Shown here piece by piece: positions 1 to 64,000 of a stretch of DNA of 64,000 nt (within the stretch, counting starts at the first letter, position 1; every line of letters begins with the position of its first letter). Under the pieces are notes generated by a model. The model searched no databases and had not been told where the DNA came from. It was given only the letters and a program-made list of their open reading frames with translations. Both the position numbers and the translations under genes were made by a program. The DNA is from Ancylobacter tetraedralis (lineage in GTDB: Bacteria > Pseudomonadota > Alphaproteobacteria > Rhizobiales > Xanthobacteraceae): contig NZ_JACICD010000008.1 in assembly GCF_014195655.1 (NCBI RefSeq), positions 124,001-188,000 on the forward strand, written 5' to 3'.

Positions 1-389
1 GCCTTGACGGCGGCCTCGGCGGCCGCAGCCTTTACATCCGCCACCGCCTGCTGCTCGGCCTGAGCGATCTTCTGCTCGGCCATCTTGGTGCGGCGGACGA
101 TGAGGTCGTCGAGCTTCTGCTTCGCTTCCGACGCCAGCCGCTCGGCCTCGGCCTTCGCGGTGGTGATGATGGCCTCGGCTTCGGCCTCGGCCTCGCGCTG
201 GCGGCGCTTGTATTCGGCCACCAGCTTGTGCGCCTCGTCCTTCAGCCGGCGAGCCTCCTCCAGCTCCTGCCGGATACGGTCGCCACGCGAATCAAGCTTG
301 GCCGCCATGCTCGAAAAGCCGCCGGCCCGGACGACGATCGCCATGAAGACGATGAAGGCCACGGCGACCCAGAAAGTATCGCTACCCAT
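1..389 (-). CDS. atpF: ATP synthase F0 subunit b, 3' end cut by window edge
   Basis: This is subunit b of the F0F1 ATP synthase, half of the peripheral stalk that holds F1 still against the rotating c-ring. About 129 residues are visible. There is one N-terminal membrane helix (about residues 6-22, starting [17 protein letters not shown]), followed by a long charged, alanine-rich helix with the heptad character of the b dimer. The frame is open to base 1, so the C-terminus lies outside the window. It is the last visible gene of the minus-strand F0 operon, 9 bases after the b' gene. A separate b' gene just upstream is typical of alphaproteobacteria and other photosynthetic-type F0 operons. Confidence 0.93.
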
Positions 390-398
390 GGCGCGTCC

Positions 399-1013
399 TC
401 AGCTCTTGATGGCGGTGTCGACCGCCGCCTCGACCGCGCCCGGGGCGGGCACGGTGCCGATCAGCTCACCCACGATGGCGCCGGCCGCGTCCACGGCGAT
501 GCCGCGCACATTGGACATGGCCGCCGTCTTGGTCGTCGCGATCTGCTGTTCGGCCGCCGCCAGCTTGGCCGACAGCTCGGCCTCCAGCGACTTGCGGCTC
601 GCATCGGCATCCGCCGTGAGCTTGTCGCGCGTCTCGGTGGCGATGCCTTGGGCCTTGTTGCGGGCACCGGCGAGCGCCTTCTCATAGGCCACCGCCGCCG
701 CTTCGCTCTCGGCCTTCAGCTTGCCGGCCTCCTCGAGGTCGTCGGCGATGCGATCATGCCGTTCCTCGAGAATATTGGCGATGCGCGGCAGTGCGATGCG
801 GCTCATCAGCAGGTAGAGCGCGCCGAACGCGATCGCCAGCCAGACAAGCTGCGAGGGAAAGGTATGAACGTCAAAGGGCGGAAACCCGCCGCCATGCGCT
901 TCCGCTGGAGGCACTGCAATCTCCACGCCGCTCTCCGCCGGCAACGTGCCCGGCGCAGGCGTTCCCGCCTGGGCTATGACGAATGTACCGGCCGGACCTT
1001 GGGCCTCGGACAT
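399..1013 (-). CDS. atpF': ATP synthase F0 subunit b'
   Basis: This is the second stator subunit (b', also called atpG or atpX), which pairs with subunit b as a heterodimeric peripheral stalk. The protein has 204 residues. An N-terminal proline/alanine-rich extension of about 45 residues precedes the conserved FPPFDVHTFPSQLVWLAIAF segment, whose membrane helix spans about residues 52-72. The rest is an alanine-, lysine- and glutamate-rich coiled coil. It lies between the c gene (80 bases upstream) and the b gene, in the usual order a-c-b'-b. The extension is long for the family, so a later start is conceivable, but no better start is evident. Confidence 0.93.
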   Translation of the reverse strand: MSEAQGPAGTFVIAQAGTPAPGTLPAESGVEIAVPPAEAHGGGFPPFDVHTFPSQLVWLAIAFGALYLLMSRIALPRIANILEERHDRIADDLEEAGKLKAESEAAAVAYEKALAGARNKAQGIATETRDKLTADADASRKSLEAELSAKLAAAEQQIATTKTAAMSNVRGIAVDAAGAIVGELIGTVPAPGAVEAAVDTAIKS

Positions 1014-1092
1014 GGTTCAGGCTTCCTCAGTCAATGGGGACGTCGTGCGGCACGAGGGCATGTCGCGAGCGCCACGCCCTCGCGGCAGGGCG

Positions 1093-1320
1093 TCAGACCA
1101 CGAACAGCAGAACCAGCGCGACGACCAGCGCGAAGATGCCGAGACCTTCGGCGAGCGCCGCACCGATGAAGGCGCGGGCGAACTGGCCATCGGCCGCCGA
1201 CGGGTTGCGCAGCGCGCCCGAGAGGAAGCTGCCGAAGATGTTACCCACGCCGATGGCGGCAAGGCCCATGCCGAGACAAGCGAGACCGGCGCCGAGGAAC
1301 TTGGCGGCAATCGGATCCAT
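1093..1320 (-). CDS. atpE: ATP synthase F0 subunit c (proteolipid)
   Basis: This is the c-ring proteolipid of F0, which carries protons through the membrane during rotation. It has 75 residues forming a helical hairpin: helix 1 at about 8-35 with the glycine-rich [17 protein letters not shown] packing motif, a polar loop around RNPSAADGQ (38-46), and helix 2 at about 47-73. The proton-carrying acid is Glu58 in [10 protein letters not shown]. The loop arginine that contacts F1 is R38. The gene lies between atpB and the b' gene in a co-directional operon. Confidence 0.97.
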
Positions 1321-1384
1321 GGTCTTCTCCTATTTGAATTCGCTGAGTGAGTTGAAGGCTGGATGAGGTCCCGCGACGCGCCGA

Positions 1385-2149
1385 TCAGTGGCCCGGATGC
1401 AGAGCGTCGTTGAGATAGATGCAGGTCAGCACCGCGAAGACGTAGGCCTGCAGGAAAGCGACAAGGAATTCGAGCGCGGTGAGCGCCACGACCATGGCAA
1501 GTGGCAGCACGGCGCCGAGCCAGCCGGCGATGCCCGCGCTGGTCATCATCACGATGAAGCCCGCGAACACCTTCATGGCGATGTGGCCGGCCAACATGTT
1601 GGCGAACAGACGCAGCGACAGGCTGATGGGCCGCGAGAGGAACGAGATCAGCTCGATCACGATCATGAAGGGCAGCAGGAAGGCCGGCACGCCCGAGGGC
1701 ACGAACAGGTGCAGGAAATGCGTGCCGTGGCGGACGAAGCCGTAGATGATGACCGTCAGGATCACCAGCAGCGCCAGCGCGGCGGTGACGATGAGATGGC
1801 TGGTGACGGTGAACGAATACGGGATCATGCCGACGAAATTCGCCGTCAGCACGAAGATGAAGAGCGAGAACACGAGGGGGAAGAACTTCATCCCCTCATT
1901 GCCGGCCGTGCTGCGCACGGTCGAGGCGACGAATTCGTAGGACAGCTCGGCGAGCGACTGCAGGCGGTTGGGCACCAGCGTGCGGCCGCGCGTCGCGAAG
2001 GTGAGGAAGAAGAACACCAGCGCCACGATGCCGAACATGAAGGCGGCGGAATTGGTGAAGGCGAGCTCGACGCCCCCCGGAGCTCCCAGGTCCACGATCT
2101 TGTGGATCTGGAACTGGTGGATCGGATCGATCACGGTTCCGCTGGCCAT
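1385..2149 (-). CDS. atpB: ATP synthase F0 subunit a
   Basis: This is the stator subunit a, which forms the two proton half-channels next to the c-ring. It has 254 residues and several membrane helices (about 36-53, 88-112, 118-141, 155-172, 186-250). The essential arginine is R180 in [14 protein letters not shown], and the downstream histidine/glutamate-containing helix ([28 protein letters not shown]) is also present. The length and all landmark motifs are normal. The gene follows atpI after a 138-base spacer and is 64 bases ahead of atpE. Confidence 0.97.
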
Positions 2150-2287
2150 CGCCGGTCGTTGCCCTCAAACGTGGCGCCGCAGGGCGCCCGCCCCTGTCTC
2201 AGACACCCGCCCGAAGGCCGGCATCGCTCGAAATTCCGTTGACAGGCCCGCCGCAAGACAGACCGTCGCATCCCCAAGTCACACTCG

Positions 2288-2671
2288 TCACGCCCCGCCT
2301 TTCGGCGGCGTCTTCGGGCCGGTTTCCCCGGCGGCGCGCAGCATATTCATGATTCCCGCGCCGAAGCCCAGAAGCATGAACACGATCATCCCCCACGGCG
2401 TAATGCCGAGGAGCCGGTCGATCGCCCAGCCGAGGCCGGCGCCCACCAGAACTCCCGCGACGAACTCGCTTCCCAAGCGGAAAGCGAGCGCCATGCCGGC
2501 CGAAGAGGACGTCCGGTCCGGAACCTTTGACGCCTTCTCTTCCGCTTGCCGCTCGGCGCGCACCTTGTCCAGCGCACTGCCCAGCCCGCTTAGCCGGCCC
2601 GAGAGCTCGGTGTCGGAAACCTCCGGCCGGCCTGAGTCCTTTTGGCCGTCCGTTCTGTCCCGGTCGCCCAT
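2288..2671 (-). CDS. atpI: AtpI-type ATP synthase assembly protein
   Basis: This protein of 127 residues belongs to the AtpI/F0F1 gene 1 family, small membrane proteins that help assemble the c-ring and may handle Mg2+. The N-terminal 50 residues are charged and probably cytoplasmic. Two membrane helices follow, at about 60-82 (GMALAFRLGSEFVAGVLVGAG) and 92-113 (ITPWGMIVFMLLGFGAGIMNML). The G-x-G-rich helix pair is the family signature. It is the first gene of the F0 operon and sits directly downstream of the promoter described separately. Confidence 0.9.
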   Translation of the reverse strand: MGDRDRTDGQKDSGRPEVSDTELSGRLSGLGSALDKVRAERQAEEKASKVPDRTSSSAGMALAFRLGSEFVAGVLVGAGLGWAIDRLLGITPWGMIVFMLLGFGAGIMNMLRAAGETGPKTPPKGGA

Positions 2672-2725
2672 GATCTATGCTCAGTCCTTGCCGGAGAAGG
2701 ATTTCCCATCCCCGAAACCGGGCGC

Positions 2726-2754
2726 ACCATAGTGATCGGCCCAAGGGGTGTCAA
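2726..2754 (-). promoter_or_regulatory. Sigma70-type promoter for the atp operon
   Basis: Read on the minus strand there is a perfect -35 box TTGACA (2749-2754), a spacer of exactly 17 bases, and a -10 box TATGGT (2726-2731, four of six matches). It lies about 55 bases upstream of the atpI start, with no gene between. The strength of the -35 box and the ideal spacing fit a constitutive housekeeping promoter. The promoter call is an inference from sequence alone. Confidence 0.65.
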
Positions 2755-2961
2755 GAACGTGAACTCATGTTTTAAGCAGTTGAAAAACTTGAAGAAAAGC
2801 AACAGGGGACGCTCTGTCGCAGGCATTGCGTCACCCCGCCTCGCACCAAGGGAAGGCGGAGGGCGGAGTATCGCCGTGTTTTTGGCATGCCAGCGGCGCC
2901 GGGGGAATACGCCGATCGCCCCCCGTCTCACCTCCGGCGCACTGCCGCGGGCATGACGGCG

Positions 2962-5900
2962 TCAACTTGCCTCACGATAGGTCTCGGCTGTGGCGAGATC
3001 GACCGAGACAAGCTTGGACACGCCGCGCTCGGCCATGGTCACGCCGAACAACCGGTTCATGCGGCTCATGGTGATGGGGTTGTGCGTAATCGTGATGAAA
3101 CGCGTCTCGGTGAGGCGGCGCATCTCGTCCAGAAGGTTGCAGAATCGCTCGACATTCGAGTCGTCGAGCGGCGCATCGACCTCGTCGAGCACGCAGATCG
3201 GCGCCGGATTGGTGAGGAATACCGCGAAGATGAGCGCCATGGCGGTGAGCGCCTGCTCGCCGCCCGAGAGCAGCGAAAGCGATTGCGGCTTCTTGCCCGG
3301 CGGCTTGGCGATGATGTCGAGCCCCGCCTCCAGCGGGTCATCCGAATCGGTCAGCACGAGCCGCGCCTCGCCCCCGCCGAACAACGTGCCGAACAATTGC
3401 TGGAAATGCCCGTCGACCACGGTGAAACTCGCCTGAAGCCGTTCGCGCGCCTCACGGTTGAGGCCGTAAATGCCCTGGCGCAGCCGCTTGATCGCCTCCG
3501 TCAGGTCCTCGCGCTCGGCCGAGAGGCCCTGCTGCTGGCCCTCGACCTCGGCCAGTTCCTCCTCGGCGCGCAGATTGACCGCGCCCAGCCGTTCACGCTC
3601 GCGCTTCAGCCGGTCGAGATCGGCCTCCAACCCCGCAGCGTCGGGCAGCGGCGTATCGGCTTCCAGCCCGGCAATGGTGCGCGCGCTGTCCGGCGGGCCG
3701 TCGAGACTGTCGGAAATCTCACGCAGCACCTGCTCGCGCCGCTCGCGTGCGGCATCCAGCCGCGCCTCGCCGCGCGCGCTTTCCTCGCGCGCCACCGCGA
3801 GCGCGTCGAGCGCGGCGCGGGCCGCGCGCTCGGCCCCCACCTGCGCGCCCTCCCCGCTGGCGAGGCGATCGGCTGATTCGCGCCGCGCGGCCTCGGCCCG
3901 GGCGATCTCGTCGAGCAGGGCGCGGCGGCGCGCGGCGAGGGCCGCCGGGACCTCGTCCAACGCCTCGCGCTCCTCGGCCGCCTCCGCGACGCGTGCCTCC
4001 AGCGCCGCCACCCGCTCGCCCGTGCCGCTGGCGCGGGCCTGCCACGAGGCTCGTTCGCCGGCGATCGCCTGCAGGCGACGCACGCGCTGCTCGCGCTCGC
4101 GGGTGAGCCCCTCGGCGCGGGCTCTCGCTTCCGCCAGCGCCGCCCGGTCCTGCGCCACGCGGCTGCGGGCCTCGACCAGATGCGCCTCGCTCTCCATTCC
4201 GGCCGGCAGTTCGGCCAGTTGCGCCTGCGCGCCCATCAGTCCGGCGGCGCTGGCGACGCGCTCCGCATCCAGCCGATCGAGGCTCGCGGCCAGCGCGGAA
4301 AGCTTGGCCTCCTGCTCGGCGGCCTGCCGCTCGGCACGGGCAAGGTCGTCGCGCGTCGCTTCCATGGCACGCAGCGCCGCACGGCGGGCCTCGCGGGCGG
4401 CATTCTCGCGCGAGCCGGCCGCGCGCAGGGCCGCTTCGGCGCTCTCGAGCGCGCGGCGATGCTGGGCCACCTCGGCCCGCGCGGCGATCCGCTCCGCCTC
4501 GATATCGGCCAGCCGGTTGCGCTCGGCGAGGCGCCGCGCGGCGGCGGTCGGCGCATCGGCCGCCGCGGTCAGCCCATCCCAGCGCCACAGGTCGCCTTCG
4601 CGCGAGACCAGCCGCTGGCCCGGCCGCAGCTGGGCCGCAAGGCGCGCGCCCTCGCTCCGTTCCACCACGCCGATCTGCGCGAGGCGGCGCGCCAGCTCGG
4701 CCGGCGCCTCGACATGGCGGGCGAGCGGCTCGGCGCCCGACGGCAGCGGAGCATCGCCGTCATCGGGCGTCAGCGCCCAGTGCACGGGGGCACCGACATC
4801 GGCCGGGGCGTCGAGATCATCGCCCAGCGCCGCGCCGAGCGCCGTCTCGAAGCCGCGCGCCACGCGGATCTGATCGATCACCGGCGCCCAGCGGCGCGGC
4901 GCGCCGACATCGAGCAGCTTGGCGAGGGTGCGGGCCTCGGTGTCGAGCCGCTGCGCCACGCGCTCGGCCTCGGCGAGCGGACGGCGGGCGTGATCGAGCG
5001 CGGCGCGGGCCTCCCCATGGGCGGCCTCGGCCTCCTGCGCCGACGCCTCGGCGGCCTCGAAAGCCTCGCGGGTGATTTCGGCGCTGGCGCGGCGCTCCTC
5101 GAGGCGCACGCCGTCGACGCCCGCCTCCAGCCGGCGCCGCTCCTCGGTGAGTTGAGCGACATCACGCTCCAGCCGGGCATGGCGCTCGCCCGCCTCGCGC
5201 ACCGAGCGCTCCAGCGCGCCGCGCCGGGCGGCGCGCTCGGCATGGCTGGCGGTGGCCTCGGTGAAGGCGCGCTCCGATTCGGCCAGCGCCTGCGCGGCGT
5301 CCTCACGCGCCTCGCCCGCCTCCCCCTCGGCCTCCGCCGCCTCTTCCTGGAGTGCGGCGAGCTCCTCGGCTTCCTCGGCCAGCCGGCCCAGCACGCTGCC
5401 GGCATCGGCGGCGAGCGCGCGCTCGCGCTCCATGTCGCCGGCGAGCTGGGACAGGCGGCGATCCAGCTCGGCGCGGCGGGCGTCGGCGCGCGCCTCCTCG
5501 CGGTCGAGCTCACCCTGCGCCAGCGTCAGACGCTGCAGGGCGGCCGCGCTCGCGGCATCGGCCTCGCGCAGCGCCGGCAACCCATGAGCGGCGATGGCGG
5601 CGAGCCGGGCGCTCTCGCCCTGCTGCACGGTGCGTTCCGCCACGGACCGCACCGCGAGGTCGAGCGCGCGGCTCGCCTCGTTCAGCGCCCCGGAGGCCTC
5701 CAGCCAGCGCAGCCACAGCAGCGTCGCCTCCGCCGTGCGGATATCGGTGGAAACGGCACGGTAGCGCGCCGCCTGGCGCGCCTGGCGACGCAGCGCGTCG
5801 AGCTGGCTGGCGATCTGGCCGATCACGTCGTCGAGCCGGGTGAGATTGGCCTCGGCGGCCCGAAGGCGCATTTCCGCCTCGTGCCGGCGGGCATGCAGGC

Positions 5901-6414
5901 CGGCAACGCCCGCCGCCTCTTCCAGCAGCCGCCGGCGGGCCGTGGGCTTGGCCCCGACGATCTCGCCGATCTGCCCCTGCCGCACCATGGACGGAGAGCG
6001 CGAGCCCGAGGAAGCATCGGCGAACAGCATCTGCACGTCGCGCGCGCGCGCCTCGCGCCCGTTGATGCGGTAGGCGGAGCCGGACTCGCGCTCGATGCGC
6101 CGGGAGATTTCCAGCAGGTCGGCATCATTGAACACCGCCGGGGCGGAGCGGTCGCCATTGTCGACGACGAGCACCACCTCGGCGGTGTTGCGCGAGGCGC
6201 GCGTCGTGGTGCCGCCGAAGATGACGTCATCCATCCCCTCGGCGCGCATCGCCTTGTAGGAATTCTCGCCCATCACCCAGCGCAGCGCCTCGACCAGGTT
6301 CGACTTGCCGCAGCCATTCGGGCCCACGATGCCGGTGAGGCCGGGCTCGATCAGCATGTCGGTCGGCTCGACGAAGGTCTTGAAGCCGGTGAGACGCAGG
6401 CGGGTGAATTTCAT
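2962..6414 (-). CDS. smc: Chromosome segregation protein SMC
   Basis: This is the SMC ATPase of bacterial condensin, which compacts and segregates the chromosome with ScpA and ScpB. It has 1150 residues, a normal length. The N-terminal head begins MKFTRLRLTGFKTFVEP and has the Walker A loop GPNGCGKSN (about 31-39). Two long Arg/Glu/Ala coiled-coil arms flank a central hinge. The C-terminal head carries the ABC signature SLLSGGEQALTAMAL and Walker B ICVLDEVDAPLD. The start at 6414 is chosen because MKFTRL is the conserved family start; the frame stays open upstream, but nothing there resembles SMC. The gene is convergent with nothing and divergent from the Lrp-type gene. Confidence 0.97.
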   Translation of the reverse strand: MKFTRLRLTGFKTFVEPTDMLIEPGLTGIVGPNGCGKSNLVEALRWVMGENSYKAMRAEGMDDVIFGGTTTRASRNTAEVVLVVDNGDRSAPAVFNDADLLEISRRIERESGSAYRINGREARARDVQMLFADASSGSRSPSMVRQGQIGEIVGAKPTARRRLLEEAAGVAGLHARRHEAEMRLRAAEANLTRLDDVIGQIASQLDALRRQARQAARYRAVSTDIRTAEATLLWLRWLEASGALNEASRALDLAVRSVAERTVQQGESARLAAIAAHGLPALREADAASAAALQRLTLAQGELDREEARADARRAELDRRLSQLAGDMERERALAADAGSVLGRLAEEAEELAALQEEAAEAEGEAGEAREDAAQALAESERAFTEATASHAERAARRGALERSVREAGERHARLERDVAQLTEERRRLEAGVDGVRLEERRASAEITREAFEAAEASAQEAEAAHGEARAALDHARRPLAEAERVAQRLDTEARTLAKLLDVGAPRRWAPVIDQIRVARGFETALGAALGDDLDAPADVGAPVHWALTPDDGDAPLPSGAEPLARHVEAPAELARRLAQIGVVERSEGARLAAQLRPGQRLVSREGDLWRWDGLTAAADAPTAAARRLAERNRLADIEAERIAARAEVAQHRRALESAEAALRAAGSRENAAREARRAALRAMEATRDDLARAERQAAEQEAKLSALAASLDRLDAERVASAAGLMGAQAQLAELPAGMESEAHLVEARSRVAQDRAALAEARARAEGLTREREQRVRRLQAIAGERASWQARASGTGERVAALEARVAEAAEEREALDEVPAALAARRRALLDEIARAEAARRESADRLASGEGAQVGAERAARAALDALAVAREESARGEARLDAARERREQVLREISDSLDGPPDSARTIAGLEADTPLPDAAGLEADLDRLKRERERLGAVNLRAEEELAEVEGQQQGLSAEREDLTEAIKRLRQGIYGLNREARERLQASFTVVDGHFQQLFGTLFGGGEARLVLTDSDDPLEAGLDIIAKPPGKKPQSLSLLSGGEQALTAMALIFAVFLTNPAPICVLDEVDAPLDDSNVERFCNLLDEMRRLTETRFITITHNPITMSRMNRLFGVTMAERGVSKLVSVDLATAETYREAS

Positions 6415-6632
6415 ATCCCGAGGGTGCCGCCCCGTGACCACAAGTTCAAGTGGCATGGATGGCACGATCCACGACATGTTGCGTTGCGTGCGACTCCGCG
6501 CCTCCCGCGGCGGCGGATCGCGCGGCCGGTCAGCAGGGCTGACCAAAGACCAATTGCCGGCTGGCGGCTTCTGCCGGCAGATTGAGCTTCGACGAACCAT
6601 CCTGCCCTGAATTCCCGACATGGAGGCAGAAC

Positions 6633-7184
6633 ATGCGCCCGCCTGTGCTCGACATGTTCGATCTGCGCATCCTGCGCGAATTGCAGGAGGATGGCCGCCT
6701 CACCAATGCGGAACTCTCCGAGCGCATCGGCCTCTCGCCATCCCCCTGCCTGCGCCGCACCCGCCGGCTGGAGGAGGAAGGGCTGATCGCCGGCTACCAG
6801 GCGCGGCTGGGCGCCCCACGGCTCGGGCTTGGCGTGCTCGCCTTCATCCAGGTGCATCTGGAGCGGCAGGTCGACGCGGCCGCGCGCGACTTCGAAGCGG
6901 CCGTGCTGGCGCTGCCGCAGGTCATTGCCTGCTATAGCGTGACCGGCGACAGCGACTACCTCCTGCATGTGGTCTGCGAGGATCTGGAAGGCTTCGCCCA
7001 TTTCGCCCATGACATATTGATGGGGCTGCCGGGCGTGCGCGGCGTGCGCTCCTCGCTGGCGCTGAAGCGGGTGAAGGAGAGCCAGCGCCTGCCGCTCGAT
7101 CACCTGCGCGCCGTGCCCGCGAGCCCCGATTCCGCTGCCGAAAAACTGGGCAACGACAGTCACGGCTCAAAAAGACGGCCCTGA
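6633..7184 (+). CDS. Lrp/AsnC family transcriptional regulator
   Basis: This is a 183-residue regulator of the leucine-responsive (feast/famine) family, cytoplasmic and DNA-binding. The N-terminal winged helix-turn-helix lies at about residues 8-52 (LRILRELQEDGRLTNAELSERIGLSPSPCLRR). The C-terminal RAM ligand-binding and oligomerisation domain lies at about 65-145 (VIACYSVTGDSDYLLHVV). The start at 6633 follows a GGAGGCAG ribosome site. The last 30 residues are an unconserved tail. The next gene downstream, in the same direction, is an exporter of the DMT family. Lrp-type proteins often control a neighbouring amino-acid exporter, so that is a plausible target here, though it is only an inference. 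Confidence 0.92.
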   Translation: MRPPVLDMFDLRILRELQEDGRLTNAELSERIGLSPSPCLRRTRRLEEEGLIAGYQARLGAPRLGLGVLAFIQVHLERQVDAAARDFEAAVLALPQVIACYSVTGDSDYLLHVVCEDLEGFAHFAHDILMGLPGVRGVRSSLALKRVKESQRLPLDHLRAVPASPDSAAEKLGNDSHGSKRRP

Positions 7185-7243
7185 CGGCAGATTCTGCCAC
7201 GCGCCCCTTTCCCGCGCCCCGAGAACGCAAGGACATGCCGAGG

Positions 7244-7264
7244 TAGGTCAACTACACTGACCTA
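7244..7264. promoter_or_regulatory. Palindromic operator candidate upstream of the DMT exporter
   Basis: There is a perfect inverted repeat with arms TAGGTCA (7244-7250) and TGACCTA (7258-7264) around a 7-base spacer. It lies 47 bases upstream of the exporter ATG and 60 bases after the Lrp-type gene. A 21-base dyad in this position is what a dimeric regulator such as the adjacent Lrp protein would bind, but nothing in the sequence proves which protein uses it. Confidence 0.5.
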
Positions 7265-7311
7265 TATCGACATCATCCTTCACCGGCACGGGTCATCCTG
7301 GGAGGCGCGTC

Positions 7312-8301
7312 ATGGCATTCGTCGCAGACATGTTGACGCCGCTCGTGTCGCGCACCGCCGGCTCGGCGCGCCAGGGCCTGGCCCGCTCGCCCGCCGGGCT
7401 CGCCGTGATGGCGCTGTCGGGGGCGGCGCTGCTCTGGTCCGGCAATTTCCTGGCTGGCCATCTCGCCGCCGGCCTCATCCCGCCGGCGACGCTCTCGGCC
7501 GCCCGCTGGCTGCTGGCGCTTCTCCTGCTGCTGCCTTTCACCTGGCGCGAGATCCAGACCGAGCGGGCGGAAATCGCCCGCCGCTGGCCGCTCTGGATCG
7601 CCGCCGGCGTGCTCAACATCGCCGTGTTCACCGTGCTGATCTATTTGGGCCTCGCCCATACCAGCCTGGTCAACGGCTCCATCATCGGCTCGGCAGCCCC
7701 CATCGTGGTGGGGCTGTTCGGCTGGCTCATCCTCGCCGAGCGCACGGGCCTGCGCACCCGCCTCGCGCTCGCCATTTCCACCGCCGGCGTCGCGCTCATC
7801 GTGCTGCGCGGCGATATCGGCAATCTCGCCCGCCTCGACCTGCATTTCGGCGACCTCATGCTGTTTCTCGGCATCTCCGCCTTCGCGCTCTATGCGGTGC
7901 TGCTGAAGCGCTTTCCCACGCGCCTCTCGGCGGCCGCCGCGCTCACCGTCTCCATTCCCTTCGGCCTGATCGCGCTCGCGCCCATCGCGGCGTGGGAAAT
8001 CGCCGCTGGCGGCCTCACCACCGGCGGGCTGAGCCCGGCCGATCTCGGCCACGCCGCGCTCATCGTGCTGTATGTGGCGAGCCTGCCCACGCTCGGCTTC
8101 GTGCTGTGGGGACGCGGCGTCGCCGTGCTGGGCCCGACCCGCGCCGGCCAGTTCCTCCAGCTCGTGCCGGTCTTCGGCACCGCGCTCGCCGTGGGCGTGC
8201 TGGGCGAGGCGCTGAGCCTGCACCATGCGCTCGGCTTCGCCCTTGTGCTGGGCGGCCTCGCTTTGTGCGACCGCCGCCTGCCCCAGTCCGCCCGCGGCTG
8301 A
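7312..8301 (+). CDS. EamA/DMT superfamily exporter
   Basis: This is an inner-membrane transporter of 329 residues in the drug/metabolite transporter family (the YdcZ/RhaT/EamA type). It shows about ten membrane helices in two EamA repeats (roughly residues 28-160 and 180-315), for example ALSGAALLWSGNFLAGHLA and LVLGGLALCDRRL. Members export amino acids, amines or metabolites; the substrate cannot be read from sequence. The start is supported by GGAGG at 7301-7305. It lies directly downstream of an Lrp/AsnC gene and a palindromic operator candidate, which favours an amino acid as substrate. Confidence 0.9.
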   Translation: MAFVADMLTPLVSRTAGSARQGLARSPAGLAVMALSGAALLWSGNFLAGHLAAGLIPPATLSAARWLLALLLLLPFTWREIQTERAEIARRWPLWIAAGVLNIAVFTVLIYLGLAHTSLVNGSIIGSAAPIVVGLFGWLILAERTGLRTRLALAISTAGVALIVLRGDIGNLARLDLHFGDLMLFLGISAFALYAVLLKRFPTRLSAAAALTVSIPFGLIALAPIAAWEIAAGGLTTGGLSPADLGHAALIVLYVASLPTLGFVLWGRGVAVLGPTRAGQFLQLVPVFGTALAVGVLGEALSLHHALGFALVLGGLALCDRRLPQSARG

Positions 8302-9864
<1,563 letters not shown>

Positions 9865-9871
9865 GCGGCCG

Positions 9872-10477
9872 GTGATCACGCTTTACGACGTGCCGGACTC
9901 CGGCAACAGCTACAAGGTCCGCCTCGCCGCCGCGCATCTGGGTGTGCCGCTGCACCGCGTCACCATGTCCTCGCGCGACGGCTCGACCCGCCATGCCGAC
10001 TTCCTCGCCAAGAACCCCATCGGCAAGCTGCCGACGGTGGAACTGGAGGACGGACGCTTCCTCGCCGAGTCGAACGCCATCGTGCTCTACCTCGCCGAGG
10101 GCAGCCCCCTCGTTCCGGCGGACCGCTATGAACGCGCAAAGACCTATGAATGGCTGTTCTTCGAGCAGTACAGCCATGAGCCGGCTCTCGCGGTGAGACG
10201 GGCGCTGTTCATCTATGAAGAGCGAGCGCATCTGGCGACGCCCGAGCGGCTGGCACAGCTTCTCGAGGCCGGCAACCGCGCGCTCACCGTCATGGAGACG
10301 CGGCTGGCAGGCGCAGACTGGCTCGCGGGCAACGCCTTCAGCGTCGCCGACATCGCGCTCTATGCCTATACGCACACGGCTGAGGAAGGCGGCTACGATC
10401 TGGCTGGCTTTCCCGGCGTGCGGCGGTGGCTGGCCCGCATCGCCGCCCTGCCCGGCCATATCGGGCTGATGGACTGA
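9872..10477 (+). CDS. Glutathione S-transferase family protein
   Basis: This is a cytoplasmic glutathione transferase of 201 residues. The N-terminal thioredoxin-like domain covers about 1-78 (ITLYDVPDSGNSYKVRLAAAHLGVPL, with NPIGKLPTVELEDG and the glutathione-contacting ESNAI). The C-terminal helical domain covers about 85-200. The start codon is GTG, 7 bases after the ccrM stop, so the two genes may be co-transcribed. The substrate is unknown. A hairpin terminator follows. Confidence 0.9.
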   Translation: MITLYDVPDSGNSYKVRLAAAHLGVPLHRVTMSSRDGSTRHADFLAKNPIGKLPTVELEDGRFLAESNAIVLYLAEGSPLVPADRYERAKTYEWLFFEQYSHEPALAVRRALFIYEERAHLATPERLAQLLEAGNRALTVMETRLAGADWLAGNAFSVADIALYAYTHTAEEGGYDLAGFPGVRRWLARIAALPGHIGLMD

Positions 10478-10487
10478 TCAAACAACA

Positions 10488-10507
10488 AGGCCGCCCTGGG
10501 GCGGCCT
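10488..10507. terminator. Terminator between the GST gene and csbD
   Basis: A perfect 8-bp stem, AGGCCGCC / GGCGGCCT, with a 4-base loop is followed by CATCGTTTTC on the plus strand and TGTTGTTTG on the minus strand. It separates two convergent genes and can serve both directions. Confidence 0.75.
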
Positions 10508-10529
10508 CATCGTTTTCGGGCAGGATCGG

Positions 10530-10718
10530 TCAGAGATTGGCGGCCTTCTTGACCGCATCCTTGGCCTTGCCGACGGCCTGCTGGCCCTCGCCCTTGAGCT
10601 CCTGGACCTTGCCCTCGGCCTGCAGCTTCTCCGAGCCGGTCATCTTGCCGACGCCCTGCTTCACATTGCCGACGGCCTCGTTGGCGAGACCCTTGGCCTT
10701 ATCCGCGGCGCTACCCAT
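10530..10718 (-). CDS. CsbD family stress-response protein
   Basis: This is a small hydrophilic protein of 62 residues in the CsbD family, which is induced by general stress in many bacteria and has no known biochemical activity. It is rich in Lys, Ala and Gly, with the family pattern [20 protein letters not shown]...[27 protein letters not shown]. The start at 10718 is preferred because the family begins with MGS-x-D-K and a GGAG lies nine bases upstream. Two in-frame ATGs further up (10733, 10748) are possible. Confidence 0.85.
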
Positions 10719-10806
10719 CGTTGCGTTCTCCATGTCTGCCGCCTTCATCCGCGGCCTGCCGGAATAACGCGCGACCCCCAGCGAAGTTCAATGGAGCGGC
10801 GGCAAT

Positions 10807-11910
10807 TTAGCCGATATACTCCAATACCTTACGCATGACCGAGGGAAAGGCCTCGGCATCGAAGCCCTCCGGCCGCACCCATCGATGCCCCGCTGGCGCG
10901 GGCGTGACAGCCGGCGCGCGCGCGCGCCAGATCGCGAGTTCCAGCGCGAAATGGCTGAACACGTGCCCGACCGTGGCATTGAGCGGCTGCCATTCCAGAG
11001 CCATCGGCGCCGCGAGGGCGGGGTCGGCCGGGCCGCCTTCGATCCAGTCCGTGGAGGGCACCTCACTCATGCCGCCGAGCAGCCCTCGCGGCGGGCGCGA
11101 GCGCACCAGCACCGCCCCATCCGCGCGCACCGCGAGGAAGGCGACGCCCTGCCGGGTGGGTCGCGCGGCCTTGGCCGCCTTCACCGGGTAGCGCTCGGGC
11201 GCGCCGGCCGCATGGGCGGCGCAGTTCGTCCGCCACGGGCAGAGCGCGCAGGCCGGCTTGCGCGGGGTGCACAAGGTGGCGCCGAGATCCATCATCGCCT
11301 GCGCGAAATCGCCATGGCGGCTCGACGGCAGCAATGTGAGCGCCAGTGCGCGCAGCCGCGCCTTCGCCTTGGGCAGCGCCTCCTCCACCGCGAAAAGCCG
11401 CGCGATCACGCGCTCCCAATTGCCGTCGACCGCCGCCGCCCGGCGCTCGAAGGCGATGGCGGCGATGGCGGCGGCGGTATAGGGGCCGATGCCGGGAAGC
11501 TCCAGCAGCGCGGCCTCGGTGTCCGGGAAGGCGCCGCCATGGCGCTCCACTACCGCGCGGGCGCAGGCGTGAAGGTTGCGGGCGCGGGCGTAGTAGCCGA
11601 GCCCCGCCCAGGCCGAGAGCACGTCTTCGAGCGGGGCGCCAGCCAGCGCCGCCACCGTCGGCCAGCGCGCGAGGAAGGCCGCGTAATAGGGCGTGACCGT
11701 CACCACATTGGTCTGCTGCAGCATGATCTCGGAGAGGAAGACGCGATAGGGATCCTGCCGCACGCCCGCCTCGGCGCGCCAGGGCAGCCGCCGCCGGTGC
11801 CGGTCATACCAGGCGAGCAGCGCGCCCGGATCCGGGGCCGACCTCGAGGCCGGAACCGGGCGGGAGGGATCGGGACGCGGGGGATTGGCTGGATCGGCGG
11901 AGCGCGGCAT
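10807..11910 (-). CDS. mutY: A/G-specific adenine glycosylase MutY
   Basis: This DNA repair enzyme removes adenine mispaired with 8-oxoguanine. It has 367 residues. The catalytic domain contains the conserved MLQQTNVVTVTPYYAAFLARWPT, the helix-hairpin-helix LLELPGIGPYTAAAI, and the downstream catalytic Asp in VDGN. The 4Fe-4S cluster loop has the correct spacing C-x6-C-x2-C-x5-C (CTPRKPACALCPWRTNC). The C-terminal NUDIX-like domain reads the 8-oxoG strand. The first 30 residues are a Pro/Arg-rich extension that is not conserved. It is divergent from the DUF721 gene, a common neighbour of mutY in this order. Confidence 0.96.
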   Translation of the reverse strand: MPRSADPANPPRPDPSRPVPASRSAPDPGALLAWYDRHRRRLPWRAEAGVRQDPYRVFLSEIMLQQTNVVTVTPYYAAFLARWPTVAALAGAPLEDVLSAWAGLGYYARARNLHACARAVVERHGGAFPDTEAALLELPGIGPYTAAAIAAIAFERRAAAVDGNWERVIARLFAVEEALPKAKARLRALALTLLPSSRHGDFAQAMMDLGATLCTPRKPACALCPWRTNCAAHAAGAPERYPVKAAKAARPTRQGVAFLAVRADGAVLVRSRPPRGLLGGMSEVPSTDWIEGGPADPALAAPMALEWQPLNATVGHVFSHFALELAIWRARAPAVTPAPAGHRWVRPEGFDAEAFPSVMRKVLEYIG

Positions 11911-12068
11911 GCCATCTTCTAGCCTAGGATCGGCCTAAAGTGGTTCGCCTGCCTTGCGCCGGCAAGGCTTATCCGCAACAGACTTGGCCCCTACCGGCTT
12001 GCCCGCGCCGCGCATGCCGCCCGAACCTTACCCGGCCGGACCTCACCAACCGGAATATTCCCGCCCGC

Positions 12069-12689
12069 ATGTCCCGCCTTCCGACCATTCCGTCCCGAGA
12101 CGCTCCCATCCGCAAGCCGCACGCGAAGCCGCGCGGGCGCCGGGGGCCGGCGCCGCTCGCCGACCTGATCGACGCGACCATCGCCGAGAGCTGCCGCCAG
12201 CGCGGCATCGCCTCCGTCGAGATCGTCACGCGCTGGGCGGACATTGTCGGCGAGACGCTCGCCGCGCGCGCGCTTCCGATCAAGCTCGCCTGGCCGACGC
12301 GGGCGGACAATGTCGAGCCCGGCGTGCTGCATGTGCGGGTGGAAGGCGGCTATGCCATCGAGTTGCAGCACGACGCGCCTGTGGTGATCGAGCGGGTGAA
12401 CCGCTATTTCGGCTGGCGCTGCATCGGCCGGCTGGCGCTGCGCCAGGGTCCTGTGGCCGCGCGGCGCCCCGTCCGGCGCCGCTTCATCGAACCCGATGCC
12501 AGCGAATGCGGCGCGGTCGCCCGCCGGCTCGGCGCCTTCGAGGATGCTGCGCTCGCGGCCGCGCTGGCCCGGCTCGGGGCGCTGGTCGCGCGCGAACGCG
12601 GCGACCTCGGGGCGTCCGTCGCGCGCGAACGCGCCGACACGGCACCGGCCGGCGTGACAAAGCGCCCCGATTCGTTCACGCAGCGGTGA
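12069..12689 (+). CDS. DUF721 (DciA-like) family protein
   Basis: This protein of 206 residues has a DUF721/DciA-like domain at about 30-135 (PLADLIDATIAESCRQRG ... RWADIVGETLAARALPIKLAWP ... LHVRVEGGYAIELQHDAPVVIERVNRYFG). DciA-type proteins are ancestral loaders of the replicative helicase DnaB. The alphaproteobacterial mutY-linked copies are related but less studied, so the role is an inference. The C-terminal third is an Arg/Ala-rich tail with two near-repeats (VARERGDLGASVARERADT). The start at 12069 is chosen because the domain begins soon after it; an in-frame ATG at 11940 would add 43 unconserved residues overlapping the mutY promoter. Confidence 0.82.
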   Translation: MSRLPTIPSRDAPIRKPHAKPRGRRGPAPLADLIDATIAESCRQRGIASVEIVTRWADIVGETLAARALPIKLAWPTRADNVEPGVLHVRVEGGYAIELQHDAPVVIERVNRYFGWRCIGRLALRQGPVAARRPVRRRFIEPDASECGAVARRLGAFEDAALAAALARLGALVARERGDLGASVARERADTAPAGVTKRPDSFTQR

Positions 12690-12792
12690 CGTGGACGACA
12701 GCTGCCGTACCGTTGCCATGTTCCCGCGCTGCCTGTACGCGCTGTGATAGTCTGACGCCGGCGTCCGTCCGGCCTTCCCCTGGAGACCGACC

Positions 12793-13479
12793 ATGATCGA
12801 CCGCCGTCGCTTTATCGAAGGGCTCGGCACCGCGGCCCTTACCACCGCCGCGCTTGTCGCGCTTTCCGGGCCGGACGCGCTGAACTTCGGCAAGATGTCG
12901 TTCATCGGCGCCGCCGAGGCGCAGACGGTCGATGCCGCCAAGCTGCTGGAGCCCGGCGCGCTGCCGGACCAGGTGCTGGGCAAGGCCGATGCGCCCGTCA
13001 CCATCATCGAATATGCCTCGATGACCTGCGGCCACTGCGCGCATTTCCATGCCACCACCTTCCCGGTGCTCAAGGAAAAATACATCGACACCGGCAAGGT
13101 GCGCTTCATCCTGCGCGAATTCCCGCTCGACATCGTCGCCAAGGCCGCCTTCATGCTCGCCCGCTGCGCCGGCGAGGGGAAATACTATCCCCTGACCGAC
13201 ACGCTGTTCGACAACCAGAAGGCCTGGGCTTTCAACAACAACCCCGCCCAGGCCCTGCTCGCCATCGCCAAGCAGAGCGGCATGACCGAACAGCAGTTCA
13301 ACACCTGCCTGAACGACGCCAAGCTCGCCGGCCAGATCGACGAGGTCGCCCAGCGCGGCGCCAAGGATTTCGGCATCGATTCGACCCCGACCTTCTTCAT
13401 CAACGGCAAGAAGGTCTCCGGCGCCATGAGCACGGAAGAGCTGGACAAGGAACTCGCCCCGCTGCTCGGCGCCAACTGA
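12793..13479 (+). CDS. DsbA-type thiol-disulfide oxidoreductase, Tat-exported
   Basis: This is a periplasmic thioredoxin-fold protein of 228 residues in the DsbA/DsbG-like family. The N-terminus has a twin-arginine motif (DRRRFIEGLG, residues 3-11), a hydrophobic stretch to about residue 25, and a probable cleavage after AEA near residue 43. Tat export rather than Sec is unusual for DsbA but common in this order. The active site is C79-G-H-C82 in YASMTCGHCAHFH. The cis-proline loop appears as IDSTPTFFINGKKV. It follows the DUF721 gene, and the mutY-DUF721-dsbA grouping is a recognised alphaproteobacterial neighbourhood. Confidence 0.92.
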   Translation: MIDRRRFIEGLGTAALTTAALVALSGPDALNFGKMSFIGAAEAQTVDAAKLLEPGALPDQVLGKADAPVTIIEYASMTCGHCAHFHATTFPVLKEKYIDTGKVRFILREFPLDIVAKAAFMLARCAGEGKYYPLTDTLFDNQKAWAFNNNPAQALLAIAKQSGMTEQQFNTCLNDAKLAGQIDEVAQRGAKDFGIDSTPTFFINGKKVSGAMSTEELDKELAPLLGAN

Positions 13480-13647
13480 GCCGGCGCGGGGAACGTCGAG
13501 GACGCCGCCCGGTGTGATCCCGGTGGCGCCCGCGCGCGACGCTGTGCCGGCGTGCCGCCAAAGTGACGCCGCCAAAGTGATGTCGCCGGGGCGGGCCGAC
13601 GACGACGCGACGGGATCGCCGGTAGCCGGCCTCGACATCACGACCCG

Positions 13648-13671
13648 AATGCCCGGCTCCGGCCGGGCATT
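13648..13671. terminator. Terminator between dsbA-type gene and VOC gene
   Basis: A perfect 9-bp stem, AATGCCCGG / CCGGGCATT, encloses a 6-base loop and is followed by TGTCATATTCC. It lies between convergent genes and probably acts in both directions, although the T-run is weak. Confidence 0.65.
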
Positions 13672-13715
13672 GTCATATTCCCCGCTCCGGCGCGCCCGCC
13701 GCGGAACACGCCCGC

Positions 13716-14240
13716 TCAGTCCGGCAGAGTGAGACGGCCGTCCGGGCCGAGCGCGAAGCCGGGATTATGGGCGATTTCCCAGGGGTAGCCGTCGGGATCG
13801 GCGACATAGCCGCTATAGCCGCCCCAGAAGGTGGGCTGCGCCGGGCGAAGCGCCCGCCCGCCGGCCGCCACCGCGCGGATCAGCGTGGCGTCGACCTCCG
13901 CCGGGCTTGCCCGGTTGCAGGCCAGCGCCATCCCGCCGAACGCACCCGGCCGCCCCGGCACGACGCCGGCCTCGGCGGCGAGTTCGTGGCGCGGATAGAG
14001 TGAGAGCACCACCGTTCCCGCCGCGAAGAAGGCCACGCCATCGGCCTCGCGCAGCCGGCGCGGCAGGCCGAGCGCCGTGTAGAAGGCGATCGAGCGCTCC
14101 AGCTCGACCACGCCCAGCGTGACCAGCGAGACATGCAGCGGCGCGATCGCCCGCCGCAATGCCGCCTCGCCGCCACGGCCGGGCGGGGCCGGCGGACTTG
14201 CCTCATTCAGGCCGTCATTCATGATGGCCGCCATGCTCAT
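13716..14240 (-). CDS. VOC (glyoxalase/bleomycin resistance) family protein
   Basis: This is a 174-residue member of the vicinal oxygen chelate superfamily. The betaalphabetabetabeta module is seen in HVSLVTLGVVELERSIAFYTALGLPRRL and the C-terminal YVADPDGYPWEIAHNPGF. Members are dioxygenases, glyoxalases or antibiotic-binding proteins; the substrate is not evident. Its start codon overlaps the radical SAM stop codon by four bases (ATGA, 14237-14240), so it is translationally coupled to that gene. Confidence 0.85.
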   Translation of the reverse strand: MSMAAIMNDGLNEASPPAPPGRGGEAALRRAIAPLHVSLVTLGVVELERSIAFYTALGLPRRLREADGVAFFAAGTVVLSLYPRHELAAEAGVVPGRPGAFGGMALACNRASPAEVDATLIRAVAAGGRALRPAQPTFWGGYSGYVADPDGYPWEIAHNPGFALGPDGRLTLPD

Positions 14241-15493
14241 GTAGCCTCCCCGAACAGCGACAATTGCTCCCCCTTCTGCGGCGGGCGGCGGAAATGGCGC
14301 GTCGTCAGCCGCAGATGGCGCTTGTTGAGCCCGAGCCGCTCGGTGGCGATCTCGAAACGGCGGGCCATGGTCCAGGCATAGGGACCCGTGCCGGTCATGC
14401 GCTGGCCGAAGGTCGAATCATATTCCTTGCCGCCATGCAGATCCTTCAGCAGCGAGAGCACATGGCGGTAGCGATCGGGGAAATGCGCGAGCAGCCATTC
14501 CTTGAACAGGTCGCGGATTTCCAGCGGCACGCGCAGCATGACATAGCCGGCCTCGCTCGCCCCGGCCGCGACGGCAGCGTCCAGGATGCGCTCCATCTCC
14601 GCGTCGGTCACCGCCGGAATCACCGGCGCCACCAGCACGGCCGTGGGCACGCCGGCATCGCTGAGCCGGCGGATCGTGTCGATCCGCCGCGCCGGCGTCG
14701 CGGCGCGCGGCTCCATGATGCGGGCGAGCTTGGGGTCGAGCGAGGTGACGGACAGCGCCACCTTGGCGAGGCCGCGCGCCGCCATGGGCGCGAGGATGTC
14801 GAGGTCGCGCAGCACCAGCGCGGACTTGGTGACGATGCCGACCGGATGGCCGAAATCGCTCAGCACCTCCAGAATGCGCCGCGTCAGCCGCCACTCGCGC
14901 TCGATCGGCTGGTAGCCATCCGTGTTGATGCCGAGCGCGATGGTACGCGGCTCATAGCCGGGCTTTGCGAGTTCCTTGGCAAGCAGTTCCGGGGCATCCG
15001 GCTTGGCGAACAGCTTGGTCTCGAAATCGAGCCCGGCGGACAGGCCCTGATAGGCATGGGTCGGCCGCGCGAAGCAATAGACGCAGCCATGCTCGCAGCC
15101 GCGATAGGGATTGATCGAGCGATCGAAGCCGACATCGGGTGAATCGTTGCGGTTGATGATGGTGCGCGGCTTCTCCACCGTCACGCTGGTGCGGAAGGGC
15201 GGCAGTTCGTCGAGGCTCTGCCAGCCATCATCGAACGCCTCGCGCGCATGCGGCTCGAAACGCCCCGCCGCGTTGGAAACCGCGCCGCGCCCGCGCCGGC
15301 GCTCGCCGTCGATGACCGCCGGCGCCATCGCCTCGGGCAACACGTCCATTTCCGACACGGTGGACAGGTCGCGCGCCGCCGCGCGGTTCTCTTCCTCGAG
15401 GCGCGCCCGGCGCTCCTGCGCCAGCCGGCCGAGATGCTTTGGCGGCACGCGCGTGCCGCCGGCAGAAGGGATATCGAGGGTGCGACGTTCCAT
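14237..15493 (-). CDS. PA0069-type radical SAM protein (SplB-like)
   Basis: This is a radical S-adenosylmethionine enzyme of 418 residues, related to spore photoproduct lyase-like SplB/COG1533 proteins. The cluster motif is C133-x3-C137-x2-C140 in RGCEHGCVYCFARPTHAY. The TIM-barrel continues with SPDVGFDRSINPY, LGINTDGYQPIE and VPTAVLVAPVIPAVTDAEM. The reaction of this subfamily is unknown. The start at 15493 (MERRTLDIPSAGG) is preferred over an in-frame ATG at 15631, because the extra 46 residues are unconserved and would run into the promoter of the divergent glycosyltransferase gene. Confidence 0.87.
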   Translation of the reverse strand: MERRTLDIPSAGGTRVPPKHLGRLAQERRARLEEENRAAARDLSTVSEMDVLPEAMAPAVIDGERRRGRGAVSNAAGRFEPHAREAFDDGWQSLDELPPFRTSVTVEKPRTIINRNDSPDVGFDRSINPYRGCEHGCVYCFARPTHAYQGLSAGLDFETKLFAKPDAPELLAKELAKPGYEPRTIALGINTDGYQPIEREWRLTRRILEVLSDFGHPVGIVTKSALVLRDLDILAPMAARGLAKVALSVTSLDPKLARIMEPRAATPARRIDTIRRLSDAGVPTAVLVAPVIPAVTDAEMERILDAAVAAGASEAGYVMLRVPLEIRDLFKEWLLAHFPDRYRHVLSLLKDLHGGKEYDSTFGQRMTGTGPYAWTMARRFEIATERLGLNKRHLRLTTRHFRRPPQKGEQLSLFGEAT

Positions 15494-15668
15494 GCCCACG
15501 GTTTTAAACCGGATACGAGAACATATCAAGAACACATATCGATCTACGTCATATGGCGCTATACGCCAGCAGTCGCGTGCGATAGGCAGGATGCTACGAG
15601 CCGCCGGTTTCGCCAGCCGGTTTTCCTGCATGATTCCGAACCGTTACGTCCAAGGAGTGGCTCAACGC

Positions 15669-16250
15669 GTGATCTCGGTGGTCATTCCCACGGGCGAGAG
15701 CCACAGACTTCTGGTGCCCACTCTCGCCGCGCTGGTTCCCGGCGCCGCCGCCGGTGTGGTGCGCGAGGTGCTGCTGGTCGACGCCAGCGCCTCCGTCGAT
15801 GTCGAGGAGATCGCGGACGCGGCGGGCTGCGAATATCTGCGCGGGGCGCCCGACATCGGCGCGCGGCTGCGGCAGGGGGCTGAAGCCGCCTCCTCGCCCT
15901 GGCTGATGTTCCTCTCCGCCGCCGCGCTGCTGCAGGATGGCTGGACGCGCGAGGTGCACACCTTTGCCGAGCAGACCGAGCGGATGGATGCGAGCGGGCG
16001 CCGCGCCGCCACGTTCCGCCTCGCGCTGGACGGGTTCGGCGTCACGCCCCGCCTTCGCGAGGCACTGGCGGTGGGGCGCCACGCGCTCACCGGGCGGCCG
16101 CGCCCCGAGCAGGGCCTGCTGATCCACCGCCGCTTCTACCAGGCGCTGGGCGGCCACCAACCCGGCCCGCAATCCATGAGGCGCCTGATGGCGAAGACCG
16201 GCCGGGGGCGGCTCGTGCTGCTGCGCTCGCAGATCCTGCTGCCGGAATAG
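15669..16250 (+). CDS. Small family 2-like glycosyltransferase
   Basis: This protein of 193 residues has the start of a GT-A fold: MISVVIPTGESHRLLVPTLAALVPG, then VREVLLVDAS, then a G-A-R-L-R-Q-G-A motif and SPWLMFLSAAALLQDGW, which replaces the usual D-x-D by S-A-A. It is shorter than normal family 2 enzymes (over 230 residues) and lacks the metal-binding DxD, so it may be a reduced or inactive relative. The GTG start at 15669 is chosen because AAGGAG lies at 15652-15657 and the conserved beta strand begins at once. An ATG at 15630 is an alternative. It is divergent from the radical SAM gene. Confidence 0.72.
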   Translation: MISVVIPTGESHRLLVPTLAALVPGAAAGVVREVLLVDASASVDVEEIADAAGCEYLRGAPDIGARLRQGAEAASSPWLMFLSAAALLQDGWTREVHTFAEQTERMDASGRRAATFRLALDGFGVTPRLREALAVGRHALTGRPRPEQGLLIHRRFYQALGGHQPGPQSMRRLMAKTGRGRLVLLRSQILLPE

Positions 16251-16257
16251 TGCGGCG

Positions 16258-16818
16258 TCAGGCCGGAGCGCGCAGCTTGCCGCGCTTCAGGTGCTCGTCG
16301 AGCCGCGGCAGGATTTCCACGAAATTGCAGGGCCCGTGACGAATGTCGAGCTGCTGGGCCAGAATGCCGTCCCAGCCGTCGCGGCAGGCGCCGGGCGAAC
16401 CCGGCAGGCAGAAGATGTAGGTGGAATTGGCCACGCCCGCCGTGGCGCGGCTCTGCAGCGTGGACGTGCCGATCTTCTGGAAGGAGATCAGGTGGAAGAT
16501 GGTCGAGAAGCCTTCCATGCGCTTCTCGAACAGAGGCTCTACCGCTTCGGGCGTGACATCGCGGCCGGTGAAGCCGGTGCCGCCGGTGGTGATGACGACA
16601 TCGACCGCGGGATCGGCGATCCAGCCGGCGACGCGGGCGCGGATGTCGTCCACCTCGTCCGGCACGATCGCGCGATCGGCAAGGCGATGGCCCGCCCCTT
16701 CCAGCCGCTCCACCAGCGTGTTGCCCGAGCGGTCATCGGCCGGCATGCGGGTGTCGGAAATGGTCAGCACCGCGATGGCGAGTGGGACGAAGGGCTTGTC
16801 GGGCGAATCGGCATTCAT
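16258..16818 (-). CDS. moaB: Molybdenum cofactor biosynthesis protein MoaB
   Basis: This is a cytoplasmic MoaB/MogA-type protein of 186 residues in molybdopterin biosynthesis, which adenylylates molybdopterin before metal insertion. The signatures are AVLTISDTRMPADDRSGNTLVERLEGAGH, the VVITTGGTGFTGRDVTPEAVEPLF motif that binds molybdopterin, and STLQSRATAGVANSTYIFCLPGSPGACRDGW. The length and motifs are normal for the family. No other moa gene lies in the window. Confidence 0.93.
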   Translation of the reverse strand: MNADSPDKPFVPLAIAVLTISDTRMPADDRSGNTLVERLEGAGHRLADRAIVPDEVDDIRARVAGWIADPAVDVVITTGGTGFTGRDVTPEAVEPLFEKRMEGFSTIFHLISFQKIGTSTLQSRATAGVANSTYIFCLPGSPGACRDGWDGILAQQLDIRHGPCNFVEILPRLDEHLKRGKLRAPA

Positions 16819-16885
16819 GGAAGACCTCGCATGGAAGACCTCGCGGAGCCCGCGCGGGCGAGGCCGCTCGCGCGAAAAACGCGCG

Positions 16886-17797
16886 TCAGCTCCGCCCCTG
16901 GAAGGTGTTGCACTGTTTCATGGAGCCGCTTTCCAGCCCCGTGCGGAACCATCGCACGCGCTGGGCCGACGTGCCATGCGTGAAGCTGTCCGGCACCACC
17001 TGGCCCTGCTGCTGCTTCTGCAGCCGGTCGTCGCCGATGGCGGAGGCGGCGTTGAGCGCCTCCTCGACATCACCCTCTTCGAGCACCTTCCACTTGGCGT
17101 CGGCATGATGCGCCCAGACGCCGGCGAGGCAATCCGCCATCAGCTCCACCCGCACGGACAGCGCGTTGGCCTCCGTGCGGGAGACCTCGCGCTGGCGCGC
17201 CTGCACCTTGGCGAGCAGGCCGATCTGATTCTCGACGTGATGGCCGACCTCATGGGCGATGACATAGGCAGCGGCGAAATCGCCCGGCGCATTGAAGCGC
17301 TGCTTCATCTCGTTGAAGAACGACGTGTCGAGATAGACCTTCTCGTCGAGCGGGCAGTAAAATGGCCCCATGGCCGACTGGGCGGCGCCGCAGGCCGAGC
17401 GGGTGCCGCCGGTGAACAGCACGAGGCCGGGATCCTTGTAGGTCGCGCCCTGCGCCTTGAAGATCGGCGTCCACACATCCTCGGTCTGGGCCAGCACGGC
17501 CGCCGCGAACTGGCCGAGCTGGTCCTGCGGCGCGGCGCGCGAGGAAGGCGCCGGCGCCTGGCGCTGCGGCTGGCTGGTGCTGGCCGGATCGCCGCCACCC
17601 ATGAGAATTTCAGCGCCGCCGATCAGCACGGCGGGATTGATGCCGGTCGCCCAGGCAATCAGCCCGACGACGATGAGCCCGCCAATGCCGAGCCCGCCGC
17701 GCCCGCCCGGCATGCGCCCGCCGAAGCCGCCGCCCGAGCCGCCGTCCCCGCGCCGATCCTCGACATTGTCGCTGCGCCGGAAGTCTTCCCACCGCAT
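16886..17797 (-). CDS. YpfJ-type neutral zinc metallopeptidase
   Basis: This protein of 303 residues belongs to the YpfJ/KPN_02809 neutral zinc metallopeptidase family, whose substrates are unknown. A Gly/Arg-rich N-terminus (about 12-38) precedes one membrane helix (38-56, GIGGLIVVGLIAWATGINP), a Pro/Ser/Gln linker, and the peptidase domain. The zinc motif is H182-EVG-H186 in YVIAHEVGHHVENQIG. The C-terminal QRVRWFRTGLESG is typical. The start at 17797 (MRWEDFRRSDNVEDRRG) has GAGGAGG just upstream and matches the family. Confidence 0.92.
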   Translation of the reverse strand: MRWEDFRRSDNVEDRRGDGGSGGGFGGRMPGGRGGLGIGGLIVVGLIAWATGINPAVLIGGAEILMGGGDPASTSQPQRQAPAPSSRAAPQDQLGQFAAAVLAQTEDVWTPIFKAQGATYKDPGLVLFTGGTRSACGAAQSAMGPFYCPLDEKVYLDTSFFNEMKQRFNAPGDFAAAYVIAHEVGHHVENQIGLLAKVQARQREVSRTEANALSVRVELMADCLAGVWAHHADAKWKVLEEGDVEEALNAASAIGDDRLQKQQQGQVVPDSFTHGTSAQRVRWFRTGLESGSMKQCNTFQGRS

Positions 17798-17946
17798 CGT
17801 CGCCTCCTCGGCCAGCACGGACGCCAGCCATCACGAACCCCACCGACCATACTGGCCGGCGCGGCCGTGATCCAGCCGCACCACAGCGGCAATGCGCACG
17901 GGCGCCGCCGGTTCCATGGTGCGGCGGCGCCCGTGGGCCATTGGCC

Positions 17947-18627
17947 TCATCGGACCGGGACGGAAAGCCCTTCGATGAACTGATGCGTCAGGCTGAGATC
18001 GGGCGAGGAGAGCCCGTGACCGGCCGGCAGCACCCGATGCGTCACCCGCGCGCCGGCCGCTTTAAGGGTGTCGGCGAGGCGGGCCGCATTCTCGGCCGGC
18101 ACGATGGGATCGCTGTCGCCGGACAGCATGAGCACCGGCACCGCATCGATCACCGCCGCCGGCGGCTGGCGGAAGGGCGACATGGCGCGCAGCAGCACCG
18201 CGCCCGCGAGCACGCCGGGCCGCAGCAGAAGCAGGGCGGCGGCGATGTTGGCGCCGTTGGAGAAGCCGAGCGCCACCGGCGCCGCCAGACCATGCTCGGC
18301 CCGCGCCGCCTCGACGAAATCGGCGAGTTCATGCGTGCGCCGCGCGAGGTCCTCCTCGTCGAACACGCCTTCCGCGAAGCGGCGGAAGAAACGGTTGGCG
18401 CCGCCCTCGCTCACCTTGCCGCGCGGCGAGAGCAGCGCCGCGCCCGGCGCCACACGCTGGCCGAGGCCGATGAGGTCGTCCTCGCTGCCGCCGGTGCCGT
18501 GCAGCAGCAGCAGCGGCGGGCGCCCCTCGGCGGAGGCGGGCACGTAGCGATGGATGAAGCTGGCAACGGCCGACGCGCGGTCGGTCGCCGTCGAATCGGT
18601 AACACTCATCGAATCGGTAACACTCAT
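17947..18627 (-). CDS. Alpha/beta hydrolase (carboxylesterase/phospholipase, MhqD-like)
   Basis: This is a cytoplasmic serine hydrolase of 226 residues in the carboxylesterase/phospholipase family. The oxyanion segment is LLLLHGTGGSEDD, the nucleophile is S123 in GFSNGAN, the acid is in SGDSDPIVP, and the base histidine is in LPAGHGLS. The N-terminus MSVTDSMSVTDS comes from an exact 18-base tandem duplication that includes the start codon. The ATG at 18627 has AGGAGG seven bases upstream and is the likely start; the second copy at 18609 has none. The gene follows a ring-cleaving dioxygenase gene by 78 bases. This MhqD/MhqO-like pairing is associated with quinone detoxification in Bacillus. 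Confidence 0.88.
   Translation of the reverse strand: MSVTDSMSVTDSTATDRASAVASFIHRYVPASAEGRPPLLLLHGTGGSEDDLIGLGQRVAPGAALLSPRGKVSEGGANRFFRRFAEGVFDEEDLARRTHELADFVEAARAEHGLAAPVALGFSNGANIAAALLLLRPGVLAGAVLLRAMSPFRQPPAAVIDAVPVLMLSGDSDPIVPAENAARLADTLKAAGARVTHRVLPAGHGLSSPDLSLTHQFIEGLSVPVR
18592..18627 (-). repeat. 18-bp tandem duplication across the hydrolase start
   Basis: The 18-base unit CGAATCGGTAACACTCAT (plus strand) occurs twice without mismatch, at 18592-18609 and 18610-18627. It duplicates the start codon and the next five codons, and each copy carries one GAATC (GANTC) site. Confidence 0.95.
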
Positions 18628-18705
18628 GGCACCCTCCTATCGGATGATGGTGGCGGCACGCCCCCCGCCGCACGAAAGCGCGGCGGGGGGCTGGAGCAAT
18701 CAGGC

Positions 18706-19638
18706 TCAGGCGATCTCGGGCAGCACCGCCTCGATCTGGCTGCGGCGTCCTTCCAGGAAATCCGGCAGCTTCAGCGCTTCACCGAGCCTGGTGCGCGGCT
18801 CGTCCGCGTCGAAGCCGGGGACGTCGGTGGCGATCTCGAACAGCACGTGGCCGGGTTCGCGGAAATAGACCGAGCGGAAGTAATTGCGGTCCTTCTGCTC
18901 CGTGGTGTGGATGCCGTGATTCTCGACGAGCTTGCGCACCATCTCCTCCTGCGCCGCGTCGTCGGCCGCGCGGAAGGCGATGTGATGCACCGAGCCGCCG
19001 CCCATGCGGGCGGGCAGGAAGCCGCCGGCCTCATGGATGTCGACGATGCCGCCGATCTCCGTGCCCTCGGCCTTGAAGCGCACCAGCGAGCCCTCGCGGC
19101 CGATCTCCTTGAAGCCGAAGATGTCGGTGAGGATGGCGCCGGTGGGCGCGGCCTCGGCGAGCAGCAGGTTCACGCTGTGGAAGCCGCGAATCGCATGCTC
19201 GGCCGGCACGTCGGTGCCGATCCAGGCCGCCTCGTTCTCGATGCCGGGAACGCCGATGAGCGAGAGGCGCATGCCGTGCGGGTCCTTGAAGGCAAGGACC
19301 GTCTCACCGAAGCGGTGCACGATCGGCTGGTGGACGATGCCCTTCTCGATGAAGCGCTGCGTCCAGTAGCCGATGGAGCCGGCCGGCACGCGGAAGGCGG
19401 TCTCCTGCGTCTCGCCGATGCCGAGGCGGCCGGGCGCCACATGGTCCCACGGGAAGAAGGTGAGAATGGTGCCGGGCGCGCCGGCCTCATCGCCATAGTA
19501 GAAGTGATAGGTGCCGGGATCGTCGAAATTGACGGTCTTCTTCACCAGGCGCAGACCCAGCGCGCGGGTGTAGAACTCGACATTGCGGCGGGCGTTGCCG
19601 GCGATCGCCGTCACGTGATGGATGCCATTGCGGTTCAT
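18706..19638 (-). CDS. Ring-cleaving dioxygenase, VOC family (MhqO-like)
   Basis: This is a protein of 310 residues with two VOC modules, in the ring-cleaving dioxygenase family that includes Bacillus MhqO. The N-terminal module has GIHHVTAIAGNARRNVEFYTRALGLRLVKKTVNFDDP, and the C-terminal module has SVHHIAFRAADDAAQEEM and the metal-ligand glutamate in GHVLFEIATDVPGFDADE. MhqO-type enzymes open hydroquinone rings. The start at 19638 (MNRNGIHHV) is the family start. It is the first gene of a pair with the hydrolase and is divergent from a LysR gene, which is the likely regulator. Confidence 0.9.
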   Translation of the reverse strand: MNRNGIHHVTAIAGNARRNVEFYTRALGLRLVKKTVNFDDPGTYHFYYGDEAGAPGTILTFFPWDHVAPGRLGIGETQETAFRVPAGSIGYWTQRFIEKGIVHQPIVHRFGETVLAFKDPHGMRLSLIGVPGIENEAAWIGTDVPAEHAIRGFHSVNLLLAEAAPTGAILTDIFGFKEIGREGSLVRFKAEGTEIGGIVDIHEAGGFLPARMGGGSVHHIAFRAADDAAQEEMVRKLVENHGIHTTEQKDRNYFRSVYFREPGHVLFEIATDVPGFDADEPRTRLGEALKLPDFLEGRRSQIEAVLPEIA

Positions 19639-19751
19639 GATGCGGCCCTCGGGTGGAGCGCGATCCGCGCTCGGATGTGGTGGTGAGCACGTCGCCGCGC
19701 TCGTCATGGGGAGAAGATAGCCCGGCACGTACGCAATGCCATGGTCAATCA

Positions 19752-19767
19752 ATTGCGTTGACGCAAT
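19752..19767. promoter_or_regulatory. LysR-type operator candidate between dioxygenase and LysR genes
   Basis: There is a perfect dyad ATTGCG-TTGA-CGCAAT, which contains a T-N11-A pattern (T at 19753, A at 19765) as LysR-type regulators need. A third ACGCAAT copy lies about 20 bases to the left (around 19730). It lies 114 bases from the dioxygenase start and 90 from the LysR start, suiting control of both. Confidence 0.55.
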
Positions 19768-19856
19768 GTCACTCCTGCTGCTATGGTGAGAAACGTCGCG
19801 AATCCTGGAATTCACGAGACGGCGCAAAAGCTTATCGGCATCGTGGGAGAACGAGC

Positions 19857-20819
19857 GTGGCGGAGCCCTTCAAGAATCTCGGCTGGGACGATTTCCGCCT
19901 GATCAAGGCGGTCGCGGATGCGCGCGGGCTGCCCGCCGCCGCCGCCGCCATCGGCGTCAATCATTCCACCGTGTTCCGCCGTCTCAAGCAGATCGAGGAA
20001 TCGCTGGGATCGGCGCTGTTCGAACGCCACCGCACCGGCTATGCGCTCACCCCCGCCGGCGAGGAAATGGTGGCGCTGGCCAACCGGCTGGACGAGGAGA
20101 TCACCGCGGCGGCACGCAAGCTGGCCGGGCGCGAGCCCGCTCCTTCCGGCGAATTGCGCGTGACCACGCCGGATTCGCTGCTCATCCATTTGCTGATGCC
20201 GATGCTCGCCACCTTCCGCGAGCGCTATCCCGAGGTGCGGCTCGATATCGTGCTGAGCAACCAGGCGCTGAACCTCTCCAAGCGCGATGCCGACGTGGCG
20301 GTGCGCGCCACGGATCATCCCCCGGAGAACCTGGTCGGCCGTCGGGTCGCGCGCATCGCCTGGGCGCTATACGGGCGGGCGCAGGACTTCCCCGCGCCGG
20401 GCGAGGTGACGAAGGACCAGTTGGACGCGCGCAACTGGGTGTCGCTCGGCGACACGCTCGGCGCGCTCAAAGCGGTGAAGTTCGTGCAGGAAAATGTCGC
20501 GCCCGAGCGCGTCGCCTACAAGATCAACAGCGTGCTGGGCCTTGCCGAGGCGGTAGAGGCGGGCCTGGGCATCGGCCACATTCCCTGCCTCATCGGCGAT
20601 TCACGTCCCTCGCTGGTGCGCTTGGCTCCGCCCGACGACGATTATGCCGCCGATCTCTGGCTGCTGACCCACCCGGACCTGCGGCATTCGCCGCGCGTGC
20701 GCGCCTTTCTCGATTTCCTCGCGGTGGAGATCGCCCGGCACCGCCGCTTCATCGAGGGCGAAGCCGGCCATCAGCGCGAGGCGCCGCTGCCCGAGGCGGG
20801 GCGCGAGACTATGACTTGA
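19857..20819 (+). CDS. LysR family transcriptional regulator
   Basis: This is a LysR-type regulator of 320 residues. The N-terminal winged helix-turn-helix is at about 6-65 (WDDFRLIKAVADARGLPAAAAAIGVNHSTVFRRLKQIEESLGSALFERHRTGYALTPAGEEM). The periplasmic-binding-like effector domain runs from about 95 to 300. The GTG start at 19857 is chosen because GGGAGA lies six bases upstream. It is divergent from the dioxygenase-hydrolase pair, the classical arrangement in which a LysR protein senses the substrate. Its last 11 bases overlap the end of the convergent MarR gene. Confidence 0.92.
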   Translation: MAEPFKNLGWDDFRLIKAVADARGLPAAAAAIGVNHSTVFRRLKQIEESLGSALFERHRTGYALTPAGEEMVALANRLDEEITAAARKLAGREPAPSGELRVTTPDSLLIHLLMPMLATFRERYPEVRLDIVLSNQALNLSKRDADVAVRATDHPPENLVGRRVARIAWALYGRAQDFPAPGEVTKDQLDARNWVSLGDTLGALKAVKFVQENVAPERVAYKINSVLGLAEAVEAGLGIGHIPCLIGDSRPSLVRLAPPDDDYAADLWLLTHPDLRHSPRVRAFLDFLAVEIARHRRFIEGEAGHQREAPLPEAGRETMT

Positions 20820-21255
20820 CGCGGGCGATCAGCGTGTCGCGCACGCGTGTGAGATCGTCGGTCAGGGCGTGAATGGCCGGACCGTCCTGCTCGATACAGG
20901 CCCCGATCCGGGCCGGGATGCCTTCCGCCTCGCCACGCAGCGCCCGACCCTTGTCGGTGAGATGGATGCGCACCTGCCGTTCGTCGGCGACGTCGCGCAC
21001 GCGCCGCACCAGCCCCGCCGCTTCCATGCGCTTGAGCAGCGGGGTGAGCGTGTTGGTCTCAAGCATGAGCCGCTCGCCGATCTGCCCCACCGTCACGCCA
21101 TCCTGCGTCCACAGCGTCACCATCGCGAGATATTGCGGATAGGTGAGGCCAAGCCGGTCCAGCAAGGGCTTGTAGACGCGATTGAAAGCGTGATTGGCCG
21201 AATAGACGGCAAAGCACAGGAACGTGTCGAGCTTCAGTAGTTCGTCTTCGGACAT
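20809..21255 (-). CDS. MarR family regulator, OhrR-type peroxide sensor
   Basis: This is a MarR regulator of 148 residues with the OhrR pattern: an N-terminal reactive cysteine (C14) in LDTFLCFAVYSANHAFNRVYKPLLDRLGLTYPQYLAMVTLW, followed by the wing TNTLTPLLKRMEAAGLVRRVRDVADERQVRIHLT. OhrR proteins are repressors inactivated when this cysteine is oxidised by organic peroxides. The usual partner, ohr, is not in the window. The start at 21255 (MSEDELLKLD) fits the normal family length; an in-frame ATG at 21300 is an alternative with no better ribosome site. It overlaps the LysR gene tail by 11 bases, convergently. Confidence 0.88.
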   Translation of the reverse strand: MSEDELLKLDTFLCFAVYSANHAFNRVYKPLLDRLGLTYPQYLAMVTLWTQDGVTVGQIGERLMLETNTLTPLLKRMEAAGLVRRVRDVADERQVRIHLTDKGRALRGEAEGIPARIGACIEQDGPAIHALTDDLTRVRDTLIARVKS

Positions 21256-21419
21256 GGCGACCGCGGCTGGCTTGTTCCCCGCAGCGTGCCTTGTGCCCAT
21301 CGCCACCACAAGCGGGATTTTGCGTAAGCGGCGCCGCGCCGGGCGGCGATGACGATTTGATGAAGCCGCCACACTCCTCTATAGCATCGTGAAAACCGCC
21401 ATTTCGAGGAACAGCGCCA

Positions 21420-22442
21420 ATGTCGGGCAAGGTCGCCACGACGAAGCCGGACAGCTTTGCCGAGCCCGCGCCCCTCGCCGAGCTGAGCGCCACCGGCCGG
21501 CGCTCCGCACGGCTGCGGCTGCGGGCGGCCTGGATGTACTATGTCGAGGGCATGACGCAGAGCGCCATCGCCGAGGCGCTGGACATCGGCCGCGTCACCG
21601 TGGTGCGCCTGCTCGCCGATGCACGGGCGCTCAATGAAGTGAAGATCTCGCTCTCGCGCGAGATTGCCGAACTGCCGCGGCTGGAGATGGAGCTGCAGAA
21701 GGCATTCGGCCTGCGCGAGGCGGTGGTGGCACCGGTCTCCGGCCCGCTGGCCGACCCCACCAGCGCCATCGGCGCGGCCACCGGCCAGGTCATTTCCGAC
21801 CTCATCCGCCCGGACATGAAGATCGGCTTCGGCTGGGGGCGCACGCTGATGCGCGCGCTCGGCTTCATCGACGAAAAGGCGGTGGCCAATGTCTCGGTCA
21901 TCTCGCTGCTGGGCGGCATCACCAAGGCCCGCCAGTACAACCCGGCCGAATTCGCCTGGCAGCTCTCGCGCATCTTCCAGGCCGATTGCCACCTCATCGC
22001 CGCCCCCGCCATCGTCGACAGCGTCGAGACCAAGCAGGCGCTGATCGAGCGCTGCGGCCTCGGCACGGTCTACAGCCTGGCGCGCGAGATGGACGCCGTA
22101 GTGCTCAGCGTCGGCGAGATGGACGCGGACAGCACCTCGCTGCGTTTCGGCTTCTTTTCCGACGCCGACTGGGCCTCGCTGATCGCGGCCGGCGCGGTGG
22201 GCGACGTGATCTACAATTTCATCGACATCGAGGGCCGGCCGGTCGACCACCCGATCAACCGCCGCGTCATGTCGATCCCGGTCGAGACGCTGCAGGCTAC
22301 CCCGGAGCGCATCCTCACGTCCGGCGGACCGGGCAAGACGCAGGCGGTGATCGGCGCGCTGCGGCTGCTGCGCCCCACCTTGTTCATCACCGACGAGATC
22401 ACCGCCGCGGCGGTGCTGGAGCAGGTGGCGGCCGGCGCCTGA
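21420..22442 (+). CDS. SorC/DeoR-type sugar-binding transcriptional regulator
   Basis: This is a 340-residue regulator of the SorC family, which binds sugar phosphates. The helix-turn-helix is at about 28-62 (RLRAAWMYYVEGMTQSAIAEALDIGRVTVVRLLADARA). The sugar-phosphate isomerase-like effector domain covers about 70-335 (KIGFGWGRTLMRAL, NVSVISLLGGITKARQYN, SVGEMDADSTSL). EryD-type erythritol repressors belong to this family. It lies upstream of, and co-directional with, a SAF-domain dehydrogenase gene after a 181-base gap, so that gene or its pathway is the likely target. It is divergent from the MarR gene. Confidence 0.9.
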   Translation: MSGKVATTKPDSFAEPAPLAELSATGRRSARLRLRAAWMYYVEGMTQSAIAEALDIGRVTVVRLLADARALNEVKISLSREIAELPRLEMELQKAFGLREAVVAPVSGPLADPTSAIGAATGQVISDLIRPDMKIGFGWGRTLMRALGFIDEKAVANVSVISLLGGITKARQYNPAEFAWQLSRIFQADCHLIAAPAIVDSVETKQALIERCGLGTVYSLAREMDAVVLSVGEMDADSTSLRFGFFSDADWASLIAAGAVGDVIYNFIDIEGRPVDHPINRRVMSIPVETLQATPERILTSGGPGKTQAVIGALRLLRPTLFITDEITAAAVLEQVAAGA

Positions 22443-22623
22443 ACGGGCGCGCGCATTCGGCCACCGGCGCGGCGCCCGACCAGCGTTTCCATCCGCCCGG
22501 GAAATGCATTAGGGAAGGCGAGGTTCCGCACGGAACATTTGTGCGCGGCCGGATTGTTGAGTACCGAGAGACAGGATGCGGGGCGACGGGCCTGCGCCTA
22601 CGGCCGGGGGAAGGATTTCAGCG

Positions 22624-23958
22624 ATGTTCGTCCAGAACGGGATTGTGCGCACCGGCATCGCCGCCGAGCTGGCCAGGCACGTCGAGACGCACGGGCCCAT
22701 CACGATCGGCCTGGCCGGCGCCGGCCAGATGGGCACCGACCTCATCGTGCAGGCCGCGCTGATGCCGGGCGTGCGCATCGGCGCCGTGGTCGAGCTTAAC
22801 GCCCAGATCGCCGTCGACGCGGCGCTGATGGCCGGCCACGTCCGCGAGGACATCGTGACCGTCGGCTCGGCCAGCGCCATCGATCGCGCCATCGAGACGG
22901 GCCGCTTCGCCATCACCGACGATTACCGCGCCATGTGCGCGGCCGGGCATATCGACGTGGTGATCGACGCCACGGGCAGCCCGAATATCGGCACGCTGGT
23001 GTCGCTGGAGGCGATCCGCAACGGCAAGCATGTCGTGCTTTTGAGCGTGGAGGCCGACATCACCATCGGCCGCTACCTCAAGCAGGAAGCCCGTGCCGCC
23101 GGCGTGGTGCTGACCGGCGCCGCCGGCGACGAGCCGGCCGCCACGGTGGAACTGATCGGCTTCGCCCAGGCGCTCGGCTTCGAGATCGTCTGCGCGGGCA
23201 AGGCCAAGAACAACGCGTTCAAGCCGGACGCCATTCCCGACGAGTTCGAGGAAGAGGCCCGGGCGCGCAACATGAACCCGCGCATGCTGGTCGAGTTCGT
23301 CGACGGCTCCAAGACCATGGTGGAGATGACCGCGCTCGCCAACGCCACCGGCCTGGTGCCGGATGTGCCGGGCATGCACGGGCCCCATGCCGACCGCGAC
23401 GTGCTGGCGCAGGTTCTGTGCACCAAGGAGGATGGCGGCATCCTCTCGCGCTCCGGCGTGGTCGACTTCACTCTCGGCAAGGGCGTGGCGCCCGGCGTGT
23501 TCTGCATCGTCAAGCCGCGCCATCCGCGCGTGATGGAGCGCATGATCGACCTCAAGGTCGGCCCCGGCCCCTGTTTCGCGCTGATCCGCCCCTATCACCT
23601 CACCAGCCTCGAAGTGCCGCTCTCGGCGGCGCGCGCGGTGCTGCACGGCACGCCCGACATGGAGGTGCTGGACCATCCGGTGGCGGAGTGCACGGCGGTC
23701 GCCAAGCGCGACCTCGCGCCCGGTCAGACGCTGGGCCGCATCGGCGAATATGATTATCGCGGCCACGCGATGGGCTGGCGCGACGCGCGCGACAGCTTCG
23801 CCCTGCCGCTGGGCCTCGCCGAGCGGGCGCGGGTGGTGAAGCCCGTCGCCAAGGGCGAGCGGCTGACCTATGACAATTGCGTGCCGGACGAGCAGCTGAT
23901 CGTCACCCAGATCCGCCGGCGGCTCGACCAGGCCGACGCGCAATATCTGGCGGCGTGA
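22624..23958 (+). CDS. NAD(P)-dependent homoserine dehydrogenase-like oxidoreductase with SAF domain
   Basis: This protein of 444 residues has an N-terminal Rossmann fold (TIGLAGAGQMGTDLIVQAALMPGVRIGAVVE, about 26-57), a homoserine-dehydrogenase-like central domain (VVIDATGSPNIGTLV, GEAADE-like AAGDEPAATVEL), and a C-terminal SAF domain (about 340-420, AVAKRDLAPGQTLGRIGEYDYRG ... PLGLAERARVVKPVAKGERLTYDN). The same architecture is found in sugar- and polyol-acid pathways of rhizobia, but the exact reaction is not established. The start at 22624 has GGGGAAGGA upstream. The SorC regulator next door suggests a carbohydrate-derived substrate. Confidence 0.82.
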   Translation: MFVQNGIVRTGIAAELARHVETHGPITIGLAGAGQMGTDLIVQAALMPGVRIGAVVELNAQIAVDAALMAGHVREDIVTVGSASAIDRAIETGRFAITDDYRAMCAAGHIDVVIDATGSPNIGTLVSLEAIRNGKHVVLLSVEADITIGRYLKQEARAAGVVLTGAAGDEPAATVELIGFAQALGFEIVCAGKAKNNAFKPDAIPDEFEEEARARNMNPRMLVEFVDGSKTMVEMTALANATGLVPDVPGMHGPHADRDVLAQVLCTKEDGGILSRSGVVDFTLGKGVAPGVFCIVKPRHPRVMERMIDLKVGPGPCFALIRPYHLTSLEVPLSAARAVLHGTPDMEVLDHPVAECTAVAKRDLAPGQTLGRIGEYDYRGHAMGWRDARDSFALPLGLAERARVVKPVAKGERLTYDNCVPDEQLIVTQIRRRLDQADAQYLAA

Positions 23959-24055
23959 GCGGACCTCTCTCGGGACCCGAATTTCTCCAATAGCTTCCTC
24001 CCGGACGGCCATGATGCCGATCCGGGATCGCTGGAAATTCGCGAGCGGATGGCCT

Positions 24056-24331
24056 TCAGCCGTGGCCCGGCGTGCCGAGCCCGGCGAAATGCGCATTGGC
24101 GAGGCGGGCCTCGGCTTCGGCCAGCGCCTCGGCCAGCTGGCGCACCTGCGCGGGATCGAGCACCAGCTGCAGCGCGGGCACCGGCTCGCCCGGCTTGGGC
24201 GCCTGCGTGCCGATCTCAAGGCGCAGCCCCACCTTTTCCGTGCCGAACAGCGCGGTCGTGAAGGCCAGCATCGGCCACACCTTCAGATGGCCCTTGTCGT
24301 CCTTTTCCCAATCGTCGAAACGGCCGGCCAT
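24056..24331 (-). CDS. Conserved hypothetical protein, 91 residues
   Basis: I do not recognise this family. The protein starts MAGRFDDWEKDDKGHLKVWPML, has a central region VGLRLEIGTQAPKPGEPVPALQLVLDPAQVRQLAEALAEAEARLA that looks like a beta strand followed by an amphipathic helix, and ends GLGTPGHG. It has no signal peptide or membrane segment. The start at 24331 follows a GGAGACTTCC ribosome site. It lies between the SAF dehydrogenase (convergent) and dnaE2 (co-directional, upstream). The regular domain-like pattern and high GC at third codon positions support it being real. Confidence 0.65.
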   Translation of the reverse strand: MAGRFDDWEKDDKGHLKVWPMLAFTTALFGTEKVGLRLEIGTQAPKPGEPVPALQLVLDPAQVRQLAEALAEAEARLANAHFAGLGTPGHG

Positions 24332-24384
24332 GGAAGTCTCCTCATCAATCCTGTGGGGCGCCGCCGCGCCCGGTGGTCCACCTT

Positions 24385-24439
24385 CTAGAGCACGCGCCGA
24401 GAAGGCTGGAGCATTTTGGCGTTCACCGAACTGCTCTAG
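24385..24439. repeat. Palindromic intergenic repeat candidate
   Basis: Perfect 8-bp arms CTAGAGCA (24385-24392) and TGCTCTAG (24432-24439) enclose 39 bases with inner GGAGCATTTTGG and GTTCACCGAACTG segments. This layout resembles dispersed palindromic elements found between genes in Rhizobiales genomes. It lies between the 91-residue protein gene and dnaE2. Confidence 0.5.
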
Positions 24440-24513
24440 CATCGATTGCACCGCGCGCGACAGATCGCCGGCAAGGGCATGCCGGGCGAGGCCGCCGGCA
24501 CCTTCCCCGCGCC

Positions 24514-28052
<3,539 letters not shown>

Positions 28053-28056
<4 letters not shown>

Positions 28057-28226
28057 GGGCGGCTCCTTCTCGGCAAGTCCGTGTCCCCGCCCTGCGGCCG
28101 GGTCGGTCCGCCCCCGCGCGCGCCATCGCGGGCCAGCCAGCAACGATGCGCGGGGGCGCCGATGCCCAAGGCCTGGCGCGCGCGGGCCGGCATCCTGAAA
28201 CGGGCCTTCCTGAGACGCGCTTTCAT
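28053..28226 (-). CDS. Possible 57-residue linker protein between imuB and dnaE2
   Basis: This small frame exactly fills the gap between imuB and dnaE2. It begins with an ATGA overlap on the imuB stop (28223-28226) and ends with an ATGA overlap on the dnaE2 start (28053-28056). The product starts MKARLRKARFRMPARARQALG and is very basic (about a quarter arginine or lysine), with no known domain. About five sixths of its codons end in G or C, as in real genes here. It may be only a translation-coupling frame. No homologue is recognised. Confidence 0.35.
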
Positions 28227-29869
28227 GGAAACAGCCCGTGCAGGAACCAGCGCGGTTCGCCGCTCTCGCGCCCGTAGAGCCCGGCGCGGAACAGCCAGAA
28301 GCGCCGGCCCTCCCGGTTCTCCACGCGGTAATAGTCGCGCGTCGCCGGCAGGGCGGTGCCCTCCGGCAGGCGCCACCATTCCGGGGCGATGCGCTCGGGC
28401 CCCTCGGCGCGGGCCACCTCATGCACCACGCGCCGCCAGCGGAAGCGCAGGGGCGGGCCGTCCGGCACCTCGGCCAGCGCCTCCACCGGCTGGGGCGGAT
28501 CGAACAGGCTGAGCGGGCGCGGCAGCAGATCCGGGGGCAATATGGGTGAGAGGGAGGGCGCGGCGGCCGGCGCCTGCGCCGCGGGAATCAGTGCGCTCGC
28601 CCGGCCGGGATCATGCGTGTCGCGCAGCAGCACGCGCAGCACCCGCTCGCGCCCGAGCCGCACGGCGAGCCGATCGATGAGAGCGGCCACCTCCTCTTCC
28701 TCGACCGCGCGCCCGTCGAGGCTCACCTGCGCGGGGGTGAGCGGCTCGGCGCGCAGCACCGCGAGGCGCACCAGATCGAAGCCGAAGCCGGGATCGATGG
28801 GATCGGCCAGCGCCTCGATCTTCTCATGCCACAGCCGGGCCAGCGCGGTGCCATCGCGCGAGGGCCGCGCGGTCTCGATGGCGAGCCGACGCACCGCCCC
28901 GTCGGCGCGGAAGAACGAGGCCTCGAAGGCGCGCCCACCCTCCCCGCGCGCCTCCAGCATCAGGGCGAGGTCGTCGACCAGCAGCGCCAGCGTCGCCTCG
29001 ATGTCCTCGGCCCGGCCGATCGGCTCGGCAAAGCGCCGCTCGGCGATGGCCGCCGGCAGCGGCCGGCGCGGCACGATGCGGATATCCTCATGGCCCAGCG
29101 TGCGGTTGAGCCGCGTCAGCAGTTCCGCGCCGAAGCGGGCGGCGAGCGGCGTGGCCGGGCGCGTGGCGAGATCGCCGATGGTCTTCAGCCCCGCGCGCGA
29201 CAGCCCCGTCACCACGGCCTCGTCGACGCCGAGCCGGATGACCGGCAGCGGCGCCACCGCCCGCGCCTCCCCGCCCGGCGCGACGATGCCGCCCCGCCCC
29301 GCCCGCACCAGCGCCCGCGCGGCATCGGGCGTGCCGGCGACTACGGCGCCGGCGCCGAGCCCGTGCCGTTGCAGATGCGCCAGCAGCCGGGCGCGCATCG
29401 CCGCCTCGCCGCCGAACAGATGCGCACAGCCGGTAATGTCGAGCACCAGCCCGTCCGGCGCGTCGAGCGCCACCAGCGGGGTCCAGCGGTCGCAATCATC
29501 GGCCACCGTCTCGAGAAAGGCGGCATCGGCCAGCGGATCGTGATCGACCACCGCCAGCTCGGGAAGGCGCGCGCGGGCATCCGCCAGCGTCAGGCCGGGG
29601 GCGAGCCCGCACCGTGCCGCCGCGCGATCGACGGCGGCGAGGCGCAGCGCGTTCTTCGCCTTCTCGACGAACACACGCGGCGGCGGGGCCAGCGGATCGG
29701 GCACCCGCCCGCCCTTACCCGGTGCGGCGGAACGCGGCAATGCCATCGCCGCCCCCGCGCCGCGCGCCCCGCTCCGCATCCGGAGCACCCGCGCTAGCCG
29801 GTCGGCCGGCAGGAACGGGAACCACAGCGCGAGATAGCGGGGCGAGGTCGCGGAAGGAACATGCCTCAT
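28223..29869 (-). CDS. imuB: ImuB, catalytically inactive Y-family polymerase-like protein
   Basis: This 548-residue protein is the Y-family relative that bridges DnaE2 to the beta clamp in the alphaproteobacterial mutasome. It starts MRHVPSATSPRYLALWFPFLPADRLAR, the family hallmark. The Y-family core contains VLDITGCAHLFGGEAAM and GVDEAVVTGLSRAGLKTIGDLATRP (helix-hairpin-helix). The usual catalytic acid residues of active Y-family enzymes are replaced (LWFPFLPADRLAR has no DxD). The C-terminal part carries the DnaE2-binding region. Its first 155 bases overlap the end of imuA in another frame. It is second in the imuA-imuB-dnaE2 cassette. Confidence 0.93.
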   Translation of the reverse strand: MRHVPSATSPRYLALWFPFLPADRLARVLRMRSGARGAGAAMALPRSAAPGKGGRVPDPLAPPPRVFVEKAKNALRLAAVDRAAARCGLAPGLTLADARARLPELAVVDHDPLADAAFLETVADDCDRWTPLVALDAPDGLVLDITGCAHLFGGEAAMRARLLAHLQRHGLGAGAVVAGTPDAARALVRAGRGGIVAPGGEARAVAPLPVIRLGVDEAVVTGLSRAGLKTIGDLATRPATPLAARFGAELLTRLNRTLGHEDIRIVPRRPLPAAIAERRFAEPIGRAEDIEATLALLVDDLALMLEARGEGGRAFEASFFRADGAVRRLAIETARPSRDGTALARLWHEKIEALADPIDPGFGFDLVRLAVLRAEPLTPAQVSLDGRAVEEEEVAALIDRLAVRLGRERVLRVLLRDTHDPGRASALIPAAQAPAAAPSLSPILPPDLLPRPLSLFDPPQPVEALAEVPDGPPLRFRWRRVVHEVARAEGPERIAPEWWRLPEGTALPATRDYYRVENREGRRFWLFRAGLYGRESGEPRWFLHGLFP

Positions 29870-30578
29870 GGTCCCACTCCAGATTCCAGCTGCCGCCCTC
29901 CACCGGCCGCTCCCCCTCCCCGCCGCGATGGCGCAGCAGCGTGGCGGTGAAGGCCGGCGCGCCCGGCGCATTGGCCTCCCCCGGCACGGAGGCGGCCGGC
30001 GCCACCTGCCAGCGCGTCGCCACCGCCGTGGGCAGGGCGCGCGTGCTCATGCGCAGCAGGAAGCTCGTGACCCCCGAGGTGGCCGCCCGCAGCGACAGGC
30101 GCCGCGTGGCGGTGAGATCGAGCGCCCTCGGTTCGCCGAAGGGTTCGATGATGAGGGCGCCGAGCCCGGCGCAGCGCACGCCATCGCCCGCCGCGCGCAG
30201 CACTTCGGCGGCATCGGGCGCGCGCACCAGCACGAGCCGTGACGGATCGAGACCGAGCGCCTGGAGGCCCAGCGCCTCGGGACGGCCAAATTCGGCCTCG
30301 GCCGCGTCCTGCCTTATCCACAGAAGCGGCCGCGTGGGCATATCCGTGCCGGAAAGGCTCGCCCGCAGCGCCAGCGCCAGGGTGAAGCCGGTGGCGGCCG
30401 GCAGGTCGGCCCCGCGCGCCGCCTGCACTTCATGCAGCGCCCCGCGCGCCAGCATGACGCCCGCCCGCTCCGGCTCGCCGGCACCGAGGGAAAAACCGTC
30501 GACCATGCCGGGCAGGCGCGCCGCCTCCAACCCGGCGAGCATCTGCCTCAGCGCGGCGATATCGCGGACAGTGTCCAT
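29715..30578 (-). CDS. imuA: ImuA, RecA-like SOS mutagenesis protein
   Basis: This 287-residue protein is ImuA, a RecA/SulA-like partner of ImuB and DnaE2. It has the core GFSLGAGEPERAGVMLARGALHEVQAARGADLPAATGFTLALALRASL, PLLWIRQDAAEAEFGRPEALGLQALGLDPSRLVLVRAPDAAEVLRA and the conserved end ATRWQVAPAAS ... WNLEWDHEACSF. The last 45 residues are a basic Gly/Ala/Arg tail that exists only because the frame runs 155 bases into imuB. It is first in the cassette and follows a perfect LexA box 18 bases upstream of the start. Confidence 0.92.
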   Translation of the reverse strand: MDTVRDIAALRQMLAGLEAARLPGMVDGFSLGAGEPERAGVMLARGALHEVQAARGADLPAATGFTLALALRASLSGTDMPTRPLLWIRQDAAEAEFGRPEALGLQALGLDPSRLVLVRAPDAAEVLRAAGDGVRCAGLGALIIEPFGEPRALDLTATRRLSLRAATSGVTSFLLRMSTRALPTAVATRWQVAPAASVPGEANAPGAPAFTATLLRHRGGEGERPVEGGSWNLEWDHEACSFRDLAPLSRAVVPVPAGRPASAGAPDAERGARRGGGDGIAAFRRTG

Positions 30579-30595
30579 GCGGCGCGCTCCTAATT

Positions 30596-30610
30596 GTTCA
30601 TGTTTTGTTC
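30596..30610. promoter_or_regulatory. LexA (SOS) box of imuA-imuB-dnaE2
   Basis: The sequence GTTC-ATGTTTT-GTTC is a perfect match to the alphaproteobacterial LexA consensus GTTC-N7-GTTC. It lies 18 bases upstream of the imuA ATG, in the position to block RNA polymerase. This is direct evidence that the cassette is in the SOS regulon. Confidence 0.88.
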
Positions 30611-30674
30611 CCTTAAAACGACTCGTTCCAACCCAAGAGTCAAGCCACCAATCGCGAGTATGGATGCTGCGGTA

Positions 30675-31163
30675 TCAGTGTCCGCCGGCAGCGGGGGCAC
30701 CCTTCTCGCGGAAGGTCCAGACGGCATTGGCGCCATAGTGCCAGAGCACCAGCAGCCCGGTGACGCCGACCTGCGCGAGGAGATAGGGCACGCCGAGCCG
30801 GCCGGCGATGAGCGCCATCAGCCCGGCATTCAGCAGGAGACCGACGCCGGCGACCAGGAAGAACTTCGTCATCGCCTCGCGATGGGGCTTGGCGGAGCGG
30901 AACACGACATGGCGGCTGAACTGGTAGTTCACGAGGGCACCGACGAGAAAACCCGCCGTGGAACCGGCGACCGGGCCGGCAAGGCCGCCCTGCACCAGCG
31001 TGATCAGCACCGCGTAATGCGCCGCCGTGCCGACACCCCCGAGCGCCGCGAACAACAGGATATGGCGCAGCCGCACCAGAAGAGCCGCGCGGTCCAGGCC
31101 CGCCGGCTTCGGCGGATTCCCCTCCGGCAGGCCACGGGCCCGGCTATCCACAGCGCGCTCCAT
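30675..31163 (-). CDS. GtrA family membrane protein (polyprenol-sugar flippase-like)
   Basis: This is a small inner-membrane protein of 162 residues in the GtrA family, thought to move bactoprenol-linked sugars across the membrane. Four helices are visible (about 34-53, 62-81, 98-117, 124-142), with conserved GTAAHYAVLITLV and FLVGALVNYQFSRHVVF. The start at 31163 (MERAVDSRARG) is chosen because it leaves 31 bases after the upstream gene and gives a normal family length. The next gene upstream is a GT-C glycosyltransferase, then a GtrB-like family 2 enzyme, forming a classical GtrA/GtrB/Gtr-like cluster. Confidence 0.88.
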   Translation of the reverse strand: MERAVDSRARGLPEGNPPKPAGLDRAALLVRLRHILLFAALGGVGTAAHYAVLITLVQGGLAGPVAGSTAGFLVGALVNYQFSRHVVFRSAKPHREAMTKFFLVAGVGLLLNAGLMALIAGRLGVPYLLAQVGVTGLLVLWHYGANAVWTFREKGAPAAGGH

Positions 31164-31194
31164 CCAGGTCACATCTCCAGCACGCCGCCCCCTG

Positions 31195-32994
31195 TCAGGG
31201 CTTGGCCTTCGCCACCTGCGGGCCGGCATCCTTGAGCGAGGAGACCAGCGGCGCATTGGGCGACGGGGCGAAGATGTCGTCATCGCCGTCCTCGTCCGCC
31301 GGCAGTTCCTGCCCTACCGGCTTGTGTCCCGCCCGCAGGTCCGTCACCGTCGCGAAGGGAATGCCCATCCGGCTCACCGTTGCATAGGGCATGCCCTTGG
31401 CGCCGTCGCAGCCGATATTGGTGGCGGTCAGCAGGAAGTCCGCCTCATCCCAGTCATCCACCATGTCGACATTGGGGCCGAGATAGGAGGAGACCTGCAG
31501 GTCCTCCGCGCACACCGCCACCTTGTAGCGGTGCGGCGTGTGCACGGCGGCGATGGCTTCCTCGTGGTCCAGACCCTTGCGCAGGTCCAGAGCCGCTTCC
31601 CGCAGGCTCGACGACCAGTAGTCGCCCTCGAAACGGCCCCAGGCACCGGGGGTGCCGCCGACCAGCTGGTTATAGGCGACATATTCGTAAGGGTGCAGCC
31701 GGATGAGGCTCACCGCATTGAGCGCGAACAGTGCCGTCACCACCGCCGCGAAGCCCAGGCCCAGCGCCCGGGAGCGCGGCCACAGGAGACGCCAGCCGGC
31801 GGTGAGGCCGAGCGCCGCCAGCACCGTCACCGGCGGGATCACGAAGAGGAAGTGCCGGATGCCGTTATAGAGCGGAGGCCCGTCGAGCAGGGTGAAGACG
31901 ATCGGCGTGCCGATCGCCAGCAGCAGCGGCAGGAAGGCGACGAGCCGGCGCGGATGCAGGGCGGTCGCCTCCACCACCGCCCCCTGGCGCAACAGCCGCA
32001 TCAGCGAGAACGCCGCCGCGACCAGCGCCATGAGGATGCCGAACAGCGTCAGCTCCGGCAGCTTGATGAGGAGATATTCCGTCATGTAGGTCGACGGGAT
32101 CTTGTCGATCGGCACCAGCTGGCCGTTGAACAGCGTCGACAGGTCGAAAGAGAAATTGTTGAAGGCACCCATGGCCTTGAACAGGTTGCTGGGCGGCAGC
32201 ATCGACCACGGCCAAGTGACCGCCATGATGGCGAGGGCGACGAGGCCCGAGACGATGAGCCGCGGCAGCAGCCGGAATGGCAGCCACACGCTGCGGAACA
32301 CCAGCGCGCCCGCGCCGACCGTCACCAGCAGGTAGAACACCGCGAACACGCCGCCCACGCGCAGGCCGAGCGCGCAGCCCACCGCCGCGCCCAGCCCGAC
32401 AATGACGCGCCAGCTCGGCAGATCCGGCAGCCGCGCCACCAGCACGGTAATGAAATACAGGCTCCACACCATCGCCGCCGCGAAGGGCACGTCCTTGGTG
32501 TGGGTGAACATCGCTCCACCATACATGCCGGTGAAGGCCAGCAGCAGCAGGGCAACGATGCCCGCCTTCTCGCCGCCGAGCAGCTTCCCGAGCCGCCACA
32601 CGCCGATCAGCCCCATGAAGCCGAACCCGGCCGAGAGCAGGTGGCGCCATTCATAGACCGGTATCGGGATATGGTTCTGCAGGCCGGCCGCGATCATGTC
32701 GAACAGCCCGCCATACAGGAAAAGGTTGATGTAGTGGAACGCCCGGTCGTCGGTGAAGCCGCTGGCGTACCAGGCGATCAGCAATTCGCCATAGGTGTGC
32801 TGCACCAGTTCGTCATTGCTGATGCCGTAATCGCGGAAGGTGAGGAGGATGAACGCCGCCACCGCCGCGAACACGGCAAGGCTCACGGCGCGCGTGAGCG
32901 TGACCGACCGCCAGGCACGCTCCACGGCGCGCGCCGCGAGCGGAGCGGGCCGAGCCGCCGCCCCGGCGGGAAATTCCGAACTGTGAAGGCTCAC
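31195..32994 (-). CDS. GT-C (GT39/ArnT-like) membrane glycosyltransferase
   Basis: This is a polytopic membrane enzyme of 599 residues with about 11-12 helices. The first external loop carries the acidic pair expected in GT-C enzymes (GISNDELVQHTYGE, about 53-66), followed by TKDVPFAAAMVWSLYF. The C-terminal 170 residues form a soluble domain (LRLHPYEYVAYNQLVGGTPGAWGRFEGDYW). The family uses polyprenyl-phosphate sugars, such as those made by the neighbouring GtrB. The start codon is GTG at 32994, overlapping the TGA of the upstream gene by four bases (GTGA), so translation is coupled. The acceptor is unknown. Confidence 0.85.
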   Translation of the reverse strand: MSLHSSEFPAGAAARPAPLAARAVERAWRSVTLTRAVSLAVFAAVAAFILLTFRDYGISNDELVQHTYGELLIAWYASGFTDDRAFHYINLFLYGGLFDMIAAGLQNHIPIPVYEWRHLLSAGFGFMGLIGVWRLGKLLGGEKAGIVALLLLAFTGMYGGAMFTHTKDVPFAAAMVWSLYFITVLVARLPDLPSWRVIVGLGAAVGCALGLRVGGVFAVFYLLVTVGAGALVFRSVWLPFRLLPRLIVSGLVALAIMAVTWPWSMLPPSNLFKAMGAFNNFSFDLSTLFNGQLVPIDKIPSTYMTEYLLIKLPELTLFGILMALVAAAFSLMRLLRQGAVVEATALHPRRLVAFLPLLLAIGTPIVFTLLDGPPLYNGIRHFLFVIPPVTVLAALGLTAGWRLLWPRSRALGLGFAAVVTALFALNAVSLIRLHPYEYVAYNQLVGGTPGAWGRFEGDYWSSSLREAALDLRKGLDHEEAIAAVHTPHRYKVAVCAEDLQVSSYLGPNVDMVDDWDEADFLLTATNIGCDGAKGMPYATVSRMGIPFATVTDLRAGHKPVGQELPADEDGDDDIFAPSPNAPLVSSLKDAGPQVAKAKP

Positions 32995-34061
32995 GAGGCA
33001 AGTCCATCCGGCACGAGCGAGGGGGCATGCCGATTGGCGGCATGGGGAGCGGTAACCGGAACGCCGGCGACGGAGGCGACGAGCGCAGAAGAAACCGCAG
33101 CGGGCGCCGCGAACCCGATCTCGTCCGCGACAAGATAGAGCGGGCGCCGTTTCACCTCGGTGAAGATGCGGCCGACATATTCGCCGATCACGCCGAGGCT
33201 GATGAGCTGCACGCCGGAGACGAACAGCATGCTGACCATGATCGTCGGGAAGCCCGGCGTGCGCACGCCGAAGAACAGCGCCTCGCCGAGGAGATAAACG
33301 CCGTAAAGGCCGGACAGAAGGGCGAGGACGACGCCCACGAAGGACCACACGCGCAGCGGCACCATCGAGAAGGACGACAGGCCGTCGATCGCGTAGCGCA
33401 GCAGCCCGATCATGTTGAACGAGCTGACCCCGCCGACACGCTCGGCCACCTCGAAATCGATCTCCTCCTGGCGGAAGCCGACCCAGCTGGTGATGCCCTT
33501 CATGAAGCGGTTGCGCTCCGGCAGCGCATTGATGGCGTCGACCACGCGACGGTCGAACAGGCGGAAATCACCGGCGCCCTCGGGAATGTTCACTTCGCTG
33601 AGAGCGTGGAAGAAATGATAGAAGCCGCGCGAGAACAGCCGGCGCGGCAAGGGATCGGTACTGCGCGACCGGCGCACCGCGATGACCATCTGCGCGCCGT
33701 TCTGCCAGCGCTCGATCATTTCGGGAATGACCTCGGGCGGATGCTGCAGGTCGGCATCCATCAGCACGACAATATCGCCGGCAGCGGCCCTGAGGCCGGC
33801 GGCCATGGCCGATTCCTTGCCGAAGTTGCGGGCAAAGCGCAGTGCCTTGACGGCAGGATCGCGCCGGCCCAGTTCGGTCAACGCGTCGAAGCTACCATCC
33901 CGACTGCCGTCGTCAATAAAGACGAACTCGCGCTGCATCCCGGGATAACAATCCAGCACTGCCGAGAGGCGCGCATGCAACGATTCCAGGCAGGCAGCCT
34001 CGTTATATACCGGCACGACCACCGAAATCAGATGGGGTGACCTTTGGGCAGCGCTCGACAT
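32991..34061 (-). CDS. GtrB-like family 2 glycosyltransferase (bactoprenol-phosphate sugar transferase)
   Basis: This is a membrane-anchored GT2 enzyme of 356 residues that makes polyprenyl-phosphate-linked hexose. The GT-A domain has ISVVVPVYNEAACLESL, FIDDGSRDGSF, KALRFARNFGKESAMAAGLRAAAGDIVVLMDADLQHPPEVI (metal site DAD) and GDFRLFDRRVVDA. Two C-terminal helices lie at about 262-282 and 300-320. The start at 34061 is chosen because the GT2 fold begins within ten residues. It is followed by the GT-C enzyme (GTGA overlap) and GtrA. Confidence 0.92.
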   Translation of the reverse strand: MSSAAQRSPHLISVVVPVYNEAACLESLHARLSAVLDCYPGMQREFVFIDDGSRDGSFDALTELGRRDPAVKALRFARNFGKESAMAAGLRAAAGDIVVLMDADLQHPPEVIPEMIERWQNGAQMVIAVRRSRSTDPLPRRLFSRGFYHFFHALSEVNIPEGAGDFRLFDRRVVDAINALPERNRFMKGITSWVGFRQEEIDFEVAERVGGVSSFNMIGLLRYAIDGLSSFSMVPLRVWSFVGVVLALLSGLYGVYLLGEALFFGVRTPGFPTIMVSMLFVSGVQLISLGVIGEYVGRIFTEVKRRPLYLVADEIGFAAPAAVSSALVASVAGVPVTAPHAANRHAPSLVPDGLAS

Positions 34062-34197
34062 GTTGGAAAGGCCAGCTTTACTTGATACCTGCCGAGGCGA
34101 CAGGCGACCTGCGAAATCTCTAGGGCAATTTTTGCTTCCTCGAAGCCCATGATCACGTATAGTCCGATTGTGATATTTGTTTGGCTTCCTAATACGC

Positions 34198-35085
34198 ATG
34201 GATGACGCCCTGAAGGCGATAGTAGTTTGCGCCGACGATTACGGCTTGAGCATGGGCATTTGCGATGCAATCGAAGCCCTGATCGAGCGCGGACGGCTCT
34301 CGGCAACCGGCGCGATGAGCGGACTGCCCAGCTGGCGCCGGCGGGCGGGCGACTTCAAGGCGCTGGTGCACGCCCACCCCGCCGATGTCGGCCTTCACTT
34401 CACCCTGACCGGCCAGCGCGCGCTGTCACCGGCGCGCGGCCTCGCCCGCGACGGGCGTCTCCCGGAAATCGGCGGGCTGATTGCGCGCGCGCTGGCGGGA
34501 GCGCTGCCCCGTGCGGCGATACGCGACGAATTGCGCGCCCAGCTCGACGCGTTCGAGGATGCCTGGAACGCCCCGCCGGACTTCCTCGACGGCCACCAGC
34601 ATGCCCACGCATTGCCGGGCATAAGGGATATCGTGATCGCGGAACTGGCCGCGCGCTATCCCGGCCATTCCCTCTGGCTGCGCAACTGCACCGAGCCGGC
34701 CGCCTGGGCACGTCGGCGCCGCCTCGGTTGGCGCAAGGCGATGATCATCGGCACGCTCGCCGCGGGCAGCGCGCGGGCGGCCACGCGGGCAGGTTTCGCC
34801 GTCAATGACAGTTTTCGCGGCCTGTATGATTTCGGGCCCGTGCCGGCCTACCGCGAGGTGTTTCGCGCCAGCCTCGCGGGGCCGGGCGCACGCATCCTGG
34901 TGCATTGTCACCCCGGCACGGTCGACGAGGAACTGCGCCGCCTCGATCCGCTGCTGGAGCCGCGCGAGCGCGAACTCGCCTATCTCGCCTCGGAGGCCTG
35001 CGGCGAGGATCTGCGGGCCGCGAGCGTGCGCCCGTCCCGATTCGCCGCCACCGGCGCTCCGGCAATCTCAGCCGCGCAGGACTGA
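34198..35085 (+). CDS. ChbG/HpnK-family (YdjC) carbohydrate deacetylase
   Basis: This is a 295-residue carbohydrate deacetylase of the YdjC/ChbG/HpnK family. The metal-binding signatures are VVCADDYGLSMGI (residues 10-22), VGLHFTLTG and FLDGHQHAHALPGIRDIV. Known members remove N-acetyl groups from chitobiose or hopanoid-linked glucosamine. The gene is divergent from the GtrB gene and shares its 136-base intergenic region, so it may act on the same envelope sugar. Its tail overlaps the convergent DUF983 gene by 18 bases. No hopanoid synthesis gene is nearby, so a hopanoid role is not supported here. Confidence 0.88.
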   Translation: MDDALKAIVVCADDYGLSMGICDAIEALIERGRLSATGAMSGLPSWRRRAGDFKALVHAHPADVGLHFTLTGQRALSPARGLARDGRLPEIGGLIARALAGALPRAAIRDELRAQLDAFEDAWNAPPDFLDGHQHAHALPGIRDIVIAELAARYPGHSLWLRNCTEPAAWARRRRLGWRKAMIIGTLAAGSARAATRAGFAVNDSFRGLYDFGPVPAYREVFRASLAGPGARILVHCHPGTVDEELRRLDPLLEPRERELAYLASEACGEDLRAASVRPSRFAATGAPAISAAQD

Positions 35086-35484
35086 GGGCGGCGGGGCCTT
35101 CGCCGCCTCGGGCGCGACCAGACGCCCCTCCTCCGCCTTGTAATAATACTGGCTTGCCACCAGCCAGCCCTTCAGCGGCCGCAGCGGGGGTATGCAGGTC
35201 AGCAGCATGAAGGGAATCGTCGTCACCAGATGCACCCAATAGGGCGCCTGGAAGGCCATCTCGATCCACAGGCCGAACACGACCGACGGCACGCAGCCGA
35301 AGCAGATGACGAAGAAGGCCGGGCCATCCGCCGGATCGGCGAAGGAATAATCGAGCCCGCACACCTCGCAGCTCGGCGCCAGAGTGAGGAAGCCGCGGAA
35401 CAGTCGGCCCTGTCCGCAGCGCGGGCAGCAGCCGCGCACGCCGCATTCAAAGGGCGAAAGCTTCGGCCAATCCGACGTCGCCAT
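35068..35484 (-). CDS. DUF983 family protein with zinc ribbon and two membrane helices
   Basis: This protein of 138 residues belongs to the DUF983 family of unknown function. The N-terminus has a zinc-ribbon-like pair of CxxC motifs (CCPRCGQGRLF and CEVCGLDYSF), followed by two membrane helices (about 54-74 and 78-98: PAFFVICFGCVPSVVFGLWIE and YWVHLVTTIPFMLLTCIPP). The end is a basic/Pro tail. DUF983 proteins often occur near cytochrome oxidase genes in this group, but none is present here. The start at 35484 (MATSDWPKLSPFECG) is chosen for similarity; an in-frame ATG at 35499 is an alternative. Confidence 0.85.
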   Translation of the reverse strand: MATSDWPKLSPFECGVRGCCPRCGQGRLFRGFLTLAPSCEVCGLDYSFADPADGPAFFVICFGCVPSVVFGLWIEMAFQAPYWVHLVTTIPFMLLTCIPPLRPLKGWLVASQYYYKAEEGRLVAPEAAKAPPPSVLRG

Positions 35485-35605
35485 CTGGGTCTCCCGCATC
35501 TGAGCCTTGTGCGGCCCGGCACTGGCGGATGTTCCGCCGCCCCGGAAAATGGTCAGGAATGCATACAATGTCAAGAATATGATGCATATGAAAATGCAGT
35601 CATTA

Positions 35606-35631
35606 TACATTCAATAGGCAAATTGAATGTA
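35606..35631. promoter_or_regulatory. Perfect inverted repeat in an AT-rich island
   Basis: Perfect 10-bp arms TACATTCAAT (35606-35615) and ATTGAATGTA (35622-35631) surround a 6-base spacer. They lie in an AT-rich stretch (about 35546-35642) between the DUF983 gene and a small hypothetical gene. An operator for a dimeric regulator is the simplest reading, but no regulator gene is adjacent. Confidence 0.5.
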
Positions 35632-35768
35632 GAACTTCTGTTATGCCCCGGGAGGACGGCGTTAACCTATTCCGCGCAAGGTCGTCAGACCGGCAGCCAG
35701 GCGATTCCCGACAGCCCCTGCCGAAGCCATCCGCCCCGCGCCGCAGTTCCGACCACGAGTTCCCGGTA

Positions 35769-35987
35769 ATGAGTAACGTCATTCCCTTTCCCGCCCGGCC
35801 CGAGCCTTCCGATACGGAGGGCGACGCCTATGGCGATCTCGACATCTTCACCGCTGTGGACGTCGCGATTCGCGATCTGCGCGATCTCGCCCAGCGGCTG
35901 CACGCCGACGACGCCGGCAAGGCCCAGGCGCAGGAATGCCTCGCCATGCTGTGCCGCGCGCTGGAGAATTCCAGCGCCTGGGGCTAG
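35769..35987 (+). CDS. Small hypothetical protein (MSNVIPFP type), 72 residues
   Basis: This small protein starts MSNVIPFPARPEPSDTEGD, a beginning often seen in Rhizobiales small proteins of unknown function. An acidic, Ala/Leu-rich amphipathic helix follows (VDVAIRDLRDLAQRLHADDAGKAQAQECLAMLCRALENS, about 30-68). No membrane segment or known domain is visible. The start at 35769 is preferred because the frame upstream (to 35643) reads through Pro/Arg/Ser-rich sequence without pattern. The AT-rich, palindrome-bearing region upstream may be its promoter. Confidence 0.72.
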   Translation: MSNVIPFPARPEPSDTEGDAYGDLDIFTAVDVAIRDLRDLAQRLHADDAGKAQAQECLAMLCRALENSSAWG

Positions 35988-36118
35988 GAACCCCTCCGGC
36001 GGGTCGTCCGTTCCCCGCAGCCCCGCGGATCGTCAACCGCCCCGCTTTTCCGGACGCGCCCGGAAAGGGGGCGCGCGCCCGCTTGCGCGGCCACCCGGGA
36101 TGGCGCGGTCCCGGACGC

Positions 36119-36829
36119 TCAGCCGATGAAGCTGTGCAGCAGGTAGAGGCCGGCCTTCATGAAGGCCCAGATCACGCCCGACACCAGCCCGAGCGAGGCG
36201 ATCGCCACCACCGCGCCGATCAGGATCCAGATCCCGTCACGCTCCAATATGCCGAGCGCCAGGATGCAGATGGCCAGCGCCGGCAGCATGTTGCCGAGCG
36301 GGATCGGCAGGATCAGCACCACCGCCAGCACGAAGCAGATGAAGCCGACCAGATATTCGGCCGGGGGATGGGCGAACAGGCCGAGCCGCGGGCGCAGCAG
36401 CCGCTCCGCTCGGGCGAGCCACGGCGTCGCCTTGGCGACAAAGGCGGCGAAATCCTTGCGCGCTATGGAACGGCGCGAGATCAGCGGCGGCAACCAGGGC
36501 GAGCGGCCGAGCGCCAGCTGGAGGGTGAGGAAGACCAGCGGCGCCCCCAGCACCGTGGAGGTGCCCGGCGGCGTGGGAATGACATTGGGCAGGGCGAAGA
36601 TCAGCAGCAGCGGTCCAAATGCGCGCTCCTGCAGGACACGCAGGAAATCGCCGATGGCGATGCGCTCCTGCGTGCTGTCGCTGGCGATCCGGTTCAGGAT
36701 TTGCGACAGCCGGGTCGTATCGTCCGGCGGCGCCTCTTCGGCACCCGGAGCGTCCTCGTCGGACGAAAGATCGCGCTGCACGGCGAACGCTGCTCCCCCA
36801 CGGCACACCGGCACGCGCGCGCCCGGCAT
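36119..36829 (-). CDS. ExoD-like exopolysaccharide synthesis protein
   Basis: This inner-membrane protein has 236 residues in the ExoD family, named for a Sinorhizobium gene needed for exopolysaccharide production and alkali tolerance. After an acidic N-terminus, the family core starts RLSQILNRIASDSTQERIAIGDFLRVLQERAFGPLLLIFALPNVIPTPPGTSTVLGAPLVFLTLQLALG. Four or five helices follow, including EYLVGFICFVLAVVLILPIPLGNMLPALAICILALGILE. The length is normal. The biochemical role is not known. It stands alone between small genes. Confidence 0.88.
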   Translation of the reverse strand: MPGARVPVCRGGAAFAVQRDLSSDEDAPGAEEAPPDDTTRLSQILNRIASDSTQERIAIGDFLRVLQERAFGPLLLIFALPNVIPTPPGTSTVLGAPLVFLTLQLALGRSPWLPPLISRRSIARKDFAAFVAKATPWLARAERLLRPRLGLFAHPPAEYLVGFICFVLAVVLILPIPLGNMLPALAICILALGILERDGIWILIGAVVAIASLGLVSGVIWAFMKAGLYLLHSFIG

Positions 36830-36877
36830 CCGTTACGTCAGTTTCATCCGCCCTAGATAGAGTGTGGATGTGACATT

Positions 36878-36916
36878 GGCCAGAAGGCGTGGGCCAGAAG
36901 GCGTGGGCCAGAAGGC
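36878..36916. repeat. 14-bp tandem repeat, 2.8 copies
   Basis: The unit GGCCAGAAGGCGTG occurs at 36878-36891 and 36892-36905, and then partially (GGCCAGAAGGC, to 36916). It lies just downstream of the 30-residue membrane protein gene and upstream of exoD on the minus strand. Confidence 0.9.
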
Positions 36917-36922
36917 CCGGCC

Positions 36923-37015
36923 TCAGGTCCAGCTGAACAGGAACGCGCCCACCGCCAGCAGGGTGATCACGATGACGGCGATCGAGTGCTTCATCGTCCA
37001 GTTGTGCAACGTCAT
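36923..37015 (-). CDS. 30-residue single-span membrane protein
   Basis: This very short gene encodes MTLHNWTMKHSIAVIVITLL followed by AVGAFLFSWT. A charged/aromatic head is followed by one membrane helix (about 11-28). A strong ribosome site (GGAGG) lies eight bases before the ATG. It sits between the Hsp70-like gene (divergent) and exoD. No family is recognised. The combination of a good ribosome site and a clean membrane helix makes it likely to be real, although so short a frame can also occur by chance. Confidence 0.55.
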   Translation of the reverse strand: MTLHNWTMKHSIAVIVITLLAVGAFLFSWT

Positions 37016-37125
37016 GGCGCGTCCTCCGCTTGTTTCATTCCGTGTGCCGGCTCCTCAACCGGACGTCAATTGAACAATCACGCGGGAAGCTCTAACGAGG
37101 CCCCCTTTTGCAGGAGAGCGTCCCC

Positions 37126-38409
37126 ATGGGGTTTTGCGGCCTCGACTTCGGCACGTCCAATACCACGCTGGGCATCTGGCGCGGCGCAGCCCCCGTGCTC
37201 GCGCCGCTGGAAGACGGCAAGACCACCGTGCCGAGCGCGGTGTTCTACGATCCGCACGGCCAGCTCACCATCGGCCGGGCCGCCATGGCGCGCTATGTCG
37301 CCGGCGAGGATGGCCGGCTCATGCGCTCGCTCAAGGCGGTGCTGGGCAGCGCGCTGATCGAGGAAAAGACCCAGATCGGCCGCCGCGCGGTGGCGTTCCG
37401 CGAGGTGATCGGCGATTTCATCGCCACGGTGAAGCGCCGGGCCGAGCAGGATACCGGCGCGCCGCTCGACAAGGTGGTGATGGGCCGGCCGGTCTTCTTC
37501 GTCGACGACGACGTGGCCGCCAATGCCCGGGCGGAAGAGGCCCTGACCTCCATCGCCGCCAGCATCGGCTTCCGCGAGGTCTCGACCCAGTTCGAGCCGA
37601 TCGCCGCCGCGCTCGATTACGAGCGGCAGGTCGCGGGCGAGGAGATCGCGCTCATCGCCGACATTGGCGGCGGCACCTCGGACTTTTCCATCGTGCGCCT
37701 CAGCCCCGCGCGCCACACCCGCAACGAGCGCGCGGACGACATCCTCGCCAATGACGGCGTGCGCATCGGCGGGACGGATTTCGACCGCCATCTCAGCCTC
37801 GGCGCGCTTATGCCGCTGCTGGGCTATCGCAGCCCGATGAAGCGGCCCGGCCGCGACGTGCCGAGCGGCTATTTCCACGAACTGGCCACCTGGTCGAGCA
37901 TCAACCGGCTCTACACCTCCCGCACCGTGCGCGAGCTCAACGAGGTGCGGCGCGAGGCGGCCCGGCCGGCGCTGGTGGAACGGCTGATTCGCGTCATCGA
38001 GGAGCAGCGCGGCCATACGCTGGCCATGCAGTCGGAAGAGGCCAAGATCACCCTGGCGGAAACGCCGCGCGCGCAGATCGACCTCGCATGGCTGGAAGCA
38101 GGCCTCTCGGTGGGGCTCACACCGGACGAACTGGTCGGCCACACCTCGGAACTCGCCGCGCGCATCGCCCGCCGGGTCGCGATCTGCCTTACCCAGGCGG
38201 GGCTGAAGCCGGAGGCGATCGACGCGCTGTTCCTCACCGGCGGCTCCACCCGGCTCAACCATGTGCGTGCCGCCATCGTCGCCGCGCTGCCCGGCGCCCG
38301 CGTGGTGGACGGCGACACGTTCGGCTCGGTCGGGACCGGGCTGGCGATCGAGGCCGCCCGGCGCTATGGCGCGCCGCACCAAAGCGAGGGCCGCGTCTCC
38401 GCCGCGTGA
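37126..38409 (+). CDS. Hsp70 family (YegD-like) protein
   Basis: This is an actin-fold ATPase of 427 residues, related to E. coli YegD and lacking the Hsp70 substrate-binding lid. The phosphate-1 loop is CGLDFGTSNTTLGIW (residues 3-17), the phosphate-2 loop is ALIADIGGGTSDFSIVRL, and the adenosine motif is ALFLTGGSTRLNHVRAAI. Its clients and partners are unknown. The start at 37126 has GGAG nine bases upstream. No DnaJ or GrpE gene is adjacent, and the gene is transcribed alone. Confidence 0.9.
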   Translation: MGFCGLDFGTSNTTLGIWRGAAPVLAPLEDGKTTVPSAVFYDPHGQLTIGRAAMARYVAGEDGRLMRSLKAVLGSALIEEKTQIGRRAVAFREVIGDFIATVKRRAEQDTGAPLDKVVMGRPVFFVDDDVAANARAEEALTSIAASIGFREVSTQFEPIAAALDYERQVAGEEIALIADIGGGTSDFSIVRLSPARHTRNERADDILANDGVRIGGTDFDRHLSLGALMPLLGYRSPMKRPGRDVPSGYFHELATWSSINRLYTSRTVRELNEVRREAARPALVERLIRVIEEQRGHTLAMQSEEAKITLAETPRAQIDLAWLEAGLSVGLTPDELVGHTSELAARIARRVAICLTQAGLKPEAIDALFLTGGSTRLNHVRAAIVAALPGARVVDGDTFGSVGTGLAIEAARRYGAPHQSEGRVSAA

Positions 38410-38598
38410 GAACGCTAACGCAACGGAATCGAGCGTCGACGGTGTCATATTGCCGCTCCCGGACAAGATTTCGGGAGCATGCCCGTCGAGAGTAGGCGGT
38501 CACAAGCGCGGCGCGATCGGCTATACCTATACATATAACCATCCGACCTCACGGCCCCGTCCCTGCCGGGCACCGCGACAGAAACGGTTTGTTGCAGC

Positions 38599-40077
38599 AT
38601 GCTTCGTCTCCACCACGAGATCGCGACACCCACCGAGACGGATCGCCGGGATGACGCGCTGATGTTCGAACTGGCGCCGATCTCGCTCTGGCTCGAGGAC
38701 TATACGGAGCTGAAGGCGCTGTTCGATTCGTGGCGCGACGAGGGCGTGACCTCGCTGCGCGATTTCCTGCGCGCGCATCCGCAGAAGGTGCAGCAATGCT
38801 CCGAGTGCATCCGCGTCCTGAAGGTCAACCAGCGCACGCTCGCGCTCTATGAGGCCGACAGCCTCGAACACCTTGTCGCCAACCTGTCCAAGGTGTTCCG
38901 CGCCGACATGCTGAAGACCTTCGTCGACGAACTTTGCCAGCTGTGGAACGGCTCCTCGACCTTCGTCAGCAACACGGTCAACTACACGCTGTCCGGCCAG
39001 CGCCTCGATATCCAGCTCAAGGGCACGGTGCTGCCCGGCCATGAGAACACGCTCGGCCGCATCCTGCTGTCGATCGAGGACGTCACCGAGCGCGAGACCG
39101 CCCGCCGCCAGGCCGCACAGGCGGAAATCTACGCCCGCGGGCTTTTCGAGCATTCCCCCGTGTCGCTGTGGGTGGAGGATTTCTCCAGCGTCAAGCAGCT
39201 CATCGACGACCTGCGCCAGCGCGGCATCGCCGACCTCCGGGTGTTCACCGACGTCCACCCCGAATTCGTCGAGCGCTGCATCAGCGAGGTGCGCGTGGTG
39301 GATGTGAACCGCCACACGCTGGAACTGTTCGGGGCAACCAGCAAGGGCGAGCTCATCGCCAATATCGGGCTGGTGTTCCGCGAGGACATGCACCGCCATT
39401 TCCGCGAGCAGCTGATCGACCTGTGGAACGGAAAGCTGTTCCACCAGCGCGAGGTGGTGAATTACACGCTGGCGGGGGACGAGCTTTTCGTCCATCTGCA
39501 GTTTTCGGTTCTGCCCGGCCACGAACAGGACTGGTCGCTGGTGCAGGTGTCGCTGACCGACATCACCGCGCGCAAGAAGGCCGAGGCCTATCTCGAGTAT
39601 CTCGGCAAGCATGACGTGCTCACCAAACTCTACAACCGCTCTTTCTATGCCGACGAACTGAACCGGCTGGAGCGCAAGGGCCCCTTCCCCGTCACCGTCA
39701 TCATGGTCGATCTCAACGATCTGAAGGTGGTGAACGACCAGCTCGGCCACGCTGCCGGCGACACGCTGCTGCGGCGGGCCGGCGAGGTGCTCGCCAAGGC
39801 GATCGACCGGCCCAATTGCGCCGCCCGGATCGGCGGCGACGAATTCGCCCTGCTGCTGCCGGGCACCGACGCGGCCGGCGGCCTCGCGGTGATGGAGAAT
39901 ATCGAACAGTTGCTCGGGGTGAACAACCAGTTCTATTCCGCCACAACGCTCTCGCTCTCCATGGGCATGGCGACCAGCGTCACCGGCGAGCGACTGGAAC
40001 AGGTGGTCAAGCGCGCGGATTTCGCCATGTACCGCCACAAGCGCGAGCAGGATTCGGCGGCCTCCTCCGGCAGCTGA
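38599..40077 (+). CDS. Diguanylate cyclase with two duplicated PAS sensor modules
   Basis: This is a soluble c-di-GMP synthase of 492 residues. Two PAS-like modules (about 23-168 and 183-328) are tandem copies with a constant offset of 160 residues and no gaps: compare APISLWLEDYTELKALFDSW with SPVSLWVEDFSSVKQLIDDL, and QCSECIRVLKVNQRTLALYEA with RCISEVRVVDVNRHTLELFGA. The GGDEF domain (about 335-485) has GGDEF intact at 412-416 and catalytic-site helices NDQLGHAAGDTLLRRAGEVLAK. The inhibitory I-site RxxD, expected six residues before GGDEF, reads D-R-P-N and is not intact. The signal sensed is unknown. Confidence 0.93.
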   Translation: MLRLHHEIATPTETDRRDDALMFELAPISLWLEDYTELKALFDSWRDEGVTSLRDFLRAHPQKVQQCSECIRVLKVNQRTLALYEADSLEHLVANLSKVFRADMLKTFVDELCQLWNGSSTFVSNTVNYTLSGQRLDIQLKGTVLPGHENTLGRILLSIEDVTERETARRQAAQAEIYARGLFEHSPVSLWVEDFSSVKQLIDDLRQRGIADLRVFTDVHPEFVERCISEVRVVDVNRHTLELFGATSKGELIANIGLVFREDMHRHFREQLIDLWNGKLFHQREVVNYTLAGDELFVHLQFSVLPGHEQDWSLVQVSLTDITARKKAEAYLEYLGKHDVLTKLYNRSFYADELNRLERKGPFPVTVIMVDLNDLKVVNDQLGHAAGDTLLRRAGEVLAKAIDRPNCAARIGGDEFALLLPGTDAAGGLAVMENIEQLLGVNNQFYSATTLSLSMGMATSVTGERLEQVVKRADFAMYRHKREQDSAASSGS

Positions 40078-40120
40078 ACCTGACGCCACGCGGCATCCAG
40101 CAGCGCTCACGCGGCCGTGT

Positions 40121-40546
40121 TCACGTTCCTGCGGCGATGCCCGAGCGCGCCAGTTCCCCCGTGTGCGCGAAACACAGCTTGTTGCCTTCCGGGTCGCGGC
40201 AATAGGCGGCGTAATAATCCGCCCCGTAATGCGGGCGCAGACCCGGAGCGCCCTCGTCGAAGCCGCCATTCTCCATGGCCGCCTGCCAGGCCGCCGCGGC
40301 GGCCTGCGGCGTGGGGGCGGCGAAGCTCACCTGCGCTCCATTGCCCCAGGTCGCCGGCAGACCATTGAACGGAAACTGCACGAAGAATTGCTGCCAGGGC
40401 CGGCCGGGCACGATCCACGTGGCGCCCGCAGGCCCGGTATCCTCATAGGTGAAGTCCCGCACCAGCCCCAGTGGCGCCAGCACCGCCTCGTAGAACGCCG
40501 TCATCCGCGCCATGTCGCGCGCGCCGACCATGATATGGCTGAACAT
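40121..40546 (-). CDS. VOC (glyoxalase) family protein
   Basis: This is a single VOC module of 141 residues: MFSHIMVGARDMARMTAFYEAVLAPLGLVRDF at the start, a hydrophobic/Trp-rich centre (GATWIVPGRPWQQFFVQFPFNG), and the metal-ligand region YYAAYCRDPEGNKLCFAHTGEL at the end. This subgroup is widespread in alphaproteobacteria and its substrate is unknown. It is convergent with the diguanylate cyclase gene and divergent from the ferredoxin reductase gene. Confidence 0.87.
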   Translation of the reverse strand: MFSHIMVGARDMARMTAFYEAVLAPLGLVRDFTYEDTGPAGATWIVPGRPWQQFFVQFPFNGLPATWGNGAQVSFAAPTPQAAAAAWQAAMENGGFDEGAPGLRPHYGADYYAAYCRDPEGNKLCFAHTGELARSGIAAGT

Positions 40547-40739
40547 CGACCTTTACCCTCGCCCCTCGCCCCGCCTTTGACCCTGCTCATGGCCGCCCTG
40601 CCGGCACGGCTCATGCTGCATCGTCCCCGCCGGCATCCGCAAGCAAGGGTCGACAGCGGCGAGAATGCGCAGTAAACCGGGACCCGAGAATTACATGGAC
40701 TTCCGGGTTGTTGGAAGTTTTCACTTAGATGGATTGTAA

Positions 40740-41513
40740 ATGAGCAATCTTCACCGCGAGCGCGTTCTATCCGTCCATCACTGGACCGACAACCTCTTCA
40801 CCTTCACCACCACGCGCGATCCGGCGCTGCGCTTCAAGAACGGCCAGTTCGTGATGATCGGCCTCGAGGTGGAGGGCAAGCCGCTGCTGCGCGCCTATTC
40901 CATCGCCAGCGCCAATTACGAGGAAACGCTGGAATTCTTCTCCATCAAGGTGCCGAACGGCCCGCTGACCTCGCGGCTTCAGCACCTGAAGGTAGGCGAC
41001 GAGGTGATTGTCGGGCGCAAGCCAACCGGCACGCTGCTGGTGGATTATCTGGTGCCCGGGCGCCGGCTCTATCTGCTCGCCACCGGCACGGGGCTGGCCC
41101 CCTTCCTCAGCCTCATCAAGGATCCGGAGACCTACGAGAATTACGACAAGGTCATCCTGGTCCACGGCGTGCGCACGGTCGCCGAGCTCGCCTATCGCGA
41201 GTTGATCGAGGAGGAACTGCCCGATAACGAGTTCTTCGGCGAACTGGTGCTGGAAAAGCTGATCTACTACCCGACCGTGACGCGCGAGCCCTTCCACAAT
41301 CAGGGGCGCATCACGGACCTCATCACCTCGGGCAAGCTGTTCGCCGATCTCGGCCTGCCCGCGCTCGCCCGCGAGGATGACCGCGTCATGCTGTGCGGCT
41401 CACCGCAACTGCTCGACGACATGCGCGTGATTCTCAAGGAGCGCGGCTTCGAGGAGGGCTCGACCACGGAGCCGGGCGACTTCGTGATCGAAAAGGCCTT
41501 CGTCGAGAAATAG
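40740..41513 (+). CDS. fpr: Ferredoxin-NADP(+) reductase
   Basis: This is the flavoenzyme of 257 residues that passes electrons between NADPH and ferredoxin or flavodoxin, important under oxidative stress. FAD is bound by LLRAYSIASANYEETLEFFSIKVPNGPLTSRLQ (residues 49-80), and NADP(H) by YLLATGTGLAPFLSLI (about 117-132) and VMLCGSPQLLDDM (about 217-229). The C-terminal VEK is close to the FVEK end of bacterial FPR. The upstream region holds an ACTTCC-N8-GGAAGT dyad (40699-40718) that could be a promoter element. Confidence 0.95.
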   Translation: MSNLHRERVLSVHHWTDNLFTFTTTRDPALRFKNGQFVMIGLEVEGKPLLRAYSIASANYEETLEFFSIKVPNGPLTSRLQHLKVGDEVIVGRKPTGTLLVDYLVPGRRLYLLATGTGLAPFLSLIKDPETYENYDKVILVHGVRTVAELAYRELIEEELPDNEFFGELVLEKLIYYPTVTREPFHNQGRITDLITSGKLFADLGLPALAREDDRVMLCGSPQLLDDMRVILKERGFEEGSTTEPGDFVIEKAFVEK

Positions 41514-41516
41514 CCG

Positions 41517-41828
41517 TCAGCGCAGGCGCCGGTCCGGGCTCCAGCGCGGATCGGCCTCGCGCGCGGCCTCCTCGGGGGAGAGCACGCGGTATTCCGCCTC
41601 GATGACGGTGGGGCCGTCTTCGCGACGGGCGGAGGGACGGCGGCCGAACAGCCGGTAGGCCAGCCCGGCGATGGCCACGACGGGGAAGACCACCAGGAAC
41701 ACGCTGGCCGCGACCAACGCCAGCGCGGTGCCGACGGCAAGCGCCACGGCGACGACAATCGCCACCTGCCACCAGCTCACCCGGCGAACGGTGAATCGCA
41801 TGCGATCGAACGGATCGGTCGAACTCAT
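41517..41828 (-). CDS. Hypothetical membrane protein, 103 residues
   Basis: I do not recognise this family. The protein starts MSSTDPFDRMRFTVRRVSWW, has a long hydrophobic segment (about 19-57, possibly two helices, ending VAIAGLAYRLFG), and a charged cytoplasmic tail (SARREDGPTVIEAEYRVLSPEEAAREADPRW). It ends three bases from the fpr stop, convergent with it. The start at 41828 is chosen because the product then begins with a clean soluble head; in-frame starts exist further up. Confidence 0.7.
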   Translation of the reverse strand: MSSTDPFDRMRFTVRRVSWWQVAIVVAVALAVGTALALVAASVFLVVFPVVAIAGLAYRLFGRRPSARREDGPTVIEAEYRVLSPEEAAREADPRWSPDRRLR

Positions 41829-42012
41829 CTCTTGGGTCTTTCCTCCTCGGCGGCTATCCCGCTTCATGTGATATGGGCAGGCGCCGCCAGCATTCCAGCG
41901 TCGGCACCGCCAAATCGGACTATAAGGCCAAATGCGGCGCGGCCGCGGCGCTGGCGCCGGACTGGCGCCGGACAAGACACCGCCGCACGGCACGGCGACG
42001 ACGGAGATGATG

Positions 42013-42501
42013 ATGGACCTGCGCCCCGCAAACGAAGACGACCTTCCCGGCGTGCTCGCCATCTACAATGACGCGGTGCTGAATTCGACGGCGATCTGGA
42101 ACGACACGCCGACCGACCTCGCCAACCGGCGCGCCTGGCTCACGGATCGCCGCGCCAAATCCTATCCGATCGTGGTGGCGACGGAGGGCGAGCAGGTGCT
42201 GGGCTATGCGAGCTTCGGCGATTTCCGCCCGTTCGACGGCTTTCGCGTCTGCGTCGAGCATTCGGTCTATGTCGCGCAGGCGGCGCGGGGCCGGGGCATC
42301 GGCCGCCAGCTGGTCGGCGCCCTGTTCGAGCCGGCCCGCGCGCTCGGCAAGAAGGTGATGATCGGCGGCATCACCGCGGGCAATGCCCCCTCCATCGCTC
42401 TGCACGCGCGGCTCGGCTTCGTGCAGACCGCCTTCATGCCCGGCATCGGCACCAAGTTCGGCCAGCGACTCGACCTCGTCTTCATGCAGAAGGATATGTG
42501 A
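42013..42501 (+). CDS. GNAT acetyltransferase (phosphinothricin/methionine sulfoximine type)
   Basis: This is a cytoplasmic GNAT N-acetyltransferase of 162 residues in the Pat/YncA/MddA group, which acetylates methionine sulfone/sulfoximine or phosphinothricin. The signs are DLRPANEDDLPGVLAIYNDAVLNSTAIWND, the acetyl-CoA loop VYVAQAARGRGIGRQLVGAL (motif A, R-G-x-G) and NAPSIALHARLGFVQTAFMPGIGTKFGQRLDLVFMQ. Three ATG codons lie in a row (42007, 42010, 42013); the last is favoured because GGAG at 42003-42006 is then six bases away. The true substrate is unknown. Confidence 0.9.
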   Translation: MDLRPANEDDLPGVLAIYNDAVLNSTAIWNDTPTDLANRRAWLTDRRAKSYPIVVATEGEQVLGYASFGDFRPFDGFRVCVEHSVYVAQAARGRGIGRQLVGALFEPARALGKKVMIGGITAGNAPSIALHARLGFVQTAFMPGIGTKFGQRLDLVFMQKDM

Positions 42502-42582
42502 GGCCCTGCGCGTTACGCGCCCGCGCGGAACAAACGGCGCCGCCCGACGTTCCTAACCCACTACCTCGGAGGGATGTGGGAC

Positions 42583-42738
42583 ATGAACCGGAATGCGCTC
42601 TATGCGCTCATTGCCGTGCTGCTCGTCGCGCTTGGCGCGGTGGGCGTCTACGCCTATCAGCAGCACGAAGAAGACAAGAACTCGCTGGAAATCAAGCTCG
42701 GCCCGAACGGCATCAAGGTCGACCCGCCCAGCAACTGA
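42583..42738 (+). CDS. Small membrane protein (MNRNALY type), 51 residues
   Basis: This small gene encodes MNRNALYALIAVLLVALGAV followed by an Ala/Tyr/Gln/Glu-rich linker and the end LEIKLGPNGIKVDPPSN. One membrane helix (about 6-24) is followed by a soluble tail that looks like a short beta hairpin. Similar MNRNALY proteins are frequent in Rhizobiales, with no known function. GGAGGG lies nine bases upstream of the ATG at 42583; an in-frame ATG at 42574 lies too close to it. A strong terminator follows 36 bases after the stop. Confidence 0.72.
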   Translation: MNRNALYALIAVLLVALGAVGVYAYQQHEEDKNSLEIKLGPNGIKVDPPSN

Positions 42739-42774
42739 TCCCATCGCCCTCGCCACGCGGCGGCGCGCAACGAC

Positions 42775-42800
42775 AAAGGCCGGGCACATGCCCGGCCTTT
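42775..42800. terminator. Terminator after the 51-residue protein gene
   Basis: A perfect 12-bp stem, AAAGGCCGGGCA / TGCCCGGCCTTT, is separated by only two bases and forms a strong hairpin (apical pairs open). The plus strand ends in TTTGCG and the minus strand has TTTG, so it may act both ways between convergent genes. Confidence 0.8.
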
Positions 42801-42830
42801 GCGCATTCTCGGCAGAAAAGACCGGCAGGC

Positions 42831-42860
42831 GCCGGTCCCTTGGTCGCCGGTCCCTTGGTC
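42831..42860. repeat. 15-bp tandem repeat, two copies
   Basis: The unit GCCGGTCCCTTGGTC occurs at 42831-42845 and 42846-42860 without mismatch. It lies between two terminator hairpins and looks like recent slippage or local duplication. Confidence 0.9.
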
Positions 42861-42870
42861 GAACGACAAA

Positions 42871-42888
42871 GGCCGGCAGGCGTCGGCC
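42871..42888 (-). terminator. Terminator of ahcY
   Basis: A short stem GGCCG / CGGCC with an 8-base loop lies six bases past the ahcY stop codon and, read on the minus strand, is followed by TTTGTCGTTC. It sits beside a repeated CGACAAAGGCCGG block also present in the neighbouring terminator. Confidence 0.5.
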
Positions 42889-42893
42889 CTCGC

Positions 42894-44315
42894 TCAATAG
42901 CGGTAGTGATCGGGCTTGAACGGACCCTCGACCGGCACGCCGATATAGTCGGCCTGCTCGGGGCGCAGCTTGGTGAGCTTCACGCCCAGCTTGTCGAGAT
43001 GCAGCGCAGCGACCTTCTCGTCGAGGAACTTCGGCAGCGTGTACACCTTGCGGTCATACTTGCCCGGGTTCACCCACAGCTCGATCTGCGCCAGCGTCTG
43101 GTTGGAGAAGGAGGACGACATCACGAAGGAGGGGTGGCCCATGGCGTTGCCGAGGTTCACCAGCCGGCCTTCCGAGAGGAGGATGATGCGATTGCCCGAG
43201 GGCAGCTCGATCTCGTCCACCTGCGGCTTGATGTTGGTCCACTTGAAGTTCTTGAGGCCCGCGACCTGGATCTCGTTGTCGAAGTGGCCGATGTTGCAGA
43301 CGATGGCCCGGTCCTTCATCTGCCGCACGTGGTCGACGGTGATGATGTCCTTGTTGCCGGTGGCGGTGACATAGATGTCGGCGCGGGAGAACGCATCCTC
43401 GATGGTCGCGACCTCATAGCCCTCCATCGACGCCTGCAGGGCGCAGATCGGATCGACTTCCGAGACGATGACGCGCGCGCCGGCCTGGCGCAGCGAGGCG
43501 GCGGAGCCCTTGCCGACATCGCCGAAGCCGGCGACGAAGGCCACCTTTCCGGCCAGCATCACGTCGGTGCCGCGACGGATGGCGTCCACCAGCGATTCCC
43601 GGCAGCCATAGAGATTGTCGAACTTCGACTTCGTCACCGAATCGTTCACGTTGATCGCCGGGAACAGCAGCTTGTTCTGCTCGGCGAGCTTGTAGAGGCG
43701 GTGCACGCCCGTGGTGGTCTCTTCCGACACGCCCTTGATCGAGGTCGCGACATGGGCGAACCAGCCCTTCGGCTTCTCGGCCAGCAGCTTCTTGATGAGG
43801 GCGAAGAAGATCTCCTCCTCCTCCGAGCCGGGCGTGTCGAGGAAGGCGGTGTCGCCATTCTCGGCGCGCAGGCCGTAATGCACCAGCATGGTGGCATCAC
43901 CGCCATCGTCGAGGATCAGGTTCGGCACCAGGAGTTCGCCCTCCTTGGAACCGTGCCAGTCGAACAGCTTGGCGGTGTAGTCCCAGTATTCGACGAGCGT
44001 CTCGCCCTTGAAGGCGAAGACCGGCGTGCCGGCGGCGGCGATGGCGGCGGCGGCGTGGTCCTGGGTCGAGAAGATGTTGCACGAGACCCAGCGCACATCC
44101 GCGCCCAGCGCCTTCAGCGTCTCGATCAGCACCGCCGTCTGGATGGTCATGTGCAGCGAGCCGGCGATGCGCGCGCCCTTGAGCGGCTGCGAGGGGCCAT
44201 ACTCCGCGCGGATGGCCATCAGCCCCGGCATCTCGGTTTCGGCGAGCTCGATTTCCTTGCGGCCGAAAGCGGCGAGGTTGATGTCCTTGACGATATATTC
44301 GCTGGCGATAGCCAT
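42894..44315 (-). CDS. ahcY: Adenosylhomocysteinase
   Basis: This enzyme splits S-adenosylhomocysteine to adenosine and homocysteine, removing the by-product that inhibits methyltransferases (including CcrM in this window). It has 473 residues in the tetrameric NAD-binding form. Landmarks are [27 protein letters not shown] at the N-terminus, [28 protein letters not shown], the Rossmann motif [33 protein letters not shown], and the C-terminal KPDHYRY. The start at 44315 has AAGGGA upstream. A palindromic operator candidate lies 90 bases upstream. Confidence 0.97.
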
Positions 44316-44404
44316 AACGGCGTCCCTTCTGCCTTGAGGCGGAACTTGCGGGCGGTTGGATTGCGCCGGGTTTAGCAGCCCGGATCGGTGAATACAATAA
44401 CGAT

Positions 44405-44420
44405 ATAAAGATGTCTTTAT
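44405..44420. promoter_or_regulatory. SahR-like palindromic operator candidate upstream of ahcY
   Basis: There is a perfect dyad ATAAAGA-TG-TCTTTAT, 90 bases upstream of the ahcY ATG. ahcY genes of proteobacteria are often controlled by the ArsR-type SAH sensor SahR, which binds palindromes of a similar AT-rich form. The dyad also covers the first ATG (44419) of the divergent SGNH gene. The assignment to SahR is an inference. Confidence 0.5.
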
Positions 44421-45183
44421 GTCAGGCATGAGAAGGCGGGCGATGCGGGCGAGCGGCATAGCCATTGGCGGGCTGGCTTTCATGGCCGTCGGGCTGGCGC
44501 TGGCGGTGCTGCTGGCGGGGCGCGGGCTCGACTATTTTTTTCTGGAGCGCGCGCGCCTGCGGCTGGAGCCGGTATTCGACCGGGTGTTCCGGGAGGCCAA
44601 TGCGGCGCTGCCGCAGGCGGGCACGCCGCGGCTGGTGATCTTCGGCGATTCCCGCGCCGTGCAGCTGCGCCTTGATGCGCCCAAGGGATGGCAGCGGGTC
44701 GAGCGGGCGATCAGCGGCGAGACCACGGCGCAGATGCGCTACCGCATCGCACAGGACGTGGTGGGCCTCGCGCCGCGCGCGGTGGTGCTGTTTGCCGGAA
44801 TCAACGATCTCGTCGCCGCCGCCGCCCTGCCCGGGCAGGCGCACGCCGGGCTGGACGCCACGGTCGCCAACCTGACCGATTTCGTCCGGCAGGCGCGCGC
44901 CGCCGGCATCGAGGTTGTTCTGCTCACCATCGTCCGCCCGGCGGCGGTTCGCCTCATCCGCTGGCCCATCTGGCCGGCGGGCGTCGCGGAACTCGTCGCC
45001 GCCGCCAATGTGCGCCTGCGCGCACTGGCCGGCCCCGGCGTCACGGTGATCGATGCGGACGCGATGCTATCGGGTGGCGCGGCGGTTCTGCCCGCGCGCT
45101 TCGCCACGGACGAGGTGCATCTGTCGGACGAGGCGAATGCCGCGCTGCGCCGGGCGATCCTCGCCGCGTTGCCGGCCGACTGA
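44419..45183 (+). CDS. SGNH/GDSL hydrolase-like protein with N-terminal membrane anchor
   Basis: This is a protein of up to 254 residues. A membrane helix (about 16-35, [18 protein letters not shown]) places the rest outside. The SGNH signatures are block [13 protein letters not shown] (with the nucleophile serine), block [12 protein letters not shown] (Asn), and block [11 protein letters not shown] (Asp and His). The family hydrolyses esters, often acyl groups on envelope polysaccharides. The first ATG at 44419 lies inside the operator palindrome, so a later start such as the ATG at 44428 is possible. The substrate is unknown. Confidence 0.82.
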
Positions 45184-45186
45184 GCG

Positions 45187-45471
45187 CTACTCGCCCTCGC
45201 CGAAGCGGTCGGACACCAGCGCGTCCAGCGCGTCGACCACCGCGCCCGCCTGGCGGCCGGAAGCCTCCACGAAAATGGTGGTGCCGGGCGCGGCGGCGAG
45301 CATCATGAGGCCCATGATGGAGGTTCCGCTCACGGTCTCGCCGCAGCGCGTCACGCGCACATCCGCGTCGAAGCGCTCGACGGTCTGCACGAACTTGGCG
45401 GACGCGCGCGCATGCAGGCCGCGCTTGTTGACGATGGAAAGCTCGCGCTGGATAGCCTGATCGGTCGTCAC
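45187..45471 (-). CDS. HPr-type phosphocarrier protein (PTS-Ntr-like)
   Basis: This is a cytoplasmic phosphocarrier of 94 residues. The phosphorylated histidine is H20 in KRGLHARASAKFV, and the serine phosphorylated by HprK is S51 in GTSIMGLMMLAA. It lies five bases after the EIIA stop, in one operon with it. In alphaproteobacteria this HPr serves a regulatory phosphorelay, with no sugar permeases, and together with HprK/EIIA it controls carbon and nitrogen signalling and stress. EI (ptsP) is not in the window. Confidence 0.93.
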   Translation of the reverse strand: MTTDQAIQRELSIVNKRGLHARASAKFVQTVERFDADVRVTRCGETVSGTSIMGLMMLAAAPGTTIFVEASGRQAGAVVDALDALVSDRFGEGE

Positions 45472-45475
45472 GCGG

Positions 45476-45877
45476 CTATTTCCCGGCCAGGACCCGGCTG
45501 GCGACGTTGATATATTTGCGCCCGGCCTCCTGCGCCTGCATCACCGCCTCGGCCAGCGGCACTTCGGCGCGCACGGTGGCGAGCTTGACCAGCATGGGCA
45601 GGTTGATACCGGCGAGCACCTCGATATCCGGCTCGGTCATCACCGAGATGGCGAGATTGGAGGGCGTGCCGCCAAACATGTCGGTGAGAATGACCACGCC
45701 GCCGCCGCTGTTTACCGCGCCGACGGCCTCGACGATGTCCGTGCGGCGCTGCTCGATATCGTCGTCCGGGCCAATGGTGATCGATTCGATCTGGGACTGC
45801 GGTCCCATCACGTGTTCCAGCGCAGCACGGAACTCGCTGGCAAGATGTCCGTGCGTTACGAGTACGAGACCTATCAT
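45476..45877 (-). CDS. EIIA-Man-type PTS component
   Basis: This is a mannose-family EIIA domain protein of 133 residues. The phosphorylated histidine is H9 in LVTHGHLASEFRAALEHVMGPQ. DMFGGTPSNLA (about 70-80) is the second family signature, and the C-terminal part contains EAVMQAQEAGRKYINVASRVLAG. No EIIB/C/D transporter parts are adjacent, so it acts as a regulatory phosphoacceptor from HPr. The start at 45877 (MIGLVLVTHG) is the family start; an in-frame ATG at 45910 would add 11 residues without similarity. It is upstream of HPr and 149 bases after hprK. Confidence 0.93.
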   Translation of the reverse strand: MIGLVLVTHGHLASEFRAALEHVMGPQSQIESITIGPDDDIEQRRTDIVEAVGAVNSGGGVVILTDMFGGTPSNLAISVMTEPDIEVLAGINLPMLVKLATVRAEVPLAEAVMQAQEAGRKYINVASRVLAGK

Positions 45878-46026
45878 TCGGCTCCGCCGCACCAGTTCGT
45901 CGGCACGCATCCATGCTGTGCGGGGCGTCCGGGGGAGGCAGTTCCGGCAGCGCCCTTCACGGGGCGCACATCATCGTTGCACCGCACACGAATAGCAAGA
46001 CCCGCCGGCGGGGATAGCCGGCATAT

Positions 46027-46494
46027 TCACGGGATCGGCATGTCCGAAAACGGCGCGGTCAGCAGCACGGCCAGCACCTGCTGGAGCGGATCACCCCCCT
46101 TGAGAACCGGCAGCCTCCTCAGTTCGACACCGTCGATCCGCGTGCGGCAGGCCGCCTCTTCCGGCAGGCGGGCGGCATCGGGCGCATCGAGATCGACCAC
46201 CAGATCGAGCACCGTCTCCGCCTCGAACGGCAGCCGGCGCAGCCCGGCGCCGCGCACCTCGAGGAGGCCGGCGAGGCCATGCGGCGCCGATGCGACCAGC
46301 CCGCCGGCGCGGGTCTCCAGCCGCACCCGATCGTCGGCTACCAGCCTCACCGGCGGCACCCGCCCCGCGCCGCCCGCGAGGATGAGAGCGAAGGCAAGAT
46401 GCGACTTGCCCGCCCCGGAGGCCCCACGCAGCAGCACGCCCCGCCCGCCGACGCTGACGCAGGAGGCATGGACGGTCGGCGCGCTCATGCTCAC
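46027..46494 (-). CDS. hprK: HPr kinase/phosphorylase, short alphaproteobacterial form
   Basis: This enzyme phosphorylates HPr at the regulatory serine. It has 155 residues, half the size of the Gram-positive form, because only the C-terminal catalytic domain is present; this is normal in alphaproteobacteria. The P-loop is GASGAGKSH (24-32), followed by GRVPPVRLVADDRVRLE and LLEVRGAGLRRLPFEAETVLDLVVDL. Its start codon overlaps the ChvG stop by four bases (ATGA, 46491-46494), so it is translationally coupled to the sensor kinase. The target HPr is encoded two genes on. Confidence 0.93.
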   Translation of the reverse strand: MSMSAPTVHASCVSVGGRGVLLRGASGAGKSHLAFALILAGGAGRVPPVRLVADDRVRLETRAGGLVASAPHGLAGLLEVRGAGLRRLPFEAETVLDLVVDLDAPDAARLPEEAACRTRIDGVELRRLPVLKGGDPLQQVLAVLLTAPFSDMPIP

Positions 46495-48380
46495 ACCGCC
46501 GGCAGCCGCACGATGAAGCGGGCGCCGGCGACGCGCGGTGCGGCGGGCGCCTCGCGCCGCTCCTCCCCGTCATCCGCCTTCGGCCGGGCCTTGCGCGGTT
46601 TCGCCTTCGCCTTCGCCGGGTCCGCCAACCGGCTTTCCGCCCAGATCCGCCCGCCATGGGCCTCGACGATCTGCCGCGAGATGGACAGCCCAAGCCCGGA
46701 ATTCTGGCCGAAGCCCTGCTCTTCCGGCCGGTCGGTATAGAAGCGCTCGAAGATACGCGAGAGCGCATGCGGGGGAATGCCCGGCCCGTCATCGTCGACG
46801 ATGATCTCGACGGCATCCTTGAGCCGGCGGCAGGTCACGCGCACCTCGCCCCCCTTCGGGGAGAAGGAGCGGGCATTGTCGATCAGGTTGTTGATGACCT
46901 GCCCGAGCCGGGAATCGTGTCCCGGCACGATGAAGGGCCCGCTCGTGCCCGCGGCGTGCTCGAAGGCGAGCGTGACGCTCACGCCGTCGCCACGCACCAC
47001 ATCGTTGTGCACGCTGGTGACGGTGCCGAGCAGCCGCGTCAGATCGACCGGCGCGGCCTCCTGCCGCTGCAGTTCGGCATCGAGTCGCGAGGCATCGGAA
47101 ATGTCGGTGATCAGCCGGTCCAGCCGCTTCACATCGTGCTGGATGACTTCCATCAGCCGCCCGCGCGAAACGTCGTTGCGGGCCAGCGGCAGCGTTTCCA
47201 CCGCCGAGCGCAGGGAGGTGAGCGGGTTCTTGAGCTCGTGCGAGACGTCCGCCGCGAAGCTCTCGATGGCCTCGATGCGCGAGTAGAGCGTGTCCGTCAT
47301 GTCGCGCAGCGCGCCGGAGAGATGGCCGATCTCGTCGGAGCGACCGGTGAAATCGGGGATCTCGACGCGCGAGCGGGTCCGCCGGCGGACCCGCTCGGCG
47401 GCATCCGCCAGACGGCGCACCGGACCGGCAATAGTGCCGGCGAGCAGCAGCGAGAGCATCATCATCACCGCCATGGCGACGAGGAAGACGCGCACGATGA
47501 CGAGGCGCTCGGCCGTCACCGCCTCCTCGATCTCCCCGCTATGGGTGGAGAGCAGCAATGCGCCGAGAATGGCGCGGAAACGCTGGACCGGCACCGCCAC
47601 CGAGACGATGACCTGCCCGCGCTCGTTCACCTGCACCGAATAGGCGTTGCGCCCCTTCAGGGCGTCCGCGACCTCGGCATAGCCCTTGCCGTTATTGGGG
47701 CCGAGATCCTTGTAGAGCGGCAGGTCGCCACGCTCGAACCAGAGCCTCAGCCGGTTCCAGGTCTTCTCGAACCAGTTCGGCCGGCGCTCGGTCGGCGGGG
47801 CCATCTCGAAGCGGAGGATCTCGCCCTTGGAATAGAGCGAGCGGGAATCCAGCAGCAGCCCGCCGTCGCGGTCATAGATGCGGGCATTGGTGCCGGTCGG
47901 CTCGACGAGGCGCTTGAGCACCTGGGCGACGCGCTCGGGATTGATGGGAAATTCCAGCGGCGCGAAGCCCTCTTCCCCCGGCCCATAGCTCTCGCCGGCC
48001 TGAAGCTCCAGGAGCCGCTCGGGGTCGATGGTGATGGCGTTGGTCTCGACCTGCGCCGAACCGGCAATGGCGGCGGCGATGATCTCGCCCTGCACCAGAA
48101 GGCTCTGCACGCGGGCATCGATCAGGCCGGCTCGGAATTCGGAGAGGTAGAGAATACCGGAGACCAGCGCCACCATGCCCGCCAGATTCAGCAGCACGAT
48201 GCGTCGGGTCAGGCTGGAAAAGCTCTGGAAGGCGACGAAGTTGCGCAGCCGCCGGAACGCCCCGAGAATCCCGGCAAAGCGCCCGCGCGCACCCTTCGGC
48301 GCGGCCTCTTCCACGGATTCGGCCTCGTCGAGGAAATCCTCGCTGTCGGCCGGGGTCCGGGAGGATGGGGTATCGAGCAA
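46491..48380 (-). CDS. chvG: Sensor histidine kinase ChvG (ExoS)
   Basis: This is the membrane sensor of the ChvG/ChvI system, which in rhizobia responds to acid and envelope stress and controls exopolysaccharide, motility and virulence genes. It has 629 residues: an acidic cytoplasmic N-terminus (1-55), a membrane helix at about 60-80, a periplasmic sensor at about 82-290, a second helix at about 293-318, HAMP at about 318-370, and a phosphoacceptor domain with H381 in FAADVSHELKNPLTSLRSAVETLPLARND. The ATPase domain follows, with NLIDNARSFSPKGG and DDDGPGIPPHALSRIFERFYTDRPEEQGFGQNSGLGL. Pro/Lys-rich residues lie near the end. Confidence 0.95.
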   Translation of the reverse strand: MLDTPSSRTPADSEDFLDEAESVEEAAPKGARGRFAGILGAFRRLRNFVAFQSFSSLTRRIVLLNLAGMVALVSGILYLSEFRAGLIDARVQSLLVQGEIIAAAIAGSAQVETNAITIDPERLLELQAGESYGPGEEGFAPLEFPINPERVAQVLKRLVEPTGTNARIYDRDGGLLLDSRSLYSKGEILRFEMAPPTERRPNWFEKTWNRLRLWFERGDLPLYKDLGPNNGKGYAEVADALKGRNAYSVQVNERGQVIVSVAVPVQRFRAILGALLLSTHSGEIEEAVTAERLVIVRVFLVAMAVMMMLSLLLAGTIAGPVRRLADAAERVRRRTRSRVEIPDFTGRSDEIGHLSGALRDMTDTLYSRIEAIESFAADVSHELKNPLTSLRSAVETLPLARNDVSRGRLMEVIQHDVKRLDRLITDISDASRLDAELQRQEAAPVDLTRLLGTVTSVHNDVVRGDGVSVTLAFEHAAGTSGPFIVPGHDSRLGQVINNLIDNARSFSPKGGEVRVTCRRLKDAVEIIVDDDGPGIPPHALSRIFERFYTDRPEEQGFGQNSGLGLSISRQIVEAHGGRIWAESRLADPAKAKAKPRKARPKADDGEERREAPAAPRVAGARFIVRLPAV

Positions 48381-48387
48381 GGAGCCG

Positions 48388-49086
48388 CTACTCCTTGAAG
48401 CGATAGCCGACGCCGTACAGCGTCTCGATCATCTCGAAATTGTCGTCCGTCACCTTGAACTTCTTGCGCAGCCGCTTGATGTGGCTGTCGATGGTGCGGT
48501 CGTCGACATAGACCTGGTCGTCATAGGCCGCGTCCATCAGCGCGTTGCGGCTCTTCACCACGCCGGGCCGTGTGGCCAGCGCCTGCAGGATGAGGAACTC
48601 GGTGACGGTCAGCGTTACGTTCTCGCCCTTCCAGGTGCAGGTATGGCGCTCCGGGTCCATGCGCAGCAGCCCACGCTCCAGCACCTTGGCGCTGTCGGTC
48701 TCGCGCGGCAGCGCGCCGTCCTTCGGTGCCACGCGGCGCAGCACGGCCTTGACCCGCTCGACCAGCAGGCGCTGGGAGAACGGCTTCTTGATGAAATCGT
48801 CGGCGCCCATCTTGAGGCCGAACAATTCGTCGATCTCGTCATCCTTCGACGTGAGGAAGATGACCGGCATGTCGCTCTTCTGGCGCAGCCGGCGCAGCAG
48901 TTCCATCCCGTCCATGCGCGGCATCTTGATATCGAAGATGGCGAGATCGGGCGGGTTCGTCTTGAAACCGTCCAGCGCCGTCGCGCCATCCGTGTAGGTC
49001 TGGATCCGGTAGCCTTCGGATTCCAGTGCTATCGACACGGACGTCAGGATGTTGCGGTCGTCGTCGACGAGGGCGATGGTCGGCAT
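48388..49086 (-). CDS. chvI: Response regulator ChvI (ExoR-linked OmpR family)
   Basis: This is the DNA-binding partner of ChvG. It has 232 residues. The receiver domain has the phosphoacceptor D52 in [14 protein letters not shown], with the conserved acidic DDD near the start (residues 8-10) and lysine in [13 protein letters not shown]. The OmpR-type winged helix has [51 protein letters not shown]. The start at 49086 has AGGAAAGAG upstream. It is the first gene of the chvI-chvG-hprK operon. Confidence 0.96.
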
Positions 49087-49294
49087 CTGCACTCTTTCCT
49101 GTTCGGCAGCTTCTTGCGCAGTATGCGGTGAACCGTGCGGGCGTGGCCATAATGTGACACGCAAATCGATTCAACAGAAATTAGCGCGTTTCGAGAGACA
49201 TAGCCAATACCGCCTGCGCGCCTTGACGTCAGGGACCTTGCGGAGTCACCTCAGCCAAGGTTTGACGGCCAAATCTTGGGCGAGGGCAGAAAGC

Positions 49295-50056
49295 ATGAAC
49301 ACCCCCCTTTCCGCAACCGAAGCGTTCGACCCCGCCGGCGCCACGCGGCGGCTGATCCGCCAGGCGCGCATCGCGGCGCTGGCCACGCTCGACGCGGACG
49401 GCGCGCCCTATGTGTCGCTGGTCCAGGTCTCCACCCTGCCCGACGGCGCGCCGCTGCTGCTGCTCTCCGGCCTCGCGCGCCACACGCACAATCTCGCGCG
49501 CGACACGCGGGTCTGCCTGCTGGTGGACGAGCGCCGGCTGGGGGACGAACTGCAAGGCGCGCGGGCGAGCCTGAAGGGCACCATCGCCCGCCTCGACGAT
49601 GAGGCGGCGATCGCCACGGCGCGCCGCCGCTTCCTCGCCCGCCACGCGGAGGCCGCCGGTTTCGCGGGCTTCGCCGATTTCGCCTTCTACCGCATCGCCC
49701 CCGACAGCGCGCATCTGGTGGCCGGCTTCGGGCGCATTGCCGATGTGGAGCGCGACGGGCTCATGACCGATGTGTCGGATGCCGGCGAACTCCTCGCCGC
49801 GGAAGAGGGCGCCATCGCCCATATGAACGCCGACCACCGGGATGCGATCGGCCTCTATGCGCTGCACCTTGCGGGAGCCGGGCCGGGCGAGTGGCGGATC
49901 GTCGGCATCGACCCGGAAGGCTGCGATCTGATGGCGGGAACCGAACTCAAGCGCCTCACCTTCCCCCGCCGCGTCACCACGGCGCGGGACATGAGAGAAA
50001 TTTTGGTGGAACTGGCCAGCGCGGCGCGCGGCGTAACGATTGATTCGGCTCAATAG
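49295..50056 (+). CDS. HugZ-like pyridoxamine phosphate oxidase-family protein
   Basis: This protein has 253 residues. The N-terminal split-barrel domain (about 10-150; RRLIRQARIAALATLDADGAPYVSLVQVSTLPDG ... FADFAFYRIAPDSAHLVAGFGRIADVERDGLM) is of the pyridoxamine-phosphate oxidase/heme-utilisation type. The C-terminal DUF2470 domain covers about 165-245 (EEGAIAHMNADHRDAIGLYA ... IVGIDPEGCDL). Such proteins degrade or handle heme in some bacteria. No heme uptake genes are nearby, so the role here is open. Confidence 0.88.
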   Translation: MNTPLSATEAFDPAGATRRLIRQARIAALATLDADGAPYVSLVQVSTLPDGAPLLLLSGLARHTHNLARDTRVCLLVDERRLGDELQGARASLKGTIARLDDEAAIATARRRFLARHAEAAGFAGFADFAFYRIAPDSAHLVAGFGRIADVERDGLMTDVSDAGELLAAEEGAIAHMNADHRDAIGLYALHLAGAGPGEWRIVGIDPEGCDLMAGTELKRLTFPRRVTTARDMREILVELASAARGVTIDSAQ

Positions 50057-50200
50057 TTTATCACGGGACGCTGCCCACTGGAATCCGCCGTCATGGGTTC
50101 GGCCCGGTTTTGTCACAGATTTGACCGGGATGGGCGGGCACAACGTCGGCATGGGCACCGATCCTGCCCCCCGTTTGTCACGCGTCAGGAGGAGCCGACC

Positions 50201-51799
50201 TTGCACCAGACCGGCACACGCAACGAGCAGCACGGCATCGAGGCCATCGGCCTCGCCGGCACCGGCAAAGTCTTCTGGAATCTGGCGGAGGCCGCGCTGT
50301 GCGAACGCTCCATCGCCCGTGGCGAAAGCCACATGTCCGCCTTCGGCGCGCTGGTCGCCGATAGCGGTGCGCCGGCCGGGCGAAGCCCGGAGGATCGCTT
50401 CATCGTGCGCGACGAGGCCAGCGAAGCCGATGTGTGGTGGGACAATGTCAACGCTCTCACACGCGAGACCTTCGAGCAGCTGAAGGCGGATGCCCTCGCT
50501 CATGCCGGCGGGCGCACCCTTTTCGCGCAGGACCTCGAAGCAGGCGCCGATCCCGCCTTCCGCACCCCCGTGCGCGTTTTCACCGAGCACGCCTGGCAGG
50601 CGCTGTTCATCCTTGACCTGCTGCACCGGCCCGACAGCGCCGAACTCGCCACATTCGTGCCCGAACTCACCGTGCTATGCCTGCCGAGCTTCAGGACCGA
50701 GCCGGATCGCCACGGCGTGCGCTCGCGCACGGTGATTGCCTGCGACCTCGCAGGCGGCCTGGTGCTGATCGGCGGGACGCTGCACGCCGGCGAGATGGCC
50801 AAGGCAATCTTCAGCGTGCTGACCTACACCCTGCCCGCGCGCGGCGTTCTGCCGCTGCATGCCGCCGCCAACATGGGCGAGGCGGGTGACGTCGCGTTGT
50901 TCATCGGCGAGAGCGGCGCCGGCAAGACCGCCCTCGCCGCCGACGCCACGCGCCTGCTGATCGGCGATGACGAAACCGGCTGGAGCCGCACCGGCGTCTT
51001 CAATGTGGAAAACGGCTGCTGCGTCCGCACGGAGGGCCTCGCTGCGGCGGAACCCGCGCTTGCCGCCGCCGCCCACCAGTTCGGCGCGGTGCTGGAGAAT
51101 GTGGCGCTGGATGGCGACACCCGGCTGCCCATGTTCGATGCCCCCGCGCGGGCGGAAGGCGCACGGGCGGTGTTCCCCCTCGCCGCACTTCCCCATGCCG
51201 CGCCCGAGGCGCGCGGCGCCGCGCCGCGCCATCTCTTCCTGCTGGTGCAGGATCCCCATGGCGTACTGCCGCCGCTCGCCCGGCTGACCCCGGCGCAGGC
51301 GCTCTATCATTTCCTCTCCGGCTATACGGCCGGGCCGACCGATGCCGCCGAGCCCGAGGTGCGGTTCTCCGCCGGCTTCTCCGGCTCCCTGCTGCTGCGC
51401 CATCCCTCCACCTATGGTCGGCAGCTGCGCGAACTGATCGGCGCGCGGGATGTGGAATGCTGGATGGTCAATACCGGCTGGACCGGCGGCAAGGCCGGCA
51501 CCGGCCGGCGCATGCCCATCGAGGTGACGCGCCACCTCGTCGCCGCCGTGCTGGAAGATCGCCTGATGGAAGCCGAATGGCGCACCGACCCGCATTTCGG
51601 CTTCGCCGTGCCCATGGCGGTCGAGGGCGTCGACAGCCGCCTGCTCGATCCCGCGCGCGGCTGGGCCAGCCGCATGGATTACGCCATGACCGCCCGCCGC
51701 CTGGTCAGCCTGTTCAGCGACAATTTCGCCCGCTTCGAGAACGCGGTCGACGATGAGGTCCGCCACGCCCAGCCCGGCATGGCGATCGCCGCCGAGTAG
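50201..51799 (+). CDS. pckA: Phosphoenolpyruvate carboxykinase (ATP)-like protein with altered active site
   Basis: This protein of 532 residues has the PckA fold and normal length. The N-terminus (TGTRNEQHGIEAIGLAG) and C-terminus (VNTGWTGGKAGTGRRMPIE) match rhizobial PckA. Retained: R61 (RSPEDRF), K201, H220 (PLHAAAN), the P-loop K242-T243, D256-D257 and R322. Changed: the canonical Y-AGEMKK is H-AGEMAK (H195, A200), GLSGTGKTTLS is GESGAGKTALA, and GDDEHGW is GDDETGW. The start is TTG with AGGAGG eight bases upstream. It may be a weak or repurposed enzyme. In rhizobia pckA commonly sits divergent from chvI, and it does here. Confidence 0.85.
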   Translation: MHQTGTRNEQHGIEAIGLAGTGKVFWNLAEAALCERSIARGESHMSAFGALVADSGAPAGRSPEDRFIVRDEASEADVWWDNVNALTRETFEQLKADALAHAGGRTLFAQDLEAGADPAFRTPVRVFTEHAWQALFILDLLHRPDSAELATFVPELTVLCLPSFRTEPDRHGVRSRTVIACDLAGGLVLIGGTLHAGEMAKAIFSVLTYTLPARGVLPLHAAANMGEAGDVALFIGESGAGKTALAADATRLLIGDDETGWSRTGVFNVENGCCVRTEGLAAAEPALAAAAHQFGAVLENVALDGDTRLPMFDAPARAEGARAVFPLAALPHAAPEARGAAPRHLFLLVQDPHGVLPPLARLTPAQALYHFLSGYTAGPTDAAEPEVRFSAGFSGSLLLRHPSTYGRQLRELIGARDVECWMVNTGWTGGKAGTGRRMPIEVTRHLVAAVLEDRLMEAEWRTDPHFGFAVPMAVEGVDSRLLDPARGWASRMDYAMTARRLVSLFSDNFARFENAVDDEVRHAQPGMAIAAE

Positions 51800-51805
51800 C
51801 CCTTG

Positions 51806-51839
51806 CCGGGTGCCTTCTCCGCGAGGGGGAGGCACCCGG
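51806..51839. terminator. Bidirectional terminator between pckA-like gene and antiporter
   Basis: A 10-bp stem, CCGGGTGCCT (51806-51815) / AGGCACCCGG (51830-51839), is extended by imperfect pairing of the pyrimidine/purine inner arms. It lies between two convergent genes. Confidence 0.7.
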
Positions 51840-51875
51840 GCGTACGTCTCGGAAGAAAGCCGGCTCGCCGAGGCT

Positions 51876-53318
51876 TCAGAGGAAATAGAGCCAGGTCAGC
51901 AGCGCGAAGCACGGCAACAGGAAGATGCCCGACCACGCCATGTAGCCGAAGAAGCTCGGCATCGCGACGCCGCGGCTCTTGGCGATGGCCAGCACCATGA
52001 AGTTCGGCGCGTTGCCGATATAGGTGAGCGCGCCCATGAACACCGCGCCGGCGGAGATCGCTTCCAGCGTCACCGCGTGGGTCGTCATCAGTTCGGCCGG
52101 ATCGCCTCCCGCCAGATTGAAGAACACGAGATAGGTCGGCGCGTTGTCGAGGAAGCCGGAGAGCAGGCCGGTCATCCAGAAATAGCCGGCATTGAACGGC
52201 TCGCCCCCCGGCTCGGTGACGAGGGCGACCAGCGGCGACAGCGCTCCGTCCGCCCCCGCCTTCAGGATGGCGATGACCGGGATGATGGTGAAGAAGATTG
52301 CCGCGAACAGCTTGGCCACCTCGCGGATCGGCTCCCAGTCGAAGCCGTTGCGCTCGCGAATGAAGGCCGGCGTGATCTTGAGCGAGACCAGGGCGAGCAG
52401 CACGAGCGCCACATCGCGCGCCACCGAGGGCAGCGGCACATGGGTGCCGAGCACATTGAACTCGATGCCCGGCTTCCACAGCGCGCTCATCAGGATGGCG
52501 GCGATCACCCCGCCCAGCAGCGGCAGGTTGCGCAAGCCCCGCAGCCCCAGCCGCTCGTCGCCCGGTGTCGGGTCGAGCTTGGCCGGCAGGTTATCCTCCC
52601 GCCCGTAGAAATGGCGATCCAGCAGGTAGAAGGCCACGAGCAGGATCACCGCCACCACCGCCGTGTCGTGGAACAGGTGCTGCGTGGTCCAGAAGAAATC
52701 GACCCCCTTCAGGAAGCCGAGAAATAGCGGCGGATCGCCGAGCGGGGTGAGCGAGCCCCCGATATTCGACACGAGGAAGATGAAGAACACCACCGTATGC
52801 ACATTGTAGCGCCGCTCGTCATTGGCACGCAGCAGCGGGCGGATGAGCACCATGGAGGCCCCGGTGGTGCCGATAACGCTCGCCAGCACCGTGCCGATGG
52901 CGAGCAGGCTGGTATTCACCGCCGGGCTGCCCTTCAGATTGCCGGTCAGCAGGATGCCGCCGGAAATGGTGAACAGCGAGAACAGCAGGATGATGAAGGG
53001 GATATATTCCAGCAGCCCCGCATGCGCGAGCTCGTAGACGGCAAGCCCGGCGCCCTGGAAGGCGATGAACGGCACGAGGAGGGTGAGCGCCCAGAACAGC
53101 GCGACCTTGCCATAATGGTGGTGCCAGAAATGCCCGGCCACCAGCGGAATCACGGCGATCGACAGCAGCATGCCAACGAAGGGAATAGCCCACAGCAGCG
53201 ACAGGCTGGCCCCGTCCAGCCCCATGCCCTCGGCGGCGGCGGCGGGCGTTGCCGCCAGCGCCAGGCCGAGCCCGGCGATCGGGAGAAAGGAAAGGGCGGC
53301 GGCTTTCGTCGTCGGCAT
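51876..53318 (-). CDS. NhaD-like sodium:proton antiporter
   Basis: This is a 480-residue inner-membrane transporter with about 12-13 helices in the ion transporter/NhaD-CitMHS class. An N-terminal helix ending in AAAAEG is followed by LLWAIPFVGMLLSIAVIPLVAGHFWHHHYGKVALFWALT. The central SNIGGSLTPLGDPPLFLGFLKGVDFFW and EPGGEPFNAGYFWMTGLLSGFLDNAPTYLVFFNLAGG motifs match bacterial sodium/proton antiporters of this family. The start at 53318 (MPTTKAAALSF) has GGGGGAG upstream. Arsenite or citrate transport is an alternative that cannot be ruled out. Confidence 0.87.
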   Translation of the reverse strand: MPTTKAAALSFLPIAGLGLALAATPAAAAEGMGLDGASLSLLWAIPFVGMLLSIAVIPLVAGHFWHHHYGKVALFWALTLLVPFIAFQGAGLAVYELAHAGLLEYIPFIILLFSLFTISGGILLTGNLKGSPAVNTSLLAIGTVLASVIGTTGASMVLIRPLLRANDERRYNVHTVVFFIFLVSNIGGSLTPLGDPPLFLGFLKGVDFFWTTQHLFHDTAVVAVILLVAFYLLDRHFYGREDNLPAKLDPTPGDERLGLRGLRNLPLLGGVIAAILMSALWKPGIEFNVLGTHVPLPSVARDVALVLLALVSLKITPAFIRERNGFDWEPIREVAKLFAAIFFTIIPVIAILKAGADGALSPLVALVTEPGGEPFNAGYFWMTGLLSGFLDNAPTYLVFFNLAGGDPAELMTTHAVTLEAISAGAVFMGALTYIGNAPNFMVLAIAKSRGVAMPSFFGYMAWSGIFLLPCFALLTWLYFL

Positions 53319-53589
53319 CGGGGCTCCCCCAGCGGCATCACGTGCCATTCCCGGTTAGCAACCCCCCTCCCGGGTGTCGAGCGAAACCGGATGGCCGCCG
53401 CGCCGATGTGAATGCTGCCGAAGCGGTCCCCGCGGAAGCGATCCCTGCCGAGGATCGCCATCGATGCGACGCCCTCGACCCGATAGGCGCCGATGTGATC
53501 GCGGCGCACGGCTCCGCCCGTGGCGCGGCGCGGCAGGCTGCGCTAGACCGGCACATTCCGCCGGCGCGCCTGCCGGCCGTGAGGACGCC

Positions 53590-54195
53590 ATGCCCCGTGC
53601 CGTTGCCGGTCCCGAGATCGAACGCCTGATCCAGCTTCTCGCCCGCGTGCCGGGGCTCGGGCCCCGCTCCGCGCGGCGGGCGGCGCTGCACCTCATCAAG
53701 AAGCGCGAGCAATTGATGGGCCCGCTGGCGAGCGCCTTCGAGGATGTGCTCGGCAAGATCGCGACCTGCCGGGTCTGCGGCAATATCGACGTGCGCGACC
53801 CCTGCTCGATCTGCACCGACGTGACGCGCGATCCCAATCTCCTCATCGTCGTCGCCGACGTCTCCGATCTCTGGGCGCTGGAGCGGGCCGGCGCGCTGAA
53901 CGCGCGCTACCACGTGCTGGGCGGCACACTTTCCCCACTCGACGGCATCGGGCCGGACGATCTCAACCTCGCCTCGCTCATCGCCCGCGCCCATGACGGC
54001 ACGGTGCAGGAAGTGCTGCTGGCGCTGGGCGCCACCGTCGACGGGCAGACCACCGCCCATTACATCACCGAGCTGCTGCGCGATTGCGGTGTGCGCGTTA
54101 CCCGCCTCGCCCATGGCGTGCCGGTGGGCGGCGAGCTGGAATATCTCGACGAGGGCACGCTGTCGGCGGCCATCAAGTCGCGCACCAGCCTCTGA
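53590..54195 (+). CDS. recR: Recombination mediator protein RecR
   Basis: This repair protein of 201 residues works with RecF and RecO to load RecA on gapped DNA. It has a helix-hairpin-helix at the N-terminus ([24 protein letters not shown]), a zinc finger with four cysteines ([16 protein letters not shown]), and a Toprim domain ([42 protein letters not shown]). The usual partner ybaB is not adjacent. It is convergent with ampG, five bases apart. Confidence 0.96.
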
Positions 54196-54200
54196 TCCTC

Positions 54201-55559
54201 TCAGGGTTTGCGCGCCGCCAGCTCGCGAAAATGCCCGCGCGCCTGCAGATAGGCGAGGATGCCGAGCCCCGGCAGGGCGGCCAGCGCGGTCACGGCGAAG
54301 AACACCATCCACCCCGTCTGCGCCGCCACGAAACCGGCGGTGGAGGCCAGGAAGGTGCGCCCCACCGCCGCCAGCGCGGTGAGAAGCGCATATTGCGTGG
54401 CGGTGTGCGCCCGGTCGCCGCACAGCGCGGAGATATAGGCGACGAAGATCACCGTGCCGATCGCGCCGGTGAAATTCTCGATGATGATGGTCAGCGTCAG
54501 CGCGCCGAGATCCACCCCCATCCACGCCTGCCAGGAAAACACGAGGTTCGACGCCATCTGCAGGATGCCGGCGATCCACAGGCTCGTCACCAGCGGCAGC
54601 GCGCGGGCGATCATCCCGCCGGCGAAGCCGCCAAGCAGCGCGGCGGCGAAGCCCACGCCCTTGACGATGCCGGCATAGGCCGCCTTGTCGAAGCCGATAT
54701 CGATGACGAAGGCGCCGGTCAGAACCCCGGCAAAGGCATCGCAGAACTTGAAGAACACCACGAAGCCGAGCACGGCCACCGCGCTGCGGCGCGAGAAGAA
54801 CTCGCCGAAGGCGCCGACCGCCGTCTCGCCGATGCGCGCGAACACGCCCACATCATTGGAACTCACCGGCCCGCCCGCCGGCTCCTTGGCCAGTAGCGTG
54901 GCGATGAAGCCGACGCTCACCATCAGCGCGGCGGCGATGTAGCCATAGGCCCACACATTCGCCCGCGCGACGCCGATCGTCTCGAACCACGCGACCAGCA
55001 GCACCACGCCGGCGCCCGAAGCCAGCATGCCCACGCGATAGGCCGCGACATAGCCGGCCATGCCGGCCGCCTGCTCGCGCGTCTCCAGGCTCTCCACGCG
55101 GAAGGCATCGACCACGATATCCTGCGTCGCCGAGGCGCAGGCGACGAGGAAAGCGCCGAGCGCGACATGCCAGGGCGACAATACCGGGTCCTGGAAGCCC
55201 AGCCACACCACGGCGAGCGCCAGCAAACCTTGCGTGAACACCAGCCAGCCACGCCGCCGCCCCAGCCAGCGCCCGAGCAGCGGCACGTCCAGCGCATCGA
55301 CCAGCGGCGCCCAGATGAACTTGAAATTGTAGGGAACGCCGACCAGCGCGAACAGGCCGATCGTGGTGAGGTTCACCTTGGCTTCCGCCATCCAGATGGT
55401 CAGCGTCGCACCGGAAAGCGCCAGCGGCAGGCCGGAGGAAAAGCCGAGCAGGATGACGATGAGCACACGCGGGCGCAGATAAACCGCGAGGCTGGCGAGG
55501 AAGCCGTCCTCGGCATCGGGGCCCCGCACGGGGGCGGCATCCTTGACGGCCTCGGTCAT
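54201..55559 (-). CDS. ampG: AmpG-type muropeptide permease (MFS)
   Basis: This is an inner-membrane MFS transporter of 452 residues that imports muropeptides released during peptidoglycan turnover. It has about 12 helices. The family landmarks are VLIVILLGFSSGLPLALSGATLTIWMAEAKVNLTTIGLFALVGVPYNFKFIWAPLVDAL, TQDIVVDAFRVE and FKFCDAFAGVLTGAFVIDIGFDKA. AmpG activity can influence beta-lactamase expression, but no ampC/ampR gene is in the window. The assignment to AmpG rather than a general MFS protein rests on these motifs. Confidence 0.9.
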   Translation of the reverse strand: MTEAVKDAAPVRGPDAEDGFLASLAVYLRPRVLIVILLGFSSGLPLALSGATLTIWMAEAKVNLTTIGLFALVGVPYNFKFIWAPLVDALDVPLLGRWLGRRRGWLVFTQGLLALAVVWLGFQDPVLSPWHVALGAFLVACASATQDIVVDAFRVESLETREQAAGMAGYVAAYRVGMLASGAGVVLLVAWFETIGVARANVWAYGYIAAALMVSVGFIATLLAKEPAGGPVSSNDVGVFARIGETAVGAFGEFFSRRSAVAVLGFVVFFKFCDAFAGVLTGAFVIDIGFDKAAYAGIVKGVGFAAALLGGFAGGMIARALPLVTSLWIAGILQMASNLVFSWQAWMGVDLGALTLTIIIENFTGAIGTVIFVAYISALCGDRAHTATQYALLTALAAVGRTFLASTAGFVAAQTGWMVFFAVTALAALPGLGILAYLQARGHFRELAARKP

Positions 55560-55657
55560 GGGTCGGTGGTGCCCCCGTTGATCCCCGCGCCGAATCGCGT
55601 GGCGACGCGAGCGTTGTTCCTAACCCGCCCGGCCGGTCCTGTCGCGACGGCGCATCG

Positions 55658-55703
55658 GTCCGGCACGTCAGTCCGGCACGTCAGTCCGGCACGTCAGTCC
55701 GGC
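55658..55703. repeat. 13-bp tandem repeat reaching into the transglutaminase gene end
   Basis: The unit GTCCGGCACGTCA occurs three times in a row (55658-55696), followed by a partial fourth copy (GTCCGG to about 55702). The stop codon of the transglutaminase gene (TGA, 55694-55696 on the minus strand) is the last triplet of the third copy. Confidence 0.9.
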
Positions 55704-56605
55704 TCGGGCTCTCGGGCGGGCGAGGCATCGGGCATCGGGATGACGTCGACCTCGACCGAGAGCTTCTGCTTGCCCGAGCCGATCAGCACGCCGCCGATCG
55801 GCGCCACGTCGCTATAATCGCGGCCATTGGCCAGCACGACATGGTCGGTCGCCACGATCAGCGCATTGGTCGGATCGAGCCCCTGCCAGCCATCCTCTTC
55901 CCCGCACCACACCGACACCCAGGCATGGGTCGCGTCCGCGCCCTGCAGCCGCTCCTTGCCGGGCGGCGGCTCGGTGCGCAGGAAGCCCGAGACATAGGCG
56001 GCCGGCAGCCCGAGCCCGCGCAGCCCGGCGATCATGATATGGGCGAAGTCCTGGCACACGCCGGCCCGCAGGTTGAACGCCTCCAGCGCCGGCGTGGTGA
56101 CGTCCGTCGCGCGCGGATCGTAGGTGAAGTCGGCGTAGATCCGGCGCATCAGGTCGATGGCGCCGGCCAGCATCGGCCGGCCGGCCGGGAAGCTCTTCGC
56201 GGTCCAGTCGGTAATGGCCGGGCTCAGCGGCACGGCAGGGCTGGGAAACATGTGGTGCGCCGGCGAGTTCGGGCCGGGATCGAGGCAGGACGAGGCCGCC
56301 TCGCGCACCGCCTCCCAGGCCGGCGAAGCGGCGGGATCGAGCGCCGGCCCCGCCGTCACCTCCACCCGAGCCCGCGTGCGCACCCGGAATTGGGTATGCG
56401 GCGTCTCGATGCGGATATGCACCACCGTATTGCCGAAGAAATCGCGCGTTTCGATCCACTCCACCGGCTCGGGCTCGACCGCGAAATGGCTCGCCACCAC
56501 CCGCTGGCCCGGCCGGGCGACCGGGACCATGCGCACCACATGGCGGGCGACCGGCACGGCATGGGCATAGGAATAGGCCGTGGTCTGGTGAATGTCGTAG
56601 ATCAT
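55694..56605 (-). CDS. Transglutaminase-like (COG1305) protein
   Basis: This cytoplasmic protein of 303 residues has an N-terminal beta domain (MIYDIHQTTAYSYAHAVPVARHVVRMVPV, typical of bacterial transglutaminase-like proteins) and a papain-like core with the triad C184 (RAGVCQDFAHIMI), H228 (DATHAWVSVW) and D244 (GLDPTNALI). The fold can cleave or form amide bonds. It is the last gene of a three-gene operon with the ATP-grasp/alpha-E and DUF2126 genes, ten bases after the former. The C-terminal tail is Pro/Glu-rich and ends at the 13-bp repeat. The substrate is unknown. Confidence 0.92.
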   Translation of the reverse strand: MIYDIHQTTAYSYAHAVPVARHVVRMVPVARPGQRVVASHFAVEPEPVEWIETRDFFGNTVVHIRIETPHTQFRVRTRARVEVTAGPALDPAASPAWEAVREAASSCLDPGPNSPAHHMFPSPAVPLSPAITDWTAKSFPAGRPMLAGAIDLMRRIYADFTYDPRATDVTTPALEAFNLRAGVCQDFAHIMIAGLRGLGLPAAYVSGFLRTEPPPGKERLQGADATHAWVSVWCGEEDGWQGLDPTNALIVATDHVVLANGRDYSDVAPIGGVLIGSGKQKLSVEVDVIPMPDASPAREPEPD

Positions 56606-56615
56606 GGCGCCCGCC

Positions 56616-59129
56616 TCACGACACCAGATCCCACGGTGTTTCCACCGGCTGGCGATGGATGAAATAACGCTCGGCGACGTCGTTCGACAGTTCCATCAGC
56701 TGGCCTTCGATCTCGCGCAGGCGCGCGTCGTCGAAGTCGAGCGCGTCGAACGCCCTCATCGAGGCGACGAGGCGGGCGGCGAGCCGCTCTTCCGGCGGGG
56801 GCGGCTCATCCCCCAGATGACCCGGCAACTGGTCGAGATGCGCCATGATGGCGTCGATCTGGTAGGCCAGCGAGCGTGGATTGACCGATTCCAGCAGCAC
56901 CAGGTCGAGCACCGGCGCGCGGCTCTCCACCATCACATAGCGCGAGCGGTAGGTGATCTGGCTGTCGCACAGTTCCAGCAGCACATCGAGCGCGCCGGCG
57001 GTGGGCGCTTCGCCGGCCAGCGTGCGGGCGAAGCGGCAGGTGGCGATGGCCCGCTCGATGCGCCGGCCGAGATCGAGGAAGCGCCAGCCGGCAAGCCGGT
57101 TCATGTTTTCCGAGGCGAGGCCGGAAAAGGCGGCGAGCGCCCGGAGCGCGCGGTCGGAACGCTCATAGGCGTCCGGCTCGGCGGTGGCGGCGGGCACCGG
57201 CTCGGCCATCATCAGCGAGAGGTCGGCGAGCGTGCGCCAGGCATCCGGCGACAGGCGGTCGCGAATGACCGAGGCGGTATGGCGCGCCGCCTCGATGATG
57301 TTGGGCAGAGAACCGTTAAGGTCGCGGCGCGTCAGGGCGGCCAGCGCATGCCGCGCCGGCTTGGTGGTGGCGAGATCCGCCGGCATCGCGCCCCAGAGCT
57401 GCAGCAGGCTCACCAGCCCGCCGAGCGAGGATCCCCCGCCCTCCAGCGAGGAGGACAGCCGGCCCATCAGCGTGCGCAGCAGCCGCAGCGTCGTCTCGGC
57501 CCGCTCGATATAGCGCCCGAGCCAGAAGAAATTATCCGCCGCCCGGCTCGGCAGCGGGCCGGTCTGGCGCTTGATCTCCACCCGGTCCACCGCTGGCAGC
57601 AGCGAGGTTTGCTCGGTCGGGCCAGCGTCGAGCACCCACACATCCGTCGAGCGCCCGCCGCTCTGCATGGTGACGGCGCGCGCGTCCAGGCTGTCGGACA
57701 CCCGGCAGAAACCGCCGGGCATCACCTTCCAGCCGGTCTCGGTCGCGGTGAGGAAAATGCGCAGGATGAACGGGCGCGGCTGCAGCTTGCCGTTGCACCA
57801 GACCGGCATGGTGGACAGGCGCGCCGCCTCCTGGCCGACGAAGTCCACCCCGCGCGTGCGGATCGCCGCCTTGATGCGGGCACGGTGGGCGCGGTCGAGA
57901 TCGGCGCCGATCACCGAGCCCTTGTCGAGCAGGCCGGGCAGCGTGCGCTGGAAGGCCGGCGAGATGACGAGGTCCTCGAAACTGTCGAGCACGCGTTCGC
58001 GCTCGGCCTTCTGGCCGCACCACCAGGTCGCGACATTGGGCAGGATCGGCGCCTCGCCCAGCACGCGCTGGCCGAGCTTGGGCAGGAAGCCCATCAGCGC
58101 GGGCGCCTCCACCACGCCGACGCCGACGGCGTTCACCACCGCCACCCCGCCGGAGCGGATGGCCTGCACCAGCCCGGGAATGCCGAGCCGCGAGCGCGAA
58201 TTGAGCTCCAGCGGGTCGGCATAATCGGAATCGAGGCGGCGCAGCAGCACGTCCACCCGCTTCAGGCCGGCCACCGTGCGCACGAACACCACATTGTCGC
58301 GCACCGTGAGGTCCTCGCCCTCCAGCAGCACGAAGCCGAGATAGCGCGCGAGATAGGCGTGCTCGAAATAGGTCTCGTTCAGCGGGCCGGGCGTGAGCAG
58401 CCCCACCCGCCCCTCGCCCGAGCGGTCCAGCCGTGTCAGCCCGGCCCGCATCGCCTGGAAGTAGCTCGCCAGCCGCACCACGTTCAGCGAACGGGCGAGA
58501 TCGGGCAGCGCGCGGCCGATGGCGATGCGGTTCTCCAACGCATAGCCCGCGCCGGACGGCGACTGGGTGCGGTCCGACACCACCCACCAGCTCCCGTCCG
58601 GGCCGCGCCCGACATCGGCGGCATAGATGCGCAGGAAAGTGCCGCCATTCGGGTCGACGCCGACCATCGGGCGCAGGAAATCCGGTGAGCCGGCGATGGC
58701 GGCGGCCGGCAGCGCGCCCGAGCGCACCAGCTGGCCATCGCCATAGATATCCGCCAGCACGCCCTCGACCAGCTGGGCGCGCTGGATCAGGCCGCGCTCC
58801 AGCGCCTGCCATTCGCGCTCGTCGATGACGAGCGGCAGATGCGACAGCGGCCAGGGACGCTCGCCGCCATTGGGATCGTCATAGACGCGGTAGAACACGC
58901 CGGAGCGGTAGAGGTGCCGGTCAGCCGCCTGGAAGCGCCGATTGACCTCCTCCACGCCCATCTCGGCGAGCGCCGCGAGCATGGAATGCCAGTGCGCGCG
59001 CGGGTGCCCCTCGGCATCCACGAGTTCGTCATGCACGCCAGGCAGCGTCTTGTACCCCGCCAACAGCGCCTCGACCGCCTCTTCCTCGAAGCGGCGTGTG
59101 CGCGCCTGTGGCTCACTGCGTCTGGGCAT
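56616..59129 (-). CDS. Circularly permuted ATP-grasp and alpha-E fusion protein
   Basis: This 837-residue protein joins two families that are usually separate. Residues to about 500 form the circularly permuted type 2 ATP-grasp domain (COG2308: LERGLIQRAQLVEGVLADIYGDGQLVRSGALPAAAIAGSPDFLRPMVGVDPNGGTFLRIYAADVGRGPDGSWWVVSDRTQSPSGAGYALENRIAIGRALPDL). Residues from about 530 form the alpha-helical alpha-E domain (COG2307: NFFWLGRYIERAETTLRLLRTLMGRL ... ESVNPRSLAYQIDAIMAHLDQLP). ATP-grasp enzymes join an acid to an amine using ATP. The gene is between the DUF2126 gene and the transglutaminase gene. Confidence 0.92.
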   Translation of the reverse strand: MPRRSEPQARTRRFEEEAVEALLAGYKTLPGVHDELVDAEGHPRAHWHSMLAALAEMGVEEVNRRFQAADRHLYRSGVFYRVYDDPNGGERPWPLSHLPLVIDEREWQALERGLIQRAQLVEGVLADIYGDGQLVRSGALPAAAIAGSPDFLRPMVGVDPNGGTFLRIYAADVGRGPDGSWWVVSDRTQSPSGAGYALENRIAIGRALPDLARSLNVVRLASYFQAMRAGLTRLDRSGEGRVGLLTPGPLNETYFEHAYLARYLGFVLLEGEDLTVRDNVVFVRTVAGLKRVDVLLRRLDSDYADPLELNSRSRLGIPGLVQAIRSGGVAVVNAVGVGVVEAPALMGFLPKLGQRVLGEAPILPNVATWWCGQKAERERVLDSFEDLVISPAFQRTLPGLLDKGSVIGADLDRAHRARIKAAIRTRGVDFVGQEAARLSTMPVWCNGKLQPRPFILRIFLTATETGWKVMPGGFCRVSDSLDARAVTMQSGGRSTDVWVLDAGPTEQTSLLPAVDRVEIKRQTGPLPSRAADNFFWLGRYIERAETTLRLLRTLMGRLSSSLEGGGSSLGGLVSLLQLWGAMPADLATTKPARHALAALTRRDLNGSLPNIIEAARHTASVIRDRLSPDAWRTLADLSLMMAEPVPAATAEPDAYERSDRALRALAAFSGLASENMNRLAGWRFLDLGRRIERAIATCRFARTLAGEAPTAGALDVLLELCDSQITYRSRYVMVESRAPVLDLVLLESVNPRSLAYQIDAIMAHLDQLPGHLGDEPPPPEERLAARLVASMRAFDALDFDDARLREIEGQLMELSNDVAERYFIHRQPVETPWDLVS

Positions 59130-59234
59130 GCCGACCTCTATGCGCGCCCGAGACCCACCGAGGCAACCCGCTCGTGACCGCGCCGGCGTCGCGGTCCACC
59201 ACTCGATGCGCGCGGGCTCCCTCCATCGCCCGGG

Positions 59235-62200
59235 TCAGACCCGGGCCGGTCGTCGGAGGTCGAGCGTGGCCGGGAATTCCGACGACGGCTCCTCGGGCGG
59301 CACGAACAGATAGCCCGGCGTGTGGCCATAATCCTGGAAGCGCGCCAGACGGCGCGCCTGCGCCTCGTAGGAATTCACCGGGAACGTGTCGTAGTTCCGC
59401 CCGCCCGGATGCGCCACATGGTAGACACAGCCGCCCAGCGAGCGGTTGGACCACAGGTCGACGATGTCGAAAGTCAGCGGCGCGTGCACCGGAATGGTGG
59501 GGTGCAGGCCCGAGGCGGGCTGCCACGCCTTGAAGCGCACGCCGGCGACGAACTCGCTGAACCGCCCGGTGGGCCCCAGCGGCAGGCGCCGGCCGTTGCA
59601 GGTGATGATGTGGCGGATCGGGTTCAGCCCCTCCACCTTCACCTGCAGGCGCTCGACCGAGGAATCGACGAAGCGCACCGTGCCGCCGACCGCCCCTTCC
59701 TCGCCCAGCACATGCCACGGCTCCAGCGCCTGGCGCAGTTCCAGCGTCACGCCGCCATGCTCGACCTGGCCGAAATAGGGGAAGCGGAACTCACGCTGCG
59801 CCTCGAACCAGCTCGGATCGACCCGGTAGCCGGCGCGGCCGAGATCGTGCAGCACATCGAGGAAATCGGCCCACACATAATGCGGCAGCATGAAACGGTC
59901 GTGCAGCGCCGTGCCCCAGCGGGCCAGCGAGCCCTCCTGCGGCTCGCGCCAGAACCAGGCGATGAGCGCGCGCAGCAGCAATTGCTGGGCGAGGCTCATG
60001 CGCCAGTCCGGCGGCATCTCGAAGGAGCGGAATTCGACCAGGCCCAGTCGGCCGGTCGGCCCGTCCGGCGAGAACAGCTTGTCGATGCAGATTTCCGAGC
60101 GATGGGTGTTGCCGGTGACGTCGGTCAGCAGATTGCGGAACAGCCGGTCGACCAGCCAGGGAGGGGGCGTCTGCCCCTTGCCCGGCGCCGGCACGTTGGC
60201 CATGGCGATTTCGAGCTCATAAAGCGAATCGTGCCGTGCCTCGTCGATGCGCGGCGCCTGGCTGGTCGGACCGATGAACAGACCCGAGAACAGGAAGGAC
60301 AGCGATGGGTGTCGCTGCCAGTAGGTCACCAGGCTCTTGAGCAGGTCGGGCCGGCGCAGGAACGGGCTGTCCGCCGGAGTGGCGCCGCCCACCACCACAT
60401 GATTGCCGCCGCCCGTGCCGGTGTGGCGCCCGTCCACCATGAACTTCTCGGTGCCGAGCCGCGACAGCCGCGCTTCCTCATAGAGGTCGCGGGTGATCTC
60501 GACGCAGGTCTTCCAGTTCGCGGCCGGATGCACGTTCACCTCGATCACGCCGGGATCGGGCGCGACGCGGATGACATTGAGCCGCGGATCGACCGGGGGC
60601 GTATAGCCCTCGATATGCACCGGCATACCGAGGTCGCCCGCCGTCACCTCGATGGCGGCGAGCAGTTCGAGATAGTCTTCCAGTCGCTCGGTCGGCGGCA
60701 TGAATACGCAGAGCCGGCCATCGCGCGGCTCGATCGTCAGCGCCGTGCGCACCGCCCCGGTGCCGGTCAGCACCTGGTCGACCTGCTCGGTATGGCCGTC
60801 CTCGGTCGAGGTGCGGCGATAGAGCTGGTGCAGCGTCTCGACATCCGGCAACTCGCCGGTGATCGTCATGGGGTCGGCGGGATTGACGTAAGGGTACGCC
60901 GCGGGCGGCACCCAGGGCAGCGCGGCCAGCGGCAGGCGGAAGCCGACCGGCGAATCGCCCGGCATGAGGAACAGCTTGCCGCGGCGGAAGCGCCATTTCT
61001 CGCTGACCCAGCCGCGTTGCGCCCGCGCCTGCCAGCGCTGCACCGGCAGCACATAGCCGGTCGGCCGGCCAAGGCCGCGCTCGAACACGCGGGCGATCCG
61101 CGCACGGTCCTCCGGGCTCTCCAGCTTGGAATCGAGCGGGTCCACATTCACCGGCAGGTCGCCCTCCTTGAGGATCCAGTGGGCGGGATCCTCATAGGCG
61201 GGTTCGACATAGCCCGGCGCGAGGCCGAGGCGCTCGGCGAGGCCCTCGGTGAAGACGCGCGCCTCCTCCGGCCCCGCGCCGGCAAGATTCTCGGTGGCGA
61301 TCAGGTTGGGATCGCGCCAGATCGGCCGACCGTCCTTGCGCCAGTAGAGCGAGAAGGTCCAGCGCGGCAGGCTCTCGCCGGGATACCACTTGCCCTGGCC
61401 GTAATGCATCATGCCGCCGGGGGCGAAGCGCCGGCGCAGGCGGCGGATCAGGTCGTCGGCGCGCATGCGCTTGGTGGGCCCGACGGCGGAGGTGTTCCAC
61501 TCCGCGCCCTGGTAGTCGTCGATCGAGATGAAGGTCGGCTCGCCGCCCATGGTGAGGCGGACATCCTGCGCCGCGAGATCGGCGTCGACCTTGTCGCCGA
61601 GCGCGTCCAGCGCCGCCCAGGCATCATCCGAGAAGGGCAGCGTGACCCGCGGCTTCTCCGCCACGCGCGTCACGCGCATGATGAAGTCGAACTCGGTCTT
61701 GGTGTCCTCGGTGGCCGTGTAGCCGCCGGTGATGGCGGCGGCAGAGGTGTAGTTCGGGGTGGCGCAGAGCGGCAGGTGGCTCTCGCCGCACAGAAGGCCC
61801 GAAGTGGGGTCGAGGCCGATCCAGCCCGCGCCGGGCAGGTAGACCTCGCACCAGGCGTGCAGGTCGGTGAAGTCGACCTCGGTGCCGGTCGGCCCGTCCA
61901 GCGCCTTCACGTCGGGCTTGAGCTGGATGAGGTAGCCGGAGACGAAGCGCGCGGCGAGGCCGAGCCGGCGCAGGATCTGCACCAGCAGCCAGCCGGAATC
62001 GCGGCAGGAGCCGGAGGCCAGCGCCAGCGTCTCGTCGGGCTTCTGCACGCCCGGTTCCAGGCGGATGAGGTAGCCGACCTTCTGCTGCAGCGTGCGGTTC
62101 AGCTCGACCAGGAAGTCGATCGTGGTGACCGGGCCGTTCGGCCGCACCTGCTCGACATAGGCGTCGAGCAGCGGGCCGCCCTCCTCCAGCTCGAGATAGG

Positions 62201-62546
62201 GAATGAGTTCCTTCGCCAGATCCGCGGGATAGGCGAAGGGGAAGCCCTCGGCGAATTCCTCGATGAAGAAATCGAACGGATTATAGACCGTCATGTCCGC
62301 GATGAGATCGACCTCGACGCGGAACTCGGTGGTCGGCTCTGGAAAGACGAAGCGCGCCATCCAGTTCCCGAAGGGGTCCTGCTGCCAGTTCACGAAGTGG
62401 TTCGAGGGGGTGACCTTGAGCGAATAGCTCTTCACCGGGGTCCGGCAATGGGGCGCGGGACGCAGACGGATGATCTGGGGTCCCAGCGTGACCGGCCGAT
62501 CATACTTGTAGGCCGTGACGTGATGCAGGCTGGCAAAGATTGTCAT
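59235..62546 (-). CDS. DUF2126 family protein with N-terminal transglutaminase-like domain
   Basis: This is a 1103-residue protein, the COG4196/DUF2126 family. The N-terminal 290 residues are a transglutaminase-like module with the triad C181 ([16 protein letters not shown]), H230 ([12 protein letters not shown]) and D246 ([11 protein letters not shown]). The remaining 800 residues are the DUF2126 region ([15 protein letters not shown]-like [71 protein letters not shown]). This region has been linked to glutamine-synthetase-type ligases. The start at 62546 ([19 protein letters not shown]) is the family start. It is first in the operon. Confidence 0.92.
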
Positions 62547-62711
62547 AGGCACCAACTGGACAAAGAACCCCGAGCGGACGGACGGTCGCCCGCCCGTACG
62601 ATGGCAGATTGTGGACGGAAGGGAACGCACGAATCGTGCCGCGCGACACTCCACCGGCAGGCCCGGCCCACGACGCTGCGCGGGGGAGCCGGAATGCCGG
62701 CAAAATGACGC

Positions 62712-62755
62712 CCCGCCTCAATATACGGCAACGGGATGCTGCTTATTGAGGCGGG
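62712..62755. terminator. Hairpin between the RND pump gene and the DUF2126 operon
   Basis: A perfect 12-bp stem, CCCGCCTCAATA (62712-62723) / TATTGAGGCGGG (62744-62755), encloses a 20-base loop. Read on the minus strand it is followed by GCGTCATTTT. It lies 13 bases after the RND stop codon and is the probable terminator of that transcript. Confidence 0.65.
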
Positions 62756-62767
62756 CATGTGCGGGCA

Positions 62768-64000
62768 TCACGGCGCCGGCTGCGCGCTGGCAGGCGGTTC
62801 GCCCGAAGGCGGCACGGCGGCGGGCGCGGGCGTCTTGCCCCGGCTGCGCCACTCTTCGAAGCGCTGCAGCACGGTGTAGAACGAGGGCACGAACAGCACG
62901 GCCAGGCAGGTCGAGGCCAGCATGCCGCTGAACACCGCGATGCCGATCGACTTGCGCGAGGCCGCGCCGGCGCCGGTCGCCAGCACCAGGGGCAGCACGC
63001 CGAGAATGAAGGCGAAGGAGGTCATCAGGATCGGGCGGAAGCGCAGCCGGGCCGCCTCCACCGCCGCATCCATGATTTCCAGCCCCTCCGCCCGTTTCTC
63101 GCGGGCGAACTCGACGATGAGGATCGCGTTCTTCGCCGATAGCGCGATCAGCAGGATGAGGCCGATCTGCGTGTAGAGGTTGTTCGCAACGCCGAGCCCG
63201 GTGAGCGCCCCCACCGTGCCGAGCAGGGCGAGCGGCACGGCGAGCAGCACGGAGAGTGGCAGGATCCAGCTCTCGTACTGGCCGGCCAGCACGAAATAGA
63301 CCAGCAGGATGGCGAGGCCGAACACGTAGTAGACCTCGTTGCCGACCACCTCTTCCTGGTAGGACATGGCGCTCCACTCATAGCCCGTGCCGGGGGGAAG
63401 CGTGCTCGAGGCCACCTGCCCCATGATGTCGAGCGCCTGGCCGGACGAGAAACCGACCGACTGCGCGCCCACGATCGTCGCGGCGGGATAGAGGTTGTAG
63501 AGCGTGATCAGCGGCGGGCCGAATATCGGCGTCACCTCCGCGAGGGTGCCCAGCGGCACCATCTCACCCTTGGGCGTGCGGATCTTGAGGTTGAGGATTT
63601 CCTCCGGCGTGCGGCGGAACTCGGAATCGGCCTGGATATAGGCCTGGAAGGTCTGTCCGAACTGGTTGAACTGGGTGACGTAGCTTGAGCCGACATAGCC
63701 CTGCACCGCCGAGAAGACCTGCCCGATCGTGACGCCGAGGGTCTCGGCCTTGATACGATCGATCTTCAGGAAGAGCTGGGGCACGTTGGCCCGGAACGAG
63801 GTGGAAAGCCGCTGCAGCGCCGACTGGCTGGAGGCATTCTTCACGATGGAATCGGTCAGGCTCTGCAGTTCGACGAAATCGAAGCTGCCATTCTTCGATT
63901 CCACCATCATGGTGAAGCCCGAGGCGTTGCCGATGCCCTGGATGGGCGGAGGCACCAGCACGAAGGTAGCCGCGCCGTCGACCTTCTGCAGCTCAGCGTT
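62768..64000 (-). CDS. RND (HAE1/AcrB-type) efflux pump inner-membrane subunit, 5' part outside window
   Basis: Only the C-terminal 410 residues are in the window; the frame is open to the right edge. It shows the pump's second periplasmic loop ([88 protein letters not shown]) and the last helices ([95 protein letters not shown]). These are typical of HAE1 pumps of the AcrB/MexB class. The partner adaptor would lie upstream, beyond the window. The tail ends in a Pro/Ala-rich stretch. Confidence 0.95.

What the first reader, a model, noticed from the sequence alone, without database searches (positions are those of the whole stretch)
55694..62546. Three-gene amide-bond operon: DUF2126, permuted ATP-grasp/alpha-E fusion, transglutaminase
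One minus-strand operon carries two transglutaminase-like triads (C181/H230/D246 in the large protein; C184/H228/D244 in the small one), an ATP-grasp fused to an alpha-E domain, and the DUF2126 region. Together they can activate, join and cut amide bonds. Comparative work on amidoligases has predicted that these families make or recycle an unknown peptide, often together with the proteasome-like peptidase Anbu. No Anbu gene lies in or next to this operon. No product or cellular target is known, so this is the best candidate for an undescribed system in the window.
Basis: partly seen in the sequence, partly recalled or inferred. Interest (0 to 1): 0.7.

Follow-up and report, generated by a model that had tools for sequence, protein, structure and literature searches.

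The report
Known amide-bond operon, degenerate ATP-grasp
These three genes are an ordinary copy of a widespread bacterial operon long predicted to make or edit small peptides; the part expected to use ATP has lost residues its relatives keep, and a relative that still has them sits elsewhere in the same genome.

Summary
In detail: three minus-strand genes encode TGase-DUF2126, CP-ATP-grasp/Alpha-E and a TGase. One slip: the small TGase histidine is H227, not H228. Triads are invariant in the relatives aligned. The system is not undescribed: the trio is contiguous in 68 of 73 named loci with room, from the 80 best matches, and Pfam calls DUF2126 a putative amidoligase.

Two corrections matter. 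The fused ATP-grasp is very probably a pseudo-ligase: six residues kept in 43 of 43 standalone relatives are all lost in 102 of 113 fused ones; the other 11 keep one. And a paralogous Anbu operon with a standalone-type ATP-grasp lies elsewhere in this genome. In the class sample 40 of 44 DUF2126 genomes have a standalone-type ATP-grasp, two more only fragments; one of these, G264, is near-complete and a possible exception.

So the operon is probably an accessory module whose ATP-grasp chemistry is supplied in trans, with DUF2126 its remaining ligase candidate. My evidence that DUF2126 is glutamine-synthetase-like is weak. Product and target are unknown.

The parts
59235..62546 (-). Gene 1: N-terminal TGase-like region (Pfam stretches at residues 7-82 and 142-247; triad C181/H230/D246) fused to DUF2126 (residues 281-1098), 1103 aa
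   Evidence: Pfam; residues; invariant in 24 of 24 aligned
59253..61706 (-). DUF2126 domain, putative amidoligase; remaining ATP-ligase candidate of the operon
   Evidence: weak glutamine-synthetase-like signal; none for flanking segments
56616..59129 (-). Gene 2: circularly permuted ATP-grasp (residues 99-478) fused to Alpha-E (residues 526-823), 837 aa; ATP-grasp judged catalytically degenerate
   Evidence: window has S185, R187, S390, a gap, I455 and T487 at the six positions; AlphaFold2 model pLDDT 86.1
55694..56605 (-). Gene 3: TGase-like protein, 303 aa, triad C184/H227/D244
   Evidence: solved relatives by profile 3isr and 6g49/TgpA
54201..55559 (-). AmpG-family muropeptide MFS transporter, same strand, 134 bp downstream; a neighbour, probably not part of the system
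   Evidence: TIGR00901, 424.2 bits; among the 80 named loci found in place only in Ancylobacter gelatini L149

Best explanation
The operon is one copy of a known, widespread amidoligase module. SHOWN by sequence: both TGase-like domains keep complete triads; DUF2126 keeps many invariant charged residues; the ATP-grasp domain fused to Alpha-E has lost acidic/Asn residues, a lysine and a glycine-rich loop that every aligned standalone relative keeps; a standalone-type ATP-grasp with these residues, an Alpha-E, a TGase and Anbu are encoded together elsewhere in the genome. INFERRED: the lost residues are ATP/Mg ligands, so the fused protein does not ligate but binds substrate or scaffolds; DUF2126 is the ATP-dependent ligase of this operon; the ATP-grasp of the Anbu-type operon supplies a second ligation in trans, as a GS-fold ligase and an ATP-grasp synthetase follow each other in glutathione synthesis; the TGase domains cut or transamidate the resulting amide bonds. 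The product is probably a small peptide or isopeptide, perhaps made under nitrogen limitation.
For: Six positions kept in 43 of 43 standalone ATP-grasps; 102 of 113 fused ones keep none and 11 keep one; PDB 3n6x has the same intact motifs; one branch with support 1.0 splits the two types. 40 of 44 DUF2126 class genomes have a standalone-type match, G231's covering profile 105-374 only; G127 and G264 have fragments that score higher with the standalone model; G099 and G255 are 84% and 63% complete. 57 genomes have the standalone type with neither DUF2126 nor the fused type, so the relation is one-way. 34 of 44 DUF2126 genes lie within 9 kb of a fused Alpha-E; 4 of the other 10 lie within 9 kb of Anbu. 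All 19 genomes of the genus examined have one DUF2126 and two Alpha-E matches. The fused ATP-grasp model resembles 3n6x (TMt 0.84), then eukaryotic-type glutathione synthetase and glutathionylspermidine synthetase. In P. putida, PP_2686-2688 of the operon PP_2685-2688 rise in nitrogen limitation (PMC7801951, passages).
Against: No enzyme here has been assayed. G264 is near-complete (100%, 1% contamination) and shows only a 75-position fragment of a standalone ATP-grasp, whose frame stops about 115 bases before the end of the stretch fetched; its own DUF2126 is also interrupted by a stop and its genus mates G039 and G167 have the standalone type, so it is unclear rather than decisive. Residues were checked in 43 standalone proteins, not in every one of the 105 genomes. 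GS-like support for DUF2126 is thin: GS matches only at E 0.75-1.4; hhalign Prob 2.3; 2 of 200 column permutations score as high; no signal against GCS2 or for N- and C-terminal segments (75 and 149 of 200 permutations as good). Within the 107 Alpha-E genomes DUF2126 and Anbu are independent (31 of 43 vs 47 of 64). Co-occurrence is not corrected for phylogeny or genome size. The nitrogen link is carried over from a paralogue: PP_2685 itself barely moved in two of three strains, and PMC5666114 reports unchanged expression of the Anbu operon under various other conditions (passages).
Confidence: 0.6

Rival explanations
1. Self-sufficient peptide ligase operon: the fused ATP-grasp activates a carboxylate, DUF2126 extends, TGases trim; no outside partner is needed.
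For: Compact conserved order (68 of 73 named loci with room); many other residues are still shared by fused and standalone ATP-grasps; G264, near-complete, shows only a fragment of a standalone ATP-grasp.
Against: Ligand-type residues lost in the fused type; a standalone-type ATP-grasp in 40 of 44 DUF2126 genomes, fragments in two more.
Confidence: 0.12
2. Protein-tagging system: the ligases attach a peptide to proteins and Anbu or the TGases remove it.
For: One of the published hypotheses for the Anbu operon, as summarised in PMC6376114 (passages); an Anbu operon is in the same genome; 4 of 44 DUF2126 genes lie within 9 kb of Anbu.
Against: Within Alpha-E genomes DUF2126 and Anbu are independent; 0 of 43 fused Alpha-E genes lie within 9 kb of Anbu; the Y. 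bercovieri study detected no Anbu peptidase activity and no specific interaction among the operon proteins (PMC6376114).
Confidence: 0.2
3. Peptidoglycan or muropeptide recycling, suggested by the AmpG-family gene just downstream.
For: AmpG-family gene 134 bp downstream on the same strand; also in place in Ancylobacter gelatini L149.
Against: Among the 80 named loci only L149 shows it; among the 56 neighbourhoods only the window's own locus (L094) and L145, where it is on the other strand beside a copy without DUF2126.
Confidence: 0.04

Closest known systems
Amidoligase system with CP-ATP-grasp, Alpha-E, TGase and Anbu (Iyer et al. 2009, PMC3268129; not held, known here through citing papers and recall)
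   Same: Same families; TGase fused to DUF2126, ATP-grasp fused to Alpha-E, separate TGase. Pfam names DUF2126 'Putative amidoligase enzyme'.
   Different: I found nothing in the window that departs from it, except that Anbu is in a separate paralogous operon. Recalled, from no call: Pfam's text for PF14403 says that inactive forms are often fused to Alpha-E and that the system has a TGase fused to a circularly permuted ligase.
Four-gene Anbu operon (ATP-grasp, Alpha-E, TGase, Anbu)
   Same: Paralogous ATP-grasp, Alpha-E and TGase; a copy is in the same genome
   Different: There Alpha-E is separate, the ATP-grasp keeps the residues lost here, Anbu is present and DUF2126 absent
Eukaryotic-type glutathione synthetase / glutathionylspermidine synthetase
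   Same: Fold of the ATP-grasp domain (TMt 0.50-0.66 for glutathione synthetases, 0.34-0.43 for glutathionylspermidine and trypanothione synthetases)
   Different: 10-15% identity in those rows; the window protein lacks the residues and carries Alpha-E
rlo operon of Pseudomonas aeruginosa (PMC12239564; passages)
   Same: Pairs an ATP-grasp protein with a TGase-like protein and a peptidase
   Different: RimK-related ATP-grasp, membrane-bound inactive TGase, retropepsin-like peptidase; 'alpha-E' does not occur in its text, and no paper of the library holds 'DUF2126'

Membership tests
Amidoligase (DUF2126 / Alpha-E) system | TGase-like domain fused to DUF2126 | tested here: met
Amidoligase (DUF2126 / Alpha-E) system | CP-ATP-grasp and Alpha-E encoded next to it | tested here: met
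   same order in 68 of 73 named loci with room
Amidoligase (DUF2126 / Alpha-E) system | Separate TGase-like gene with intact triad | tested here: met
Active ATP-grasp ligase | Residues and glycine-rich loop kept by standalone relatives and 3n6x (ATP/Mg-ligand role recalled) | tested here: not met
   S185, R187, S390, gap, I455, T487 in the window; 102 of 113 fused relatives keep none of six, 43 of 43 standalone keep all
Anbu operon | Anbu peptidase gene in the operon | tested here: not met
   no Anbu hit in L094 around the window operon; present at G000:C3:364563-365306
Glutamine-synthetase-like ligase | GS-type fold and catalytic motifs in DUF2126 | tested here: inconclusive
Any of these | Demonstrated amide ligation or cleavage | not testable with these tools
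   needs biochemistry

The most novel reading that the evidence does not exclude
A two-locus pathway: the DUF2126 operon is an accessory extension of the Anbu-type ATP-grasp core. Its own ATP-grasp has become a substrate-presenting pseudo-ligase fused to Alpha-E, and the paralogue that keeps the catalytic residues acts in trans, so the two operons together build and edit one peptide.
Probability: 0.4. Interest if true: 0.6.

Novelty: already known. Interest (0 to 1): 0.38.

Why it matters
The operon is common and its families were named years ago, yet no product is known. If its ATP-grasp is degenerate and the competent one is encoded elsewhere, that changes which proteins should be tested together. 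The Anbu-operon study of which I saw passages (PMC6376114) found phosphate release by the ATP-grasp but no specific interaction among the operon's proteins and no peptidase activity. If the two operons form one pathway, DUF2126 and the pseudo-ligase are candidates for the missing partners in such assays.

Tried and rejected
AmpG/murein link: among the 80 named loci the downstream AmpG gene is in place only in A. gelatini, so rejected. Other conserved neighbours: clustering of flanking ORFs gave one cluster in 11 loci (its sampled member is an ABC transporter ATPase) and small ones; of 10 proteins sampled from inserts and clusters 9 hit general families (kinases, cytochrome c, LysR, metal resistance, ABC, solute binding, helicase) and one hit nothing. 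Nitrogen regulation of this operon: a loose NtrC-like pattern in 9 of 80 upstream regions against a shuffled mean of 2.7 and maximum of 6, but five of the nine are Mesorhizobium; sigma-54-like sites (one mismatch allowed) in 2 of 80 against 0.6. The window is one of the nine, with a GCAC-N5-GTGC palindrome 93 bases before the start; no sigma-54-like site was found there or in the stretch before the paralogous operon. GS homology by hhalign: the first try was uninformative because the positive control GS vs GCS2 also failed; with more diverse alignments the control gave Prob 84.6 and DUF2126 vs GS Prob 2.3. Conditional coupling of DUF2126 to Anbu: not found. Literature: searches for DUF2126, Alpha-E/ATP-grasp/TGase, amidoligase/Anbu terms, Rv gene numbers recalled from memory, COG numbers, product names, ancestral beta subunit and inactive ATP-grasp terms listed no functional study of DUF2126. 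Passages only were seen of PMC12239564, PMC5666114, PMC6376114, PMC3597751, PMC12096838, PMC7801951, PMC9284123 and PMC8407117. Iyer 2009 is not held, so I cannot say what it already states.
Full report
CHECK. Pfam gives TGase domains plus DUF2126 (1345.3 bits), CP_ATPgrasp_2 plus Alpha-E, and a TGase. Gaps are 105 and 10 bp; the triads are C181/H230/D246 and C184/H227/D244, so one residue number in the finding is off by one. Triad residues are invariant in the 24 large proteins aligned, chosen from the 44 class genomes with DUF2126, and in the 23 small ones.

WHERE IT IS. The window is G000:C8:124001-188000. The nearest named relative of the large protein is from Ancylobacter gelatini at 89% identity, so the genome is probably Ancylobacter or close; no rRNA test was made. 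All 19 genomes of the genus examined, G000 included, have one DUF2126 match and two Alpha-E matches.

HOW COMMON. Of these 80, 7 lack room downstream; 68 of the other 73 have DUF2126, ATP-grasp/Alpha-E and TGase in a row with gaps under 1 kb; five do not. The 68 include metagenome-assembled genomes labelled Planctomycetaceae (L222) and Nitrospirales (L224) and a Pseudomonas isolate (L228). In a class sample DUF2126 is in 44 of 289 genomes. Of the 44 neighbourhoods fetched, 40 had room; 29 show the trio by the script's rule, plus L102, where the large gene is split by a stop; 10 do not. I found no other broadly conserved neighbour.

THE SECOND OPERON. The same genome has, on contig C3 near 360-365 kb, a CP-ATP-grasp, a LysE-type gene, a standalone Alpha-E, a TGase and a protein hit by the Proteasome model at 21.3 bits, just under its 22.4 cut-off. 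That protein begins MTYC, and as a query it finds relatives in 81 of 289 class genomes, G000 included. I read it as Anbu from its length, start and operon context; no library names it so.

PARTITION. Of the 150 Alpha-E hits listed for the class sample I called 43 fused (frame of 780 or more residues and under 245 bits) and 107 other. 34 of 44 DUF2126 genes lie within 9 kb of a fused Alpha-E; 0 of 43 fused ones lie within 9 kb of Anbu, against 51 of 107 others; 4 of 44 DUF2126 genes lie within 9 kb of Anbu, all four among the ten without a fused neighbour. DUF2126 co-occurs with Alpha-E in 43 of 44 genomes, and with Anbu in 32 of 44 against 49 of the 245 others; but inside the 107 Alpha-E genomes DUF2126 and Anbu are independent, 31 of 43 against 47 of 64. 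The shared core, not Anbu, is what DUF2126 follows.

THE ATP-GRASP IS DEGENERATE. I aligned 113 fused ATP-grasps with 43 standalone ones: 13 from the neighbourhoods, after dropping one truncated row (L194), and 30 from standalone Alpha-E loci. Grouping used fusion to Alpha-E, not the residues. Positions E256, N258, K464, G471, D524 and N556 (numbering of the paralogue in L093) are kept in 43 of 43 standalone proteins; in the fused ones they are kept in 1, 0, 8, 1, 0 and 1 of 113; 102 keep none and 11 keep one. Two further positions are less clear-cut: G470 is kept in 36 and K564 in 35 of 113 fused proteins. At the six the window has S185, R187, S390, a gap, I455 and T487. PDB entry 3n6x has the intact motifs. 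One branch with support 1.0 separates the two groups. That E-x-N, the lysine and the glycine-rich loop match the Mg and ATP ligands of eukaryotic-type glutathione synthetase is recalled knowledge; the fold match comes. I also recall, from no call, that Pfam's text for PF14403 mentions inactive forms often fused to Alpha-E, so the degeneracy is probably known in outline.

TRANS-DEPENDENCE. In the same 289 genomes 110 have a PF14403 match; 105 have a standalone-type one and 43 a fused one, and two (G069, G239) have weak matches that the capped list did not show. 40 of 44 DUF2126 genomes have the standalone type; G231's copy covers profile 105-374 only. Of the four exceptions, G127 has a fragment at a contig edge and G264 a 75-position fragment; both score higher with a standalone-type than a fused-type model. 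G264's fragment has a stop about 115 bases before the end of the stretch fetched, so an intact copy is not shown there; G264 is near-complete, its own DUF2126 is interrupted by a stop, and its genus mates G039 and G167 have the standalone type. G099 and G255 are 84% and 63% complete. Taking the 38 DUF2126 genomes that are at least 90% complete and at most 5% contaminated, 37 have the standalone type and G264 is the exception (counted by hand). 57 genomes have the standalone type alone, and the 8 genomes with the fused type but no DUF2126 also have it. The relation is one-way, but it is not corrected for phylogeny or genome size, and residues were not checked in every genome.

DUF2126. The AlphaFold2 model of the whole protein has pLDDT 74.0 and pTM 0.67. 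Foldseek finds TGase-like proteins first (3isr, TgpA) and, among the top 50 rows, six glutamine synthetase or gamma-glutamylmethylamide synthetase chains at E 0.75-1.4, which is weak. Profile comparison with GS aligned [13 protein letters not shown] and GTGGGNH with stretches that I recognise as GS catalytic motifs (recalled), at Prob 2.3; 2 of 200 column permutations scored as high; GCS2 gave no signal, nor did flanking segments against GS. Pfam's label therefore rests mainly on published analysis, not on mine.

MECHANISM. Shown by sequence: intact TGase triads, a degenerate ATP-grasp, a standalone-type ATP-grasp elsewhere. Inferred: DUF2126 ligates; the fused pseudo-ATP-grasp/Alpha-E presents substrate or scaffolds; the standalone ATP-grasp adds a second residue in trans; the TGases cut or transamidate. 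The analogy is glutathione synthesis, where a GS-fold ligase and an ATP-grasp enzyme act in turn (recalled). From papers, passages only: the Y. bercovieri ATP-grasp releases phosphate from ATP, no specific interaction was detected and Anbu showed no peptidase activity (PMC6376114); of the P. putida operon PP_2685-2688, whose first gene that paper likens to a proteasome beta subunit and I equate with Anbu, PP_2686-2688 rose 11- to 37-fold in nitrogen limitation while PP_2685 rose 1.1- to 4.8-fold (PMC7801951); expression of the Anbu operon is reported unchanged under various other conditions (PMC5666114); these domains associate with urea metabolism domains in marine metagenomes (PMC3597751); in Sinorhizobium meliloti a regulatory region of a COG2308 (CP-ATP-grasp) gene was among association hits for competitiveness (PMC8407117). 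Regulation of the window's operon itself was not shown.

VERDICT. An ordinary member of a known, unexplained system. The useful additions are the measured loss of the ATP-grasp residues in the fused type and the nearly one-way dependence on a standalone-type paralogue.

Noticed in passing
L093:9974-10597 (G000 contig C3): A LysE-type translocator gene lies between the ATP-grasp and Alpha-E genes of the paralogous Anbu operon; in the 10 other neighbourhoods with such a standalone pair the two genes are adjacent.
   Followed up: no
L093:12564-13310 (Anbu): The Anbu protein scores 21.3 bits with the Pfam Proteasome model, under its 22.4 cut-off (scored on a longer frame), so automatic annotation may miss it.
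   Followed up: partly
G000:C3:353736-354704 (about L093:1737-2705): A glutamine-synthetase-type gene (243.5 bits) lies about 6 kb before the ATP-grasp of the Anbu operon and about 8 kb before its Alpha-E; G304 of the same genus has the same spacing to its Alpha-E.
   Followed up: no
L102 (G264) 8546-11845; L105 (G124) 3121-6468: DUF2126 reading frames interrupted by stops; described only.
   Followed up: no
L104, L108, L109, L117, L148: The operon is followed directly by a second, standalone ATP-grasp and Alpha-E pair; in L148 without DUF2126; in L114 the pair is convergent.
   Followed up: partly
window 54201-55559: AmpG-family transporter directly downstream, also in A. gelatini L149.
   Followed up: partly
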